Source: Vibrio hyugaensis
Lineage (GTDB): Bacteria > Pseudomonadota > Gammaproteobacteria > Enterobacterales > Vibrionaceae
Direction: 5' to 3'
NCBI RefSeq assembly: GCF_002906655.1
Contig: NZ_CP025794.1
Coordinates: forward strand, 682,001 to 746,000
Length of the DNA: 64,000 bases
The position numbers and the translations under genes were made by a program. Positions 1 to 64,000 of the stretch are shown here, piece after piece. The notes below the pieces were generated by a model. It was not told the origin of the DNA. It made no database searches and worked only from the letters and a program-made list of their open reading frames with translations. Every line of letters begins with the position of its first letter. Position 1 is the first letter of the stretch.

Positions 1-3000
1 CAGCGACACCATAGCCTGGCGCAATAGCATCTCTCACTTTTTTTAGTTTATTAACAGTACTACCAAACACATCGTTAGTTTTGGTTTTCTCGCCTTCAGG
101 ATCTCTGCTTTCTGAATCCCCCCCCCTATTACCTTTAGGTTTACCGCCGTCTGAATTTGGGTTTCCATCATCCCCTTTAGTCTCTGAGTCATCTGATGCA
201 ACACCGGAATCTACCCCGCTAAACCCTGTTGGGTCTGTGTACTTGAGCGGGTTATTCATCACATATGCATAGCGGTTGAAGCTATTTACTACGTATGGCG
301 ACTGAACAAGTGGATCCGCGCTCGTAAAGCGCCCTAACTCTTGGTCGTACACACGTCCGTTCATGTGTATTAATCCAACTTCTGTGATTTCCTCATGCCC
401 GGTGTAACCTCGGTTGGTAATAGCTGACTGTACAACACTCGCGGCGCTTTTATCTTGCCACTCAACGTGGCGCTGTTTACCCCAAGTATCATAGCTGCGT
501 TTTTCTACAACTAAGCCGTAACCGTCAGTCAGCATGTCAACAGAATCCAGCGCATCATGGTGCAAGTAGCGCACTTGCTTATTCTTGAGCTGGTTTTTAC
601 TATCGAGCGTCTGAGTGTTTAAGGCAATTAACTTACCCTCAGCGAAAATAAAGTGCTTGTGTTGTATTTCCCCTGTTTTAAGGTCTTTCTCTCGTTCATA
701 AGTTTTGCCAAAGTAGAAGGTAACTTTACCATCTGAGCTTCGCTTTAAGTAACGGTCGTGGTTCGCATCATAAGAAAACTCTACCGACTTACCCTCACGT
801 ACGATTTTGATTGGCTTATTGAACGGCGACCAACGCATCGTTCGCTCATTGGATTTGCTGCCTTTCGCTTTCGCGCTGGTCATGTTACCCACAGCATCGT
901 AGTTGTAGTCTAAACCATTTGCATTGGTAACAGCATGCGGACCCGCCCCCACTCCAGAGTATTGATAAACACCCACGTCTGATTTGTGGCGAATATTACC
1001 CAGCTTGTCATATTCGAAGCTGCGTTTACCTGTCAGATCCGGGTTGTTAAGACCATGGCGAGCCTTATCAACCAGAACCATGGTGTTGGTTTCGACTCTA
1101 TCTAACGCATCATACGTCCAAATGTCAGTGATGCCGAGCTGATCATCAAAGCGCTGAGTGACGTTGTTGTGCTCATCGTATTGATAACGCAAGTAACGAA
1201 TGTGCTGATTTCGAGATGGCTTGCTTATTTTATCTGAGCTGTAGACATGATTACCCTGATAAGTTGCTATCGCATTCATTCGTCCAGTATCTGCATCGTA
1301 ATCATACGTGTTCATCAACCCATTACCCAGCATTTCACTGAGTGTATGATCAAAAGCATCGGTGGATTGACGCTGCCAATAGTAAACGTAGGCGTTATTT
1401 TTATTTGCCGCAGCCAATTCCGCGTTGGTTAAAATCGTATCCAACATATCGGCTTGGCTCACACCACCATTGCTCCTGCACTCTTTACGAAGACTCGCAT
1501 CCACTCGGTTACCAGCTAGGTCATTAGCAAACTCACAATATAAGCCACTCAGTTTCGCGACTTTCTCCGACACCCCAATCATGTCAGCCGCCAGTGCTTT
1601 GTATTGCTTGTACTGGCGGTTAGCAATATTGGCGGCTTGTTCAAGATCTTCCGCTGCGAATAATAATTCACCGCGCAGTTCATCGTCAGCCTTCGCCGAA
1701 TAAATATCGCCTTGATACATTATGTCTGGCTGACCATCCTCATCGTAATCACCAGATAAAAGCATGTCCTTCATCTGTGTAAGGCTAAGACCAGCTAATT
1801 CCTGCTCAGAAATGGCCGTTGCTGTCAGATCATGCGCTTGCAGCCCTGGTGTAAGGATATCCCATAAATCGCTGCCATCTTTTTCGCTGGTAATTCGATA
1901 AGCCTGACCTTCGAGCGTGACATCCAGAGGGATAGTGATGTCATCGTGCAGCATTACCCAAGTTGCAGGACGCAAATAGCACGTGTTCTGGCCATCACAC
2001 CACTGTTTATAACGGTAATTATCTTTTAGTAATGCTGCAGACGCGCTATCAAGGTTGTAAACGTCAACCCGTTTTCTTTCGTACTCTAACTGCTTAGTGC
2101 GGAAGAATTGCTCCTGCCTTGCGTATCGACTCGCGCGTTGTAGATAAGTATTAGCTTGGTTGATCGCCCCACTAAGAAGTTGACGGATATCTTCACGGAA
2201 CTTGGCGCTGGTAAAGATATCATCAGCGTAAGTTCTTGGGCTTCTTACTGCGCCCAAATAGCCAAATTGGTTGTAAAGATACTCCACCGCTAAGCGTTGG
2301 TGGCCTTTTTTACCAAGAGCAGACTTTAACGTTTGACCATCAGGACGAACTTCTCGTCCTAGACGCTCAAGTTTATCGTACTCATATTGTGTCGAGAAGA
2401 TTTCTTGCCCGACTGTGACTGCTTTTTCTTGCAATAGCCCGTTGGAATTATAGAAATAATCTGTCCTTTGTCCCTTGCCACTCATCCACGATAGTGTGCC
2501 TAAGGCGCCACGTTCATCGTATCGCCATTGTGATGCCTCACTACCATCATTTTGTGCGACTTTACGTCCCAGCGTATCGTAACCCATAGTGGTGACGATT
2601 CCATTCGCATCTCGCTTATAAACAAGCTGCCCTAGTGCGTTGTAGCGATAGTACCAATGGCCGATATCCGGATCATCTAGCTCTGTTCGATAGCCTAGGT
2701 TGTCGTATTTTACTTGAGTAATGTTCCCGTCAGAATCTACCGTACGTCTTAGCTTACCATCAGGGTAATATTGATACGTTTGATAAGCACCAAGTGGCTC
2801 GTCTTTACGGATCACCTGCCCCATAACATTGTGGGTGGTGCTACGTTTAAAGCCACGAGCATCCGTGCCTTCTATTTTGTAGCCATCGTAACGAGTGGTA
2901 AATATCGCTAATCCACCGCGATTTGCTGGTTCTATTCGGCGGACTTCTCGGTTGTAAAGGTCGTAGTCAAACGTTACTCGTGGCGCATTACCGGCTTGGT

Positions 3001-6000
3001 TTAAAAACTTTGCCGCCGTCACAAAACGCTTACGACCGTTCTGATCCCATTCAGAATCGACCACTACCCAGCGACCATCAAAAGCTCGATGAAGGCGACG
3101 GACCTCTCTGTCGGCATAATCAAACTGTGTTTGCTGTTCTGAGCCATCGGCTTTTCTGACCGTAACACAGTGTGCGGTGGTCGCAAGTGCGTTCATACAA
3201 ACGGCACCTAACTGGTAGTCCGTGAAAACGGTATTACCAGTACCCGGTAATGTCGCCACTCTTACACGCCCAAACATATCGTATTGGTAACGTGTTTTGC
3301 GCCCTTTTAACGGACTGGTTTCAGACAGCAGACGACCTTGAGCATCGTACTCCCACGTAGTGGTGTGCCCTTTAGCGTTGGTAGTGGTTTTAAGTTTGAG
3401 ACCATTTTGCTCATAACCATAGGTTGTGGTGCGGCGTGCAAGATCACTGCCGTACTGGCTTTCTTGGCGAATGTTACCCCAAGCGTCATATTGATAAGCG
3501 GTCGTTAGCGTGCGACCTGAGCCAGAGCTAGGTTCATATTCTGAGCCACTGGTTCTAACACTACTTACCAAGCCGTTCTGCGTGTAAGCGTAATCTTGTA
3601 GAGTAAGTTTGCTTAAGCCATGCTGTTGGGCTGTCACCTTACTTGTTGTGCGCTGTACTGCTCCAACTTGCCAATATTCATTACCCGACTGCGTCACACG
3701 CTGTGATAAGTTAGCCGTTGTTGTACTCAATTCAGGGTGTGAATCACCAATAATGTTGCCAAAGGTAAAGTCACCGCAAGGTTTGGTGGTCTGGCGCTCG
3801 AACTCAGCACGACTGATTTGAGTTAGCTCTCCACTTCGCTGTGTGATTCCACTGTAAGAATTGGATTGACTCTTAGTTACACGGTAACGGTAATATTCGT
3901 TATGACGCGTCACTAAAATGGGGGTATCCACCTCGCCATGTATGAGGACAAATTTATCGTTTGGCTTAAAGTAAACGTCATCGTTACTGGTTGAACAATA
4001 CCCTGTCAGCCCATCCTGATAACGTGCAAACTTCGCCGACATATCCGACACCTGATGACGCGATATCGTATTGTACGTAACAGATGTCGTCGTATACCCG
4101 TTAGAAACATAGGTGTTGTCAACGGTGGTGGTAAAGGCATCACGCGTATCTTTTGCGTTAACTAGAACACTTTCTTCTTTCGTTAATGCGCCAAACGCAT
4201 TCAATTCACGAGTAATTGTTTCCGTTTTCTGTAATGCCCCATTTTCATAGCTTTTCTTAACAACTTTGTTTGGGTAAACCTGAAAAGCACGATGGGTTCT
4301 GTCCACCGATTTGTAGCTGAAATCCGTGGCACTCACTTTATCAGATTCTCGATAAACAAACGGTTTTGCACCTTTACCTTGTTTGTAAACGGTGACCTTT
4401 TTCAGCTCTCCTGCTCTCTTCAAATCTAACTGATGGTATTCGCTTACCGTTGTTGTGGTAACAAAGTCATATTTATTGGCAACAAGAAATGAGCCGTTGT
4501 TAGACTCTACCTCCGTAATTTTTGCAAACCCTAAAAAGCCACCGCCTAGCGCATGCGACTTTGCCCCCTCATAATGGTAGGAGTATCTGGTTGCTATATA
4601 TCCTTTGGGTTCCTTGATCACGTTTGAAACCAGCTGCTTGCTTGGTGTTGTATTCAAGTAAGGGTAATCAAAGTATCGCTTTTGAGTATGTACAGATTTA
4701 TCCAACGCTGGTTTGTATTCGATTTTATATGTGCGGGCTTGCTCTGTAATGATATTTATCCGGTCTATCTCAAGACCAGTAGAAATATGAGTCTTAGACT
4801 TTTCTTTAGGAGCCTTACCCACACTGCTAACGAAATCGTCAATACCGTCACCATTAATATCTTCGACCAAGTAAATATCCTTAATCTCAGGGGTATCGAT
4901 CGGCTTAGTTAGGTCAAAATCACCGCCATGATTGATATAAAACTTCCCATCAACATAAAGCTCTGGATATCCATCGCCATTGTAGTCAATAAATTCAACC
5001 TTATGTTCTCTACCAGGTAAGCTGTAAGTTGAGCCTTGCTTTTCATACCCAACACCATTGAATGTAAAAACATCAATTTTTTTCGCTTTATTGTTAACAA
5101 CGGCGAAATCCTTGTAACCATCATTGTTGAAATCGTTAAAGGTAAGGTACGCTAAGTTGTTACAAAATTTCTGGAGAGATGGTAGATTTCTAACACACAA
5201 CTCTTTATCTTGAACAGGAATAGAAAACGTTTTATGCCCCTTGTGTGAAAGAGAGTAAACAAGCTGCTTACCGTAAACATACACCCAATCATCTATCCCA
5301 TCATTATCAATATCTAGCACATGCATTGGCACATGCTTCATCTTATTTCTGACGTATATTCTCTCGCGTAAAGTTTGCTTACCATCACCATTAAAGTCAC
5401 CAGAAATGTATTTAAGGCCTATTTTATTACCTACATTTGGCACGTTTGGAACTTCAACCAAAACGCCATCTAGATTTGGCATATAGCTTTGTGCCGATAA
5501 GATATCGTCATCCACACGATATTCATACTTAGAATATCGCCCATTGGGGCCACAGTCGCCGACACGCATAAACTTATTTGGACGAGGTAACAACTGAGGT
5601 GAATCGATACTACCAACTAGGGTATAACCTTCTAACCCTGGTTTACTACTAACACCGTCTAGCGACAACATGCTACCCAAAGTAGAACTATCAAAATAAT
5701 TTTTATATGAACATGAAAACAATGTGGTCGATTTTTCTTTTACCCCGAAAGGTTCCTTGTAACCATCTCGATTTACATCAAAATAACTGGCTTTGGCAAA
5801 ATCCAATGGCTTTGTTACTCGTGGGATCTTATATTTAATATCCGGTATAGAAAGATTGCCCGCATTAACTATCGGAGACGTACCAAAAGTAGTTCGCGTT
5901 GCTCCAGGTTCATTCCATGAGAATGATATCGGGGTACTGCTTCCACTTGAAGCGTTGCCATACACAATATCTAGCAGCAAACTACGGCCAGTGTATTTAG

Positions 6001-6846
6001 AGTATTGATAATCTAACTGATAGTTAGCCGTTTGTGTTCCTTCTGCGTCAAAGGTATTAATGCGCTTTAAACGTTGGTCGCGGACTAACTTCTTACCGTG
6101 AAGGTATTGTGAGGTTTTGTCTTCTCTATTTTCATAAACAAATTCGACCTTCCCCCTGTGTAAGATACGCTCGCTAACTGGTGACGTCCTCCTGCGTTAT
6201 CTTCGCGGTAGTGATACAGAATATGATTTTGTTTGCTCGCATCTGTTCTCTTGTTCAGAGACCACTTGTACACATCCGACTCAGTTGGCAACTCTACGCG
6301 AGAATCCGAGGTAACGCCGTACTCAAGAACACTGCCATCCGTTTTCCAAACCTTAAAATAGGCTGGGCCGCTACTACCACTACTCCCAAAAGAAACGATT
6401 TTGTTGTAGCCGTTCTTTTTGATTCTGTATTCGGTTAAATCACCGCCGTCGGCGCCTTCAACCGCAATAAGGCGTTGACCATCGATACAAAAACGATCGT
6501 CCGAGTTAAAATGCACTCCCCCCCAGTTACCGTCCGTCTCTAAGTTTTTACCGCAACGGTAAATAACAGACTGACCGCCCAAGCTCCAACCCATGCCCAT
6601 CATGCCATTGGGAGAGTCGCTCTGGTAATCAAGACTGAGTTCTGGTTGATGACCAGCACGCCCCGCTGACACTACGATGGGTAAAGTATAAGTGGCTTCG
6701 CCACCTGAGGTTGCATAATCGCCACTGAGTCCAATAGTATCTTTGTAAAGTGAGGGAACTCTGGCTTCAAGCGAACTGGATACAACGCTTGCGGACAATA
6801 CCGCAAATATCGTTGCATATTGAATAGACTTTTTAGTTGACACCAC
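1..6846 (-). CDS. SpvB / FG-GAP / YD-repeat (RHS) polymorphic-toxin-like protein, 3' end outside window, one frameshift
   Basis: A huge exported protein. It opens with a signal peptide (MVSTKKSIQYATIFAVLSAS), then an SpvB-type domain (residues about 35-200, with ATYTLPIVVSAGRAGHQPEL and GMGWSLGG). FG-GAP/VCBS-like calcium loops follow (DVNRDGYKEPFG, DINGDGIDDF), then many YD repeats (YQYDAWGN, WEYDAQGRL, YDNLGYRTEL). An RHS core lies at about residues 2130-2205 (GRVYDQELGRFTSADPLVQS ... NNPLKYTDPTGF). After the core comes a Gly/Asp/Lys-rich linker, the usual start of a swappable toxin tip, and the window ends there. The first frame stops at 6085. Reading one base back at 6152-6156 restores a frame that I followed in many samples to base 1, and no long ORF terminates in that frame, so about 2,280 codons are present. 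Family knowledge: such proteins are secreted toxins or insecticidal Tc-type B/C components. The toxic activity cannot be read here. Whether the frameshift is real, phase-variable or a sequencing error is open. Confidence 0.85.
118..126 (-). repeat. G9 homopolymer inside the RHS C-terminal linker
   Basis: Nine consecutive C on the plus strand (G on the coding strand) encode part of a Gly-rich linker just downstream of the RHS core. In this copy the frame stays open through it. Runs of this length slip during replication and are typical of contingency loci, so a change of one base would cut off the C-terminal tip. Confidence 0.8.
6152..6156 (-). other. Frameshift point in the RHS-like gene (G5 run)
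   Basis: Upstream of this G5 run the protein reads ...HQLASVSYTGG in one frame. That frame continues with unrelated residues and stops at 6085. Adding one G, or a -1 ribosomal slip, switches to a frame reading KVEFVYENREDKTSQYLHG, which fits SpvB-like context and stays open to the window edge. Confidence 0.85.
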
Positions 6847-6854
6847 TTTGTCCT

Positions 6855-7232
6855 TTATTGTTTAAGACTTTTGTGTAGTTGTTGCAATTGTTCTAAGCGA
6901 GACTCTAGGTCAGCAAGCTCTGAGGGCGGTTGATACGTTTCATCTACATTCTCATCAGAAAAATCTTGTAAATCACCCCGAATCAACTCAAGAGAGGGAT
7001 CCGCAAGCTCAACTAAACCCGCCGCCATCGTTTGTTGTAATTGGACAACGGGAGATGGAAATGCCACGTCATCACTCAAAATCACTTGTGGAGAATGCTT
7101 GGAGAAAAGCTCTTCTTTTGTTGATTGATCTACATCTGGCGAATTGGGTGTATTTGAACTAGAAAAAACTGTAAATCCGACAACTGCGATCCCGGACAGT
7201 AACACCAATGAGCACCGCGAGTAATGGTTCAT
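6855..7232 (-). CDS. Small N-terminally anchored or exported protein, unknown function
   Basis: 125 residues. The N-terminus has a hydrophobic segment (residues about 8-24, SLVLLSGIAVVGFT), either a signal anchor or a signal peptide. There is no lipobox cysteine at the expected place. The middle is acidic and low in complexity. The end (ESRLEQLQQLHKSLKQ) looks like a short amphipathic or coiled-coil helix. A Shine-Dalgarno-like AGGG lies 7 bases before the ATG. The gene ends 8 bases before the start of the RHS-like gene, so the two are very probably co-transcribed and this may be an accessory or chaperone-type partner of the large protein. I do not recognise the family. Confidence 0.6.
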   Translation of the reverse strand: MNHYSRCSLVLLSGIAVVGFTVFSSSNTPNSPDVDQSTKEELFSKHSPQVILSDDVAFPSPVVQLQQTMAAGLVELADPSLELIRGDLQDFSDENVDETYQPPSELADLESRLEQLQQLHKSLKQ

Positions 7233-7248
7233 ATGAAGCCCTGCTCGA

Positions 7249-7581
7249 CTAAGGTTTAACTAAGAAACGATCGACTACAGCAGCACATTTCTTCGTTTGC
7301 TCAGCATCGTATCTGAGGAGGATTTTTTTCTTCGCCATAAAAGCAGCCATAATCACACTAACTTTCGTATCGTAATTTTGTGCTGAAGCAGGAATTTCAA
7401 AACGGTAACCACCGTCGCAGGCAGAAACAGACTCATCCTTATATTCCGTATAAAAATTCAACCCTCCATTGTGGGGGTAAAGTTTCTTGATCTCTACATA
7501 GGGTGAATCTTTCCATTTAACCGCAAAGGCAGGAGAAGATAGGCTCGCAAATACTGCGACAGTAAATAGACATTTTTTCAT
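7249..7581 (-). CDS. Small exported Cys-containing protein (paralogue A), unknown function
   Basis: 110 residues with a clear signal peptide (MKKCLFTVAVFASLSSPAFA) and a mature part of about 90 residues. The mature protein has one Cys near the middle (SACDGGYRF), a conserved helix-like stretch (SVIMAAFMAKKKILLRYD) and a second Cys (TKKCAAV), which could form a disulfide in the periplasm. The layout is the same in the genes at 7616-7960 and 8272-8618. The pattern (aliphatic)-AAF-x(2)-KK-(aliphatic) followed by Cys identifies the family. It lies 16 bases upstream of the anchored-protein gene, in the same direction. The function is unknown; an immunity or adaptor role is only a guess from context. 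Confidence 0.65.
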   Translation of the reverse strand: MKKCLFTVAVFASLSSPAFAVKWKDSPYVEIKKLYPHNGGLNFYTEYKDESVSACDGGYRFEIPASAQNYDTKVSVIMAAFMAKKKILLRYDAEQTKKCAAVVDRFLVKP

Positions 7582-7615
7582 TTTGTTTTCTTTTATTCGG
7601 AGAAATTTGAGGTTA

Positions 7616-7960
7616 TTAGCTTGCGAAAACCCAGTTTAAATTTTTAGCTACTGACCAACTCTTAAATGACGAGCATGAGTCTATATTAGGTAGGAAGGTG
7701 ATATTGACCGTTTTGTCTTGTGATTTTGCAGCCAGTAAGGTGCTGTAAATAGCTTTGCAACTCTCGACCTCTATATTGTTGACCTTATTTTGAACATTAC
7801 ACAGGTACACACTCGGCAATCCGCCTGGACCATTGACTAAAACAGTTCCACTCCTTCCGATAGCAAGATAAGTGACTTTTCCTTTGCAATGTGTGTCCGA
7901 AATTGCCGGAAAAGTAGTGACTAAGGCAAGTAGCCCCACTAGTGATAATATCGTTTTCAT
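7616..7960 (-). CDS. Small exported Cys-containing protein (paralogue B), unknown function
   Basis: 114 residues from the ATG at 7960. I chose this start because AGAGGG precedes it at good spacing and a signal peptide (MKTILSLVGLLALVTTFPA) follows directly; an upstream in-frame ATG at 8008 would bury the signal peptide. The mature part reads HCKGKVTYLAIGRSGTVLV, then a Cys (VYLCNV), a third Cys (VESCKAIYSTLLAA) and a fourth (DSCSSF). The segment IYSTLLAAKSQDKTVNI aligns with the same region of paralogues A and C. Four cysteines suggest two disulfides in the periplasm. Function unknown. Confidence 0.65.
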   Translation of the reverse strand: MKTILSLVGLLALVTTFPAISDTHCKGKVTYLAIGRSGTVLVNGPGGLPSVYLCNVQNKVNNIEVESCKAIYSTLLAAKSQDKTVNITFLPNIDSCSSFKSWSVAKNLNWVFAS

Positions 7961-8271
7961 TTTCCCTCTTATTAAGCGCTTCTTGTTTAACAATTCATCT
8001 GCTTTCACTAATCGGCATTATAAAGATTAAAAACACTCAACAATGCCTACATTTCCTTCAATGTTTTCTTTATAGTCCCTATTAATATAAGCACCAACAT
8101 GATGCATCCACTAGCTGGATTGATAATAATGTAAGCTATGTTCTCGTCGTGACTAGATTGATTAGTGATATAAATACTCGGATTTACGGCAAGTCTTGTG
8201 GGGTTTATAACTACCTATGTAACGACTAGCGTTATTTCTATGCATAAAATTAATGTTGTCATAACTACAAC
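7961..8271. other. Intergenic stretch between paralogues B and C, nothing recognised
   Basis: About 310 AT-rich bases. I see no open reading frame, hairpin with T-run, or known operator. It presumably holds the promoter of the leftward genes from 7960 to 1. Confidence 0.5.
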
Positions 8272-8618
8272 TTAATTAAGGATGTAAACCGTACCACTTG
8301 GAGTCACAGTGTTATATGTAACTTCAGGTTGAGAGTACCAGCCAACCGAGGTGCAGTTATGAGAATAAAGCAGTATCTTTTTTTGTGCTGTAAATGCTGC
8401 TAAAACGGTTGAGTAGATTTCGCTGTACTGTGATGTGTTTTCTGAATAAAAAATCTGTTTTCTCTTGTACAGTTCATTGGATTACCAAAATTACCATAAA
8501 CCATAAAACCATTCCCCCTCTCTATATCGACTCTTGTTGGCACCGCGGCACTAGAAAATGCCCCAGACAACGCTGGCAACGATACAAATAAAAAAGCAAC
8601 TAACAACACCATTTTCAC
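8272..8618 (-). pseudogene. Small exported protein (paralogue C), frameshifted at an A6/T6 run
   Basis: The first frame (8618 to 8400) begins with a signal peptide (MKMVLLVAFLFVSLPALSGA) and reads VDIERGNGFMVYGNFGNPMN, then goes off into ...KTHHSTAKSTQPF and stops. One extra T at the run 8448-8453 restores YSENTSQYSEIYSTVLAAFT, then AQKKILLYSHNCTSVGW, ending at a TAA at 8272. The restored part matches paralogue A (AAFMAKKKILL) and paralogue B (IYSTLLAA). The gene is therefore a broken or miscalled member of the same family. Its repaired length (about 115 residues) equals that of its siblings. The fault is of the same kind (one base short in a homopolymer) as in the RHS-like gene. Confidence 0.7.
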
Positions 8619-9207
8619 TTTATTTTCCTCACATCATATTGTTAATAGTATCTAATAACTAAAGATTCTAAACATATGCCTTAAAAGGCCACTTCTACTT
8701 ATTATCAGTTCAATTTATAGAATCTACTTATCATTATTTTAACTATAGTTACGCTTCAGTTAATAAATTGTTCTCAATGTACACTTATCTTATAAAAAAA
8801 CAAACACCTTTGTTATGAAAGTGTAAGGTGGTTATGAATTTTTTATAAAACCATTGGTGACATCGGTTTTGTAAATGCATTTTAATTACAAAAGCATCAA
8901 TAACAAGCATTATAAATGGAGAGTATTAAAAGAGTGATAAATCATAGTTATTAATATTTTACCTTGTTAGAATTCGATAGAAACAACACCATCCGACCAG
9001 CTCAATAAGAAGGTTCTAAATTAAAAATAACTAAATTAATTAACGTAGTTTTTATAATAAATTACTAACCATGTTTACGAATCAGGTCTTACTCCTTTAA
9101 ACATAAAATCATGTTGCTTCACAATGAAAAGCTCCCCACTTTATTACTCAGTTTCGCATGCTCTTAACTCTTTACATGCATCTAAGTTGAATGTTGAACA
9201 CTTTCGG
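8619..9207. other. AT-rich intergenic stretch, nothing recognised
   Basis: Very AT-rich sequence without convincing coding potential on either strand. It separates the accessory block from purC and probably holds the promoter of paralogue C. Confidence 0.5.
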
Positions 9208-9399
9208 ATGATAAAAGCCATCGTTGATATCAAGTTTTCATAATGCAGTTACTACTCTCATCTATGTCTCAGCAATGAATATGACTCGGTAGCATTGGCT
9301 GCTGCATTTATAAATAAAAGAGTAAGAGTAGAGTTCGATAGTGATGATTGCTCTGCCAAAAATCCGGAGCTCATCTTTATTAAGGCCATTACTAAGTAG
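9208..9399 (+). pseudogene. Decayed remnant of the same small exported protein family, opposite strand
   Basis: In one plus-strand frame an ATG at 9208 gives MIKAIVDIKFS and then a stop at 9241. The same frame continues directly with CSYYSHLCLSNEYDSVALAA, then AFINKRVRVEFDSDDCSAKN, and ends at TAG 9397. The piece VALAAAFINKRVRVEF plus a following Cys matches the family pattern of paralogues A-C (MAAFMAKKKILLRYD...C). No signal peptide is left. I read it as the C-terminal half of a fourth copy; similarity is short, so confidence is moderate. Confidence 0.45.
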
Positions 9400-9451
9400 A
9401 AAAAGTACACTTTTTCACTCTGGTTAATTCATTCTTTGGAAAGCCAAGCAA

Positions 9452-9467
9452 AGGCAAACGTTTGCTT
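9452..9467 (+). promoter_or_regulatory. PurR operator upstream of purC
   Basis: AGGCAAACGTTTGCTT matches the PurR consensus ANGCAANCGNTTNCNT at every fixed position. It sits about 120 bases before the purC start and just upstream of the likely promoter, so repression by PurR with hypoxanthine or guanine is expected. Confidence 0.85.
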
Positions 9468-9473
9468 TTTCTC

Positions 9474-9501
9474 TGGCGAGTTAAAATAGTTCTGGTATGA
9501 T
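9474..9501 (+). promoter_or_regulatory. Likely purC promoter (extended -10)
   Basis: TATGAT at 9496-9501 is preceded by TGG (extended -10 type), with a weak -35-like TGGCGA at 9474-9479, 16 bases away. It lies immediately downstream of the PurR box, as expected for a repressed promoter. Confidence 0.5.
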
Positions 9502-9585
9502 GCCCTCATTCGATTTATTCAGCGCACATTTTTCGCTGGATATCTTCTCTTTATGACGTTTGATTAAGATGATAGGAATGTCGCA

Positions 9586-10689
9586 ATGAGCCTTGCTAAT
9601 CAAGTACTTGCCGTCAATGACGACCTGCCAATTCGCACCCACAAGCCTGTTCACAGCGGAAAAGTTCGCTCTGTTTACTGGTTAACTGAAGAAGACAGCG
9701 CACGGCTGATCAAAGAAAAAGGATACGATGTCGCTCCTGATGCACCACTGGCCATCATGGTGATCAGTGACCGTATTTCTGCATTCGATTGTATCTGGCA
9801 CGGCGAAGGTGGACTCAAAGGCGTTCCGGGTAAAGGCGCTGCACTCAACGCGATCTCTAACCACTGGTTCAAATTGTTCAAAGACAATGGCCTTGCTGAT
9901 AGTCATATCTTGGACATCCCTCACCCATTCGTTTGGATCGTACAAAAAGCGAAGCCAGTTAAGATTGAAGCAATCTGCCGTAAATACATCACAGGTTCTA
10001 TGTGGCGCGCTTATGCAAACGGCGAACGTGAGTTCTGTGGTATTGAGCTTCCGGAAGGTCTTGAGAAAGATAAAGCGTTACCTGAATTGCTAATGACACC
10101 GTCAACCAAAGGTATCTTGAAAGGCATTCCAGACGTTCCTGAAGCGGATGACGTGAACATCACTCGCCAAAACATCGTGGACAACTACGAAGCATTTAAC
10201 TTTTCTAGCGCAGAAGACATCGCCCAATACGAGAAACTATTGAAAGAAGGCTTTAACGTTATTAGTTATGCACTTGAAGCTATCGACCAAACGTTTGTGG
10301 ATACTAAGTTTGAGTTTGGCTACGTTCACGACGCAGCAGGTAACGAAAAGCTCATTTACATGGATGAAGTAGGTACGCCTGATTCGTCACGTATTTGGGA
10401 TACCAAAGAATACCAAGCCGGAAACATCGTTGAGAACTCGAAAGAAGGTTTCCGTCAGTTCTTATTAAACCACTTCCCTGATCCTGATATTCTGCTTAAC
10501 AAAGAACGCATGCCTGAGCGTGAAGGTCTTGCTCGTGATAACGACCTGCCAGTAGAATCTTTGATGGATATCTCTCGCACTTATATCAACATTGCCGAGA
10601 AGATTACTGGTCAGCCAATCAAGCTCAGTGACAACCCGAAAGCAGAGATCATCGAAATCTTGAGCAAAGAATACGGTTTGATTGATTAA
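9586..10689 (+). CDS. purC: Phosphoribosylaminoimidazole-succinocarboxamide synthase (long form)
   Basis: Catalyses ATP-dependent condensation of CAIR with aspartate to give SAICAR in purine synthesis (cytosol). The 367-residue protein shows the SAICAR synthase signatures: [11 protein letters not shown] at the start (phosphate-binding strand), [11 protein letters not shown] around residue 65, and [10 protein letters not shown] around residue 240. It is the longer type found in Vibrio and eukaryote-like enzymes, not the roughly 237-residue E. coli type. The start is fixed by AGGAATG about 6 bases upstream. It stands alone between a PurR-controlled promoter and a strong terminator, so it is a single-gene unit controlled by purine supply. 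Confidence 0.93.
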
Positions 10690-10779
10690 GCTTTACTCGC
10701 TAAACGCTGAGTAAAAACCGAATACAAAAGGTAGCTAAGCTAAAACACAGCATTGGTTCTCAGGTTTACAACAGGTAAT

Positions 10780-10811
10780 AAAAAAGCGACCGAATACTCG
10801 ATCGCTTTTTT
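10780..10811. terminator. Bidirectional terminator between purC and the leftward gene
   Basis: A-rich arm 10780-10793, loop ATAC, T-rich arm 10798-10811 with one mismatch. The A and T tracts make it work in both directions for the convergent genes. Confidence 0.85.
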
Positions 10812-10837
10812 GATTGGGGGAAGGTATCGCTTTAGTG

Positions 10838-11215
10838 TTAGAACTTCAAATTAAGGACATCTTGCTCTGTGGTATCTACTTTTAGTTTACTTCTAGATTC
10901 AATGTACTCAATTTGTTTTAAGTCTAACGAATAAGGCATAACTACACGTAATTCATGGATTCCTTCATGTTTTGCAAGCTTTGCCAACATCACTAAATTG
11001 GATTCATCGCTCTGACGTGAAGACATCGATTTTAATGCAGCGTCCCAAAGACGATCCTCTGGTTGGCTCAATTCCGCGATGTTCTGTTTCCACATCATGC
11101 CAAAAATGGGCGCGATGGTGGCGAACGCTTCCAGAAAGGTCCACTTCTTACTTCCCGTTGCCCCTAGGAAGCTGGTGTAGTCGAATTCAATGCATGTCTT
11201 TCCTTGTTGCTCCAT
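10838..11215 (-). CDS. Small cytosolic protein of unknown function
   Basis: 125 residues from the ATG at 11215, chosen because GAGG lies 6 bases upstream; a GTG five codons earlier (11230) lacks one. There is no signal peptide. Features are a short hydrophobic stretch (FATIAPIFGMMW), many charged residues and a beta-like segment (GIHELRVVMPYSLDLKQIEY) near the C-terminus. The family is not recognised. It is a single gene flanked by a shared terminator on one side and a 235-base intergenic region on the other. Confidence 0.7.
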   Translation of the reverse strand: MEQQGKTCIEFDYTSFLGATGSKKWTFLEAFATIAPIFGMMWKQNIAELSQPEDRLWDAALKSMSSRQSDESNLVMLAKLAKHEGIHELRVVMPYSLDLKQIEYIESRSKLKVDTTEQDVLNLKF

Positions 11216-11450
11216 CCTATGCCTCGACACTCTGAAATGAGATATACAAAATATCGTTCAATTACTTTGATATAGCAATAGGATATAAAACAATGGTCTT
11301 TTATGCCCTTATTTAACCTCAAAAGGAAATATTAAAACCAGCTTTGTAACAAATGATGTACAGCTTCGCCATATATAAGCATCCAATTGATTAATATTTT
11401 CAACGCTGAACTAAAAACGTCGCTAAGCACATCAAGCAAATAAAAGCCCT

Positions 11451-12209
11451 TTATAAATTCACCAATCGAATACCAAGCCCCACGCGAGTTTGAGAGTGAT
11501 CATAGTCGATGAGCGTTTCGCCATAACCATGGTATCCCTGAACATACAGACCAAGGATGTCGTTAAAGTACAAGGTATAACCTAACTCGATGCCACCTTT
11601 ATCATCAGCAAAGTTGTAAAAGCCTCGGGTATTGAACACACCAGCGCCAGTGTAGACCTTTGCCCAAAGTTCATAAGGCGCATAATAGTCTTCCATTTCA
11701 TCATTTTCAGTGGCGATTACCCACCAAGCGTGTGCACCATATTCCACAGGGCCTGAAAAACGTTCGGTGGCGATATATAACCTATCCCAACTGCGAGAAA
11801 GCTTACTTGATTGACCATTTGATTCATGCTTATAGCCCGCTTCTAAGTGGTTGAATAAAAGCATGTTGGATTGGTGCGCGAGAAATACTTGTGGTTTGTA
11901 GTTGGTCTCTCTGAACGGAGAAGATATGTCAGAGTTAGCAAGTTGCCAGAGAGATTTTTGTGTGTACGCACCCATCAGCGCAGTACCAGAGTTAAATCGA
12001 TAAAATGGAATCGAAGCGGAGATTTGAAACTTCACTTCAAAATGCTGTAATGAGTCCATTTCAGAACCGAGTTCATTGTAAGCATCTTGATTAATGTCTG
12101 AGGTGTACGTACCGAGGACATAGTTATCTTCGTAAGTGGAGATATGATTAATACTTTTTCCGTAAGCCAGTACGGGGCATAACAATAGTGGAATTGTTTT
12201 ATACTTCAT
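11451..12209 (-). CDS. pldA: Outer-membrane phospholipase A
   Basis: A 12-strand beta-barrel lipase of the outer membrane (OMPLA) that cleaves phospholipids reaching the outer leaflet; the E. coli enzyme dimerises with Ca2+. The sequence has a short signal peptide, alternating aromatic strands and the catalytic block YKHESNGQ (His128, Ser130), followed by SRSWDRLY. In E. coli the third catalytic residue, in SWN, is Asn156; here it is Asp142. The Arg of the SNGR motif is Gln. The terminal strand ends in ...RVGLGIRLVNL with an aliphatic last residue instead of Phe. The protein (252 residues) is a little shorter than the E. coli precursor (289). It lies downstream of the helicase gene in the same direction, with a hairpin just before its ribosome-binding site. 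Confidence 0.88.
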   Translation of the reverse strand: MKYKTIPLLLCPVLAYGKSINHISTYEDNYVLGTYTSDINQDAYNELGSEMDSLQHFEVKFQISASIPFYRFNSGTALMGAYTQKSLWQLANSDISSPFRETNYKPQVFLAHQSNMLLFNHLEAGYKHESNGQSSKLSRSWDRLYIATERFSGPVEYGAHAWWVIATENDEMEDYYAPYELWAKVYTGAGVFNTRGFYNFADDKGGIELGYTLYFNDILGLYVQGYHGYGETLIDYDHSQTRVGLGIRLVNL

Positions 12210-12222
12210 CGTTTTCCTTCAC

Positions 12223-12241
12223 GCCGCTCAACAAGAGCGGC
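12223..12241 (-). promoter_or_regulatory. Hairpin immediately upstream of the pldA ribosome-binding site
   Basis: On the minus strand GCCGCTC-TTGTT-GAGCGGC forms a perfect 7-bp stem, followed by GTGAAGGAAAACG and the pldA ATG. There is no T-run, so it is not a normal terminator. It could control translation or stabilise a processed mRNA end. Confidence 0.55.
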
Positions 12242-12320
12242 AAATTCATTCCTTATCGCCTAAAAACAGGCCATAAACTTCAAGGGAAACGAGGTGAAGC
12301 AAATACTGTTCCGGATTGTG

Positions 12321-14675
12321 TTACTTCACATCTAATACTCGACTGGCTTTCTTGTATTGCACTTTCCAACCTGACCAACGTGGCAACTCCCAGCGTTTAG
12401 GATCCCCTTTTCGACTTCCTTCGGCGTAGATAACCTGCACGAGCTTGCGTGATACAAAATACTCAACATCCAGTTTTAGCTCTGCAAGTACGAGTTTAAG
12501 TGGATAGCGTTCAACAAAGTCATCATATTCCCACTCAGGGATGCCTTCGAACGGGATGTCATCGGCTTCAAACAGTTCGATATCTTCCACACTTTCTACG
12601 CCAAGCGTTTCCAGCTGCTCGACTAACCAAGTCGCGAAAGACAAACCATCGAGTTCCGTTTTATCGATAGACTCTGGATTTAGCCCGAGTGCGTTGTAGA
12701 TCTTCCAATGCTGAATTTGCTGCCTTCTTAGCGGTGCAAATCCTGGCAGTAAAGTTTCGTTCTCGATCATCTCAACAATTGATTGGACGGCAACTTCGCC
12801 TTCAAGCGCTTGATATTCAGTACAGATGGTTCGCCCTGCATAGATCAAATGCATGGTCGCTCGTGGGGCTTCTTCCTCATAATTGGTTTCGCCTTGTTGC
12901 CACTCACCAAGCTCTAATTCGCGCAGCAGATTGAGGGAAACAGGTAGCATTACGGAGGCAAGATTGAGCGTCTGTTTTACGCCTCGTCCGGGTACGCTGT
13001 GGCTATCTAACACCAAAGCTGCTTCATTTTTTTCGGAGAAACGGCTATTGCGCCCAACCATCATTTCCATCAAACCATTGCCTAGCGCGTCACGACGTCG
13101 TTCTCGGCGCACAAATACGAGTTGTGGATGCAAGGTGGCAATGGCTTTGATCAACTCATCACGTTTGTATCGCGATGCGACTTCAAGATCCGGTAATTCA
13201 AACACTTCTCGCATCTGTTTCGCCAAGCCTTGTGCTTCTTCAAGTACGCTCACATCGACATTAACGCCAGGAAGTTGCTCCCCTCGCACCAAGCGAATCA
13301 TCAGCGAGGCATCACAACCAAATGGTTCTTCTTGTGCTAATGCTTCGGCAGACTCACCGCCTTGCAATTGATACAACTGAGCTGGCACAGAAAGCGCTGC
13401 TGCTAAATCGATCATTGCTTCTCTTTCTGATTTGGTTTGGACGCGAGTCACTAAGTCCGCAAACAGGGCATCAATTGGTAGAGGGTAAACTTTTTTACCG
13501 TGCTCGGTGATGTCACCTTGCTCGTCTACCGCTTCCATCCCTTGCAAGGTTTGGAGTGCTGAGTTAAGTGACTTTTCAGGCACAAGATCGAGGAAGGAAA
13601 GTTCGGAAAGTCTGTACCCACAACAAGCCGCAGCTAGCATTGGCTCTACAAGTTCTTCACGGTGCAATTCAGGTGGCGTCACCAGTTCCAACGGTGCATG
13701 CTCACCAAACAAGCGAATACACGCCCCTTCTGCAACACGACCTGCTCGGCCCATTCGCTGTGCCGCGCTAGCTTTGGAGATGTTGGTTAACGTCAGGGCA
13801 GTACGTCCATTTCTTTGCACCGTTCTGCGTTCCAAGCCGCTGTCGATCACGACGCGGATGTTTGGAATGGTCAGAGAGGTTTCTGCAACATTGGTAGCCA
13901 ACACCACTTTGCGTTGCTTTTGTACCGTTAACGCACGATGGCGCTCTTCATCACTCACCGATGCATGCAGCTTCACGACCATCACATCATCAATACTTTG
14001 CAGCATTTGCGCGCATTGAGTGATCTCTTTTCGACCCGGTAAGAAAACGAGAATATCGCCCTCTTCGTCTTCGAGTGCTTCTTTTACCGTGCGCACAACA
14101 TCATTCTCACAACTTTTCTTGTTCGGCAAGTAACGACTGTCCATGGAGCGATGAGTCACGGTGACAGGAAAGCAACGCCCTTCAGAACGCAGGCGCTTGG
14201 CATGCAGATAGCTCGCCAGTTTTTCGCCTTCTAAAGTGGCTGATGTGACAATCAAACGGTGCTGTTTTTCTTGCTTTAAAATCGCGGTAAGGAGATCAAT
14301 GTCCCAGCGGCGTTCATGAAATTCGTCCACCATCACGATATCGAAGCTAGCCAGTTTGTCTTCCGCGAACCAACGCAGCGCAACACCGGGCGTCACGAAC
14401 ACGACTTTAGTCTTTTCATCATAGTGAGCGTGAAGCTTTATCGCGTAACCAATCTGTTTACCTAAAGGTTGACCAGATTGCTCGGCAAGAAATTCAGCTA
14501 ACGAAGTACAAGCGATTCGGCGTGGTTCAATCACCAATACTCGACCGTGATTGGCAGCCCAAAGTGGCAATCGCGTGGATTTACCTGAGCCAGTTTCGGC
14601 CTCAACCACCAAATGATGGTGATTCACGAGTTGGTCAAATTCCGCTTGTAAGCTATCGATAGGTAATTGAGACAT
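12321..14675 (-). CDS. HrpB-like DEAH-box ATP-dependent RNA helicase
   Basis: 784-residue superfamily-2 helicase. Walker A GSGKST is at residues 29-34, motif Ia IEPRR at about 49, DEFH at 117-120 (DEAH-type box), SATLEG at about 145, and ATNVAETSLTIP plus QRMGRAGR in the second RecA lobe. The C-terminal third ends with a basic tail (KRWELPRWSGWKVQYKK). The domain order fits HrpB/HrpA-type helicases, with the length nearest HrpB (about 810). After DEFHER the usual HrpB residues (SL) are replaced by RWDIDLL, so it may be a Vibrio-specific subgroup rather than the true hrpB orthologue; I leave the symbol empty. It probably acts on RNA in the cytosol, with substrate unknown. The promoter region is shared with the divergent malic enzyme gene. 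Confidence 0.8.
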   Translation of the reverse strand: MSQLPIDSLQAEFDQLVNHHHLVVEAETGSGKSTRLPLWAANHGRVLVIEPRRIACTSLAEFLAEQSGQPLGKQIGYAIKLHAHYDEKTKVVFVTPGVALRWFAEDKLASFDIVMVDEFHERRWDIDLLTAILKQEKQHRLIVTSATLEGEKLASYLHAKRLRSEGRCFPVTVTHRSMDSRYLPNKKSCENDVVRTVKEALEDEEGDILVFLPGRKEITQCAQMLQSIDDVMVVKLHASVSDEERHRALTVQKQRKVVLATNVAETSLTIPNIRVVIDSGLERRTVQRNGRTALTLTNISKASAAQRMGRAGRVAEGACIRLFGEHAPLELVTPPELHREELVEPMLAAACCGYRLSELSFLDLVPEKSLNSALQTLQGMEAVDEQGDITEHGKKVYPLPIDALFADLVTRVQTKSEREAMIDLAAALSVPAQLYQLQGGESAEALAQEEPFGCDASLMIRLVRGEQLPGVNVDVSVLEEAQGLAKQMREVFELPDLEVASRYKRDELIKAIATLHPQLVFVRRERRRDALGNGLMEMMVGRNSRFSEKNEAALVLDSHSVPGRGVKQTLNLASVMLPVSLNLLRELELGEWQQGETNYEEEAPRATMHLIYAGRTICTEYQALEGEVAVQSIVEMIENETLLPGFAPLRRQQIQHWKIYNALGLNPESIDKTELDGLSFATWLVEQLETLGVESVEDIELFEADDIPFEGIPEWEYDDFVERYPLKLVLAELKLDVEYFVSRKLVQVIYAEGSRKGDPKRWELPRWSGWKVQYKKASRVLDVK

Positions 14676-14824
14676 AAAAGATAAGAACGTGATAATGGAT
14701 TGCGAGGCATTATACCTGAGTGAGAAATTCCTGCTTTAGGAATCGTTTCTGGCCATTTAATGACAAGATTATCGTTTCAGTGACGATATTTTCGTCGGGA
14801 ATTGGATTTTTTTGCGACATTACG

Positions 14825-14838
14825 TTGATGTGCATCAA
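14825..14838 (+). promoter_or_regulatory. FNR binding site upstream of maeA
   Basis: TTGATGTGCATCAA is a perfect match to the FNR consensus TTGAT-N4-ATCAA. The palindrome extends one base pair further on each side of this box. It sits 75 bases before the maeA start and 150 bases from the divergent helicase start. The position suggests oxygen-dependent control of malic enzyme. Confidence 0.75.
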
Positions 14839-14912
14839 CGAATGTTTACAACTAAATAGTGAACCCGTTAGAATTTTGCACGCATCCTTCAACCCTACAT
14901 TTAAGGCACCCA

Positions 14913-16601
14913 ATGAACAACGACAAGCGCCCACTCTATATCCCATATGCGGGTCCGGCTCTTTTAGCGACCCCTCTTTTGAACAAGGGCAGTGCGTTCT
15001 CCGGAGAAGAACGTAGTTCATTCAACTTGGAAGGTCTTCTACCAGAGACGACTGAAACCATCCAAGAGCAAGTAGAGCGTGCGTACCAACAGTACAAAAG
15101 CTTTGAAAGTGACATGGACAAGCACATTTACCTGCGCAACATCCAAGACACGAACGAAACGCTATTCTACCGCCTAGTTCAAAACCACATTTCTGAGATG
15201 ATGCCGATCATCTACACACCAACCGTTGGTGCAGCGTGTGAGAACTTCTCAAACATCTATCGTCGTGGCCGTGGTCTGTTCATCTCTTACCCGAACCGTG
15301 ACCGTATCGATGACCTACTAAACAACGCAGCAAACCACAACGTTAAAGTTATCGTGGTAACTGATGGCGAACGTATCTTGGGCTTGGGTGACCAAGGTAT
15401 CGGCGGCATGGGTATTCCAATCGGTAAGCTTTCTCTGTACACAGCGTGTGGCGGTATCAGCCCAGCTTACACATTACCAATCGTGCTTGATGTGGGTACT
15501 AACAACCCGCAACGCCTAGCAGACCCAATGTACATGGGTTGGCGTCACCCTCGTATCACTGGCCCTGATTACGATGCGTTTGTTGAAGAGTTTATCCAAG
15601 CAGTACAACGCCGTTGGCCAGATGCACTGATCCAGTTCGAAGACTTTGCACAGAAAAACGCAATGCCACTTCTAGAGCGCTACAAAGATCGCATCTGTTG
15701 TTTCAACGATGACATTCAAGGTACGGCGGCAGTTACAGTAGGTTCTCTACTGGCAGCATGTAAAGCGGCGGGCACTAAACTGTCTGATCAGCGTATCACT
15801 TTCTTGGGTGCTGGTTCTGCTGGTTGTGGTATTGCAGAAGCGATCATTGCTCAAATGGTATCGGAAGGAATCTCTGATAAGAAAGCACGTTCGCAAGTTT
15901 ACATGGTTGACCGTTGGGGTCTGTTGCAAGAAGGCATGCCTAACCTTCTTGATTTCCAACAGCGCCTTGTTCAGAAGTTCGACAACACGAAGAAGTGGGA
16001 AAACGAAGGAACTGGCTTCTCACTTCTTGATGTGATGCACAATGCTAAGCCAACCGTGCTAATTGGTGTATCAGGTGCCCCTGGTCTCTTCAGTGAAGAA
16101 GTGATCAAAGAGATGCACAAGCACTGCGCGCGCCCGATTGTATTCCCTCTTTCGAACCCAACAAGCCGTGTAGAAGCAACACCAAACGACATCATTCGTT
16201 GGACGAACGGTGAAGCACTGGTTGCAACAGGTAGCCCATTTGAGCCAGTGGTTCATGAAGGCCAAACCTTCCCTATCGCACAATGTAACAACAGCTACAT
16301 TTTCCCTGGTATTGGTCTAGGTGTCTTGGCTGTGAACGCGAAACGTGTGACAGATGAAATGTTGATGGAATCAAGCCGCGCACTGGCGACATGTTCTCCA
16401 TTGGCAATTAATGGTCATGGCGCGCTACTTCCACCTTTGGAAGAAATCCATTTGGTATCGAAGAAGATTGCTTTTGCTGTCGCTAAGAAAGCGATTGAGC
16501 AAGGTGTCGCACTAGAAATTACCGACGAAGCGCTAAATGACGCGATTGACCAAGCATTCTGGCAGCCAGTTTACCGTCGTTACAAACGCACAGCATTCTA
16601 A
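14913..16601 (+). CDS. maeA: NAD-dependent malic enzyme (oxaloacetate-decarboxylating)
   Basis: Converts malate to pyruvate, CO2 and NADH in the cytosol. From the ATG at 14913 (AAGG 7 bases upstream) the protein has 562 residues, as in E. coli SfcA/MaeA; an in-frame upstream start at 14859 lacks support. Signatures seen are [20 protein letters not shown] (malic enzyme N-domain), [16 protein letters not shown], the metal- and malate-binding block [10 protein letters not shown], the NAD-binding loop [14 protein letters not shown], and [12 protein letters not shown] perfect FNR site upstream and a dicarboxylate carrier gene 1.2 kb downstream fit a role in anaerobic or C4-dicarboxylate metabolism. 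Confidence 0.93.
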
Positions 16602-16627
16602 ATTTTGCTACACTTTGTACAATAATT

Positions 16628-16655
16628 AGCCCTCGCACTGCGGGGGCTTTTGTTT
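16628..16655 (+). terminator. Rho-independent terminator of maeA
   Basis: 9-bp stem AGCCCTCGC / GCGGGGGCT with a 3-base loop (16628-16648), followed by a T-rich tail. Confidence 0.8.
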
Positions 16656-16767
16656 TTTATGCTTTTTTTTCTCATCCTAACCATATTTTGGCATAAATGG
16701 GCTTCTCTCTTTTCATTTCTATCAGATATGATGAGAGATACACATTCAATTAAGGACATCGAACGTT

Positions 16768-17514
16768 TTGCTGTTTTCTCGCATAAAGTCAAAGTGGAAG
16801 CTCAAATTTTCATGGAAGCGTCTTGCTTTGGCTTTGTCGATCTCTTTAGTCGGTCTTTTCGTCACCATCATTGCGATTGACCGATGGGTCGTGCTTCAAG
16901 CTCAAGAAGAAATCTTTACCGACTACGAGCAAGTGCCTAAGCATGAAGTCGCGGTCGTTCTCGGCACCAGTAAATACATTGGGAAGATCCTCAATACTTA
17001 CTACACCCACAGAATCAACGCCGCTATCGAACTGTACAAACAAGGAAAAGTGAAGCAGTTTTTACTTAGTGGGGATAACGCGCACCGTTCTTACAATGAA
17101 CCTTGGACAATGAAGCGCGATCTGCTGCGCGCTGGTGTACCAGAAGAAGTGATTCATCTGGACTATGCGGGATTCCGAACTCTGGATTCTATCGTTCGTG
17201 CTAAAAAGATATTCGCCTCTGAGCGTTTCTTGATTGTCACTCAACGATTCCATTGTGAACGCGCGCTGTTTATTGCTGACGCTTACAATATTGATGCGCA
17301 GTGTTTGGCAGTAGCTGGACCAACTGCAAGCAAGCAGAAGATCAACATGCGAACGCGTGAACTTATGGCTCGTGTGAAAGCGTTTTTGGACTTGTACATC
17401 ATGAATACGCAACCGCGCTTCCTTGGACCTCAAGAGCCAATCGTTGCAGTGGAAGATACGGTGGAAGAAAAACAAGAAATCATCGAAAACGAACGTAACA
17501 TTCCGGTTCATTAA
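16768..17514 (+). CDS. sanA: SanA/YdcF-family (DUF218) inner-membrane protein
   Basis: 248 residues with one N-terminal membrane segment (LALALSISLVGLFVTIIAI, residues about 19-37) followed by a periplasmic DUF218 domain. This contains AVVLGTSKY, HRINAAIELYKQGKVKQFLLSGD and DYAGFRTLDSIVRAKKIF, then VTQRFHCERALFIA. Known E. coli SanA affects envelope exclusion of vancomycin at high temperature. The C-terminal 25 residues are acidic (VEDTVEEKQEIIENERN) and look like a lineage-specific tail. The start appears to be TTG at 16768 with AAGGA 11 bases upstream; there is no ATG in this frame between the upstream stop at 16732 and the membrane segment. Confidence 0.82.
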   Translation: MLFSRIKSKWKLKFSWKRLALALSISLVGLFVTIIAIDRWVVLQAQEEIFTDYEQVPKHEVAVVLGTSKYIGKILNTYYTHRINAAIELYKQGKVKQFLLSGDNAHRSYNEPWTMKRDLLRAGVPEEVIHLDYAGFRTLDSIVRAKKIFASERFLIVTQRFHCERALFIADAYNIDAQCLAVAGPTASKQKINMRTRELMARVKAFLDLYIMNTQPRFLGPQEPIVAVEDTVEEKQEIIENERNIPVH

Positions 17515-17760
17515 GTCGAGCAAAGTGTTGCTGCTTTCAACATTCTCACCCTGCATTACACACCGATAACAATTCATTAAAAGTAAATGGGTAGCTTTAT
17601 ACCCATTTCCAATTCCCCACCTCACACTTTCTTATTCTGCCGTCGATTCAGGCAAAACACCCTTTCGCATCCGAAGTAACATTTAATCAATAAATAACTA
17701 CAAGTCAGTTACTTTGCCATAAAAAACCAACACTAAGGCAATGCAAAAGGAGCACAACCC

Positions 17761-19131
17761 ATGACCGCACTCGCTGTGACACTGAAGAATTGGTTCTTCA
17801 CACGCAACAGCATGATATTGACGTCTAATGTCCTGCTGTTCGCTATTTTGTTCAACACCCTACCCTTTGAGCCTCAAGTCGTAACCGGCTTATGTATTTT
17901 GATTTTCGTTGCCGTACTTTGGTTAACGGAAGCCATTCACGTAAGCATCACTGCCCTGTTAATCCCGCTACTCGCGGTATTCTTGGGCGTATTCAATACC
18001 CAAGCAGCACTAAATAACTTCTCTAACTCAATCATCTTTTTGTTCTTGGGTGGTTTCGCATTGGCTGCTGCGCTGCATAAGCAAAAACTCGATCAAGCGA
18101 TCGCAGACAAAGTACTGCTCATTGCGCGCGGTAAGATGTCTGTCGCTGTCTTCATGTTGTTTGGTGTGAGCGCAGGCCTATCAATGTGGATCTCAAACAC
18201 CGCAACGACAGCGATGATGTTGCCATTGGTTCTAGGCGTTATGAGCAAACTAGACGCGAAGAAGAGTCACAGCACTTACCTGTTCGTACTACTTGGTATC
18301 GCTTACAGTGCGTCTATTGGCGGTATAGCTACCCTAGTAGGTAGCCCACCGAATGCTATCGCAGCCGCAGAAGTCGGTTTGAACTTTACAGAGTGGATGG
18401 AGCTGGGTTTACCAATTTCTTTGATTCTGATGCCTATCGCGATCTTGGTGCTTTACACCATGACAAAACCAGATTTAAGCCACACGTTCGAACTTGACCA
18501 CCAGCCTGTTGAGTGGACAAACGGCAAGAAGATCACCTTAGCGATTTTCCTATTAACAGTGACATTCTGGATTTTCAGCAAACCAATCAACGCTATGCTT
18601 GGCGGTTTTGCGAAGTTCGATACGCTGGTTGCAATTGGTGCCATTCTTTTACTTGGTGCATCTCGCGCTGTGGAGTGGAAAGACATTGAAAAGACAACTG
18701 ACTGGGGTGTTTTAATCCTGTTTGGTGGTGGTATCTGTCTAAGTAACGTACTAAAAGCAACAGGTACAAGTGTCTTCTTGGCTAACGGTCTAGCAGGCTT
18801 CCTTGAGCAAGCTGGCGTCCTACTCACGATTCTATCTGTGGTTGCGTTCGTTGTTTTCCTAACCGAGTTTGCAAGTAACACCGCAAGTGCGGCGCTATTA
18901 GTGCCAGTATTTGCCACCATTGCAGAAGCGCTTGGTCTATCGCCAGTCATTCTATCAGCACTGATTGCAGTCGCGGCATCTTGTGCCTTCATGCTGCCAG
19001 TAGCAACGCCACCTAACGCGATTGTATTTGCGACGGGTCATATCAAACAGAAAGAGATGATGCGAATCGGTATGGTGCTCAATGTTGCATGTATCGGTGC
19101 ACTCACGCTATTCGCTTGGTTGTTCTGGTAA
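17761..19131 (+). CDS. DASS-family Na+/dicarboxylate symporter (VcINDY-like)
   Basis: 456 residues and about 11 membrane segments. It carries the two hallmark DASS motifs: SNT at 145-147 ([14 protein letters not shown]) and SNT again in [13 protein letters not shown], plus the paired Pro loops VGSPPNAIA and VATPPNAIV. These form the Na+ and carboxylate sites in the VcINDY structure. Substrates are therefore probably succinate, malate or fumarate taken up with Na+. The start is supported by AAGGAG 9 bases upstream. Proximity to maeA suggests import of C4-dicarboxylates feeding malic enzyme, although sanA lies between and the genes have separate promoters. Confidence 0.88.
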
Positions 19132-19266
19132 TGTTCAGATATATGATAAGAAAAGAGCAGCAAACGCTGCTCTGTCTTAGATAAAAGGTAGCACTACAGC
19201 CGCTGTTCTCGGTAATCATTCGAATACCAAAACACCCCTAGTTTTCTGTTCAGCGGTTTCCCTTTT

Positions 19267-19290
19267 GGTGGTCATTAGGCCACCTTTTTT
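19267..19290 (+). terminator. Terminator downstream of the dicarboxylate carrier gene
   Basis: Stem GGTGGTC / GGCCACC (19267-19273 with 19278-19284), 4-base loop and T6. A second hairpin without a T-run (AGAGCAGC-AAAC-GCTGCTCT, 19154-19173) precedes it. Confidence 0.75.
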
Positions 19291-19293
19291 CGT

Positions 19294-20637
19294 TTAGTCC
19301 GGAGTGTTTATTTCTGGTTGCTTTTGCATACCGTAATTGACTTCGATTCGGTTTCGGCCATTGCGCTTCGCCATGTATAACACTTCATCCGCACGCGCCA
19401 TGGTTTCGGATACTCGCTCATTCTGCATTTGAGCAACACCAATACTGCAAGTTAGCGGTTCGCCATGAACCCAAAGATGTTTTTCTACATTTTGACGGAC
19501 GATTTCTGCTTTCTTTACGGCTTGTTCAATATTGGTGTTTGGGCAAAACACGACAAACTCTTCTCCGCCCCAGCGAACCAATCGATCATCAGCGTGAATA
19601 GAGCTAGCAATAACCATCACAAACTCTCGCAAGATATCGTCCCCCATTTGATGACCGTACTTATCGTTCACGCGTTTAAATTTGTCTAAGTCCATGTAGA
19701 GAATTGAAAACGAATCACGCCCCCAACGAACTTGCCGAGCTTGTTGTTCTAACCAACTTTGTACCGCATGTCTGTTCATTGCCCCCGTTAAGGCATCCCG
19801 ATGCGCCAGTTCTGCAAACTCATAATTTTGAGCGCGCAATGTGCTGTTCATTCGTTCCAAATGACGGTGACGCTTTTTCGCTCTGTCATAAGCCACTTTA
19901 TTTTTTCGCAGTTCATTAAGTGAAAAAGCTAAGCCCAGCGCCATCCAAGAGAATAGCAATGCAAACAACAGCGTAGATTGCTTAATGTATGCCCCCTCAA
20001 ACTCGATCTTATCAATCACAATTTTGTGCTTACCCAATCCAGCGCCAGCGCCAGTAGCAAGGTCGATTCGAGTGATGTTCGCAAACTCTGGTGCAGAATG
20101 CTCTATTGAAACGTTATTGTCATTCAACCACCATGTCATGACTTGAAGGTTCTCGATAGGGATTTCTATCACCTCAGTAAAGTTTGAAGGTGAAAACTGC
20201 ATGCCATTGTATTTAATAGTGTATTCGTCATCAGGCTTAGAGTACGCCGAATTGTAGTTTCTTAAGTACAAGCGCAATTCTTTGCTTTGGTTTTTACCAT
20301 CACCCGCTTGCTCGTAACGTAACTTCAAACGGATGGTGTGATAACTCGATAAATCGAGGCCTTTTGTCGCTTCAAGCACGTCGGTATAGACTGAGATTCC
20401 GCAATATGGCCAAGCGTATTTGCTCTTTTTTAAGTCGCAATCTAAAACCAGGCTTTGATCTTCGTAACTGATTTTTGAATCACTCAAACCACCAGCACTA
20501 GCATCTGTCGTGGCATAAATATCAAATTGGTCTGGAGTGACGACAAGTTTACGTGTGTCACCTAATAAGCTATAAAGCGCGACCAAGCTGATGGTGCATA
20601 TTGACAATGCAAAAATTAATTTATGTATCCACTTCAT
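19294..20637 (-). CDS. Membrane-bound diguanylate cyclase with periplasmic beta-sandwich-like sensor
   Basis: 447 residues. A first membrane segment (about 7-25) is followed by a periplasmic domain of about 190 residues, mostly beta-rich (YHTIRLKLRYEQAG, ELRLYLRNYNSAYS, HKIVIDKIEFEGAY). This resembles carbohydrate-binding-module-like folds but I cannot name it. A second membrane segment (about 220-240, TLLFALLFSWMALGLAFS), a short coiled coil and a GGDEF domain follow. The active site is RWGGEEFVVF, with DALTGAMNRHAV and DLDKFKRVNDKYGHQMGD, so it should make c-di-GMP. The residues before GGEEF (HADDRLVRW) lack the RxxD inhibitory site, so product feedback at the I-site is not expected. Single gene, read leftward. 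Confidence 0.88.
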   Translation of the reverse strand: MKWIHKLIFALSICTISLVALYSLLGDTRKLVVTPDQFDIYATTDASAGGLSDSKISYEDQSLVLDCDLKKSKYAWPYCGISVYTDVLEATKGLDLSSYHTIRLKLRYEQAGDGKNQSKELRLYLRNYNSAYSKPDDEYTIKYNGMQFSPSNFTEVIEIPIENLQVMTWWLNDNNVSIEHSAPEFANITRIDLATGAGAGLGKHKIVIDKIEFEGAYIKQSTLLFALLFSWMALGLAFSLNELRKNKVAYDRAKKRHRHLERMNSTLRAQNYEFAELAHRDALTGAMNRHAVQSWLEQQARQVRWGRDSFSILYMDLDKFKRVNDKYGHQMGDDILREFVMVIASSIHADDRLVRWGGEEFVVFCPNTNIEQAVKKAEIVRQNVEKHLWVHGEPLTCSIGVAQMQNERVSETMARADEVLYMAKRNGRNRIEVNYGMQKQPEINTPD

Positions 20638-20965
20638 GGCGACTGGCCTGTTTACTGACAGTTGTTCGGTTTATATCATGTAATGTACTGAAAGATTTTT
20701 TACACTTCAAACAAAGTTATTTATCAAGTTAAAAAGTGACTTTAAATCCGAATTCTTAACGTCAATACATAGTACATACAAAGCAATAGTGATCCTGCTT
20801 CAGGATTGTAGAAATATTCTCACTCAACAATATTTGCGAAGCACTTCACATACTCCGTTCCCCTTGTGTTTAAAAAGCCATCAAACAGAAAGCGAAAGCC
20901 AACACGTATTCGCTTTCTCCTGCATCTGAACGTCTGTTCGGTATATACTGTGCAAAAACACAATA
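20638..20965. other. Divergent promoter region between the cyclase and DUF2797 genes
   Basis: 328 bases, AT-rich. It contains a small hairpin ATCCTG-CTT-CAGGAT at 20792-20806 and the longer hairpin listed separately. I identified no operator. Confidence 0.5.
20887..20918 (+). promoter_or_regulatory. Perfect 10-bp inverted repeat upstream of the DUF2797 gene
   Basis: AGAAAGCGAA (20887-20896) and TTCGCTTTCT (20909-20918) are exact complements separated by 12 bases. There is no T-run downstream. It lies about 50 bases before the gene start and may be an operator or an mRNA leader hairpin. Confidence 0.45.
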
Positions 20966-21802
20966 ATGAGTAATGTCATGTCAATAATTGCTAAAGGCAC
21001 GCTAAACAAAATGCGTGCGTCTCTTGATGGTGCCGTAAGCTACCGTCTCCCTGTTGGCGAAGAAGAAATAGACTTAAGCCCGTTTCTTGGCCAAGCCCTT
21101 ACCTTGACCCATACTGGCAATATTTTTTGTAGTTCATGTGGAAAGAAAACGAAGAAAAGCTATTCGCAAGGTCACTGCTTTGTCTGTATGAAAAAACTGG
21201 CAAGTTGCGATATGTGCATCATGAAGCCAGAGACTTGCCACTATGAGCAAGGCACCTGCCGAGAGCCACAATGGGGTGAAGAAAACTGCATGGTGGATCA
21301 CTTCGTTTATCTATCTAACACGTCAAGTCTGAAAGTGGGCATCACGCGTCATACCCAAATTCCAACCCGTTGGATTGACCAAGGTGCAACTCAAGGTTTA
21401 CCGATCTTCAAAGTGAAAACGCGCCATATCTCTGGCTTGATTGAAATCGAGTTAGCAAAACACATTGCCGATAAGACGAACTGGCGAACTCTACTGAAAG
21501 GCGATGGTGACCCAATTGAGTTGCAAGATCGCTTTGCAGAACTGCTGCCATTGGTGGAAGATAAAATAGCTGAGATCAAACAGCAGTATGGCGATGACGC
21601 AATTGAAGTGTTAAGCGAAAACATCACTTCCCTAAGCTACCCGGTTCAGCAGCATCCGACTAAAATCACCTCACACAACTTCGATAAAAACCCAGTTGTA
21701 ACGGGTACATTGCAAGGCATTAAAGGCCAATACCTGATCTTTGATACTGGCGTGATCAACGTGCGTAAGTTCACTTCTTATGAAGTTGAAGTGAGCGAAT
21801 AA
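20966..21802 (+). CDS. DUF2797 family protein with cysteine-rich metal-binding N-terminus
   Basis: 278 residues, cytosolic, function unknown. The N-terminal half has a dense set of cysteines: CSSCGKK, HCFVCMKKLASCDMCIMKPE, then TCHYEQGTC and ENCMVDH. These look like zinc or iron-sulfur ligands. The second half contains KVGITRHTQIPTRWIDQGAT, then an alpha/beta region and a C-terminal beta-rich part. KVGIT...RW is reminiscent of GIY-YIG-like cores, but I do not see the full nuclease motif. A second in-frame ATG five codons in (MSIIAKG) is an alternative start. It is single and flanked by a strong terminator. Confidence 0.75.
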   Translation: MSNVMSIIAKGTLNKMRASLDGAVSYRLPVGEEEIDLSPFLGQALTLTHTGNIFCSSCGKKTKKSYSQGHCFVCMKKLASCDMCIMKPETCHYEQGTCREPQWGEENCMVDHFVYLSNTSSLKVGITRHTQIPTRWIDQGATQGLPIFKVKTRHISGLIEIELAKHIADKTNWRTLLKGDGDPIELQDRFAELLPLVEDKIAEIKQQYGDDAIEVLSENITSLSYPVQQHPTKITSHNFDKNPVVTGTLQGIKGQYLIFDTGVINVRKFTSYEVEVSE

Positions 21803-21832
21803 GCTCTCGGCTCATTGAACAAACGAAACGAA

Positions 21833-21866
21833 AAAGCTCGAGCACTTGGCTCGAGCTTTAGTTTTT
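21833..21866. terminator. Bidirectional terminator after the DUF2797 gene
   Basis: Perfect 10-bp stem AAAGCTCGAG / CTCGAGCTTT (21833-21842, 21850-21859) followed by AGTTTTTT; A-rich on the other side, serving the convergent gene as well. Confidence 0.8.
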
Positions 21867-21882
21867 TAGTGGTCTTCGATTC

Positions 21883-23118
21883 TTACGCATCGAGGATATT
21901 TTCTAACACATCAAACAACATGTCGATCTCAGCCGTAGTGTTGTAATGCATACAACCAATACGAACGACACCACCCGACTCTTCTAACCCTAATTGCCGA
22001 ACCAAACCGAGTGCATAGAAGTGCCCATTCCAAACACAGATATTGTGCTCACCGAGTGTTTTAGCGATGAAATCTGGAGAGTACTTATCAAACGTCAGCG
22101 CAAAAGTTGGTGTTCTCAGTTGGCTACTTTCGTCATTGATGCCATATAACTTCACACCATCTAGCGCACTTAAACGTTGTAAGAAATGCTCGCTCAGATG
22201 CTGCTCATGCTCATTGTATAAAGCATAACTCTGCTCTAAACGTTGACGAAGAGACACATTCGTATCACCAAACTGTGCTAGATACTCCACTGCTGCTGCA
22301 ACACCCGCCAAACCTTCAAAGCTTTGCGTTCCCGTTTCAAAGCGTCCAGGACCGATGTTGGTTGCAGGTTCGACTTTGTAAGGTTGGATACTATGCAACC
22401 ATTGATCTGCAATGTAAGCAATGCCCACATGTGGTCCAAAGAACTTATAAGCCGAACACGCTAAGAAATCGCATCCTAAGTCTTGGACATCCACTAAGTG
22501 ATGCGGCGCGTAATGGACGGCATCCACATAAACCTGAGCACCAATGTTATGCGCCACCTCTACGACACGCGGAATATCGACGATAGAACCGGTGGTGTTC
22601 GATGCGTAAGTCACCGCCACTAAACGCGTTTTCTCATTCAACAAGCTCTGAAGATGCGCGAGATCTAGCGTGCAATCTTCTTCATTGATTCTGACTTGGT
22701 GAACCACCACGCCTTTATCTTCTGCTGCTTGTTGCCAACTCGACACGTTAGAGTAATGGTCGAGGGCTGAAACAATGATCTCATCGCCCTCTTTCCAATC
22801 TCGACTAATAGCGCGACTTAGCTGGAAAGTCAGTGATGTCATGTTGGCACCAAATACGATGTTGCCAGACGATGGTGCATTTAATAGCGCTTGTGCAGAC
22901 TCACGAGCTGACTGCATCACTTCGACCGTTGCTTGACTCGAAAAATAATGGCCTCCAAGGTTCGAATTGAGTCGGCCAAGATAGCTTACTATACTATCGA
23001 GAACGGATTGCGGCACTTGTGAACCGCCAGGACCGTCAAAAAACGTAACTGGACGGTCGTTATAATACTGAGCCAGTGCGGGAAATTGTTCTCGGATCTG
23101 ATTAAGATTGAAGTTCAT
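21883..23118 (-). CDS. Cysteine-desulfurase-like class V aminotransferase (VC1184 subfamily)
   Basis: 411-residue fold-type I PLP enzyme. Features are FFDGPGGSQVPQSV near the start, YASNTTGSIVDIPRV, the cofactor Asp/His strand VYVDAVHYAPH, and the Schiff-base lysine in DFLACSAYKFFGPHVGI. These fit the class V family near SufS/CsdA. There is no mobile loop with the expected catalytic Cys in the usual RxGxHCA form: the C-terminus reads GGVVRIGCMHYNTTAEID, with Cys in a different setting. The protein matches the family described as 'cysteine desulfurase-like, VC1184 subfamily', whose substrate is not established. The gene overlaps the upstream dioxygenase gene by 17 bases, so the two are translated together and probably act on one metabolite. 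Confidence 0.82.
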   Translation of the reverse strand: MNFNLNQIREQFPALAQYYNDRPVTFFDGPGGSQVPQSVLDSIVSYLGRLNSNLGGHYFSSQATVEVMQSARESAQALLNAPSSGNIVFGANMTSLTFQLSRAISRDWKEGDEIIVSALDHYSNVSSWQQAAEDKGVVVHQVRINEEDCTLDLAHLQSLLNEKTRLVAVTYASNTTGSIVDIPRVVEVAHNIGAQVYVDAVHYAPHHLVDVQDLGCDFLACSAYKFFGPHVGIAYIADQWLHSIQPYKVEPATNIGPGRFETGTQSFEGLAGVAAAVEYLAQFGDTNVSLRQRLEQSYALYNEHEQHLSEHFLQRLSALDGVKLYGINDESSQLRTPTFALTFDKYSPDFIAKTLGEHNICVWNGHFYALGLVRQLGLEESGGVVRIGCMHYNTTAEIDMLFDVLENILDA

Positions 23119-23758
23119 TTCGTTTGTCCGTCGCTGTCAGTACAAATACATCCATATGACCTTCTTGGTCATTAATCACTGAGCGAATTGGCACCGCGTT
23201 GTGCCACAATTTGCTGTCTGCCAGCATTGCCACTTCGCCATTTTCCAATACTTTACGGAAAAAAGGCGCTTGGTTGTGGCTGCTGTAAAGCATGATGTCG
23301 CCACCCATGATGTTGTGACGCCCTACACCGACTAATGCAATGTGGTCAAAACCATCTTGGTGTACCCCTTCCGGTGCAACTTGGGTCTCATCGTAAATCG
23401 CGGTGATTCGAATTTGATGGATCTCGATTTCCTGACCGTCTGGTAAGTGGTTTGCATTAACGAACAACTCACACATTTCACGGAAACCTTCACTGGAAAG
23501 AATCCCTTTTTCAATCGGCTGAAACTGGCGAATCACATCACCTTGGAAACGGTTGATATCAGAAGATTGTACAAAGCTGTTCTTGTTTAAATCGACAACC
23601 TGACCGTTTTCAAACCCAACCACAGAGTAACGACGAAGACGATATTGGCCATCGGCATGTTCTGTCCGAGGTAGGCCTTCAAAGGAAGGAGAAAGTTGCT
23701 CAATCGCTGCCATGCTGAGCTGAGTTAAATGTAGGGTGTTCTCTCGTGAATGTAACAT
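23102..23758 (-). CDS. 2-oxoglutarate/Fe(II)-dependent dioxygenase family protein
   Basis: 218 residues from the second of two adjacent ATGs (GGAG is 6 bases from it, only 3 from the first at 23761). The likely iron ligands are visible: EGVHQDGFDHIAL gives His-x-Asp, and DSKLWHNAVPIRSV gives the distal His followed by an Arg that would hold 2-oxoglutarate. This is the pattern of the 2OG-Fe dioxygenase family (PF10014), which includes free amino-acid hydroxylases. With the overlapping PLP enzyme it may form a two-step modification of an amino acid or a related amine. Substrate unknown. First gene of the leftward pair. Confidence 0.8.
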   Translation of the reverse strand: MLHSRENTLHLTQLSMAAIEQLSPSFEGLPRTEHADGQYRLRRYSVVGFENGQVVDLNKNSFVQSSDINRFQGDVIRQFQPIEKGILSSEGFREMCELFVNANHLPDGQEIEIHQIRITAIYDETQVAPEGVHQDGFDHIALVGVGRHNIMGGDIMLYSSHNQAPFFRKVLENGEVAMLADSKLWHNAVPIRSVINDQEGHMDVFVLTATDKRNELQS

Positions 23759-25089
<1,331 letters not shown>

Positions 25090-25118
25090 CTTTTCACATT
25101 TGTGTCATATCCTTAAAG

Positions 25119-25146
25119 CCCAGCGGTATTCCCGCTGGGTTTTCTT
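25119..25146 (+). terminator. Terminator of trxB
   Basis: Stem CCCAGCGG / CCGCTGGG with a 5-base loop and T-rich tail. Confidence 0.85.
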
Positions 25147-25192
25147 TTGTATACTACCGCCTCATTAAAACAATTATCATTAAGCCTTCACG

Positions 25193-26980
25193 ATGGATAA
25201 GAAAAAGCAAAGCAGCTTGAATAAGTGGCTTCAGCAACAAAGTAAGTTGGCCAAGCGCTGGCTGATGGTTGCGATAGGCCTAGGCGTACTATCAAGCGTG
25301 TTTTTATTGGCTCAAGCAGCCCTGCTCGCCTCCATTCTTCACCAACTCATTATTGAACAAGTCGACAAGTCCGAGCTCGTTTGGTACTTCGTCGGACTCG
25401 GTGTCACCGTTATCGGTCGCGCAGCTTGTACTTGGGGACGCGAAATCGCTGGATATCGTTGCGGCGAACAGATCCGCGTTTACATCCGCCAACTGATTCT
25501 CGATAAAGTTCACCAACTTGGTCCTGCTTATATTAAAGGTAAGCCAGCAGGCAGCTGGGCAACGTTGATTCTAGAGCAAGTAGAAGACATGCAAGACTTC
25601 TTCTCTCGCTACCTTCCGCAAATGTCGTTGTCTGTTTTGGTGCCTTTCATCATCCTAGTGGTGGTTTTCCCAATTAACTGGGCAGCGGGTTTAATTTTCC
25701 TAATTACCGCACCATTGGTTCCAATGTTTATGGCGTTGGTAGGTATGAAAGCCGCTGACGCAAACCGTAAGAACTTCAAAGCGCTGCAACGTTTATCTGG
25801 TCACTTCTATGACCGTTTGCAAGCAATGACAACCATCCGTTTGTTCGACCGTACTCAATCAGAAACCGAGACATTAAAAGGTGCATCTGAAGTTTTCCGT
25901 ACTCGTACAATGGACGTATTGAAGATTGCATTCCTATCTTCAGCGGTTCTTGAGTTCTTCACTTCTATCTCAATTGCGATTACGGCGGTTTACTTTGGCT
26001 TTAGCTATATCGGAGAGCTCAACTTCGGTTACTACGGCACAGGTGTAACGCTGTTTGCAGGTCTGTTTATTCTGATCCTTGCGCCTGAGTTCTATCAGCC
26101 ATTGCGTGACCTTGGTACCTTCTACCATGCCAAGCAACAAGCAGTGGGCGCAGCAGAAAGCATTGTTGAATTTCTAGAACTAGATGTGGACCAAGTTAAA
26201 GACGGAAACAAGGCAGTAGAACAAAACGCAGCGATTCATATCGAAGCTCAAGACCTTGTTATCTTCAGCCCTGAAGGTAAGCAACTTGCAGGTCCGCTAT
26301 CCTTCTCGCTAGAAGCAAACCAAAGCACTGCGCTAGTTGGCCCAAGTGGTGCAGGTAAAACCAGCTTAGTAAATACCATCCTTGGTTTTATGCCATACAA
26401 AGGCAGCTTAAAAATTAACGGCTGTGAACTTTCCGAGTTGGATTTGGCGACATGGCGCGAAACCATCAGTTGGATTGGCCAAAACCCAATGCTTCTGCAC
26501 GGCAGCATTCGTGACAACGTCACTCTAGGTAAGCAAGATATTCAAGACCAGCAAGTCCACTCTGTACTGAGCGACTCCCACGCCGCAGAGTTTGTTGAAA
26601 TGCACGGTCTGGATTACCAAATCTCTGATCGCTCTGGCGGTTTGTCTGTTGGTCAGGCACAGCGTCTTGCCCTTGCTCGTGCGATGCTGCAAAACGGCCG
26701 TTTTTGGCTACTTGATGAACCAACTGCAAGTTTGGATGCTCGAAGCGAGAAATTAGTTATGGAAGGCATCGGTAAATACACCGAGTCCACCACTAACTTG
26801 ATGATCACTCACCAACTTGCGCCACTGCAGAATGTCTCCCAAATTCTGGTTATGCAAGATGGTCAAATCGTTCAACGTGGCGATTACGCAACGTTGGCTT
26901 CGCAAGATGGTCTATTTAAAGAAATGTTGGCTGCCAATCTAGCTCAACGTGAATCAGACAAGGGGAACTTAGATGCGTGA
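25193..26980 (+). CDS. cydD: Heterodimeric ABC exporter CydDC, CydD subunit
   Basis: 595 residues: six N-terminal membrane helices, then an ATPase domain with Walker A GPSGAGKTS at about 382-390, signature LSVGQAQRLALARAM, Walker B FWLLDEPTASLD and a switch His in MITHQLAP. CydDC is needed to assemble cytochrome bd oxidase; it has been described as a glutathione/cysteine exporter and more recently linked to haem transport. Its stop overlaps the cydC start by 8 bases, so the two subunits are made in equal amounts. The start lacks a strong Shine-Dalgarno sequence. Confidence 0.95.
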   Translation: MDKKKQSSLNKWLQQQSKLAKRWLMVAIGLGVLSSVFLLAQAALLASILHQLIIEQVDKSELVWYFVGLGVTVIGRAACTWGREIAGYRCGEQIRVYIRQLILDKVHQLGPAYIKGKPAGSWATLILEQVEDMQDFFSRYLPQMSLSVLVPFIILVVVFPINWAAGLIFLITAPLVPMFMALVGMKAADANRKNFKALQRLSGHFYDRLQAMTTIRLFDRTQSETETLKGASEVFRTRTMDVLKIAFLSSAVLEFFTSISIAITAVYFGFSYIGELNFGYYGTGVTLFAGLFILILAPEFYQPLRDLGTFYHAKQQAVGAAESIVEFLELDVDQVKDGNKAVEQNAAIHIEAQDLVIFSPEGKQLAGPLSFSLEANQSTALVGPSGAGKTSLVNTILGFMPYKGSLKINGCELSELDLATWRETISWIGQNPMLLHGSIRDNVTLGKQDIQDQQVHSVLSDSHAAEFVEMHGLDYQISDRSGGLSVGQAQRLALARAMLQNGRFWLLDEPTASLDARSEKLVMEGIGKYTESTTNLMITHQLAPLQNVSQILVMQDGQIVQRGDYATLASQDGLFKEMLAANLAQRESDKGNLDA

Positions 26981-28697
26981 TTTACTCCCTTATCTAAAAC
27001 TGTATAAAAAGCATTGGTTTGGTTTGTCACTCGGCATGCTTCTGGCATTTCTGACGCTGGCTGCTTCTATTGGCCTACTCACCTTATCCGGCTGGTTTAT
27101 CTCTGCGGCTGCGGTCGCGGGTTTAACTATTGCTCGTGAAACCTTCAACTATATGCTTCCGGGCGCTGGCGTTCGTGGCGCTGCGATGGCACGTACTGCG
27201 GGCCGTTGGGGCGAGCGTGTAGTTAGCCACAATGCAACATTCAAGCTATTGACGGATTTACGTATCTTCTTCTTCAAGAAGCTTGCGCCGCTGATCCCTG
27301 GTCGCGTTTCGACTCTGCGTGATGCGGATCTACTGAACCGACTAGTGGCAGACGTAGACGCGATGGACCATGTGTACTTGCGCCTTGTCAGCCCTGTGAT
27401 TGTTGGCATCTTTGGTATCTTGTCGCTAACTGCCGTACTCGCCTTCTTTGATTGGCACCTTGCCCTACTGCTTGGCGGTATCCTGACTGTGATGCTGTTG
27501 GTATGGCCGGTATTGTTCTACAAACTGGGCAAACATAACGGCGAACACTTGACTCAAAACAAAGCACAACTGCGCGTAGCGACACTGGACTGGCTACAAG
27601 GTTACAGCGAACTGAGCCTTTTTGGTGCAGAAGAGCGTTACCGTAATGTGATTCTAGAAAAACAAAAACAACTGCTGTCCAACCAGTTTGTTAATGCAAA
27701 CCTCACTGGTATGGCGTCTGGCTTGTTGATGCTCGCTAACGGCTTAACCCTTGTTGCAATGCTTTGGTTTGCTGCTGATGGTGTTGGCGGTCGTGCACCA
27801 GATCCTTGGATTGCACTGTTCGCGTTTGCAACTATGGCGAGCTTTGAAATTCTGATGCCAATCGCCGGTGCGTTCCAATACCTAGGTCAAACATTGACGT
27901 CCGCGCGTCGATTGAACGAAATCACCTTAGCGGAGCCAGACGTTGTCTTCCCAGAAACATCGAAGCGTGAAGGTGGTAAACCGTTAAATATTGAGTTCGA
28001 CAAGGTTGATTTCACCTACCCTGATGGTCAACAAAAAGTGCTGAAAGACCTAACGCTCTCACTACCATTGGGCTCAAAAACGGCGATTGTTGGCCAAACT
28101 GGTTCAGGTAAGTCGACACTTATTCAATTGCTTTGTCGCTACTGGGATGTAAACCAAGGTCAAGTGAGCATTGGTGGTGCGCCGTTACAAGATTGGAGCG
28201 AATCCGATCTGCGCGCTGCAATCACGGTAGTTAGCCAACGTGTGGATGTGCTTAATGGCACACTGCGTGACAACCTATTGCTTGCGGCTCCAGAAGCAAC
28301 GGATGAACAACTGGCTGATATTCTGACTAAAGTGGACTTGGCGAATCTATTAGACGAGCCAGGACTGGATGCTTGGCTAGGTGACGGCGGGCGTCAACTT
28401 TCTGGTGGTGAGAAGCGTCGTATCGGCATTGCTCGCGCTCTATTGCGTGATGCCCCTATCCTACTGCTTGATGAGCCGACCGAAGGTCTAGACAAGCGCA
28501 CTGAACAAACAGTAATGGAACTGTTCAAGCAACACTTCACTAATAAGACGGTCGTATTCATTACTCACCGTTTGATTGAGCTAGAAAGCATGGACAACAT
28601 CTGTTTGATGGAACAAGGCGAGATCATCGAGCAAGGTAGCCACCAAGCATTGCTTGCAGAAAAAGGTCGTTACCACCAGCTACTACAATCTCTGTAA
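26973..28697 (+). CDS. cydC: Heterodimeric ABC exporter CydDC, CydC subunit
   Basis: 574 residues with the same half-transporter layout as CydD: six membrane helices and an ATPase with Walker A GQTGSGKST (about 371), signature LSGGEKRRIGIARAL, Walker B ILLLDEPTEGLD and switch His in FITHRLIE. It pairs with CydD in the inner membrane and is required for cytochrome bd maturation. Both ATP sites look intact, with no substituted catalytic Glu. The overlap with cydD implies translational coupling. A terminator follows 20 bases after the stop. Confidence 0.95.
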   Translation: MRDLLPYLKLYKKHWFGLSLGMLLAFLTLAASIGLLTLSGWFISAAAVAGLTIARETFNYMLPGAGVRGAAMARTAGRWGERVVSHNATFKLLTDLRIFFFKKLAPLIPGRVSTLRDADLLNRLVADVDAMDHVYLRLVSPVIVGIFGILSLTAVLAFFDWHLALLLGGILTVMLLVWPVLFYKLGKHNGEHLTQNKAQLRVATLDWLQGYSELSLFGAEERYRNVILEKQKQLLSNQFVNANLTGMASGLLMLANGLTLVAMLWFAADGVGGRAPDPWIALFAFATMASFEILMPIAGAFQYLGQTLTSARRLNEITLAEPDVVFPETSKREGGKPLNIEFDKVDFTYPDGQQKVLKDLTLSLPLGSKTAIVGQTGSGKSTLIQLLCRYWDVNQGQVSIGGAPLQDWSESDLRAAITVVSQRVDVLNGTLRDNLLLAAPEATDEQLADILTKVDLANLLDEPGLDAWLGDGGRQLSGGEKRRIGIARALLRDAPILLLDEPTEGLDKRTEQTVMELFKQHFTNKTVVFITHRLIELESMDNICLMEQGEIIEQGSHQALLAEKGRYHQLLQSL

Positions 28698-28716
28698 TAC
28701 TGGGATTCAAATAGAC

Positions 28717-28750
28717 AAAGGGCTCATCCATTGATGAGCCCTTTTCTTTT
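28717..28750. terminator. Terminator between cydC and dsdA (convergent)
   Basis: 12-bp stem AAAGGGCTCATC / GATGAGCCCTTT (28717-28744), loop CATT, followed by TCTTTT; an A-tract at its left lets it serve dsdA too. Confidence 0.85.
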
Positions 28751-28784
28751 ACTCTCGCGGTTCCCAAAGCAAGAGCAAAATCAA

Positions 28785-30116
28785 TTATCGACCAGACTTC
28801 GCAAGGTACGCCGACATTTCAGCCTCTGGCACCATGCCGCCACCGGTCGCCCAAACTAAGTGAGTCGCGTTGTTTAGTTTCTCTTCAGTAAACTGCATTC
28901 GCGCTTGGTAAGCTTTATCGTTAGAAACGTGCACCGCACCAATCATGCCCGCTAACGCCGATGGTTCTAAACGAATGTCTTCCAGCTCACTTAGCTCACC
29001 TAAATGGTGATACATCCGCTCATCCGTCATCGTGTAGTAACCATCAAGCAGTCTTTCCATAGCTCGACCAACAAAACCAGACGCACGACCTACCGCTAAA
29101 CCGTCAGCAGCAGTGATGTTATCAATACCAAGATCTTGTACTGCGATACCATCATGCAAGCCAGTGTGTACACCAAGCAACATACATGGGGAATGCGTCG
29201 GCTCGGCAAAGAAACAATGAACATGATCACCAAACGCCATTTTTAAGCCAAACGCCACACCACCAGGACCACCACCGACACCACATGGTAGATAAACAAA
29301 CAAAGGATGTTCCGCATCAACCGCAATGCCCATTTCATAAAACTGTTGCTTCAAGCGTTCGCCTGCAACCGAATAACCTAGGAATAAGGTTTGCGAGTTT
29401 TCATCATCGATAAAGAAACAGGTTGGGTCTTTCTCTGCTTCTTTACGCCCCTGCTCTACTGCAACACCGTAATCTTGCTCGTACTCCACCACATTCACAC
29501 CACGAGAACGCAGCTTGTTTTTCTTCCACTCTCTTGCATCCGCCGACATATGGACCGATACAGAGAAGCCGAGTTTTGCACTCATGATGCCGATAGACAT
29601 GCCCAGATTCCCTGTTGAACCTACTGCAATGCTGTATTGCTGAAAGAACTGACGAAACTCTTCACTCGACAGTTTGCTGTAATCATCACTTTCACTCAGA
29701 AGTCCTGCTTCCATCGCCAACTTCTCTGCGTGTGTCAGCACTTCATAGATGCCACCACGCGCCTTAATTGAACCAGATATAGGTAAATGGCTGTCTTTCT
29801 TGAGTATCAAACGCCCAAGAATCGAAGTGTCGTATTGCGCTTCTAAACACGATTTCATCTTATCAATATCGACAACGTTCGATTCAATAATTCCGTTAGA
29901 AGCCGCCGTTTCAGGGAAAGCTCTCATTAAGTATGGAGCAAAGCGTTTTAGTCGTTCACTCGCGTCTTTGATATTGGCAGCACCTAAGCCAACGTACGGC
30001 AGACCTTCTTCAAGTGTGGTAATATTTGGGTTGAACCAAACCACCTCTTCTAACCCAATGAGTCGCTCAACCAAAGGGAATTCTGTTACTAGTGCGTTTA
30101 CATTGAAGGTTGTCAT
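28785..30116 (-). CDS. dsdA: D-serine ammonia-lyase (D-serine dehydratase)
   Basis: PLP enzyme that turns D-serine into pyruvate and ammonia in the cytosol, detoxifying or using D-serine. 443 residues, the usual DsdA length. Lys118 in SGSIKARGG is the Schiff-base lysine at the same number as in E. coli. [19 protein letters not shown] binds the cofactor phosphate and [15 protein letters not shown] follows later. There is no dsdC regulator or dsdX permease next to it in this window, so it is a solitary gene with a promoter in the 490-base gap to its right. Confidence 0.95.
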
Positions 30117-30609
30117 CTTTACCTAATATGTGAATTACTGTCTCTAACCGCTATTTAAGCAGATATTCGTTTCACCTGACAAACGATGAAAAGTCACATG
30201 TCGATGAAGTATATTTAAACAAGGCCGTGATTTGGTCGGAGTTTCGTTTATCCAAGCAATATTTGAGTTCATTTATGACGCACAGGGTAATCTCATTTCT
30301 TTCATCTAAGTTTTATTAATTTCAGGAAAATGACCATTTATTCCCATCAATTTAACTCAATGTTTTCACGAAAAATGAAAACGTCAATATGACTACACGA
30401 CAAACAGACGTGGGATTGCCACTCAAATCATGATGAGTGAGCATTGTGGACGAATGAAAATGACGTATCCAGTCTCGATGATGTAACAAGCATTTCTTTT
30501 GAACGCTCGGATTTAACAGTAACCGCTGCACTGCCAACGAAAAACACTCTCGTAAACGAGTAACTATTCATTGGCTGGTTGAATCAGCAAGTTAACAATG
30601 AATAATGCA
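30117..30609. other. Intergenic region between dsdA and the EAL gene
   Basis: About 490 bases; both flanking genes read leftward. A short minus-strand frame here (30352-30537) looks random. The only structure is a long imperfect hairpin at 30565-30604 (outer arms TATTCATTG / CAATGAATA, inner GCTG / CAGC), just beyond the stop of the EAL gene. It has no T-run. Confidence 0.5.
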
Positions 30610-31410
30610 CTACGCTCTTTTTAGCAATTGGCTTTGTTCCAGTACTTCGAAAGGCAAATTAAGGTCCAACTCAGCTTGCAATGTAGGTCGATGCAAGTAG
30701 TAACCTTGAGCATAATGAATACTTAAACTTTGTACAAAACACAAATCATTTTGTGTCTCTATTCCTTCCGCAACAAGGTCAAATTGGTACTTGTGTTTCC
30801 AACCTGCTAAACGTTGCCAGAAAGCCACATGCTGCTCTCCTTTCATCGTTAACAAGCTTCGATCCAGTTTGACAATATCTGGCGTGACATAACGAATAAT
30901 GTCTTCACCTTTATGGTTGCCACTCCCAAAATCATCCAACGCGATTTTAATTCCAAAGTGTCGACAAACCTTTATGTTCATCTGAAACATGGTTTTATCT
31001 GCTACTTCCGTCGGATACTGGTTTTTCTCGGTGAGCTCTAGCCAGAGTGTTATTTTAGCTCGCTTGCACGCATTAATTAAAGGTAAAACATCAGCAAAGA
31101 ATGACATACTCGCTAGATAAGACGGTGGTATGTTGACCGACATAAAACGTATAGAACTCGGCAATGTTCTCAATTCTTTGGCAAGCTTCTGGAATAACCG
31201 TTTAGTGAACTGATTTGCGTATCCCTCTTCATCAATGCAACGAAATGACGTCTCGATGCAACGAGGCGTGTCCCATCGTGTTAGTACTTCTACCCCTAGA
31301 GGGAAATCTACTTGCAAGCCATAGACGGGTTGAAAAATGGGATAGAATGCGCCTTTACGAATATCAGCAAAGACCTGTTTACATTTATCCTCCCTGGTTA
31401 AATTACTCAT
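30610..31410 (-). CDS. Stand-alone EAL-domain c-di-GMP phosphodiesterase (EVL variant)
   Basis: 266 residues from ATG 31410 (an ATG four codons earlier at 31422 is equally possible). It is a single EAL domain with no membrane segment or sensor. Catalytic residues are all present: the EAL Glu in GVEVLTRW (EVL instead of EAL), Asn in SVNIPP, Glu in LELTE, Asp-Asp in ALDDFGSG, Lys in VKLDRS, Glu in AEGIET and Gln in YAQGYY. It should hydrolyse c-di-GMP to pGpG. It sits upstream of, and divergent from, the four XRE-type paralogues, sharing a 160-base promoter region with the first of them. Confidence 0.88.
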   Translation of the reverse strand: MSNLTREDKCKQVFADIRKGAFYPIFQPVYGLQVDFPLGVEVLTRWDTPRCIETSFRCIDEEGYANQFTKRLFQKLAKELRTLPSSIRFMSVNIPPSYLASMSFFADVLPLINACKRAKITLWLELTEKNQYPTEVADKTMFQMNIKVCRHFGIKIALDDFGSGNHKGEDIIRYVTPDIVKLDRSLLTMKGEQHVAFWQRLAGWKHKYQFDLVAEGIETQNDLCFVQSLSIHYAQGYYLHRPTLQAELDLNLPFEVLEQSQLLKRA

Positions 31411-31573
31411 ACATAACACCATTCAAAAGTATTGGTCAGCCCAGAAGAGTAAATCAACGAAACGTACAACTGTAGGCATCGAAAAATAGGAATGCTTGAG
31501 CTTTGCTAAGCGCCCCCTATAATGACGAAGCAATCAATAACCTAAAATAAAAATAGAATGTGAGAGGTATTTG

Positions 31574-32491
31574 ATGTTTGGCGCCTATTTAAAGCAAGTA
31601 CGGGAAGAGATTGGACTAACACAAAAAGCGCTTGCCGCGAAGCTTAACCTCGCGAATACCGAATTCGCCTCAATCGATCCAGTGACCATCAGTCGTTGGG
31701 AAAGAGGGAGCACTGCTCCAACCGTTATTAAAGCCATAAAAGTACTAAGAGTACTGACAACCGACTTGATGCCATATTTGACTCTACTGCCCGACAAAGT
31801 CGACAATAATCTGTTTGAAGAAATTGCGGAACACCGCTTTAAATCACCTTGGGCAAGATTAATGATGTCCTCTTACGACGCTCCACCTCCTGTTGGTAAA
31901 ATTTTGGATTGCCCTTTGTTGGAAAGTCGTCAGGACAATTATCTAGCCAACCTCAAGCATTTCTTTGATAGCATTGACCTCGATAATAAAGCCATTTTTG
32001 ACATCGATTTATATCAATACCAACTTGAGCAAAAATCTTGCTCGAGGAAGTTTATCGATCAAACCACCAAAGAAATTCTAGGGCATCGAATCACTTTCTT
32101 ATTTGATGCAAATGAACTTAAACGATACTTATCTTCGCCATACCTTGCCATTCCACTTCAGCAATCTCGTTCTTACTCTTCGAGTCGAATAATGGCCATG
32201 TGTACAGTATCTCGCTACTCTTCCAATGAAGCCGTTTTTTGGGTAAACAGCGCATCGGGAGCTAGGTTTGTTGCTACCCACGCCAATATTCACGATATAT
32301 ACTTTTACGCAATTGACCAATGGTCAGTGAATTATATGGAAAGCTTGGGGGCAGAAAAGATCACCTTTGATACACCGCATGACGATGGTGTAATAAAAAT
32401 AGGTAATCAATCATTCAGGCGCTGCTTGTATCGAGTAGATAGTGCGAATTGGTTATCACGTTCTGAAGTCATTTCACTACTAAAAAAGTAA
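31574..32491 (+). CDS. XRE-type HTH protein with degenerate GNAT-like C-terminal domain, paralogue 1 of 4
   Basis: 305 residues from ATG 31574 (GAGG 7 bases upstream; a TTG lies one codon earlier). Residues 1-60 form a HTH_3 domain: FGAYLKQVREEIGLTQKALA, then VTISRWERGSTAPT. A linker of about 60 residues follows. The second domain begins at about 125 (FDIDLYQYQLEQ), has ILGHRITFLF, and continues AMCTVSRYSSNEAVFW, HDIYFYAIDQW, YMESLGAEKITFD and DGVIKIG...RRCL. The order of strands and the 'YxxxLGxxK' segment recall the GNAT fold, but the acetyl-CoA pyrophosphate loop (Q/RxxGxG/A) is missing. It probably binds DNA and senses something with its C-terminal domain. No characterised member is known to me. 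Confidence 0.75.
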   Translation: MFGAYLKQVREEIGLTQKALAAKLNLANTEFASIDPVTISRWERGSTAPTVIKAIKVLRVLTTDLMPYLTLLPDKVDNNLFEEIAEHRFKSPWARLMMSSYDAPPPVGKILDCPLLESRQDNYLANLKHFFDSIDLDNKAIFDIDLYQYQLEQKSCSRKFIDQTTKEILGHRITFLFDANELKRYLSSPYLAIPLQQSRSYSSSRIMAMCTVSRYSSNEAVFWVNSASGARFVATHANIHDIYFYAIDQWSVNYMESLGAEKITFDTPHDDGVIKIGNQSFRRCLYRVDSANWLSRSEVISLLKK

Positions 32492-32758
32492 TATACCCAA
32501 GTGACTTCAAGATGCAGGATTCAGAGCGTTGTCACTGGTTCGAGTTCAAGGAAAACAATGCAGTGTAATAGCAGGCTCTTTCCAAGTTGTTTGACGATGA
32601 AGTCGACTCAGTGACATGCTCCCAAAGGGCGAGTTGTCTTGGCTTGCATACTTTGTTAACGATTTTTAATTTAGAGCGACTAGATCTGCAAATCGTTGCC
32701 GCGTCTGCCAGCCAAGTCATTCTCGCTGAACCAAGCATCTCGAGGTTACTTGGGTATA
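32492..32758. mobile_element. Miniature inverted-repeat element, family 1, copy 1 (267 bp)
   Basis: Ends begin TATACCCAAGTGACTTC and finish with the complement-like GAGGTTACTTGGGTATA; the terminal inverted repeats span 24 bases with about 3 mismatches. There is also an internal repeat pair TGTCACTG / CAGTGACA. There is no coding capacity. It starts at the base after the stop codon of paralogue 1. Two more copies are at 34944 and 37086. Confidence 0.85.
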
Positions 32759-32915
32759 CACCAACGAAAAATCAGCTTAGGTACAGAAGAATGAAAAAGA
32801 TATAACTAAGCTCAGACATATAATTGACATGACAAAACATAACTCTGCCTAACATAAAAATAATCACTACAATTTATCTAGAATTTATTCATGTTCAAAT
32901 GGTTATGAGGGTTAT

Positions 32916-33848
32916 ATGTTTGGGGATTACCTGAAGCAACTAAGGCTAAAAGCTGGCCTTACGCAAAAGGAGCTTGCGGTAAAACTTAATTTAGTTGACC
33001 CAGAGTTTGTATCCATCGATTCTGTCACGATCAGCCGTTGGGAGCGAAATAGTACGGCTCCTAACCCTATTCGAGCAGTAAAAGTCTTACGCTCACTCAC
33101 CAATGACCTTCGACCTTATCTACTTTCTTTAGAAGTAGAAGAAGCCAACACCCAACTCAACGATTATCTAAAAGACCGATACCGCTCTCCTTGGGGAGGA
33201 TTGATGAGCTCTTCATATCAATCACGCAAAGAAGACACGAATAATGACGTGAAAGAATTGCCCTTATTTGAATCACGCTCAGATAAGTATGAAGATGGGT
33301 TAAAGAATTTTCTCAATAGCATCGGAATTGAAAGTGAATCGCTATTCGACTTGGATCTGTACCAATACCAACTAGAGCACAAAATATATGGTAAAAAATA
33401 CATTCAAGAAGAATCTGGCAAACTAATGGGGCATTCCCTCTCTTTTTTCTTCCATGCTGAAGAATTAGGTAACTACTTTAGTTCACCGTTCTTGACGATT
33501 CCTATCAAGAAAACTAAGGCATATTCTCACAACAAAAAAATGGCAATTTGCACACTCACACACTTTTGCTCCGATGAGCCAACCTTTTGGATCGATCATC
33601 GAACGGGGATCGATCACCTCGCGACACACGCGAATGTGCAAGACTTGTATTACTATGCCATAGATAAACTAACCGCCGATTACATGATCAGTATTGGCGC
33701 TGAAAGAGTCGCTTTCGATACACCACACAAACATGGCATTGTCAAAATAGGCACTGAGAAGTACATGCGCTGCCTACTCAAACTCGATAGTGCTGTGTGG
33801 TTAACAAGGCCCGAATTATTGCTGATATTGAGGAAACACTATGCTTAA
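32916..33848 (+). CDS. XRE-type HTH protein with degenerate GNAT-like C-terminal domain, paralogue 2 of 4
   Basis: 310 residues; GAGGG lies 5 bases before the ATG. The HTH part (FGDYLKQLRLKAGLTQKELA; VTISRWERNSTAPN) is nearly identical to paralogue 3. The C-terminal domain follows the same track as paralogue 1: FDLDLYQYQLEHKIYGKKY, LMGHSLSFFFHAEEL, AICTLTHFCSDEPTFW, DLYYYAIDKL, YMISIGAERVAFDTPHKHG, MRCLLKLDSAVWL. Charged linker residues at 78-115 vary most. It is followed after only 70 bases by paralogue 3, so these two may share a transcript. The conserved HTH with a divergent C-terminal part suggests shared operators but different inputs. Confidence 0.75.
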   Translation: MFGDYLKQLRLKAGLTQKELAVKLNLVDPEFVSIDSVTISRWERNSTAPNPIRAVKVLRSLTNDLRPYLLSLEVEEANTQLNDYLKDRYRSPWGGLMSSSYQSRKEDTNNDVKELPLFESRSDKYEDGLKNFLNSIGIESESLFDLDLYQYQLEHKIYGKKYIQEESGKLMGHSLSFFFHAEELGNYFSSPFLTIPIKKTKAYSHNKKMAICTLTHFCSDEPTFWIDHRTGIDHLATHANVQDLYYYAIDKLTADYMISIGAERVAFDTPHKHGIVKIGTEKYMRCLLKLDSAVWLTRPELLLILRKHYA

Positions 33849-33918
33849 TATTCAACTACCATAGTGTAGAGGCCACTTGTTAGTCGGTTCATTTCAATAA
33901 TAAAAACAAGGTAAATTT

Positions 33919-34866
33919 ATGTTTGGAGACTATCTGAAGCAGTTGAGAATTCAACATGGATTAACGCAAAAGGAACTCGCCACCAAGTTAAACCTGTCTA
34001 ACCCAGAGTTTAGCTCAGTAGACTCAGTGACGGTCAGTCGCTGGGAAAGAAACACTACTACGCCAAATACCGTCAAGGCCATCAAGGTACTTCGCCTACT
34101 TACGTTGGATCTAAAACCGTACCTACTTACTATAGACGCGCCGACGGTCGGTGCTGTCTTAGGCGATATTCTCTATGACCGCTTCCATTCTCAGCGTGCG
34201 ATGCTTATCTCCTCCGAATACGAAGAGCTAAAACCACAGGAAGATACGAAAATCATAGAAGAGTCGATGTTTTCAAATGAAACAGCGGAACATGCCAGTC
34301 GTTTAAAGAACTTCTTTATCAACACCGATGCGCACTACCCTGGTTTGATAGACTTAGACTTATTGAGCTTCCATAAAGAAAATAAAGTTATTGCCAATAT
34401 TTACCTAGATGAAGAAAGCAATAAAGTAAGAGGCCATTCCATCTCTTTTTTATTCAAAGTCGAAGACCTAGAACCACTGTTCACTAGCCCAAACCATGCT
34501 TTGCCATTTAGCTTAGTGAAACCTTATACCGAAAATCGAGACCTTGCGCTTTGCTGCCTAAGTCGCTATGCGGCCAATCAACAAGTGTTTATGGTGCTTC
34601 ATCCAACTTTGGTAGATTACCTAGCTGCGCGCTCGAACATCACCTGTATCTACTATTACTCGTTTGACAATCAGTTCTCAGATTACCTTGTTAGCTTAGG
34701 TGCCGAGAAAGTCGCTTATGACAGTCCCGACAAATCTGGTTCAGTAACAATAGGCAAGACAGCCTACCGTAAATGCCTACTCAAAATAGATGCTGCGATA
34801 TTATTGGCCCAACCTTCAATGCTATACCTGCTGCATCAACACCAGCGTAACATCAAAAGCCGTTAA
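33919..34866 (+). CDS. XRE-type HTH protein with degenerate GNAT-like C-terminal domain, paralogue 3 of 4
   Basis: 315 residues, with AAGG before the ATG. HTH: FGDYLKQLRIQHGLTQKELA and VTVSRWERNTTTPN. C-terminal domain: IDLDLLSFHKENKVIANIY, VRGHSISFLFKVEDLEPLF, LALCCLSRYAANQQVF, ITCIYYYSFDNQFSDYLVS, LGAEKVAYDS, YRKCLLKIDAA. Conserved across all four are the Gly-His of the 'GH' strand, the aromatic run YYY/YFY near the centre, the LG/MG turn and the basic-Cys-Leu segment near the end (Ala in place of Cys in paralogue 4). Seven bases of the start region (ATGTTTG) are the same in paralogues 1-3. Function unknown. Confidence 0.75.
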   Translation: MFGDYLKQLRIQHGLTQKELATKLNLSNPEFSSVDSVTVSRWERNTTTPNTVKAIKVLRLLTLDLKPYLLTIDAPTVGAVLGDILYDRFHSQRAMLISSEYEELKPQEDTKIIEESMFSNETAEHASRLKNFFINTDAHYPGLIDLDLLSFHKENKVIANIYLDEESNKVRGHSISFLFKVEDLEPLFTSPNHALPFSLVKPYTENRDLALCCLSRYAANQQVFMVLHPTLVDYLAARSNITCIYYYSFDNQFSDYLVSLGAEKVAYDSPDKSGSVTIGKTAYRKCLLKIDAAILLAQPSMLYLLHQHQRNIKSR

Positions 34867-34943
34867 CCTAAATATAACAGTTGTCTAAACTAGAGCCCTC
34901 GCGAAAAACGTAGTTCTGGCACATTTAGTGTAAAAGCTCTATT

Positions 34944-35193
34944 TATACCAAAGTGACTGCAACATGCAGGATTTGGTGTGTTGTCACTGATTGGAGCTCA
35001 AGGAAAGCAACACCGTGGAATAGCGAGTTATTTCCACGTTGTTTGCGATAAAAATCGGGTCAGTGAGACTCTCCGAAAGAGTGAGTAGTCTTGGTCAGGA
35101 TATCTTTAGGGCCACTAGGTTTTCAAATCTTTCCCGCGTCTACAAACCAAGCTATTCTCGCTAAACCTAGCATCTTGTGGTTGCTTAGCTATA
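34944..35193. mobile_element. Miniature inverted-repeat element, family 1, copy 2 (degenerate)
   Basis: About 250 bases, beginning TATACCAAAGTGACTGC and ending GCTTAGCTATA. It is alignable over its full length with copies 1 and 3 but with many substitutions and small deletions, so it is the oldest of the three. It lies between paralogues 3 and 4. Confidence 0.75.
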
Positions 35194-35688
35194 TTATTGA
35201 GCATACTTAAGTTAGGCAAATACTCTTAAATAAATATCTAATATACCCATATGAAATATGTTCTCCCACATGAACCTTTCTCACTTTTAAGATAAGACAC
35301 ACCAATAACTTACAGAACGAACAATTGTAAACCCTCATTAATTTTCACTCTAATTCTTCAATAAAGATAGTAAATTCAAGGCTATTTATCCCATTTTTAA
35401 GACAAAAAAGGCCTAGACTAGGCATCTTTTTATTGACCGATACAGTGAATGCCTTCTCAATTTAATAGCAAACATAATACGATTCTCATGATATTTATGA
35501 GCAAACATGACATGAATATTAATGCATTTTCAACCTCCTATCAGCCGCATCAATCCTAGAAGGTAAGTCGTAAATGGAATAACGTTTATCGCCTTCAAAC
35601 TATTCGGCAGAGGAATGTCATGCACATAACTTAAATGAAAAATAACAATTAGCTATAGACATGTTTTAGACACATGGGAGAAAGTAAG
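35194..35688. other. AT-rich leader of paralogue 4 with a terminator-like hairpin
   Basis: About 495 bases without a reading frame. At 35411-35423 GCCTA-GAC-TAGGC is preceded by an A-tract and followed by ATCTTTTT, which could end transcripts arriving from paralogue 3. The promoter of paralogue 4 should lie to its right. Confidence 0.5.
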
Positions 35689-36702
35689 GTGTTCGGGAGT
35701 TATCTAAAATCTATAAGAACCGCATTAGGTTTAACTCAGGAGCAGGCATCGATTCGGCTAAATCTATTAGGTGGTGATTTAGCAAATATAGATTGCGTCA
35801 CCTTCAGTAGATGGGAAAGGGGTATCACTCAACCAAGCCTCAGCCGACGCGTAAGAGTGCTTCGAGCGTTTGAGAATAACTTGCTGCCATACTTGTGTAG
35901 CTTGGGGTTAGACTCATCATTAAAGGAAGACGTAGAGCAGTTTGAACTCTCATTAAAACAACGCTATCAGGATGCGATGTCGATCATATCCGGAATTGAC
36001 TACAACAATGCTCATCAAGTCGAGCACAATGATATTGACGAGGAAGAACTCAGCCAAAGTAATGAACACGGTTTCATTCACAGTTTAAACAACTTCCACA
36101 ATCAGTTGAAGTCACTCAATATAAAACATAATCTTGCTACTATCGATTTGGTAGAATACCAAAAAGATGGTCGTGCTATCGCTTATAAGTACCTCTCTAA
36201 GGGCGAACTCGTAGGCCACAACATTGGTATGTTCTTTACGGAACCTACGTTAGAAAACGAAATCGAACGGACGAAACGAAACCGTCTACCGATTGATACT
36301 ATCGATTTAAGGTTAACTAAACCGCTGAAAGAAAAAGGGACATTTTCTTACTACGCGATTAGCCAACACTCAAAAAACGAACGTGTTTTTCGTAGGCAAT
36401 TGCACACAGAGTTTACGTTCTTGGCCCAAAACTCACACATCCATCACTATTATGCGAGCGTGACACTAAAAAGCTCTGTGGATGTGATGCTTAAAATGGG
36501 CTTCAGTGTCGCCGCTTACGAGGGTGAAAACCCTGTTGGCGCAATTAGAGTTGGCTCAAAACGATATACTCGCGCGGTGATGTACATTGAAACCAGCGAG
36601 CTTTTTACTCAGCCAGAGTTTCTTTATTTATTGACTTGTTGCGACGTTTGTACTGAACGCGCATGTGAGACCTCTTTAGAGCATCCCAATTGCATCTGTT
36701 AA
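35689..36702 (+). CDS. XRE-type HTH protein with degenerate GNAT-like C-terminal domain and Cys-rich tail, paralogue 4 of 4
   Basis: 337 residues from the GTG at 35689. GGGAG lies 8 bases upstream, and this start aligns with the MFG-YLK start of the other three; the ATG at 35674 overlaps that ribosome site. HTH: FGSYLKSIRTALGLTQEQAS and VTFSRWERGITQPS. The C-terminal domain is the most divergent: TIDLVEYQKDGRAIAYKYL, LVGHNIGMFF, SYYAISQHSKNERVF, HHYYASVTLKSSVDVMLKMG, AIRVGSKRYTRAV. Unlike its siblings it ends with six cysteines in 22 residues (CC, C, C, CIC), a possible metal or redox site. It is isolated from the others by about 820 bases and a repeat element. Confidence 0.72.
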   Translation: MFGSYLKSIRTALGLTQEQASIRLNLLGGDLANIDCVTFSRWERGITQPSLSRRVRVLRAFENNLLPYLCSLGLDSSLKEDVEQFELSLKQRYQDAMSIISGIDYNNAHQVEHNDIDEEELSQSNEHGFIHSLNNFHNQLKSLNIKHNLATIDLVEYQKDGRAIAYKYLSKGELVGHNIGMFFTEPTLENEIERTKRNRLPIDTIDLRLTKPLKEKGTFSYYAISQHSKNERVFRRQLHTEFTFLAQNSHIHHYYASVTLKSSVDVMLKMGFSVAAYEGENPVGAIRVGSKRYTRAVMYIETSELFTQPEFLYLLTCCDVCTERACETSLEHPNCIC

Positions 36703-36716
36703 CGTTATATCGAAAT

Positions 36717-36911
36717 TAGGGCCTGTTGACCTTTCGAACTGATTTTTGCAGCGAATTGTTGGATATTTATACAAGGCAGAGACTTTGCTGTGTAGTAGCC
36801 TACATGAGAAGTCGATAACGCAGTAGAAATGACCAACAAACGCTGCCCAAGGGGTTCGGCTAGGCGCCCCCATCCGAACAAAATTTAACCGCGAAAGATC
36901 AACAGACCTTA
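36717..36911. mobile_element. Miniature inverted-repeat element, family 2 (195 bp)
   Basis: Ends TAGGGCCTGTTGACCTTTCG and, reversed, TAAGGTCTGTTGATCTTTCG match at 17 of 20 bases. Inside, GCAGCG..GTTGG pairs with CCAAC..CGCTGC, giving a second nested hairpin. There is no coding capacity. It resembles a non-autonomous repeat that is common in Vibrio genomes, as I remember it. It starts 14 bases after the paralogue 4 stop. Confidence 0.75.
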
Positions 36912-37085
36912 GTGAATGGTTCATAATTTAAGGTCAATGTCGACAAATCGCCCGTCCCCTGTCGTATTGGCCTTACTCATCCTGCTAGCGATCCTTTGCT
37001 GATTGGGAAACCTCTCCTTCTCGCTCCACTATTATGATGTACCTTTCAGAGCGGCTTCTTTTCTTAATTTTTTCATTCACTTTTC

Positions 37086-37352
37086 TATACCCAAGTGACT
37101 TCAAGATGCAGGTTTCAGAGCTTTGTCACTGATTCGAGTTCAAGGACAGCATCGCAGTGTAATAACTGGTTATTTCCAAGAGATTCGACGATAAAATCGG
37201 TTCAGTGACAAGCTCCCAAAGGGCGACTTGCCTTGGCTCGCATACTTTGTTGACGATTTTTGATTTAGAGCCACTAGATCTTCAAATCGTCGCCGCGCCT
37301 GCAAACCAAGTCATTCTCGCTGAACCAAGCATCTCGAGGTTACTTGGGTATA
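37086..37352. mobile_element. Miniature inverted-repeat element, family 1, copy 3 (267 bp)
   Basis: It has the same length and ends as copy 1 (TATACCCAAGTGACTTC ... GGTTACTTGGGTATA), with scattered substitutions inside, and lies in the same orientation. Copies 1 and 3 are clearly closer to each other than to copy 2. Confidence 0.85.
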
Positions 37353-37656
37353 TATTATTGTCATAATATTCTTGATTTAAATGAATCCATAGGCAAATAG
37401 CAATTTAGCATTCATTAATATGCTTAATGTTGGTTAACTATATTATCACCAACTATTTAGATTAATAGATTTAAATAACATTTCATACCCTGAAAGCAAC
37501 ACGCTTATTATCAGATAAAATTTATGTAATTAACTGAAAATATATACATTTAGCAATTCATTGTTTTTTCACTTCATAGATGCTATCAAAAGTCGAATTA
37601 CAAACAGTATGATCAATCATTAAAACGCTATTGAAATTTTTTCTCAGGTGAAAGGT
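37353..37656. other. AT-rich promoter region of the small gene at 37657
   Basis: About 300 very AT-rich bases, no reading frame and no recognised operator. Confidence 0.4.
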
Positions 37657-38043
37657 ATGAAAAAGATTCGCTACCCATTTGATTTACACGGAACACTATC
37701 AATTCGGTATAGGGATAAAGTAAACCCTATCTTTCTCGATACAGATGAAGATAACCAATCAACCATTGATATAGATGACTTTGCTGTCAGATCATTCAGT
37801 TACGACTCTGAAGATCGTCTACTTAATATCTCATTACAAAAAGCCGTGAATTTGACTGAAATAGCCGATTGCGGAACGGTATTTACTGGCGTTGAGTTGG
37901 AACAGAATAATATTAAGCTAGACATCGTATATTGCCTATACAATGCCGGAATCATCAGTTCTAGTATCTCTTTTCCATTAGATGATGCATCTCCTGTTCA
38001 GTCTATTACAGTAGCGAAACCTTTAACGCTTCACTTGAAGTAG
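37657..38043 (+). CDS. Small cytosolic protein of unknown function
   Basis: 128 residues from ATG 37657; AGGTGA is about 6 bases upstream and a GTG three codons earlier overlaps it. There is no signal peptide. It is predicted mostly beta: DLHGTLSIRYRDKVNPIFLD, acidic DTDEDNQSTIDIDDF, FSYDSEDRLLNISLQ, NIKLDIVYCLYNAG. The family is not recognised. It lies at the right edge of the paralogue array in the same direction and shares its AT-rich character, so it may belong to the same acquired block. Confidence 0.6.
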   Translation: MKKIRYPFDLHGTLSIRYRDKVNPIFLDTDEDNQSTIDIDDFAVRSFSYDSEDRLLNISLQKAVNLTEIADCGTVFTGVELEQNNIKLDIVYCLYNAGIISSSISFPLDDASPVQSITVAKPLTLHLK

Positions 38044-38074
38044 TTGATGAGACACAAGCATAAAAGAACCCGAC

Positions 38075-38110
38075 AAGAAAGCCCTACCTATTTGGAATTA
38101 GGACTTTCTT
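38075..38110. terminator. Bidirectional terminator
   Basis: 12-bp stem AAGAAAGCCCTA / TAGGACTTTCTT with one mismatch, between the convergent genes ending at 38043 and 38133. Confidence 0.7.
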
Positions 38111-38132
38111 ACGTTAGCACTACTACCTAAAA

Positions 38133-40091
38133 CTATGGCTCTTTGGAATATTCTTCTGAACTCTGATAGAAGGCTCTCTTACGCTCATACATGGCCTCAT
38201 CTGCCATAGAAAACAGATTTTCAAGAGAGGTGAATTCACTTGAAGCTCCCCCTACAGAGAACTTAACTGGGTGGCGCTTGTGCTCAGGTAACTCTATCCA
38301 TTTATCTTCTTGAGCGGCTTCTAGGGCTGAGGTTAGTACCTCAAGCATCAGGCCATTTAAGTTTCTTGCAATAACCGAGAACTCATCCCCCCCAATTCGA
38401 TAAAGTAAGAATTCTTCTTTCAATACCGACTTAATCAATTGGGTTGATTTGGAAATCAGAATATCACCACGGTCATGACCATAATTATCGTTTAAAGCTT
38501 TCAAACCGTTAATATCAATAATGATGATCGCAACAGCGTCCCATTGCCCTTTAGCGACTGACTGACACGCAAATTCATAATCTTCATCGAACGCTTTTCG
38601 ATTCAAACAACGCGATAGTTTGTCTCTACGAGCAAAATCTTCTAACTCAAGCCAAGAGTAAAGCTGCTTCTTAAAGAGTTCGATCAAGATTCGCTCTTCA
38701 TCATTCATCGCGTAATGACCATAATCGAAATAGCCAAGTACGGTTCCCGAGGAAGAACGCATGGTCTTGGTTTGCGTTCCTTTGGGCCGAATGAAACTAA
38801 AACGCATGCCTGAGCCAGGTATCAAACGATTTAGACCTGAGTTAATAACTTCTGGAATAGCATGATAACCAATGCCAGCATGACCTGTTGTAAAATTAAT
38901 CAACGTCATCAACTTCTCTTGGTGTGCCTCTTCTCGAGTCAAGTTGGTGCGTAATGTTGCCGTTTGCTCTTCCACACGATTTTCTAGCTCTTGGTTAAAG
39001 TCTGCCAATTGAGCATTAGTGTCTTGCACTCGTTGGTTAGCTTTTCGCAAATCTTGGTTACGAACTTCCAATTCATCCATGTGATTGGTCAATTGCAACC
39101 ACAAAGAGTCCAACAAATTCATCAACTGTCTAAATTCTTTAAACTGAAAGCGCTTAGGTTGTAGTTCTGGCCGCTTATTGTTCTTAAAGCTACGCACAAC
39201 CACTTCCATTTGACGAATTGGACGTGTTAGCCAACGACTCGCTAATACCGCAATAAATAAAGTCACGACCAAGGTAGCAATAATGATGTTTAATAGTTGC
39301 TGCTTGGACTGCTCTAACTCTTGATTTCGTGCCACATTCGATACTGAATGAATCATGGTGACTTCAAGTGGTTCAATAAAGTTGTTGTTCAATACTTCAA
39401 TATTGGTCAGATGACGTGAAGCGTCTCCCTTCGTCTGGTTTACCGAGCCGTAATGGAAGTTCACACTTTCTTGCGCATATAGGAATGGCTGGGATATCTG
39501 GATCAGATCCTGATACGACACCAACACAACAAGATAACCTTGAGGTTCATATTCAGAATCAGGCAACAAGGTATATGGTAATAAAGGACTCACAAATACA
39601 ATGCCGCTTTGACCACCTTTTAGCACCAAGCCTTCATCAAAATAGGTGGTGTGGAACACTTTGCCTTGTTTGTATACCGCATCTGCAGCACGTATTTTCT
39701 TTAGTAACTTACTGTTTTCAAGATGATAAACCGAACCGTTACTCTCATACATAGGTTGCCAATTCTTGTCGATGATGTACGTGGTACTCACGTTGGTCGC
39801 CAGATCTTCGAAGGTCTCGATCATTTGCCAAATAATGCTTGAGTAAAGAACGTTGTCCATTCCCTGAACTAACAATCGATCTTTCGAGTACCAACGCGTT
39901 AAATTAGCAACAAAGGTGAGATCCTCCGTCACTGTTTTCTGAATACCTTGATTTGTGTTCTCGAGCTTGATTTCCTTTTGCACCAACAGATCTTCTTGGT
40001 GTTTATCAATCATGCTGATACCAACCCAATACGCTGGCAACAAAGAACCCATTACCACGATCAAAGTTAAGATATTACGCAAACTGATCAT
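38133..40091 (-). CDS. Membrane diguanylate cyclase with periplasmic sensor, HAMP-like region and coiled coil
   Basis: 652 residues. Membrane helix 1 is at about 8-25, a periplasmic Cache-like domain runs from about 30-265, and membrane helix 2 is at about 270-288 (IIIATLVVTLFIAVLA). HAMP-like RWLTRPIRQMEVVV, a long coiled coil at about 335-395 (NHMDELEVRNQDLRKANQRV) and a small globular region follow. The GGDEF domain has DKLSRCLNRKAF, DINGLKALNDNYGHDRGD and active site YRIGGDEFSVIA. It should synthesise c-di-GMP; no RxxD inhibitory motif is seen before GGDEF. Its ATG overlaps the stop of the solute-binding protein gene (ATGA), so the two are co-translated. By analogy with NspS-MbaA of V. 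cholerae, the binding protein probably reports ligand to this periplasmic domain. Confidence 0.88.
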   Translation of the reverse strand: MISLRNILTLIVVMGSLLPAYWVGISMIDKHQEDLLVQKEIKLENTNQGIQKTVTEDLTFVANLTRWYSKDRLLVQGMDNVLYSSIIWQMIETFEDLATNVSTTYIIDKNWQPMYESNGSVYHLENSKLLKKIRAADAVYKQGKVFHTTYFDEGLVLKGGQSGIVFVSPLLPYTLLPDSEYEPQGYLVVLVSYQDLIQISQPFLYAQESVNFHYGSVNQTKGDASRHLTNIEVLNNNFIEPLEVTMIHSVSNVARNQELEQSKQQLLNIIIATLVVTLFIAVLASRWLTRPIRQMEVVVRSFKNNKRPELQPKRFQFKEFRQLMNLLDSLWLQLTNHMDELEVRNQDLRKANQRVQDTNAQLADFNQELENRVEEQTATLRTNLTREEAHQEKLMTLINFTTGHAGIGYHAIPEVINSGLNRLIPGSGMRFSFIRPKGTQTKTMRSSSGTVLGYFDYGHYAMNDEERILIELFKKQLYSWLELEDFARRDKLSRCLNRKAFDEDYEFACQSVAKGQWDAVAIIIIDINGLKALNDNYGHDRGDILISKSTQLIKSVLKEEFLLYRIGGDEFSVIARNLNGLMLEVLTSALEAAQEDKWIELPEHKRHPVKFSVGGASSEFTSLENLFSMADEAMYERKRAFYQSSEEYSKEP

Positions 40092-41260
40092 AATGACAAC
40101 TTCCTGCTTTTATGGATGTGCGCAGAGTGCTTTTGGATGAACTCAACCACAAACTCAGCAGCTCCCTCTGCTGGCATCCCCGCTCTAAAGCGTTTGTAAC
40201 CACGAATCAACGCTTCCCATGTGACCGCCATTTCCACCGTGCTTGGCATGGCATAAGCTGGGGTAAGCTCTTTGTACAAATCACTGTAATAGGTAGTGTC
40301 AGAGTCATACCACTTGCGATTGATAGAGCGATTGGTGGAAATCAGGTTTTGGTTGATGATCACATCTTCAATAAACTCAGGTTTTTGTACGATCATCGCT
40401 AAAGTTCGCATGGCTTTCTGCTTGGCTGGATTCGCCATCGCCTCCGCGTTAAACGCCAAGACTTTACCACCACTTAAGGAATGCATATGGTGGTTGTTGT
40501 AAGTTGGCAAGCTACTGATTTTTAACTCGGTAGAAAAATGCTGCTTGAGTTCACCCAAAGCCCAATCGCCATCGATGAGGTATGCGACTTCACCTTGAAT
40601 GAACTGCTGTCGGGCTTGGTCTCGGGTGTAGTTGTTTTTGACTACTCTCTCTTGTGGCAGGTCACCATAAAATCTAAGTGCGGCGGCTAATGCACCAACA
40701 TCAATATCGGTCACCGATGTAGAACGATGATCTGAAAACATAGGTACGAACGACATCAAAAAGTACATGTTCGGATATTGCATTGCGAGTGAGGATTGCC
40801 CCAGCTTGGCCTCTTTCAATAACCTTTCCCACGTTGGTTGCAAATCTTTGGTCAGCTTTGCGTTTACGTACAACACCAGATGATTTCCTAAGCCCAAAGG
40901 CACACCATAAATAGCATTGTCTACCGTAACTAATTCCAGCGCTTTAGGTTCAATGCTCTTTTCTTCAATCCAGCTATTTGGAATTTTGGCAAGGTCAAAA
41001 TAATCATGTAGACCAAGGAAATCTGAAGGAACCCAAATCACATCGGGTACCGTGATGCCAGTTTGCTTCGCTAATAGCAACTCTGAACGAATGTTGTTTA
41101 CATCAAACTCTCTGATCGCCAGTGTGTTTCCCGTTTCTTGTTCAAAACGCTCATTGATTTCAGCAACCGTGGAGTATTCGATACCACTCCACACTTGGAT
41201 CTCCTGAGCAGATGTCAGGCTAGAGAAGCAAAACAGGAACGTTAAACAGAGGTTTTTCAC
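40088..41260 (-). CDS. Periplasmic solute-binding protein (family 1, maltose/polyamine-binding type) linked to a cyclase
   Basis: 390 residues from GTG 41260 (TGAGA 6 bases upstream, with a signal peptide MKNLCLTFLFCFSSLTSA right after it); a TTG at 41290 would add ten residues before it. The mature start QEIQVWSGIEYSTVAEINER and the block FEQETGNTLAIREFD are typical of family 1 extracellular solute-binding proteins, as are AYLIDGDWALGELKQHF and LSGGKVLAFNAEA. There is no membrane permease or ATPase gene nearby. The only partner is the cyclase whose start codon overlaps this stop. I infer a ligand sensor rather than a transporter; the ligand, perhaps an oligosaccharide, is unknown. Confidence 0.85.
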   Translation of the reverse strand: MKNLCLTFLFCFSSLTSAQEIQVWSGIEYSTVAEINERFEQETGNTLAIREFDVNNIRSELLLAKQTGITVPDVIWVPSDFLGLHDYFDLAKIPNSWIEEKSIEPKALELVTVDNAIYGVPLGLGNHLVLYVNAKLTKDLQPTWERLLKEAKLGQSSLAMQYPNMYFLMSFVPMFSDHRSTSVTDIDVGALAAALRFYGDLPQERVVKNNYTRDQARQQFIQGEVAYLIDGDWALGELKQHFSTELKISSLPTYNNHHMHSLSGGKVLAFNAEAMANPAKQKAMRTLAMIVQKPEFIEDVIINQNLISTNRSINRKWYDSDTTYYSDLYKELTPAYAMPSTVEMAVTWEALIRGYKRFRAGMPAEGAAEFVVEFIQKHSAHIHKSRKLSL

Positions 41261-41371
41261 GGGAGTTCTCAAAAATTGGTGATGTGACAAAGATAGCGAA
41301 CAGCAAGTCGTTGTTCAAAATAGCCATATGGAAATGTGCGAGTGCTTCCATTAGAAAAAATGATTCTTCAG

Positions 41372-41403
41372 AAAACAAAAAGCGCCGCAATTGCGACGCT
41401 TTT
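41372..41403 (-). terminator. Terminator of serC
   Basis: On the minus strand GCGTCGC-AATT-GCGGCGC is followed by a T-rich tail (stem arms 41382-41388 and 41393-41399). Confidence 0.75.
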
Positions 41404-41426
41404 GAGGATTATATCACAGGTCGGAA

Positions 41427-42521
41427 TTAAGCGTACTCTTGCTCAAACTCACGCATAAAATCGACCAACGCTTTCACGCCTTCTAACGGCATTGCGTTAT
41501 AAATTGAAGCACGCATACCACCAACCGCACGGTGACCTTTCAGAGCTTTCAGGCCTTTCGCATCTGCAAGTTCTAGGAACGTCCCGTCTAACTCAGGTTT
41601 TGCCAGTTGGAATGGCACGTTCATTAGAGAACGGTTCGCTGAGTAGACACCATTACGGTAAAATTCCGATTGATCGATGTAATCATAAAGCAACGCCGCT
41701 TTTTCACGGTTCACTTGCTCAATGGCTTTTACGCCACCCTGTTCTTTTAACCACTTGAACACAAGACCAGAAAGGTACCAAGCGAACGTTGGTGGCGTGT
41801 TGAACATAGATTCTTTTTCTGCCAACACTTTATAGTCCAAAATGCTTGGGAGCACTTGCTTCGCTAAACCAAGAAGATCATCACGAACGATAGCAATCGC
41901 GATACCTGATGGGCCGATGTTCTTTTGCGCGCCCGCATAAATCACACCGTATTTCGATACGTCAATTTCGCGAGAAAGAATCGTTGAAGACATGTCCGCA
42001 ACAATCGGTTTATCTGTCACTGGTAGATCATTGATTTCAATACCGTCAATGGTCTCATTTGGACAGAAATGTACATACGCAGCGTCAGGGGCGATTTTCC
42101 ACTCTGTCGCAGGTAGCACAGCCGTTTTACCGTCAACTTCGGTCTTCGCGTTGAAAACATCTGGTTCACAGTATTTTTTGGCTTCTGCTACTGCACTTTC
42201 AGCCCAGTAACCACCATCAATATAAGTCGCGGTTTCAGCATCACCTAGTAGGTTTAGCGGAACAGCGGCAAACTGAGCACGAGCACCACCTTGGCAAAAC
42301 AGTACTTTGTAGTTACTTGGGATATTGAGAAGATCACGAAGGTCTTGTTCTGCTTCTTCAGCAACCTTAATGAACTCTTTACTTCTGTGACTGATTTCCA
42401 TCACTGAAGTCCCTAGACCTTGCCAGTTGATTAGCTCCTTTTGTGCTTGCTGCATGACTGCTTTTGGCAGACCTGCTGGCCCTGCACTGAAGTTAAATAC
42501 GTTGCCCGTATTTTGTTCCAT
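41427..42521 (-). CDS. serC: Phosphoserine aminotransferase
   Basis: PLP enzyme making 3-phosphoserine (serine synthesis) and 4-phosphohydroxythreonine (pyridoxal phosphate synthesis), cytosolic. 364 residues from ATG 42521. An ATG three codons upstream (42530) is only 2 bases from AGGAG, while 42521 is 11 away, so the start is uncertain. Motifs are [14 protein letters not shown] at the N-terminus, [16 protein letters not shown] (phosphate loop), [15 protein letters not shown], the PLP lysine in [13 protein letters not shown], and [12 protein letters not shown] near the end. It is a single gene here, not coupled to aroA as in E. coli. Confidence 0.95.
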
Positions 42522-42583
42522 GATGCTCATTGCTCCTGCTAAGTAAGTATGACGAAATTAATATCATGTTTTCGCTGGGATAA

Positions 42584-42614
42584 AAACAACAAAAGAGGTC
42601 TTACGACCTCTTTT
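42584..42614 (-). terminator. Terminator of the DUF945 gene
   Basis: Perfect 10-bp stem AAAAGAGGTC / GACCTCTTTT with loop TTAC; on the minus strand it is followed by a T-rich stretch. Confidence 0.8.
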
Positions 42615-42652
42615 TAATCTGAAAAAGCTAAAAACTTACGTTGTAAACTTGC

Positions 42653-43915
42653 CTATTGCATCAGTGCAGGCATTAGCAAGGCGATTAAAGGAAACTCTTG
42701 CCCATTTTCGAATTTCAATTTCCCATCAGAAATTTGTGCTTTTAATTGGTAGCCATTATCTTTTTTCTCGATAAGTTCCATCACCATCAACTCATCCACA
42801 CTTTCTTGAATGAATGGGTAGAGATCCACTAACTCGTCAGAGAAATAGGTGCTTAACGAACCGCTTGTTGCCGTCATTAACTTCATTGGGTCTTGAGTGA
42901 TGTGATCCGTTCCTTCTGGTACAGAAAGCTTCCACTCGTTACGGAATTTACCTTCACCAAACGCTAGAGAAAGCTCATTCACTGACAACTTAAAACCTTT
43001 ACTAAATAACGTATCAATGTGAGGAAGCAAAGTTTGAATTTCTTGCTCATCCAACATTGGTGAGTTCTGGTAAATAGACATAATCTGGTCAAACGACTGG
43101 CTGTCTACATCAGCAATGGAGAAGTCTAGCTTGAAGTCATCAACATCAGTACCATCCGTCAAACGGAGTTGCTTCGCACCTAGGTTTAGTTTGCTGTTGA
43201 GCTTATCACCCGCTTCGTTAAGAGACGTATTGCCACTGTATGTCGCGTTCTCAATCAAAAACATTGGCGCAAGTTGCGCATCAACCACATCCAGTTTTTG
43301 AAGTGAGAATGTCTGTTCACCAAGCCAGTAACCCTTCGCTTGCTTGCCTTTACCTTGACCAGTCAACTCGGTTAGGTGAATTTCTTCACCATTTTCAAAA
43401 TCCACTTGTACTGAAGGCACTGAAACTTGGTAATTCAGATCGCCAAGCACCGTCACGTCGCCAGTGATTTGCAACGGGCTCGTCGACAGGGACATTCCTT
43501 GAGCGTCGTTTTGATAGTTCCAGCTATCCAAATCTAAGGTAAAGGCAGTATTACCGTTAAGCTGGGTTTTACTGTGCATCGTAAGTGGTAGGAAATCAGC
43601 ATCCACCAGCTTAGAGTCCGCCGTAAGGCTGGTTAAACCGTGAGATAAGTCACTCTTAACATCGAAAGCTGTTGGCAAACCATCACGCTCAAGTTGAGTT
43701 TTGATATCTGGGTCAACCACGGTGTAACGAGTAAGGACAACCGAAGAAAGGTAACCGCGGTCGTATTCCACGATCTCGCCTTTCACCATGTCATCATTCA
43801 TGTTTGCAATACCATCTTCAATGATGGTTTGACCAATCTGCCCAACCGCGAGTGGCCAACATAGCGCAAGAGAAATGGCACCACCGATGGCACCTATTTT
43901 TTTAAGATTTTCCAT
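42653..43915 (-). CDS. DUF945 (YdgA-like) membrane-anchored protein
   Basis: 420 residues. The N-terminal hydrophobic segment (IGAIGGAISLALCWPLAVG) anchors a large periplasmic domain made of repeated beta-strands. EIVEYDRGYLSSVVLTRYTV is the typical beginning of the DUF945/YdgA family. NGYQLKAQISDGKLKFENGQ and PLIALLMPALMQ close the protein. E. coli YdgA and YihF are of similar size (around 480-500 residues); the role is not settled, but envelope lipid or porin-related functions have been suggested. Single gene with its own terminator. Confidence 0.8.
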   Translation of the reverse strand: MENLKKIGAIGGAISLALCWPLAVGQIGQTIIEDGIANMNDDMVKGEIVEYDRGYLSSVVLTRYTVVDPDIKTQLERDGLPTAFDVKSDLSHGLTSLTADSKLVDADFLPLTMHSKTQLNGNTAFTLDLDSWNYQNDAQGMSLSTSPLQITGDVTVLGDLNYQVSVPSVQVDFENGEEIHLTELTGQGKGKQAKGYWLGEQTFSLQKLDVVDAQLAPMFLIENATYSGNTSLNEAGDKLNSKLNLGAKQLRLTDGTDVDDFKLDFSIADVDSQSFDQIMSIYQNSPMLDEQEIQTLLPHIDTLFSKGFKLSVNELSLAFGEGKFRNEWKLSVPEGTDHITQDPMKLMTATSGSLSTYFSDELVDLYPFIQESVDELMVMELIEKKDNGYQLKAQISDGKLKFENGQEFPLIALLMPALMQ

Positions 43916-44100
43916 AACATCACTTATTGAGTATTTGTGCTCAGTCTAACCCAAACCCTAAGCGGATAAAACATTGAGTTAAATCAGACTATTGATGGTT
44001 ATTTTAGTTCATTAATCGAGAATAATACTCAGCTCTCAACCATTACGGTGTTTAATTGATATGTTGTTTGTGCCAAGTTTTAACCGGAGCTCAAACACCT

Positions 44101-46041
44101 GTGAACCGTTACGCTGTATTGTGTCTCGACAACAATCCTATCAGTGCCGAGCAGTTTCGATTGGAGTTGTCCGCTTTCTCAAGCAAGTTTGACATTCTCT
44201 CTGTCGAATCCATAGAAGAAGCGCAGAGCGCACTGGAGTACCTAGAAGAAAGAGAACAGACCGTTGCTCTCGTCATTGCGAGTCACCATACACACTTTAA
44301 TGGTGTTGATTTTCTTATCGGTTTAGACCGAAAACCTCACACACAAAGCGCTCGAAGAATACTGATCAGTTGCTCGTCCGATATTGAAGCTATTTTAACG
44401 GCAGTAAACGAAGGTCGTCTTGATCACTGCTTAACCAAACCCTTGCCAGACAAAGTTCTATTCAATACAGCCCAAAAAGAGCTCACCCAATTTATCCTAC
44501 GCCACGATAAAGAAGATTTACTCAGCTATAGCCAAATACTCGATCAACACAAGTTACTACGCGCGCACATTGAAAACCAGATGAGTAACTATCAAGCTGG
44601 CTTCTTGAATGATTACCATGCCCTCTCTGATGGTGAACTAGCAGAGCAAGTCATTACTGCACTGCAACACTTCTTTGCTCAAAATGACGATAGCGAAGCC
44701 TGTCGAACCTACTCCCCTGAACACTTACTGACGGTCGAGGGAGAGCCAAACAGCTTTCTGTGGTTTATCACCAGCGGTGAGGTAGCACTTTATAAGAGGG
44801 ATGAACTTGGTATGCAGCGTGAGGTCGTTCGCCACTCAAAAGGTAACATCATAGGCGGCATGTCATTCGTTACTGGGGAAAGCTCCTTCTCTACAGCTTT
44901 AACACTGACCAAAACAGAAGTCATAAAACTGGATAGAAACGTGTTCCGTAAGGTTATGCAGAGCGATTCCAACTTGCTACCGCTGTTTACCAATTTGCTT
45001 CTTCGTCACTTTAACCGCCGATTACAACGCAGTATCAATACTAAGTTACAACTACAAAAAACTTTAGAGTCGCTAGAGTCTGCGCATCAACAACTGATCG
45101 AACGCGAAAAAATGGCAATGCTCGGCCAACTTGTGGCAGGTGTCGCGCACGAACTCAATAACCCGATTGCAGCCATATTGCGTGGCGTTGAAAATCTAAC
45201 CCATACGCTAGAACACTTACTCACCAAACTCCCAACCCACGACATTCAAGAAAAAGGCGTAGAACTGCTCACCCATGCACAAAGAGCCAAGCCTGCCTCA
45301 ACAGCAGAACTTAGGGAACGAGTGAAACAACTCAACCATTCCCTGCCCGACCGCGCTTTAGCGAAAAAAGTGGTCAATCTGGGATTAGAATCAGACTTGA
45401 CCTTCATCGATAAGCTCAATCGCCAAGAATCGGTGTCACTGCAATCACTGGGAACGTTAGAACAATATCACCAAGTAGGCGCATCACTTCGCTCGATTAA
45501 CGTCTGCGCCGCCCGCATTGCCGACATGGTTAAGAGCTTAAAAGGTTACGCTCGTTCAGATGATGAAACACTGCACTATGCCGACCTTCATGAAGGCATA
45601 GAAGATACATTGGTCATCTTCGAGAATCGCCTCAAATTACATCAGGTCACGACAGATTATGCGAGCTTGCCCAACACTTTGTGTCAGCCTATCGCATTAC
45701 AACAAGTGTGGACAAACCTCATTTCCAACGCAATTGACGCATTCCCAGAAAAAGGGAGACTCAGCATTCAGTCGCAACGAATCGAAAAAAACCATCAGCC
45801 TTATGCTGTGATTTCGTTTAAAGACAACGGATGCGGCATTCCAGAACAACAGAAGAAAGCGATTTTCGAACTTAATTTTACAACAAAGAAAGAAGGTAAC
45901 TTTGGCTTAGGTATCGGGCTTTCAATTTGCCAGCAAATAGTGGCAAGCCACAATGGTTGGATTGAAGTGGATTCAGAGTTGAACCATTTCACCTGCATGA
46001 AAGTTTGGTTACCTATCACATCAGAAGGAGATAAAACATGA
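44101..46041 (+). CDS. Hybrid sensor kinase: pseudo-receiver, cyclic-nucleotide-binding-like domain, histidine kinase
   Basis: 646 residues from GTG 44101 (GGAG 11 bases upstream; the longer TTG start at 44056 gives an unlikely Cys-rich leader). Residues 3-125 form a receiver-like domain, but the phospho-acceptor Asp is Ser61 (VALVIASHHTHFNG), though the Lys is kept (CLTKPLP). Residues about 190-300 are a cNMP-binding-like domain (FLWFITSGEVALYKRDELGM, then GGMSFVTGESSFSTA). The kinase has LVAGVAHELNNPIAAI with His350, then N-box NLISNAIDAF, DNGCGIP and FGLGIGLSICQQIV. There is no membrane segment. It overlaps the partner receiver gene by 4 bases (ATGA) and must phosphorylate it. A cytosolic signal, perhaps a nucleotide, is likely. 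Confidence 0.85.
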   Translation: MNRYAVLCLDNNPISAEQFRLELSAFSSKFDILSVESIEEAQSALEYLEEREQTVALVIASHHTHFNGVDFLIGLDRKPHTQSARRILISCSSDIEAILTAVNEGRLDHCLTKPLPDKVLFNTAQKELTQFILRHDKEDLLSYSQILDQHKLLRAHIENQMSNYQAGFLNDYHALSDGELAEQVITALQHFFAQNDDSEACRTYSPEHLLTVEGEPNSFLWFITSGEVALYKRDELGMQREVVRHSKGNIIGGMSFVTGESSFSTALTLTKTEVIKLDRNVFRKVMQSDSNLLPLFTNLLLRHFNRRLQRSINTKLQLQKTLESLESAHQQLIEREKMAMLGQLVAGVAHELNNPIAAILRGVENLTHTLEHLLTKLPTHDIQEKGVELLTHAQRAKPASTAELRERVKQLNHSLPDRALAKKVVNLGLESDLTFIDKLNRQESVSLQSLGTLEQYHQVGASLRSINVCAARIADMVKSLKGYARSDDETLHYADLHEGIEDTLVIFENRLKLHQVTTDYASLPNTLCQPIALQQVWTNLISNAIDAFPEKGRLSIQSQRIEKNHQPYAVISFKDNGCGIPEQQKKAIFELNFTTKKEGNFGLGIGLSICQQIVASHNGWIEVDSELNHFTCMKVWLPITSEGDKT

Positions 46042-46535
46042 CGAAATATCTGATTTTGTGCGTGGATGACGAAAGAGAAGTCTTGGATAGTGTCCTTCAA
46101 GATCTCATGCCCTTTGAAGATAACTTTGTTGTCGAGGGTGCAGAATCTGTCACAGAAGCGAAACAGGTGATAGAGGAAATGACCGACGAAGGCGTTCGTT
46201 TGGCCCTCATTCTTTGCGACCATATAATGCCAGAACAAACTGGCATCAGCTTTTTGATTGAGTTGAGTCAGAATAGCAACACTCGATCTGCACGCAAAAT
46301 TCTGCTCACAGGACAAGCCGGGCTCGAAGATACCGTAGAAGCGGTGAACCACGCCAGTTTAGACTACTACATCGCAAAGCCTTGGAAAGGCGAAGCGCTT
46401 CGAGAGGCGCTTGTGTCGCAACTGACTGCTTTCATGATAGAAAATGACGATAACCTTTTATCATGGACTGCAATTCTAGATTCTGAAGCCATTTTGAACG
46501 CTATGGCGAAACGACGCAGTAGCTTTGGTGAATAA
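46038..46535 (+). CDS. Receiver-domain response regulator paired with the upstream kinase
   Basis: 165 residues: a complete receiver domain with acidic pair Asp10-Asp11, phospho-acceptor Asp61 (LILCDHIMPEQTG), Thr in LLTGQAG and Lys in IAKPW. A helical C-terminal extension of about 45 residues (FMIENDDNLLSWTAILDSEA) follows. There is no DNA-binding or enzymatic output domain. The extension resembles the linker after the pseudo-receiver of the kinase (LRHDKEDLLSYSQILDQ), suggesting that the kinase's first domain and this regulator arose by duplication. It probably acts by protein contact. Translationally coupled to the kinase. Confidence 0.85.
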   Translation: MTKYLILCVDDEREVLDSVLQDLMPFEDNFVVEGAESVTEAKQVIEEMTDEGVRLALILCDHIMPEQTGISFLIELSQNSNTRSARKILLTGQAGLEDTVEAVNHASLDYYIAKPWKGEALREALVSQLTAFMIENDDNLLSWTAILDSEAILNAMAKRRSSFGE

Positions 46536-46548
46536 CCCCTCCCCATAG

Positions 46549-46586
46549 AAAACGCGGACAGATAAAGAGAATCTGGCGCGTTTTTT
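46549..46586 (+). terminator. Terminator of the kinase/regulator operon
   Basis: Stem AAAACGCG / CGCGTTTT with an inner AGAT/ATCT pairing, followed by T6. Confidence 0.75.
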
Positions 46587-46742
46587 GCTGTTAAGTTGGC
46601 ACAATTGAGTCAATTGACAAAACATCGACACATTTTTGTTGGTCGTAGACCTTCGTTTTTATTATGATGTCGAACAAATCAGATTAAGGTTCAAGTGGTT
46701 ACTTGGATCCATGGAACTATAAGACAAGGTTTATCGTTAGTT

Positions 46743-47291
46743 ATGCGTAAAACACTATTAGCCGCTGCCCTTTTGTTGGCATCTAGCCAAGCTCTAGCTG
46801 CGAACGATTACAACGCTCCAGCAACAATGAGCAACTTTAGCTACGACTACATGGAAGCTCGTATCGGTGCAAGCCCAGTAACATTCGGTGCTGGTTTCAG
46901 CAAATCAATTCACCCAAATGCGCACATCATTGCTCGCATCGATTCTGAATTCGATGGTGATTTCGATTCAGCAGCGGGTTTTGGTTTCCACTCGCCACTA
47001 AATAACTGGGCTGACCTAACAGGTGCAATGCTAATGCGTGTTGTACAGCCTTCAAACTCAAGCAGCACAGATGTTGGTATGGAACTTAACCTTGGCATTC
47101 GCCAATGGCTTGGGCCTCAACTAGAAGTGGGCGGTAAAGCGGGTTACGTATCTATCGATAACGATGACGATTGGATCGGTTCAGTATACGCTCGTTTCCA
47201 CTCTACAGAACTGTTCTCTCTAGGTGCTGAAGCGCGAATTAATGATTTCTATGGTGATCAAGTCATGTTCACTACTCGCTTCAAGTTCTAG
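46743..47291 (+). CDS. Small outer-membrane beta-barrel-like protein
   Basis: 182 residues from ATG 46743, where a signal peptide begins (MRKTLLAAALLLASSQALA); the upstream in-frame start has no ribosome site. The mature part is a series of amphipathic strands: FSYDYMEARIGASPVTFGAG, AHIIARIDSEFDGDF, DVGMELNLGIRQWLGPQLEV, IGSVYARFHS, FSLGAEARINDF. It ends in Phe (TTRFKF), the usual outer-membrane insertion signal. About 8 strands would fit a small barrel. Function unknown. It follows the kinase/regulator pair but has its own promoter region and terminator. Confidence 0.75.
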   Translation: MRKTLLAAALLLASSQALAANDYNAPATMSNFSYDYMEARIGASPVTFGAGFSKSIHPNAHIIARIDSEFDGDFDSAAGFGFHSPLNNWADLTGAMLMRVVQPSNSSSTDVGMELNLGIRQWLGPQLEVGGKAGYVSIDNDDDWIGSVYARFHSTELFSLGAEARINDFYGDQVMFTTRFKF

Positions 47292-47328
47292 TCTCAATTT
47301 GATTGAAACGTAGCTGGAGCAAAAAACA

Positions 47329-47356
47329 AAAACCGAGGCATTAACCTCGGTTTTTT
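47329..47356 (+). terminator. Terminator of the small barrel protein gene
   Basis: Stem AAAACCGAGG / CCTCGGTTTT with 6-base loop and a T6 tail. Confidence 0.85.
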
Positions 47357-47501
47357 GTTCTTAACATATTGACTCGTTGCAATGACTAACTCGAATGAAG
47401 TGGCCAAAAGCTTCCAACTTCCTTTTGTCGCTTTCAACGCTCACTTTAATGACTCGCTAACTTCATCCTAAACGAGTCAATCATTATGAAACTAAATAAA
47501 C

Positions 47502-48083
47502 TTACTCACACATCGCCAGCAACTGTTTTTTGCGTGGTTCTTGAATGAGTTTCCAGTGAACACCGTCGATCGCGCCAGCAAACTTCCACAATAGTTTCAC
47601 ATCAACATCACTCCCGTACGCAACTCGTACTTTGTTGAATACTTCTACTGGGCCAAGTTCCAAAAACGTTTCTACGTCATCGATACCAGCTTTTTTCACC
47701 ATACGCTCTAGCGTCAATTGCATGTTTGGTAGATCACGCAGACGTCTACTGGCTGAAGACTTTTGGTATTTACGTTCCTTAATTGAGCAGTCTATAGATT
47801 TTTGTAACAGCTCATCAAGACCAGCAAAGCCAGCATCGAATAAATCTGTTACATCGTAATAGTTAACTGTTGCCGTCGTTTGTTTTTTGACGTGCTTATA
47901 TTTTTCACAGTTAAGTTGAGTAAACTCTGCGTCGAGTTCGTCGCCGCCACGCAAATAACAACAGTCGTTACTTACCAAGGCAAACATAGCGTCATTGCTG
48001 AATAAACCAATGCCGCCGAACATTGAACGTTTTTGATACTCACTAAAATTGCTTACATAGTTAAAAAAAGCTTGGTCTGTCAT
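47502..48083 (-). CDS. tfoX: Competence regulator TfoX (Sxy family)
   Basis: 193 residues from ATG 48083 (AGAGG 9 bases upstream; an ATG two codons earlier is only 3 bases from it). The N-terminal TfoX domain is clear: KRSMFGGIGLFSNDAMFALV, CCYLRGG, YYDVTDLFDAGFAGLDELL. The C-terminal domain follows (RLRDLPNMQLTLERMVKKAG, FLELGPVEVFNKV). In Vibrio TfoX, induced by chitin, works with CRP to switch on DNA-uptake genes and the type VI system. The neighbouring barrel protein, kinase pair, serC and panP match the V. cholerae VC1153 neighbourhood, which supports TfoX rather than its paralogue TfoY. Confidence 0.85.
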   Translation of the reverse strand: MTDQAFFNYVSNFSEYQKRSMFGGIGLFSNDAMFALVSNDCCYLRGGDELDAEFTQLNCEKYKHVKKQTTATVNYYDVTDLFDAGFAGLDELLQKSIDCSIKERKYQKSSASRRLRDLPNMQLTLERMVKKAGIDDVETFLELGPVEVFNKVRVAYGSDVDVKLLWKFAGAIDGVHWKLIQEPRKKQLLAMCE

Positions 48084-48089
48084 GTCCAT

Positions 48090-48459
48090 TGACCTCTTTA
48101 ATCTGAATAAATTACCCCGATTAGCGATGTCACCAGATGAACAGCAGCTTAGTGCGAATTATAAAATGTCGATATGTTGGCGATATTTTTGTGAATTGCG
48201 CTCACCAACTGCCTTAATCATACTTAACGTTGAAAAATAAGTTAGGATCTATGTCACATATGCCAAAGTACAAATTCAACATACGTGATTAGTTTCACAT
48301 TTACCCATCCTAAACCGATATTTTTTTGACACAAGCACTGCCAAAAACTGAACGCCACGGTGATTAATACAGCAATTGCGAGAGTGAAATAGGTATTTAA
48401 TTGATAACTAACATACTGTGAGGGTACACTGTACGAAAGCTCTCTAGCACAGCGTCGTA
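48090..48459. other. Divergent leader region, tfoX / HDOD gene
   Basis: About 370 bases. The tfoX message in V. cholerae has a long leader controlled by an sRNA, and the length here would allow this. TGTGA at 48190 and TCACC at 48202 form a CRP-like pair, but with 7 bases between the halves rather than 6, so I do not call it a site. Confidence 0.4.
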
Positions 48460-49380
48460 ATGGAACATCTATCATTTTTTTGGCTACCCAATAACAAAGA
48501 TAAGCTTATAAAAGCATTGGAATCTGAGTTCGCTCAGCTGGTAGAACAATCTATCTCTACCGGTAAAATATCCCTTCCTCCTATCCCAGATGTCGTACTC
48601 AAAATTCAACAGCTTTGTACTGAAGAAAACACCACGATTGCCGACGTTGCTAACGCACTACTCGAAGACCCAGGCCTTGCCGCTGTGGTTGTTCGTGTCG
48701 CTAACTCTGTTATCTTCAACCGTCGCAATATAACCTGTAACGATCTCATCACTGCGGTTTCTCGCTTAGGCATTCTGAGAGTAAGGGATATTGTTACTGC
48801 ACAAGCGATTGAGCAACTCAAGCATTCGGTTAATTTAACTAAAGAATGTAACGCAATCTTAGTGAAGAGTGCTGCTGTTTCTCGTGAACTCGGGGCAACA
48901 ATGGTGTTAGTGGTTCAAGAATTTAGAAAGCACGAACCTGCGACCTACGGACATTTGGAGCAAGAGAAAGCCTTACTCGTTGGCTTGCTTGCAGATATCG
49001 GTTTGTTCTGTCTTATTAATGAATACCACTTGTACCTCGATAAAGGGAATTACCTCGATTCTGATATTGCTTTGCAAATATTCCAAACTCGCTGCTCTGC
49101 AACCAGTAAACTCGTGCTTGAGAAATGGGGCTTTGATAATGACTTCCGTGAAGTGTCTTCAAACGAAAAATATCAAGCATCTCGTCCAGAAGTTAGCTAT
49201 TTAGACATTGCTCGTATCGCTAACCATCTACTAATGTTCCGAAATCAGGATGAGCGAATTGAAGAACACGAAGTAGAATTTAATTTAACTGGTGCAGAAG
49301 TCTTGTATGAACTCAGTAATATGAGTGATACTGACTTCCAGAGTGAAATTAAAGAAGTTCTCAGTGCTAGCGGCCTTTAA
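48460..49380 (+). CDS. HDOD-domain signalling protein
   Basis: 306 residues. The HDOD domain spans about residues 25-220: ISLPPIPDVVLKIQQLCTEE and VANALLEDPGLAAVVVRVAN at the front, then AVSRLGILRVRDIVTAQAIE and LLVGLLADIGLFCLI. HDOD proteins look like HD phosphohydrolases that have lost the metal-binding residues; the HD pair is absent here too (ADIG). They act in signalling, often with c-di-GMP or chemotaxis systems. There is no output domain. It is divergent from tfoX. The start codon lacks a clear Shine-Dalgarno sequence. Confidence 0.82.
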   Translation: MEHLSFFWLPNNKDKLIKALESEFAQLVEQSISTGKISLPPIPDVVLKIQQLCTEENTTIADVANALLEDPGLAAVVVRVANSVIFNRRNITCNDLITAVSRLGILRVRDIVTAQAIEQLKHSVNLTKECNAILVKSAAVSRELGATMVLVVQEFRKHEPATYGHLEQEKALLVGLLADIGLFCLINEYHLYLDKGNYLDSDIALQIFQTRCSATSKLVLEKWGFDNDFREVSSNEKYQASRPEVSYLDIARIANHLLMFRNQDERIEEHEVEFNLTGAEVLYELSNMSDTDFQSEIKEVLSASGL

Positions 49381-49478
49381 TCTCCCAATACATCAAATCC
49401 AGCCACGTTAAAGCTCAAATAGTGTTTTGATTCGTTTATACGTGGCTAAGTTATTCTGCTTACCTCATAAAGGAATCA

Positions 49479-50393
49479 TTGAGTTTTATGTTCTCAGGGA
49501 TGCTATTTATCTTCGCCCCATTGGTGGTGGGCTATTTAATTCCAATTTCTCGAGCTTCGATGTTGGAGAAAATCAACAAGTCGACCTCATACCTCATTTA
49601 CGTCATTCTTTCTTTGATGGGTTTGAGCCTTGCGGCATTGGACAACCTTGGTAGTAATTTACAAACTATTCTTCTTTACGCTGGCACATTTTTCGCCTGC
49701 CTGAGCGTATGCAACCTACTCGCTTTACCTTTGGTCGATAAGCTGCTTCCTTTGCAAACCGATCAGAATCAAAAGAAACTTCCTCTTTCGTCAATGGCTT
49801 TAGAGTCAATCAAACTTGTCGTTGTTGTGGGTGGTGGCCTAGTTGCTGGCTTGTTTCTTCCTATTGGTTTGTCTTGGGTGGACACAGCGAGCGAGTGGAT
49901 TTTATTCCTTTTGCTTTTCTTTATCGGCATTCAACTACGCAATAGTGGTTTGACGCTTAGACAAATCCTACTCAACAAGCAAGGTATGGCGATTGCGACA
50001 GTGATCATTGCAACGTGTATGCTTGGCGGCGTAATTGCTGCAATGATTTTGGATCTTCCTCTTTATCAAGCTTTGGCGATGTCGTCCGGTTTTGGCTGGT
50101 ATTCACTTGCGGGTATTTTAATGGGAGATGCCTTTGGGCCCGTATTTGGCGGCGCGTCTTTCCTGATTGAATTAATGCGTGAGTTGGTTGCGCTGGTCGC
50201 TATTCCCCTGTTTATTCGCAGCTACCCTTGTACTGCGATTGGGTATGCTGGTGCAACTGCGATGGACTTTACCCTACCAGTTATTCAGACCACAGGTGGT
50301 GTTCGTTGCGTACCTGTTGCCATTGTTAGTGGCTTTATCTTGAGCTTATTAGTGCCAGTGATGATGCTTTTCTTTGTGTCACTTGCTAGCTAG
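49479..50393 (+). CDS. lysO: Lysine exporter LysO (YbjE, DUF340)
   Basis: 304 residues, about 8 membrane segments, inner membrane. Motifs fit the LysO family: FFIGIQLRNSGLTLRQILLN, SSGFGWYSLAGILMGDAFGP, FLIELMRELVALVAIPLF and GATAMDFTLPVIQTTGG. E. coli LysO exports lysine and its toxic analogue. The start may be TTG 49479 (AAGGAA 4 bases upstream) or the ATG three codons later (49488). An inverted repeat AGCCACGT / ACGTGGCT (49401-49408, 49440-49447) lies in the leader; it is too short for a lysine riboswitch. Single gene. Confidence 0.87.
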   Translation: MSFMFSGMLFIFAPLVVGYLIPISRASMLEKINKSTSYLIYVILSLMGLSLAALDNLGSNLQTILLYAGTFFACLSVCNLLALPLVDKLLPLQTDQNQKKLPLSSMALESIKLVVVVGGGLVAGLFLPIGLSWVDTASEWILFLLLFFIGIQLRNSGLTLRQILLNKQGMAIATVIIATCMLGGVIAAMILDLPLYQALAMSSGFGWYSLAGILMGDAFGPVFGGASFLIELMRELVALVAIPLFIRSYPCTAIGYAGATAMDFTLPVIQTTGGVRCVPVAIVSGFILSLLVPVMMLFFVSLAS

Positions 50394-50441
50394 ATCTCAG
50401 GAATTTTCATTAACATCCATTACAATACGGCAAAAATTCAA

Positions 50442-50470
50442 ATACCCAAGTAACGTCAAAATGCTCAATT
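50442..50470 (+). repeat. Orphan end of the family 1 miniature element
   Basis: ATACCCAAGTAACGTCAAAA agrees closely with the family 1 terminal repeat (about 21 of 24 bases against the right-end version). No second end is found downstream, so this is a solo or truncated terminus. Confidence 0.5.
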
Positions 50471-50544
50471 CTAAGAGAATTTTCTGGTTTACCGTGCTGC
50501 TATCGGCCATTTTACTTTTTAATTCTTGGTTCGGTGACCAGTGA
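50461..50544 (+). CDS. Possible 27-residue single-pass membrane peptide
   Basis: An ATG inside the orphan repeat end opens a frame of 27 codons: MLNSKRIF, then a hydrophobic stretch WFTVLLSAILLF, then NSWFGDQ and TGA. The layout (basic N-terminus, one hydrophobic helix) is that of a small membrane protein. There is no Shine-Dalgarno sequence and the length is short, so it may be chance. Confidence 0.3.
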   Translation: MLNSKRIFWFTVLLSAILLFNSWFGDQ

Positions 50545-50603
50545 AAGAGCATCGCATGGTGCTTATTGGGGTTACGAAGGGAAAACAACCAAAAGGAAGA
50601 ACA

Positions 50604-51116
50604 ATGAAACGCTTTGTCGTTGCAGCGCTCCTCGCTACAAGCTCAACTTTTACTTTTGCTGCTGATCAGCAATGCTTAGCTTCGAAGTACGATGGTTATG
50701 TCGATGCCTCACTTCAATGGTATCAAGACCTCGTTGACTTAACTGTCTCTCAGTATCCGGATTTAAAAGAAGTCAGTCAGTGGTTCTTGGATGGTCGTAA
50801 ACACCACTTCGAACTCAACCGTGAAGCAGTACATTATTTTCTAGAGAACGATCCAAGCCGTGTTGCAACAGAACAACCAGTAGAGGCTTGGCTTAAGCTT
50901 GAACAGCATGATGTGAAGCAACTTGCGACTCGCAGTGATGACCTTGGTCAGGCAGCACAAAAGACGTTCAGCGATCGTCAATCTGCTAACCATCCAAAGA
51001 ACTACGACCTACGCTCAGCGTTTGCTGACTTGCTAAGCCATCCAAAACAGATCGATTCTGCGCTTAACAAGTATAATCAATCAATTGCTAAGATTGAAAA
51101 GCAGAAGTGTGAATAA
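50604..51116 (+). CDS. Small exported helical protein of unknown function
   Basis: 170 residues from ATG 50604 (AAGGAAG upstream at good spacing; the in-frame upstream ATG at 50541 would mask the signal peptide). Signal peptide MKRFVVAALLATSSTFTFA, then a mainly helical, charged mature part with Cys near each end (QQCLASKYDGYVDASLQWYQ ... KQKC), probably one disulfide in the periplasm. Conserved-looking segment: DLLSHPKQIDSALNKYNQSI. The family is not recognised. It lies between lysO and panP with its own terminator. Confidence 0.7.
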   Translation: MKRFVVAALLATSSTFTFAADQQCLASKYDGYVDASLQWYQDLVDLTVSQYPDLKEVSQWFLDGRKHHFELNREAVHYFLENDPSRVATEQPVEAWLKLEQHDVKQLATRSDDLGQAAQKTFSDRQSANHPKNYDLRSAFADLLSHPKQIDSALNKYNQSIAKIEKQKCE

Positions 51117-51160
51117 ACCCCGCCTAAAGTTTCATTTCAGCAACATGGGTTTCAATAATT

Positions 51161-51187
51161 AAAACGGGACTTTGCGCCCGTTTTGGT
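51161..51187 (+). terminator. Terminator upstream of panP
   Basis: Stem AAAACGGG / CCCGTTTT with 8-base loop, followed by a T-containing tail. Confidence 0.7.
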
Positions 51188-51236
51188 TTAGATTGTGCCG
51201 CTCGCATTACCAAAATAACTACAAAGATTCTTTGCT

Positions 51237-52883
51237 ATGGTTAAGGAACAAAAAACCGCTGACGTTAGCTTCGAGAGCTTGTTAAAGATCTTCACGATTC
51301 CTGAAGGTCCAGATTCCACGTTGACGAAAATTGATGAAAGTCTTTCCCAAAACTTAAATCAATTCCTTCGTGAACACATCGTGGCAGAAGAAAAGCCTTT
51401 ACGTGAAATCGAGAAAGACTTTTCTTCTGCTCAGATTCCTGAGCAACCTGAGTTTGTATCAGACCATACCGAGCACCTTTTAGATACCTTGGTATCTCAC
51501 TCGGTTCACACCTCTGCACCAAGCTTTATTGGTCACATGACTTCTGCCCTGCCGTATTTTTTAATGCCGCTGTCGAAAATCATGATTGCCTTGAACCAAA
51601 ATTTGGTGAAGATTGAGACCTCAAAAGCTTTCACTCCACTAGAGCGTCAAGTGCTAGGCATGCTACACAGCCTTATCTATGGTCAGGACGAAAAGTTCTA
51701 CCGTAAGTGGATGCACAGCGCCAAACATTCTCTAGGTGCATTTTGTTCTGGCGGTACCATTGCCAACATTACTGCGCTTTGGGTTGCTCGTAACAAAGCA
51801 TTGAAAGCAGATGGTGCATTCAAAGGTGTAGAGAAGGAAGGCCTTTTCAAAGCGATGAAGCATTATGGCTACGAAGGTCTTGCGATCTTGGTATCAGAGC
51901 GTGGCCACTATTCACTTAAGAAAGCTGCCGATGTCCTTGGTTTAGGCCAAGATGGCTTAGTTGCCGTCAAGACAGATGCAAACAACCGTATTGTTGTCGA
52001 TGACCTTAAGGCAAAAATCGCGGAGCTTGAAGCACAAAACATTAAGCCGATAGCTGTTGTTGGTGTTGCAGGTACAACCGAAACGGGTAGCGTAGACCCC
52101 CTAGCCCAAATTGCCGAAGTTTGTGCGCAGCATAATTGCCACTTCCACGTGGATGCGGCTTGGGGTGGTGCGACACTAATGTCGAACAATCATCGTCATC
52201 TACTCGGTGGCGTTGAGCTTGCTGATTCAGTCACGATTGACGCGCACAAACAACTGTACATTCCTATGGGTGCAGGCATGGTTCTGTTTAAAGATCCTGA
52301 CGCAATGAAATCCATCGAGCATCACGCACAGTACATACTGCGTAAAGGATCGAAAGATCTTGGCAGCCATACGCTTGAAGGCTCTCGTTCTGGAATGGCG
52401 ATGCTGGTTTACGCAGCCATGCACATCATTAGCCGCCCAGGTTACGAACTGCTTATCGATCAGAGTATTGCAAAAGCGCGCTATTTCGCCGATCTCATCA
52501 AGCAACAAGAAGATTTTGAACTGGTCTCTGAGCCTGAACTTTGTTTACTGACCTATCGCTATTTACCAACTCACCTACGAGCAGCACTGGAAAAGGCACA
52601 GGGCACGCAAAAAGAAAAATTGAACGAACTGATCAACCAGCTCACTCAATTTATTCAGAAGCGACAACGCGAAACTGGTAAATCCTTTGTCTCTCGTACT
52701 AGGCTGAATCCAGACCAATGGCAACGTATGAATACCATCGTATTTCGTGTTGTGCTGGCGAACCCTCTAACTACGAACGACATATTGAATGCTGTTCTTG
52801 ATGAGCAACGTGAAATTGCTCAACAAGCACCAAGCTTGATGGCTAAGATTGAAGAAACTGTCGAAGACATTCTCAATTCTTAA
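51237..52883 (+). CDS. panP: PLP-dependent aspartate/glutamate decarboxylase PanP
   Basis: 548-residue group II decarboxylase: GHMTSALPYFLMPLSK, FCSGGTIANITALWVARNK (cofactor phosphate contact), GVAGTTETGSVDP, HVDAAWGGATLMS with the ring-stacking Asp, and the Schiff-base lysine in TIDAHKQLYIPMGAGMVLF. It matches the family of pyridoxal-dependent aspartate 1-decarboxylases that replace pyruvoyl PanD in Vibrio and relatives, giving beta-alanine for pantothenate and CoA. It has often been annotated as glutamate decarboxylase. The distinction cannot be proven from motifs alone. It stands upstream of hexR. Confidence 0.87.
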   Translation: MVKEQKTADVSFESLLKIFTIPEGPDSTLTKIDESLSQNLNQFLREHIVAEEKPLREIEKDFSSAQIPEQPEFVSDHTEHLLDTLVSHSVHTSAPSFIGHMTSALPYFLMPLSKIMIALNQNLVKIETSKAFTPLERQVLGMLHSLIYGQDEKFYRKWMHSAKHSLGAFCSGGTIANITALWVARNKALKADGAFKGVEKEGLFKAMKHYGYEGLAILVSERGHYSLKKAADVLGLGQDGLVAVKTDANNRIVVDDLKAKIAELEAQNIKPIAVVGVAGTTETGSVDPLAQIAEVCAQHNCHFHVDAAWGGATLMSNNHRHLLGGVELADSVTIDAHKQLYIPMGAGMVLFKDPDAMKSIEHHAQYILRKGSKDLGSHTLEGSRSGMAMLVYAAMHIISRPGYELLIDQSIAKARYFADLIKQQEDFELVSEPELCLLTYRYLPTHLRAALEKAQGTQKEKLNELINQLTQFIQKRQRETGKSFVSRTRLNPDQWQRMNTIVFRVVLANPLTTNDILNAVLDEQREIAQQAPSLMAKIEETVEDILNS

Positions 52884-52892
52884 GCGCCAATG

Positions 52893-52937
52893 TGAGTTAC
52901 ATCAAATTGAAAATTTCTTTCTTTTTGGTGTAACTCA
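52893..52937 (+). repeat. Perfect 9-bp inverted repeat after panP
   Basis: TGAGTTACA (52893-52901) and TGTAACTCA (52929-52937) are exact complements 27 bases apart, starting 10 bases after the panP stop. This could be a long-loop hairpin that ends the transcript, or paired operator halves for the downstream hexR promoter. Confidence 0.5.
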
Positions 52938-53193
52938 AACATCATTATTGTGCCACTAGAGCAACATACCTTCGATCCCACATCCAATTCTGTAGTTTTT
53001 ACAACATTTTGTTTGAGGCTTGTCAAATTCTCACGAAATAGTAACCGTATTTGTTTTAGCCAGATAAAGGATCGGGTTTATACTGAATTTATGGCGCTGG
53101 TCGTTTTCGTTAACGCCCCTCTCGACCGAGAAACTTTGTGTTTCTACCCGTTAACAGAGCCAGCGAGTTGTTCTCTATACCCTCGTGAACACT

Positions 53194-54048
53194 ATGAATA
53201 CATTAGAAAAAATTCAAAAAAATCTGGAGAATTTCAGTAAATCAGAGCGCAAAGTTGCGGAAGTAATTATGGCGTCTCCACAAACTGCAATTCATTCAAG
53301 CATTGCAACGTTAGCGAAAATGGCTGACGTGAGTGAGCCAACTGTTAACCGTTTCTGTCGACGTCTGGATACCAAAGGTTTCCCAGACTTTAAATTGCAC
53401 CTTGCGCAAAGCCTTGCCAATGGCACGCCTTATGTAAACCGTAACGTTGAAGAAGACGACGGTCCTGATGCCTACACCCATAAGATTTTTGAATCGACAA
53501 TGGCGTGTTTGGACGTAGCGAAGAATAGCCTTGACGCGATGCAAGTGAATCGTGCCGTGGATCTCCTTACTCAGGCAAAGCGTATATCATTCTTTGGTCT
53601 TGGCGCTTCTTCTGCGGTTGCGCGGGATGCACAAAACAAATTTATTCGCTTTAACATCCCAATTACTTGCTTCGAAGACATTGTAATGCAACGTATGAGC
53701 TGCATTAACTGCAGTGACAACGACGTAATTGTTTTGATTTCTCATACCGGACGAACCAAGAGCCAAGTTGAGATTGCGAATCTAGCTCGTGAGAACGGCG
53801 CAACTGTTATTGCAATTACAGCCAAAGATTCGCCACTAGAGAAAGCAAGCTCACTGGCGATTACATTAGATGTACCGGAAGACACTGACGTATACATGCC
53901 TATGGCCAGTCGTGTAGTTCAAATGACCGTCATTGATGTACTTGCAACGGGCTTTACGCTTCGTCGTGGTACTGGGTTCCGTGAGAACCTAAAGCGAGTA
54001 AAAGACGCGCTAAAAGATAGCCGTTACGACAAGCTAAGTCAGTACTAA
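53194..54048 (+). CDS. hexR: RpiR-family transcriptional regulator HexR
   Basis: 284 residues from ATG 53194 (a GTG three codons earlier is possible). The N-terminal HTH_6 domain reads KSERKVAEVIMASPQTAIHS and MADVSEPTVNRFCRRLDTKG. The SIS sugar-phosphate-binding domain reads RISFFGLGASSAVARDAQNK, VIVLISHTGRTKSQVEIANL, and ITLDVPEDTDVYMPMASRVV. In gammaproteobacteria HexR senses 2-keto-3-deoxy-6-phosphogluconate and controls central carbohydrate genes. This copy is not next to zwf or edd genes but between panP and a convergent alcohol dehydrogenase, as in other vibrios. The 310-base leader has no clear HexR box. Confidence 0.9.
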   Translation: MNTLEKIQKNLENFSKSERKVAEVIMASPQTAIHSSIATLAKMADVSEPTVNRFCRRLDTKGFPDFKLHLAQSLANGTPYVNRNVEEDDGPDAYTHKIFESTMACLDVAKNSLDAMQVNRAVDLLTQAKRISFFGLGASSAVARDAQNKFIRFNIPITCFEDIVMQRMSCINCSDNDVIVLISHTGRTKSQVEIANLARENGATVIAITAKDSPLEKASSLAITLDVPEDTDVYMPMASRVVQMTVIDVLATGFTLRRGTGFRENLKRVKDALKDSRYDKLSQY

Positions 54049-54060
54049 TAGAGATACGAA

Positions 54061-54087
54061 GGGGAGCTTAATTGCTCCCCTTTTTTT
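54061..54087. terminator. Terminator between hexR and the alcohol dehydrogenase gene
   Basis: Stem GGGGAGC / GCTCCCC (54061-54067, 54074-54080), loop TTAATT, T7 tail. Confidence 0.88.
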
Positions 54088-54116
54088 AGTACAGATAACC
54101 GCATTCGCTATCTCAG

Positions 54117-55355
54117 TCAATCGTTGACACTAGAGAGATCTGAGTGTGATTCAAGAATTTCAACTGAACTAGCATGAAGCTTGCTTTCTTCCATGCATTC
54201 CCCGCTACAATCGCACACTTGACGTAAGATATAGACTAATCGGTCTTGATTGAGCGGAAGAGGATTTCCTTTAATAGCAACGGACATGAGGGCGTCATCG
54301 GCCACTTGTTCAAAAGAGGTTTGGCAAACCCCAAACTTACCAAGATGAGGCAACTCAAGTTTATCGAGCACCATTTTCACCCATAGCACACCGTCATGTT
54401 CATTAGCATTCGTTCTATCCGTGACAAGTTGTGCCAACCTCCTATAGCGACTGATCACATCCGCTCTGCCCGCTTGCTTTGCTGCCTTTATGTTCTCTTG
54501 CATTACGTGCGGCGCCAACCTTGCAGTAATCACACTATGGGGGGCATCTAACTTTCCACCTAATGCCGAAGCTAAACCATGCGCAGCACCTAGTTTAGCA
54601 TTAGTAATCGCCATACCTCCCAACAAGGCTGCGAAAGACAAATCTGATCTCGCCTTATGATTATCTTGCTTACAACCAGCTATGACAGAGCGGCTTAGAC
54701 ATCTGAGACCTTCTTCGCACACCATGTCAGTTAAAGGGTTAGGGTCACCGCAGACATACGCTTCCATCAAATGAGTGAAAGCATCCATCGCTCCCCTTCC
54801 AGATGTGTATTGATCCGTACCATAAGTTAAGGTGGGATCCACAATAGCGACATCCGCTAACATCTCCGGACTGCGTAAACTAACCTTGACTTGGTCTTGC
54901 CCAGATTTGAGCACTGCGTTACGAGTCACTTCGGAACCTGTGCTTGCCGTGGTAGGGATAGCAATAAAATGAATCGGTTTGGTTTTTAGTGGGACGTTTC
55001 GACCAACAACTTCAACGTAGTCATACACATCCCCTTGATTTGGGATAATAGCAGCGAGCGCTTTCCCCATATCAATCACGCTGCCTCCCCCAATGGCAAC
55101 GACTATATCCGGCTGAAACTTTCGTCCTAGAATGGCAGTTTCTTCCACCATGGTGATATTAGGCTCACCATTTATAGCGACATGCTGATAACGCATATTC
55201 TGCGCTTTAAGATAATTAATGATCGGTGTGGCACGTTGCGTGTCTTTACCTGTCACCAGTAATACGCTGTAGCCAAATTGATTGATTACAGACAACGAAG
55301 ATTGAAGCGCCCCTTCGCCGAAGATAATCCTTGTTGCAGTCATAAACTGAAACAT
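54117..55355 (-). CDS. Iron-containing alcohol dehydrogenase
   Basis: 412 residues from ATG 55355 (GGAGG 6 bases upstream). Type III dehydrogenase: NAD-binding VAIGGGSVIDMGKALAAI, IPTTASTGSEVTRNAVL, and metal ligands Asp/His in GRGAMDAFTHLMEAYV, LGAAHGLASALGG and APHSVITARLAPHV. Substrate range unknown. The C-terminus carries an unusual tail with four Cys close together (RQVCDCSGECMEESKL) beyond the normal end of the family, which typically has about 385 residues. It converges on hexR and shares its terminator; promoter in the gap to grxA. Confidence 0.87.
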   Translation of the reverse strand: MFQFMTATRIIFGEGALQSSLSVINQFGYSVLLVTGKDTQRATPIINYLKAQNMRYQHVAINGEPNITMVEETAILGRKFQPDIVVAIGGGSVIDMGKALAAIIPNQGDVYDYVEVVGRNVPLKTKPIHFIAIPTTASTGSEVTRNAVLKSGQDQVKVSLRSPEMLADVAIVDPTLTYGTDQYTSGRGAMDAFTHLMEAYVCGDPNPLTDMVCEEGLRCLSRSVIAGCKQDNHKARSDLSFAALLGGMAITNAKLGAAHGLASALGGKLDAPHSVITARLAPHVMQENIKAAKQAGRADVISRYRRLAQLVTDRTNANEHDGVLWVKMVLDKLELPHLGKFGVCQTSFEQVADDALMSVAIKGNPLPLNQDRLVYILRQVCDCSGECMEESKLHASSVEILESHSDLSSVND

Positions 55356-55714
55356 ACACTTCCTCCCCAAAACAACAACTCACACTAGATTGCTATGCTT
55401 TGCGCAAAAAAAAGTTGACCGAGTGCACCTTGCCGCCATTAACCCTTCAAAATGTGTGTTTTTATGCGTCACTTCACAGAGTTATCTAAGCCCAAAGATC
55501 GATTAACTTTTGTTCTAAAAGTGACTTTTCTTGGCTTTAAGCTTAGTGCGTGTTTAGTTTTTATACGATAGATTTCGCCTATCGAAACAAGAGGCATTTG
55601 CTGCTTTATTTCCGGTTCTGGATCGGGCATAGTTGTCCCAACATACGGGAGCGAATCGCAGCATTGACGTTTTCGTTCGCTTTCAATAAGAATAGATTTA
55701 GGAGAAATAAGATT
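55356..55714. other. Divergent promoter region, alcohol dehydrogenase / grxA
   Basis: About 360 bases without a convincing gene or operator. Confidence 0.4.
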
Positions 55715-55981
55715 ATGTTCGTAGTTATCTTTGGTCGCCCTGCATGTCCTTTCTGTGTACGTGCTAAAGAGCACGCTGAAACACTTAAGGCAAAACGTGA
55801 TGATTTCAACTACCGTTACGTAGACATCCACGCTGAAGGTATTTCTAAAGCTGACCTAGAAAAAACGGTTGGTAAGCCAGTGGAAACCGTTCCTCAAATC
55901 TTCATCGACCAAGACCACATCGGTGGTTGTGATGACTTTGAAGCTTACGCAAAAGAGCACCTAGGTCTATTCGACGAGTAA
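55715..55981 (+). CDS. grxA: Glutaredoxin 1
   Basis: 88 residues from ATG 55715 with AGGAG 10 bases upstream; the longer in-frame extension has no protein-like character. Thioredoxin fold with active site GRPACPFCVRAKEHA (CPFC) and the cis-Pro / glutathione-binding segment ETVPQIFIDQDHIGGCDDF. The length is that of E. coli GrxA (85). It reduces protein and ribonucleotide reductase disulfides using glutathione. Strong terminator directly downstream. Confidence 0.93.
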   Translation: MFVVIFGRPACPFCVRAKEHAETLKAKRDDFNYRYVDIHAEGISKADLEKTVGKPVETVPQIFIDQDHIGGCDDFEAYAKEHLGLFDE

Positions 55982-56000
55982 TTCGAATAACTGAATTTTA

Positions 56001-56025
56001 AAAAGCCGCTAGTAGCGGCTTTTTT
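56001..56025 (+). terminator. Terminator of grxA
   Basis: Stem AAAAGCCGCT / AGCGGCTTTT with loop AGT and T-rich tail. Confidence 0.87.
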
Positions 56026-56163
56026 ATTATGTATTCAAAATGTTATTCCCTTACGTCAAGTAATAGTAAAACCTAAAAAAATTCACTTATCTTTTTGCTA
56101 TATTTAGTTACAATTCGCAATTCTTAATCTTTTTCTTTGGCACACACTTTACCGAGCCACACA

Positions 56164-57846
56164 GTGAACATAGACGTCGTACATCTTCTTGAACAAAACC
56201 CCATTCTTCTAATCTTCGTCGTATTAGCAATTGGTCTTGCCATTGGCAAAATTCGCTTTGGAAAGCTGCAGTTAGGCAACTCTATTGGCGTGCTCATTAC
56301 CTCGCTTATCATGGGACACCTCGGCTTCTCATTTAACGCAGAAGCGCTAACGATTGGCTTTATGCTGTTTATCTACTGTGTAGGTATCGAAGCTGGGCCT
56401 AACTTCTTCGGTATCTTCTTCCGAGATGGTAAGCATTACTTCATTTTGAGCATGACCGTGTTGGTTTCGGCTGTCGGCTTAACTTATTTCTGTAGCCACT
56501 ATATGGGGCTCGATTATGGTTTATCTGCTGGTATGATGGCAGGTGCGCTTACTGCAACACCGGTGTTAGTAGGAGCTCAAGATGCGCTAAACTCCGGCCT
56601 AGCAACCATTCCGCGCAACATGGATTTTTCGCTGGTATTAGAAAATCTATCTGTGGGTTATGCGATGGCTTATCTGGTGGGTTTGATCAGCATGATTATG
56701 TTCGCCAAGCTATTACCTAAACTGCAAAAGCAAAATCTCTCTGACTCAGCCCAACAAATCGCACAAGAACGTGGGTTAGGAAGTTCGAGTCAACGTAAGG
56801 TATATCTGCCAATCATTCGAGCCTACCGTGTAGGCCCTGAGCTGATTGATTGGACCGATGGTAAAAACCTACGGGAACTGGGCATCTACCGTCAAACCGG
56901 TTGTTACATTGAACGTATTCGTCGTAACGGTATCCTTGCCCACCCTGATGGCGATGCTATCCTGCAAGAAGGTGATGAAATTGCACTAGTAGGTTTTCCA
57001 GATAGCCACGCGCGTTTGGATCCTAGCTTCCGTAACGGTAAAGAAGTATTCGATCGCAACCTACTCGATCTTCGCATCGTTGAAGAAGAGATCGTCGTAA
57101 AGAGTGACGCTATTGCAGGCAAACGTCTGTCAGATTTAAACCTATCTGAGTTTGGTTGTTTCTTGAACCGAGTCGTACGTGCTCAGATTGAAATGCCGAT
57201 GGACTTAGACATCGTTCTTGCTAAAGGTGATGTTCTGCAAGTCAGTGGTGAGAAAAGTCGTGTGCACGGTCTTGCTGAAAAAATCGGTTTCATCTCGATT
57301 CACAGTCAAATGGCAGACCTATTAGCATTCTGTAGCTTCTTTATTTTGGGCATTATGTTTGGCTTGGTAACCATGACGTTTGGACAGGTGTCGTTTAGCC
57401 TCGGTAATGCGGTTGGTCTTCTGTTATCCGGTATTACACTGGGCTTCTTACGAGCTAACCACCCCACTTTCGGTTACGTACCGCAAGGGGCATTGAATAT
57501 GGTCAAAGATTTAGGTTTGATGTTCTTTATGGTCGGGATCGGTTTGAGTGCGGGTGGCAAGATGTTCGAGCACTTGACTCAAGTTGGTCCACAGATCATC
57601 GGTTTGGCCTTTATCGTCAGCGTTGTGCCTGTTGTTCTTGCATACCTAGTTGGCGCTTACGTGCTTAAGATGAACCGTGCCCTACTCTTTGGTGCCATTA
57701 TCGGTGCTCGTACATGTGCACCAGCAATGGACGTAGTGAACGAATACGCGAAGTCGACTATTCCTGCGCTTGGTTACGCAGGTACATACGCGATCGCCAA
57801 TATTTTGATGACCTTAGCCGGTACAATTCTGATTATTTTAAGTTAA
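56164..57846 (+). CDS. ybjL: AspT/YidE-family putative transporter YbjL
   Basis: 560 residues from the GTG at 56164, where [20 protein letters not shown] aligns with the start of E. coli YbjL; the upstream TTG at 56137 adds nine unlikely residues. Layout: about 5 membrane helices, two TrkA-C (RCK_C) domains (about 205-375; e.g. [20 protein letters not shown] and [19 protein letters not shown]), then about 5-6 more helices. [18 protein letters not shown] and [18 protein letters not shown] are the paired conserved loops. The family includes the aspartate:alanine exchanger AspT, but substrate is unknown here. It follows grxA as in E. coli's ybjL-grxA cluster. Confidence 0.87.
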
Positions 57847-57914
57847 TGTCTTTGAATGAGTGTTGCTGGTTAGTTTTAGGTAGTGCTCATGACTCTATAC
57901 AAAGCTTTAAGACA

Positions 57915-57943
57915 CAAAAAAGGCGCTCAATGAGCGCCTTTTT
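57915..57943. terminator. Bidirectional terminator between ybjL and fabV
   Basis: Stem AGGCGCTC / GAGCGCCT (57921-57928, 57932-57939), loop AAT, flanked by A and T tracts. Confidence 0.87.
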
Positions 57944-57961
57944 CAATTCCGTTAGAAACGA

Positions 57962-59164
57962 TTAGATTTGTGTGAAATCTGTTTCTACTGCTGGGTTCAC
58001 GTCTGCTTCGTAATCCACACCGTCAACACCAAAGCCGAATAGCTTCAAGAACTCTTCTTTGTACTCAACGTAGTCAGTTAGCTCTTTTAGGTTTTCAGAC
58101 GTGATCTGTGGCCATAGGTCACGACAGTGTTGTTGGATGTCTTCACGCAGTTCCCAATCATCCAGACGTAAGCGGTTCACTTCATCTACTTCTGCAGCGC
58201 TGCCGTCTTCTTTGTAAAGACGTTGACTGAACATGCGGAAGATTTGTTCCATACAACCTTCATGTACGCCTTCTTCGCGCATTTTCTTGAATACCATTGC
58301 GATGTATAGAGGCATTACAGGAATTGCAGAACTTGCTTGAGTCACTACAGACTTAAGTACCGCTACGTTTGCGCTACCGCCGGTTGCAGAAAGCTTCTCA
58401 TTTAATGCTGCTGATGCACGATCTAGGTCCATTTTTGCTTTACCTAGTGCGCCATCCCAGTAGATCGGCCAAGTTAGCTCAGTACCGATGTAACTGTACG
58501 CTACCGTCTTACAACCATCAGCAAGAACGCCTGCATCTGCAAGTGCATTCATCCAAAGTTCCCAGTCTTCACCACCCATTACGGTCACTGTATCTTGGAT
58601 TTCTTGCTCAGTTGCTGGCTCTACGCTTGCTTCGATGATGACATCTTTGTTGGTATCAACGGCAGTAGATGTGTAAGTCTCACCAATAGGCTTAAGCGCG
58701 GAACGGATGAGTTCGCCCGTTTCTGGCATTTTACGTACTGGAGAAGCCAGTGAGTAAACCACCATATCTACCTGACCAAGGTCTTCTTTGATCAGATCGA
58801 TTGTTTTCTGTTTTGCTTCATTTGAGAACGCGTCACCGTTTAGGCTTTTCGCGTATAGACCCTCTTCACGAGCTAGCTTTTCAAATGCAACAGAGTTGTA
58901 AAAACCTGCTGTACCTGGCTTCTTCTCTGTGCCTTCTTTTTCGAAGAAAACACCGATAGTTGAAGCACCGCCACCAAATGCCGCAGCGATACGAGAAGAT
59001 AGGCCGTAGCCACTTGATGCACCCACAACGAGAACGCGTTTTGGAGCGTTTTTAATTGGGCCTTGTGCTTTAGTGTAAGCAATTTGTTCTTTTACGTTAG
59101 CTTCACAACCCACTGGGTGCGTAGTAGTACAGATAAATCCACGAATTCTAGGTTTGATGATCAT
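57962..59164 (-). CDS. fabV: Enoyl-ACP (trans-2-enoyl) reductase FabV
   Basis: NADH-dependent last step of the fatty-acid elongation cycle; FabV enzymes are naturally little affected by triclosan. 400 residues from ATG 59164 (AAGGAAG about 8 bases upstream). Motifs: [20 protein letters not shown], Rossmann loop [36 protein letters not shown], and the catalytic Tyr-x8-Lys in [13 protein letters not shown] (the wider spacing that separates FabV from FabI). It is the only enoyl reductase in the window. It lies beside fadE (breakdown) but has separate transcription. Confidence 0.95.
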
Positions 59165-59344
59165 ATTCAACTTCCTTTAAAAAACGTTGCTAGGATAAAA
59201 GGTTCAGCCCTACTTCGCACCTAATTTCTGTAAAAATGCTGCGAAAATGCAAGTGGTTGGAGCACTCACAGCATCATTTATGACCGACAGAAACAAATAA
59301 GCACCTCGGCTGAGATGCTTATTTCTAAGATTTTAGTGTGGACG

Positions 59345-61630
59345 TTATGCCGCTGAATTCAAATGCGATTTCTTCGTGGTCACGTTAGTACGAACTTCTG
59401 AGAAGTCATGGCTAAAGTGGTCAACTTGAATTGCTTTGTAACGCAGCTTATCCGCCGCCATAATTTGATCAATTTCTTGCTCGGTTAACACATCCGCTTC
59501 AAACGCTTGCTGTAGACGGTCATGTAGCAGACCTTTACGCGCGACTTTGCCATCTTTCGCCGCTTTCATCAGTTTGCGCTCCAATGGTTTTACGTCATAC
59601 ATGGCTAGGAATGCACGCTCCATCAAACCCACACTGTCGTCTTCGTCCTTGCCGATGTAACAAAGGTGAGTCAAACGGTCACGCTGAGCGCCTGGGGTCA
59701 TCATCGCTTCTGCTAGACCAACACATAACTCATCACTCGGGGCTTTGAAGTGGTTACCAAGTGGGAATAACAAGCCTTTAAGCACACCACCTACGTATTT
59801 CACAGGGAAATTTGAGTATGCTTTATTCAATGACTTAGATGCATTGTATAAACAGTGTTGTACGGCGTAATGGACAAAGTTCAAGTCACCCTGTTGTCGA
59901 CCTTCATCTTCGTACTTCTTCAACGCCGCTGATGCCATGTACAGGTAGCTTAGCCCATCACCCAAACGCGCAGAGATCATCTCTTTACGTTTTAAACCAC
60001 CGCCAAGCGTCAGCATCGCAAAGTCAGCACTTACGGCTAGCGCACGGCTTAGGCGAGTGATGTCCTTGTAATATTGCTGTGTTGGGCCGCTCATGTGCGC
60101 CTTAACAAAACGAGAGCCAGTTAGTGCAGCGCCAAGTGCGCCAAAGGTATTACCCGTTGCATGCTTAATGTGCTTAAACAGTAGGTCATCGAACTCTTTC
60201 GCGCCTTCTTTAGCATCTGGGTTGGCTGCTGCTTCCATCTCTTTTAGTACGTATGGATGACAACGTGTCGCACCTTGCCCAAAAATCATTAAGTTACGAG
60301 TCAGAATATTTGCACCTTCAACAGTGATCGCCACCGGAATGCCTAGATAATGTTTCGCTAGGTAGTTCATCGGACCATCTTGAATCGCACGCCCCGCATG
60401 GATATCGAAAGAATCGTTCAGAATAGTACGGGCCATTTCCGTCATGTGGTATTTAGCAATAGCTGTCACGATGCCTGGTTTCTCTTTCATATCAAGAGAC
60501 GTCGTCGTCAAAGTACGTGTTGCTTCAAGTAGATAAGTTAAACCACCAATGCGTCCCATCGCCTCAGCGACACCTTCAAATTTACCGATGGACATACCAA
60601 ACTGTTTACGGACATATGCGTAAGCGCCTGTGGTTCGTGTGGTAAGGTGACCGATCGCGGTGCCGAGCGCGGGAAGGGAAATACCACGGCCTGCCGACAA
60701 ACATTCCACCAACATACGCCAACCTTTACCCGCGTACTCTGAGCCACCAATTAGCCAGTCCATAGGGATGAACACGTCATTACCACGTGTTGGGCCGTTC
60801 ATAAACGCAGAACCGAGCGGATCGTGACGCTCACCAATTTCCACACCTTCGTGATCAGCAGGAATCAATGCACAGGTAATACCCACATCTTTCTTGTCGC
60901 CAAGCAGGCTATCCGGGTCTTGAAGTTTGAATGCGAGACCAAGAACAGTCGCAACAGGTGCTAGGGTAATGTAACGCTTGTTCCAACTAACACGGATACC
61001 AAGAACTTCTTCACCCTCGTGCGTGCCGTAACAAACTACGCCTTGGTCTGGAATACCGCCTGCATCTGAGCCAGCTTCAGGGCCGGTTAAGGCAAAACAT
61101 GGAATATCCGTACCGTCAGCGAGACGTGGTAGCCAGTAGTCTTTTTGCTCTTGAGTACCATAGTGAGAAAGTAGCTCACCTGGGCCAAGAGAGTTTGGCA
61201 CCATGACTGATACGGCTGCGCTGATGCTTCGTGTGGCAATACGAGATACGATGGTTGAGTTTGCAAGTGCAGAAAACTCTCGGCCGCCGTATTCTTTCGA
61301 AATGATCAGAGAGAAGAAACACTCTTTACGTAAGAACTCCCAGACTTCAGGTGGTAGATCACGGTCATCTTTTACGATCTGCTGATCGTTTAGCATTTCA
61401 AGTAACGTCTCAAGTTCATTGTCCATGAAGGCTTGTTCTTCAGACGTCAGTGCTGGTTTTGGGTAGTGATGAAGCGTTGTAAAGTTAGGCTTGCCAGAAA
61501 ACAACTCGGCATCCCACCATACACTACCGGCTTCCATTGCCTCTTTTTCCGTACTCGACAATGGTGGCAGTACTTTCTTAAACATTTTAAATGCTGGGTC
61601 ACTAATCCATTTTCTTCGTAGAGAGCTCAT
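59345..61630 (-). CDS. fadE: Acyl-CoA dehydrogenase FadE
   Basis: First enzyme of fatty-acid beta-oxidation (acyl-CoA to trans-2-enoyl-CoA, FAD). 761 residues: SLIISKEYGGREFSALANST, FALTGPEAGSDAGGIPDQG (substrate and FAD contacts), VSWNKRYITLAPVATVLG, FGMSIGKFEGVAEAMGRIGG, EGANILTRNLMIFGQG, and the long FadE-type C-terminal region (DUF1974). E. coli FadE is 814 residues with an N-terminal membrane part; this form begins shortly before the dehydrogenase domain. It lies 69 bases downstream of a TetR-type regulator gene in the same direction, so that regulator probably controls it. Confidence 0.93.
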   Translation of the reverse strand: MSSLRRKWISDPAFKMFKKVLPPLSSTEKEAMEAGSVWWDAELFSGKPNFTTLHHYPKPALTSEEQAFMDNELETLLEMLNDQQIVKDDRDLPPEVWEFLRKECFFSLIISKEYGGREFSALANSTIVSRIATRSISAAVSVMVPNSLGPGELLSHYGTQEQKDYWLPRLADGTDIPCFALTGPEAGSDAGGIPDQGVVCYGTHEGEEVLGIRVSWNKRYITLAPVATVLGLAFKLQDPDSLLGDKKDVGITCALIPADHEGVEIGERHDPLGSAFMNGPTRGNDVFIPMDWLIGGSEYAGKGWRMLVECLSAGRGISLPALGTAIGHLTTRTTGAYAYVRKQFGMSIGKFEGVAEAMGRIGGLTYLLEATRTLTTTSLDMKEKPGIVTAIAKYHMTEMARTILNDSFDIHAGRAIQDGPMNYLAKHYLGIPVAITVEGANILTRNLMIFGQGATRCHPYVLKEMEAAANPDAKEGAKEFDDLLFKHIKHATGNTFGALGAALTGSRFVKAHMSGPTQQYYKDITRLSRALAVSADFAMLTLGGGLKRKEMISARLGDGLSYLYMASAALKKYEDEGRQQGDLNFVHYAVQHCLYNASKSLNKAYSNFPVKYVGGVLKGLLFPLGNHFKAPSDELCVGLAEAMMTPGAQRDRLTHLCYIGKDEDDSVGLMERAFLAMYDVKPLERKLMKAAKDGKVARKGLLHDRLQQAFEADVLTEQEIDQIMAADKLRYKAIQVDHFSHDFSEVRTNVTTKKSHLNSAA

Positions 61631-61699
61631 AGTTCAGATCCTTTTGTTCACATCACCGCTCGCGGCTTTCACTTTTCTTTTTTATTGATTTAATCAGGT

Positions 61700-62326
61700 T
61701 TACTTGGCGGACATGCCTGCCGACAGGTATGGAATCAGTAGGTCGACAACAGACTTCGCATCGACGTCTTTTTGGAATTTACTTTCCGCAATTTCCGTTA
61801 GTGCTTGGCTAGATGCCATGGTGAAAACACAAGTCCCAAGGGTAAAGTGTAATCGCCAAAACAGCTGTTCTTCTGTTAGTTCAGGGTTTGCTTTGCCTAT
61901 GGAGAACATAAACAACTTCAGCACTTCGTCATATCTGGTGCTGATAAACCAACGTAAATGCCCCTGCACATCGGTGTAACCACGCCCTATTAACAACATA
62001 AACAAGGCAGTACCGTTTGGTCGCACATCATTTAACGCCCGTAAGGGTAAGCGTAACGATTCGAATACCTCATCCATGTTGTAATCGTCACGGGTGTTTA
62101 GCTCTATCAGGGATGTTTTAATGCTCGGCATTAACGCTTCTAAATAGCGGTCTAAAACGGCTCTAACGAGCGTCTTTTTATCGCCAAAGTGGTAGTTCAC
62201 CGAAGCAAGGTTTACGTTCGCCTTACCAGTAATGGTTCTTAGCGATGTGTCATTGAAGCCGTATTCTGCAAATAGTCCTTCTGCTACATCGAGTATTTTT
62301 TCTTTTGTTGTACTTCTCGGGGCCAT
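61700..62326 (-). CDS. psrA: TetR-family regulator, PsrA-like, of fatty-acid genes
   Basis: 208 residues from ATG 62326 (GAGTG upstream; a GTG at 62335 is possible). N-terminal TetR HTH: TKEKILDVAEGLFAEYGFND, SLRTITGKANVNLASVNYHF, GDKKTLVRAVLDRYLEA. The C-terminal ligand domain is typical of PsrA-type regulators, which bind long-chain acyl-CoA or fatty acids. It lies directly upstream of fadE. A motif resembling the PsrA operator sits 17-29 bases before its start, suggesting autorepression. The symbol is by context and operator similarity, not by proven orthology. Confidence 0.75.
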   Translation of the reverse strand: MAPRSTTKEKILDVAEGLFAEYGFNDTSLRTITGKANVNLASVNYHFGDKKTLVRAVLDRYLEALMPSIKTSLIELNTRDDYNMDEVFESLRLPLRALNDVRPNGTALFMLLIGRGYTDVQGHLRWFISTRYDEVLKLFMFSIGKANPELTEEQLFWRLHFTLGTCVFTMASSQALTEIAESKFQKDVDAKSVVDLLIPYLSAGMSAK

Positions 62327-62342
62327 TTCAATCACTCGTATT

Positions 62343-62355
62343 AAACAACTGTTTG
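62343..62355 (-). promoter_or_regulatory. PsrA-like operator in front of the TetR gene
   Basis: AAAC-AACT-GTTTG fits the (G/C)AAAC-N4-GTTT(G/C) pattern described for PsrA, apart from the first base. It lies between the regulator start and the sRNA promoter. Confidence 0.5.
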
Positions 62356-62497
62356 AAATATACTCTCGAAACGACAGATTAACAAACGATTAACATCACA
62401 TTTTCAAGCATTGGTCTGACCAGGCATAGAAAGTGCAGGCGTAAAGGAATGAATTTAAAGCGAATATTATTTTGTGAAAAAAACTTCTAAAAAAAAT

Positions 62498-62526
62498 GGA
62501 ACTGAATGGAATTAGCTCGGTCTGAA
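62498..62526 (+). promoter_or_regulatory. Sigma-E (RpoE) promoter of the sRNA
   Basis: GGAACTG at 62498-62504 and TCTGAA at 62521-62526 are separated by 16 bases. This is the classical envelope-stress promoter layout (GGAACTT-N16-TCTRA). Confidence 0.75.
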
Positions 62527-62530
62527 TTAC

Positions 62531-62661
62531 TGTAACAACTAGGGCATTTAAAGTTTTTCAGGCCGTCAAACTTGTTTCTTTCTGGTTGTTACATTGCTGC
62601 TTTTTCTTATTAACTCCTATGTTTGTATCCGCCCAGATAAATTTTCTTCTGGGCTTTTTTT
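62531..62661 (+). ncRNA. vrrA: VrrA-like sigma-E-dependent small RNA
   Basis: No gene reads rightward here, yet a sigma-E promoter is followed, about 130 bases on, by a strong terminator. This is GCCCAGA / TCTGGGC (62631-62637, 62648-62654) with a T7 tail. Between them TGTAACAAC (62531) and GTTGTTACA form a perfect 9-bp outer stem, enclosing a shorter AAGTTT / AAACTT stem. The setting, between the TetR gene next to fadE and the following gene, is that of V. cholerae VrrA (between VC1741 and VC1743 as I recall). VrrA is an Hfq-linked sRNA of about 140 nt that represses ompA and other outer-membrane proteins. I infer orthology from position, size and promoter; I cannot compare sequence. Confidence 0.75.
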
Positions 62662-62710
62662 CATCTGTCGTTCCCCGCTATGCACTAACAAATAGTAAAT
62701 CCAAGATATA

Positions 62711-62737
62711 AAAAAAACCTCTCAATTGAGAGGTTTT
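62711..62737 (-). terminator. Terminator of nhaA
   Basis: Perfect stem AAAACCTCTC-AATT-GAGAGGTTTT; on the minus strand it is followed by T7. Confidence 0.87.
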
Positions 62738-62772
62738 CGTATTTCAAATTGCTGCTCTAAACGCGGTTCGCT

Positions 62773-63942
62773 TTAGTATTCCTCAACAACCTCTTCTGAC
62801 GCCTGCTTTGGCAACGAGAAATGCAGTAACGCATAGCCAAGTACAGCAGCAGTGGTAGAGCCCATCAGGATGCCTAGTCGAGCATAAGTGTCAAACTCAG
62901 GACTCACGTTTGCAAATGCCAATGATGAGATGAAGATAGACATCGTAAAGCCGATACCACACAACACTGACACCGCAAAGATATGCATAAAGTTCACGCC
63001 TTTAGGCAGCTTAGCAATACCTAGTTTCACTGCAGCCCAACTGAATGTGAAGATACCCAGCGGCTTACCAACCAACAGACCCAGAGCAATACCTAATGGC
63101 AGCATTGAAGTCAGACCTGACATCGATACGCCCTCTAATGAGATACCAGCGTTTGCGAATGCAAATAGAGGAAGAATACCGAATGCTACATATGGGTGAA
63201 GTGCATGCTCCATGTGTTTTAGTGGAGAGTGTTCGCCCTTCTTACCTTTCAGTGGGATAGCAAAACCGATCACCACACCTGCCAATGTTGCATGGACGCC
63301 AGATTTCAGAACCGCGAACCAGAGAATAGCACCAACGATCATATACGGCGTGAGCTTAGTTACACCTTTTGCGTTTAGCATAAAGAGCAAGCCCGTCATC
63401 GCAAAACCAACCAACAATGCCATCGTTGATAGGTCACCGGTGTAAAACAACGCGATGATCACAACAACACCAAGGTCATCAATGATTGCGAGTGCAAGCA
63501 AGAACACTTTCAAAGCAATTGGTACACGTTTACCCAATAGCGCCATGATACCAAGTGCAAATGCGATATCTGTCGCCGCTGGAATTGCCCAACCAGAGAT
63601 CGCTTCAGGGTCGCCAGCATTGAAAGCAACGTAAACAAGTGCAGGAGCCAACATGCCGCCAACCGCAGCAATTGCCGGGAAGATTGCGGTTTCTTTCGAT
63701 TTTAGTGCGCCTTCAAGTAGCTCACGCTTTACTTCAAGGCCAATAAGTAGGAAAAACACAGCCATTAGGCCGTCGTTGATCCAGTGAGACACTGACATAC
63801 CAAGTACATAAGTATGCAGCATTGCTTGATAAGTTTCGCCAAGTGGTGTGTTAGCAATGGTCATCGCAATTGCTGCCGCAATTACCAGAAGAATACCACC
63901 AGCGGATTCCATTTTGAAAAAGTCACGAATGACATCGTTCAT
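62773..63942 (-). CDS. nhaA: Na+/H+ antiporter NhaA
   Basis: 389 residues and 12 membrane helices (E. coli 388). Exchanges Na+ out for H+ in, keeping pH and sodium balance in this marine organism. Motifs: [55 protein letters not shown] (the unwound helix IV region with its Asp), the catalytic Asp pair in [15 protein letters not shown], and [11 protein letters not shown]. It ends in an acidic tail (EEVVEEY). Its promoter region is cut by the window end (58 bases upstream are visible), so an NhaR site cannot be judged. Confidence 0.95.
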
Positions 63943-64000
63943 GATTTCGCCCTTATATTTATTATCTTAATAAACGATTAACAAAGAATGATGAGAGTGT

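Follow-up and report, generated by a model that had tools for sequence, protein, structure and literature searches.

What do four neighbouring HTH proteins do beside a gene for a predicted c-di-GMP phosphodiesterase, and what is the domain that makes up their C-terminal halves? These questions are raised by a 64,000-nucleotide stretch of Vibrio hyugaensis DNA (NZ_CP025794.1, positions 682,001 to 746,000; hereafter the window), which is part of a 5.6-Mb genome in two contigs. A first-pass annotation made from the sequence had described an array of tandem XRE-type helix-turn-helix (HTH) paralogues with a degenerate GNAT-like C-terminal domain, bordered by an EAL gene and interleaved with miniature elements. 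The features of the locus are listed below in window coordinates.

30610-31422, minus strand: EAL-only protein, 270 aa (Pfam EAL, 121.8 bits), predicted active c-di-GMP phosphodiesterase
31574-32491, plus strand: gene 1, HTH and pseudo-GNAT regulator, the EAL-adjacent copy; 306 aa if TTG at 31571 is the start
32497-32758, plus strand: miniature repeat element, 88% identical to the copy at 37091-37354
32916-33848, plus strand: gene 2, HTH and pseudo-GNAT regulator, 310 aa; protein modelled by AF2
32916-33122, plus strand: HTH domain of gene 2, residues 1-69 (Pfam match and AF2 model)
33231-33809, plus strand: predicted GNAT-fold domain of gene 2, residues 106-298 (range of the model matched by GNATs)
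33919-34866, plus strand: gene 3, HTH and pseudo-GNAT regulator, 315 aa
34951-35194, plus strand: miniature repeat element, 72% identical to the copy at 37091-37354
35674-36702, plus strand: gene 4, HTH and pseudo-GNAT regulator, 342 aa, the array's most divergent paralogue
37091-37354, plus strand: miniature repeat element, reference copy
37648-38043, plus strand: 131-aa ORF without a family match
38133-40091, minus strand: GGDEF protein, 652 aa, the next gene past the 131-aa ORF

All four reading frames of the array are open, and their HTH-containing products are about 306-342 aa long. Their tandem paralogy was confirmed by pairwise BLASTP (E-values from 4e-34 to 1e-114), with identities to gene 1 of 49, 39, and 28% for genes 2, 3, and 4, respectively. 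The HTH had been called almost constant, which holds for genes 1-3, where the HTH halves are 68-74% identical and the C-terminal halves 31-43%, but not for gene 4, which shares 45-51% of its HTH and 21-25% of its C-terminal half with the other array proteins. The Pfam model HTH_3 exceeded its cut-off of 23 bits in genes 1-3 (43.6, 35.7, and 36.9 bits) and scored 18.2 bits in gene 4, where an alternative start at GTG 35689 would give the MFG-type start common to the array. The bordering EAL gene is divergent from gene 1 across a gap of 148 bp, and every catalytic residue checked is present in its product. Three copies of the miniature element lie within and after the array, and the genome-wide list of matches to it has 42 entries, including two fragments of 35-37 bases. 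The description of the block as AT-rich stands only as a slight bias (40.8% G+C vs 43.8% in the window); 5-kb stretches of the window reach values as low as 38.9%. Downstream, an ORF at the position equivalent to that of the 131-aa ORF encodes 131, 138, and 131 aa in V. jasicida, V. owensii, and V. harveyi, respectively.

The Pfam and NCBIfam libraries recognized the HTH only, all remaining rows being below threshold. No Pfam family matched the C-terminal half of genes 1-3 at E ≤ 10, the sub-threshold Pfam rows of gene 4 were DUF1307 at residues 66-129 (E = 0.059) and MqsA within the HTH, and the Pfam GNAT models did not detect the C-terminal domain. The view that this domain belongs to no characterized family is upheld in so far as none of the curated families in the libraries used includes it, but it has to be qualified by a distant relative, probably ScrN, that is encoded in a published operon. 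A defence origin was considered and rejected, the PADLOC matches being weak and confined to the HTH half (the gene 4 row was at chance level, E = 0.0072). A phage origin was likewise dismissed, as PHROGs repressor families were matched from the HTH, with some rows extending to residues 85-138.

Structure prediction and fold searches of the C-terminal part, which the first-pass annotation had suggested, returned GNATs, and the AF2 models of two subfamilies predict a GNAT topology. The motif A pattern of GNAT acyltransferases ([QR]xxGx[GA], the pyrophosphate-binding loop between strand 4 and helix 3) occurred anywhere past residue 100 in 16 of 141 family members, and none of the 17 matches in these 16 proteins lay at the loop, as judged by position and the GH mark. 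As a control, the pattern was present in 26 of 30 proteins that Pfam recognizes as GNATs in the same genome. At the canonical position of the GNAT tyrosine, the four array proteins carry Met or Leu, and a Tyr was found in two of the inspected sequences (L006 and L027). Residues G172, H173, Y245, Y247, G274, and G279 are conserved in 22-23 of 23 array homologues. The C-terminal domain has a predicted GNAT fold that seems to have lost its active site, and the earlier impression of a GNAT-like domain without an acetyl-CoA loop agrees with the AF2 models, the fold searches, and the motif scan. A profile of the C-terminal domain alone retrieved 48 rows from 18 of 118 genomes, all in frames of at least 310 aa and none of them stand-alone.

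The array proteins belong to a widespread regulator family without annotation, which combines an XRE-type HTH with a pseudo-GNAT domain. Seven further members are encoded in the V. hyugaensis genome outside the array, and the family is present in 42 of the 118 sampled genomes of the genus and in 11 of 99 genera of the order. The label ‘lineage-specific’ therefore fits the array but not the family, which spans the order. No match at E ≤ 1e-3 was obtained in 76 of the 118 genomes of the genus, and the alternative that most Vibrio genomes carry one copy of known function was not borne out. A distant subfamily, likewise GNAT-folded in prediction, contains the relative P0052 of V. parahaemolyticus.

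Comparison of the locus across Vibrio bore out a history of repeated duplication with a copy number that varies among species, the array comprising four copies in V. jasicida and V. owensii and two in V. harveyi. A tree of the array subfamily, with sub6 at the root, splits the gene 4 types from the gene 1-3 types; within the latter it pairs gene 2 with gene 3 (support 100) and attaches gene 1 to this pair more weakly (69). A single copy that adjoins an EAL gene in two genomes (G011 and G046) is sister to the gene 1-3 group (100), and the placement of the EAL-adjacent copy in G012 is unreliable (supports 45 and 59). Orthologues of all four genes were retained in V. jasicida and V. owensii. The V. 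harveyi locus (L044) contains gene 3- and gene 4-type copies and is devoid of genes 1 and 2 and of the EAL gene, so that at least those copies can dispense with the EAL gene. In at least six genomes (L091, L096, L102, L103, L106, and L190) two complete HTH-GNAT units are fused in one chain of 619-620 aa, which points to a dimer as the working unit.

Genes were called in 80 regions around nearly all matches of the genus search and in 40 regions around matches of the order search, and EAL and GGDEF genes were marked with profiles for which the window's EAL gene and two GGDEF genes had served as starting points. Genes of at least 100 aa that were more than two genes away from a family gene in the same regions served as controls, and 141 family genes were counted once duplicates and weak matches had been removed. 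An EAL gene was directly adjacent to 44 of the 141 family genes vs 4 of the 562 controls (odds ratio 63; Fisher’s exact test, p = 4e-29). Since the EAL profile behind these counts started from the window’s EAL gene and was extended on the first 80 regions, it may find partner EALs slightly better than others. The control frequency is close to the approximately 1% of genes that we estimate from 30 EAL matches in the 5.6-Mb genome. Because family genes are not independent, clusters were counted as well; an EAL-adjacent member occurred in 17 of 48 clusters at 40% identity (in 15 of them for at least half of the members) and in 12 of 24 clusters at 30% identity, and 42 of 124 blocks of neighbouring family genes touched an EAL gene. 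The remaining 97 family genes have no EAL neighbour, and whole clusters, including the fused proteins, those of Endozoicomonadaceae, and others, are never EAL-adjacent. Neighbours with GGDEF only were not enriched (4 of 141 family genes vs 19 of 562 controls). An earlier, cruder count, in which EAL and GGDEF were pooled and duplicate and weak loci included, had given 36 of 113 vs 22 of 430. The EAL adjacency makes the link to c-di-GMP, which had been raised as a possibility, stronger than could be seen from the window.

The geometry of the pairs varies by subfamily and is divergent (in the arrays, L081, and L182), convergent with gaps of 4-32 bp, or same-strand with gaps ranging from +23 bp to overlaps of -32 bp. 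As would be expected of a PdeR-type partner, the catalytic residues are intact in most adjacent EAL proteins: all 11 residues checked are kept in 34 of 43, including the window’s EAL protein. Among the nine that vary, those of L081 and L182 are without the EAL motif in the alignment and that of L072 shows several changes. Twenty of the 43 are at most 300 aa long, and a response-regulator domain was recognized by Pfam in six of the seven longer ones examined. In a FastTree phylogeny, some nodes of which are weak, the partner EALs are scattered over several clades among ordinary EALs. The regulator and EAL trees are correlated (Mantel r = 0.81 for 42 pairs and 0.58 for 17 cluster representatives; p = 0.0002 each). 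The pairs thus co-diversify, with joint vertical descent of linked genes contributing to the correlation.

Other gene contexts recur in the family. At L093, L128, L072, and L186 a hybrid histidine kinase is followed by the HTH-GNAT gene and the EAL gene on the same strand; a REC domain was confirmed in the EAL protein of L093, and the kinase frame of L128 gave no HisKA match. Case by case, and with no control set, attachment-type proteins were seen near some members: a DUF11 giant and a giant with an adhesion domain near L102, a lectin/adhesion protein near L071, fimbrial genes near L085, and an LPMO chitin-binding protein near L176. At L061, L068, L077, and L083 the gene order is GGDEF, HTH-GNAT, VpsT-like. 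The regulator of the L061 type is 90% identical to P0052 of V. parahaemolyticus over 97% of its length, and the order of the scrMNO operon, with GGDEF upstream and VpsT-like downstream on one strand, was found for the relative at G000 C2:545323-546117 (L061) and is absent at the array (L063). According to excerpts of two reports, VPA0360 is scrM of scrMNO in V. parahaemolyticus (PMC11176486) and VPA0358 is ScrO (PMC8276238), so VPA0359, by its operon position, is probably ScrN if scrMNO is read as VPA0360-0358. Deletion of scrO or of the operon is reported to lead to less biofilm (PMC8215210, citing the original work), whereas another study found that deletion of vpa0358 led to more biofilm at 48 h (PMC8276238). 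VPA0359, named there only as a helix-turn-helix transcriptional regulator, was up 4.0-fold under chloramphenicol in the data excerpted from PMC10562556, and VPA0359 was up 2.8-fold in co-culture with E. coli in those from PMC12323305.

How these observations fit together can be stated as a model, to which we assign a little less than an even chance: many HTH-pseudo-GNAT regulators may work as a local pair with the adjacent c-di-GMP phosphodiesterase, similar to PdeR and MlrA. In E. coli, PdeR keeps MlrA inactive until it is engaged by c-di-GMP, as summarized in part of PMC5052742. The regulators would bind DNA as dimers, as the fused double units suggest, and the pseudo-GNAT domain would be the regulatory half, most likely as a docking surface, a ligand-binding surface, or both. 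The neighbouring EAL protein would set the state of this domain, like PdeR does for MlrA; the targets would include the regulator’s own locus and surface-attachment genes, and a single EAL protein could serve several paralogous regulators in an array. A more far-reaching version is tentative and rather doubtful: a GNAT fold would have been repurposed as a docking and sensing module through which a dedicated phosphodiesterase holds and releases a transcription factor, this arrangement would have diversified across marine gammaproteobacterial lineages, and arrays would gate several regulators via one phosphodiesterase.

The main rival, to which we give a substantial probability that stays clearly below even, is one-way control, where the regulator represses or activates the EAL gene and itself while its GNAT-fold domain binds a small ligand (acyl-CoA or another metabolite) and makes no contact with the EAL protein. 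The adjacency of EAL genes fits equally well with a regulator that merely controls the EAL gene; an arrangement typical of local control of transcription is seen both in the 148 bp that separate gene 1 from the divergent EAL gene and in the same-strand pairs that overlap, and the six conserved residues could line a pocket. However, the association persists in many convergent pairs, which share no promoter, and one-way control does not demand co-diversification, although joint descent alone yields part of it. The computed evidence favours neither model decisively, with convergence and co-diversification speaking mildly against one-way control. The proposal that the array proteins act on one set of operators drew no support: inverted repeats (two 8-base arms, at most one mismatch) were not found in the four upstream regions of the array, five upstream regions of first array genes aligned over up to 230 bp had no clear conserved block, and a promoter scan gave 11 matches, below the shuffle mean of 16. 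The inverted-repeat and alignment results count as a weak negative.

Other explanations account for less. That the array consists of redundant duplicates which weak constraint allows to drift, with only the pair of gene 1 and the EAL gene being of importance, would suit the sister relationship of genes 2 and 3 and the differing copy numbers among species, but is improbable given four open frames, the full set of orthologues kept in V. jasicida and V. owensii, and the C-terminal residues conserved across 23 homologues. A DNA-binding domain with a fused, active acyltransferase that modifies the EAL partner or DNA-bound proteins would explain the predicted fold and the Tyr at its usual place in L006 and L027; with motif A missing and Met or Leu replacing the Tyr in the array proteins, we consider it very unlikely. 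XRE-GNAT pairs occur in toxin-antitoxin surveys, and the second Foldseek row, 7byy, which we take to be a GNAT toxin, is titled a bacterial toxin. Nevertheless, a fused type II toxin-antitoxin system of an XRE antitoxin and a GNAT toxin is the least probable of these readings: in place of separate antitoxin and intact toxin genes there is one chain without the acetyl-CoA motif and with a link to EAL genes.

Vibrio genomes encode dozens of c-di-GMP enzymes, and how each of them acts locally is a long-standing question. The many members located beside individual phosphodiesterases are independent, ready-made pairs for testing local c-di-GMP signalling. If the pairing model is true, bacterial transcription factors would gain a further use of the GNAT fold, one that is regulatory and apparently not catalytic, and the family would suggest what the middle gene of the known biofilm operon scrMNO encodes. 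An HTH-GNAT family paired with EAL genes was not described in the searched literature, which consisted mostly of papers available without subscription.

Compared with known systems, the family represents a one-component regulator that is possibly governed by a trigger enzyme. It resembles the GNAT superfamily (for example NAA60 and SpeG) in its predicted topology and best structural matches, but lacks motif A, has lost the Tyr in the array proteins, and is missed by the Pfam GNAT models. PanZ/PanM (YhhK) is a GNAT that serves as a CoA sensor; unlike the HTH-GNAT family, PanZ is a stand-alone protein that acts on PanD and is not known to bind DNA. With the PdeR-DgcM-MlrA system, as far as it is covered in part of PMC5052742, the family would share a local partnership in which a c-di-GMP enzyme controls a transcription factor, but MlrA is MerR-like and not an HTH-GNAT protein, and the contact reported there is only proposed here. 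The likeness to ScrN lies in the P0052 model, which combines an HTH with a GNAT-fold C-terminal domain, and in the order GGDEF, HTH-GNAT, VpsT-like of four genomes. ScrN differs in belonging to a distant subfamily whose C-terminal domain is shorter, and its operon encodes a diguanylate cyclase instead of a phosphodiesterase.

The genes for a hybrid histidine kinase, an HTH-GNAT regulator (an XRE-type HTH with a predicted GNAT-fold C-terminal domain lacking the acetyl-CoA motif) and an EAL protein lie consecutively on one strand in the following genome regions, and these rows look like complete signalling operons.

L093:2399-7049
L128:3839-7071
L072:3326-7884
L186:1528-6060

The EAL proteins encoded directly beside the regulator carry altered motifs in three regions.

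L056:4159-4971
L066:4205-4990
L076:4340-5047

Here, the arginine of the EAL motif is changed to asparagine or aspartate and DDFG is replaced by DDYD, and these partners are possibly non-catalytic. Each of their genes converges on that of the regulator, and the two gene ends are 6-8 bp apart. At another locus (L071:2774-7356), a gene for a beta-prism lectin and adhesion-domain protein is located immediately 5' of the regulator and its EAL gene.

Regulators with two complete HTH-GNAT units in a single chain of 619-620 aa were found in L091, L096, L102, L103, L106 and L190. A giant frame in the opposite direction adjoins the gene in all six; its length of >1600 aa is a lower bound, as these frames run past the end of the fetched region. 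The frame beside the L102 regulator contains DUF11 repeats. In a single genome, a family gene is broken into two frames (L198:5027-5966); its relatives in L172, L173, L184 and L202 are single frames of 313 aa.

In the window, a miniature element of ~262 bp, with ends that resemble each other in inverted orientation, occurs three times.

32497-32758
34951-35194
37091-37354

Genome-wide, 42 matches were listed, of which three others are at 96-97% identity.

Past the array of four tandem family genes lies one additional frame.

37648-38043, ORF of 131 aa

A family search with this ORF returned no match. V. jasicida, V. owensii and V. harveyi possess a 131-138 aa ORF in the equivalent position, between the array and the GGDEF gene.
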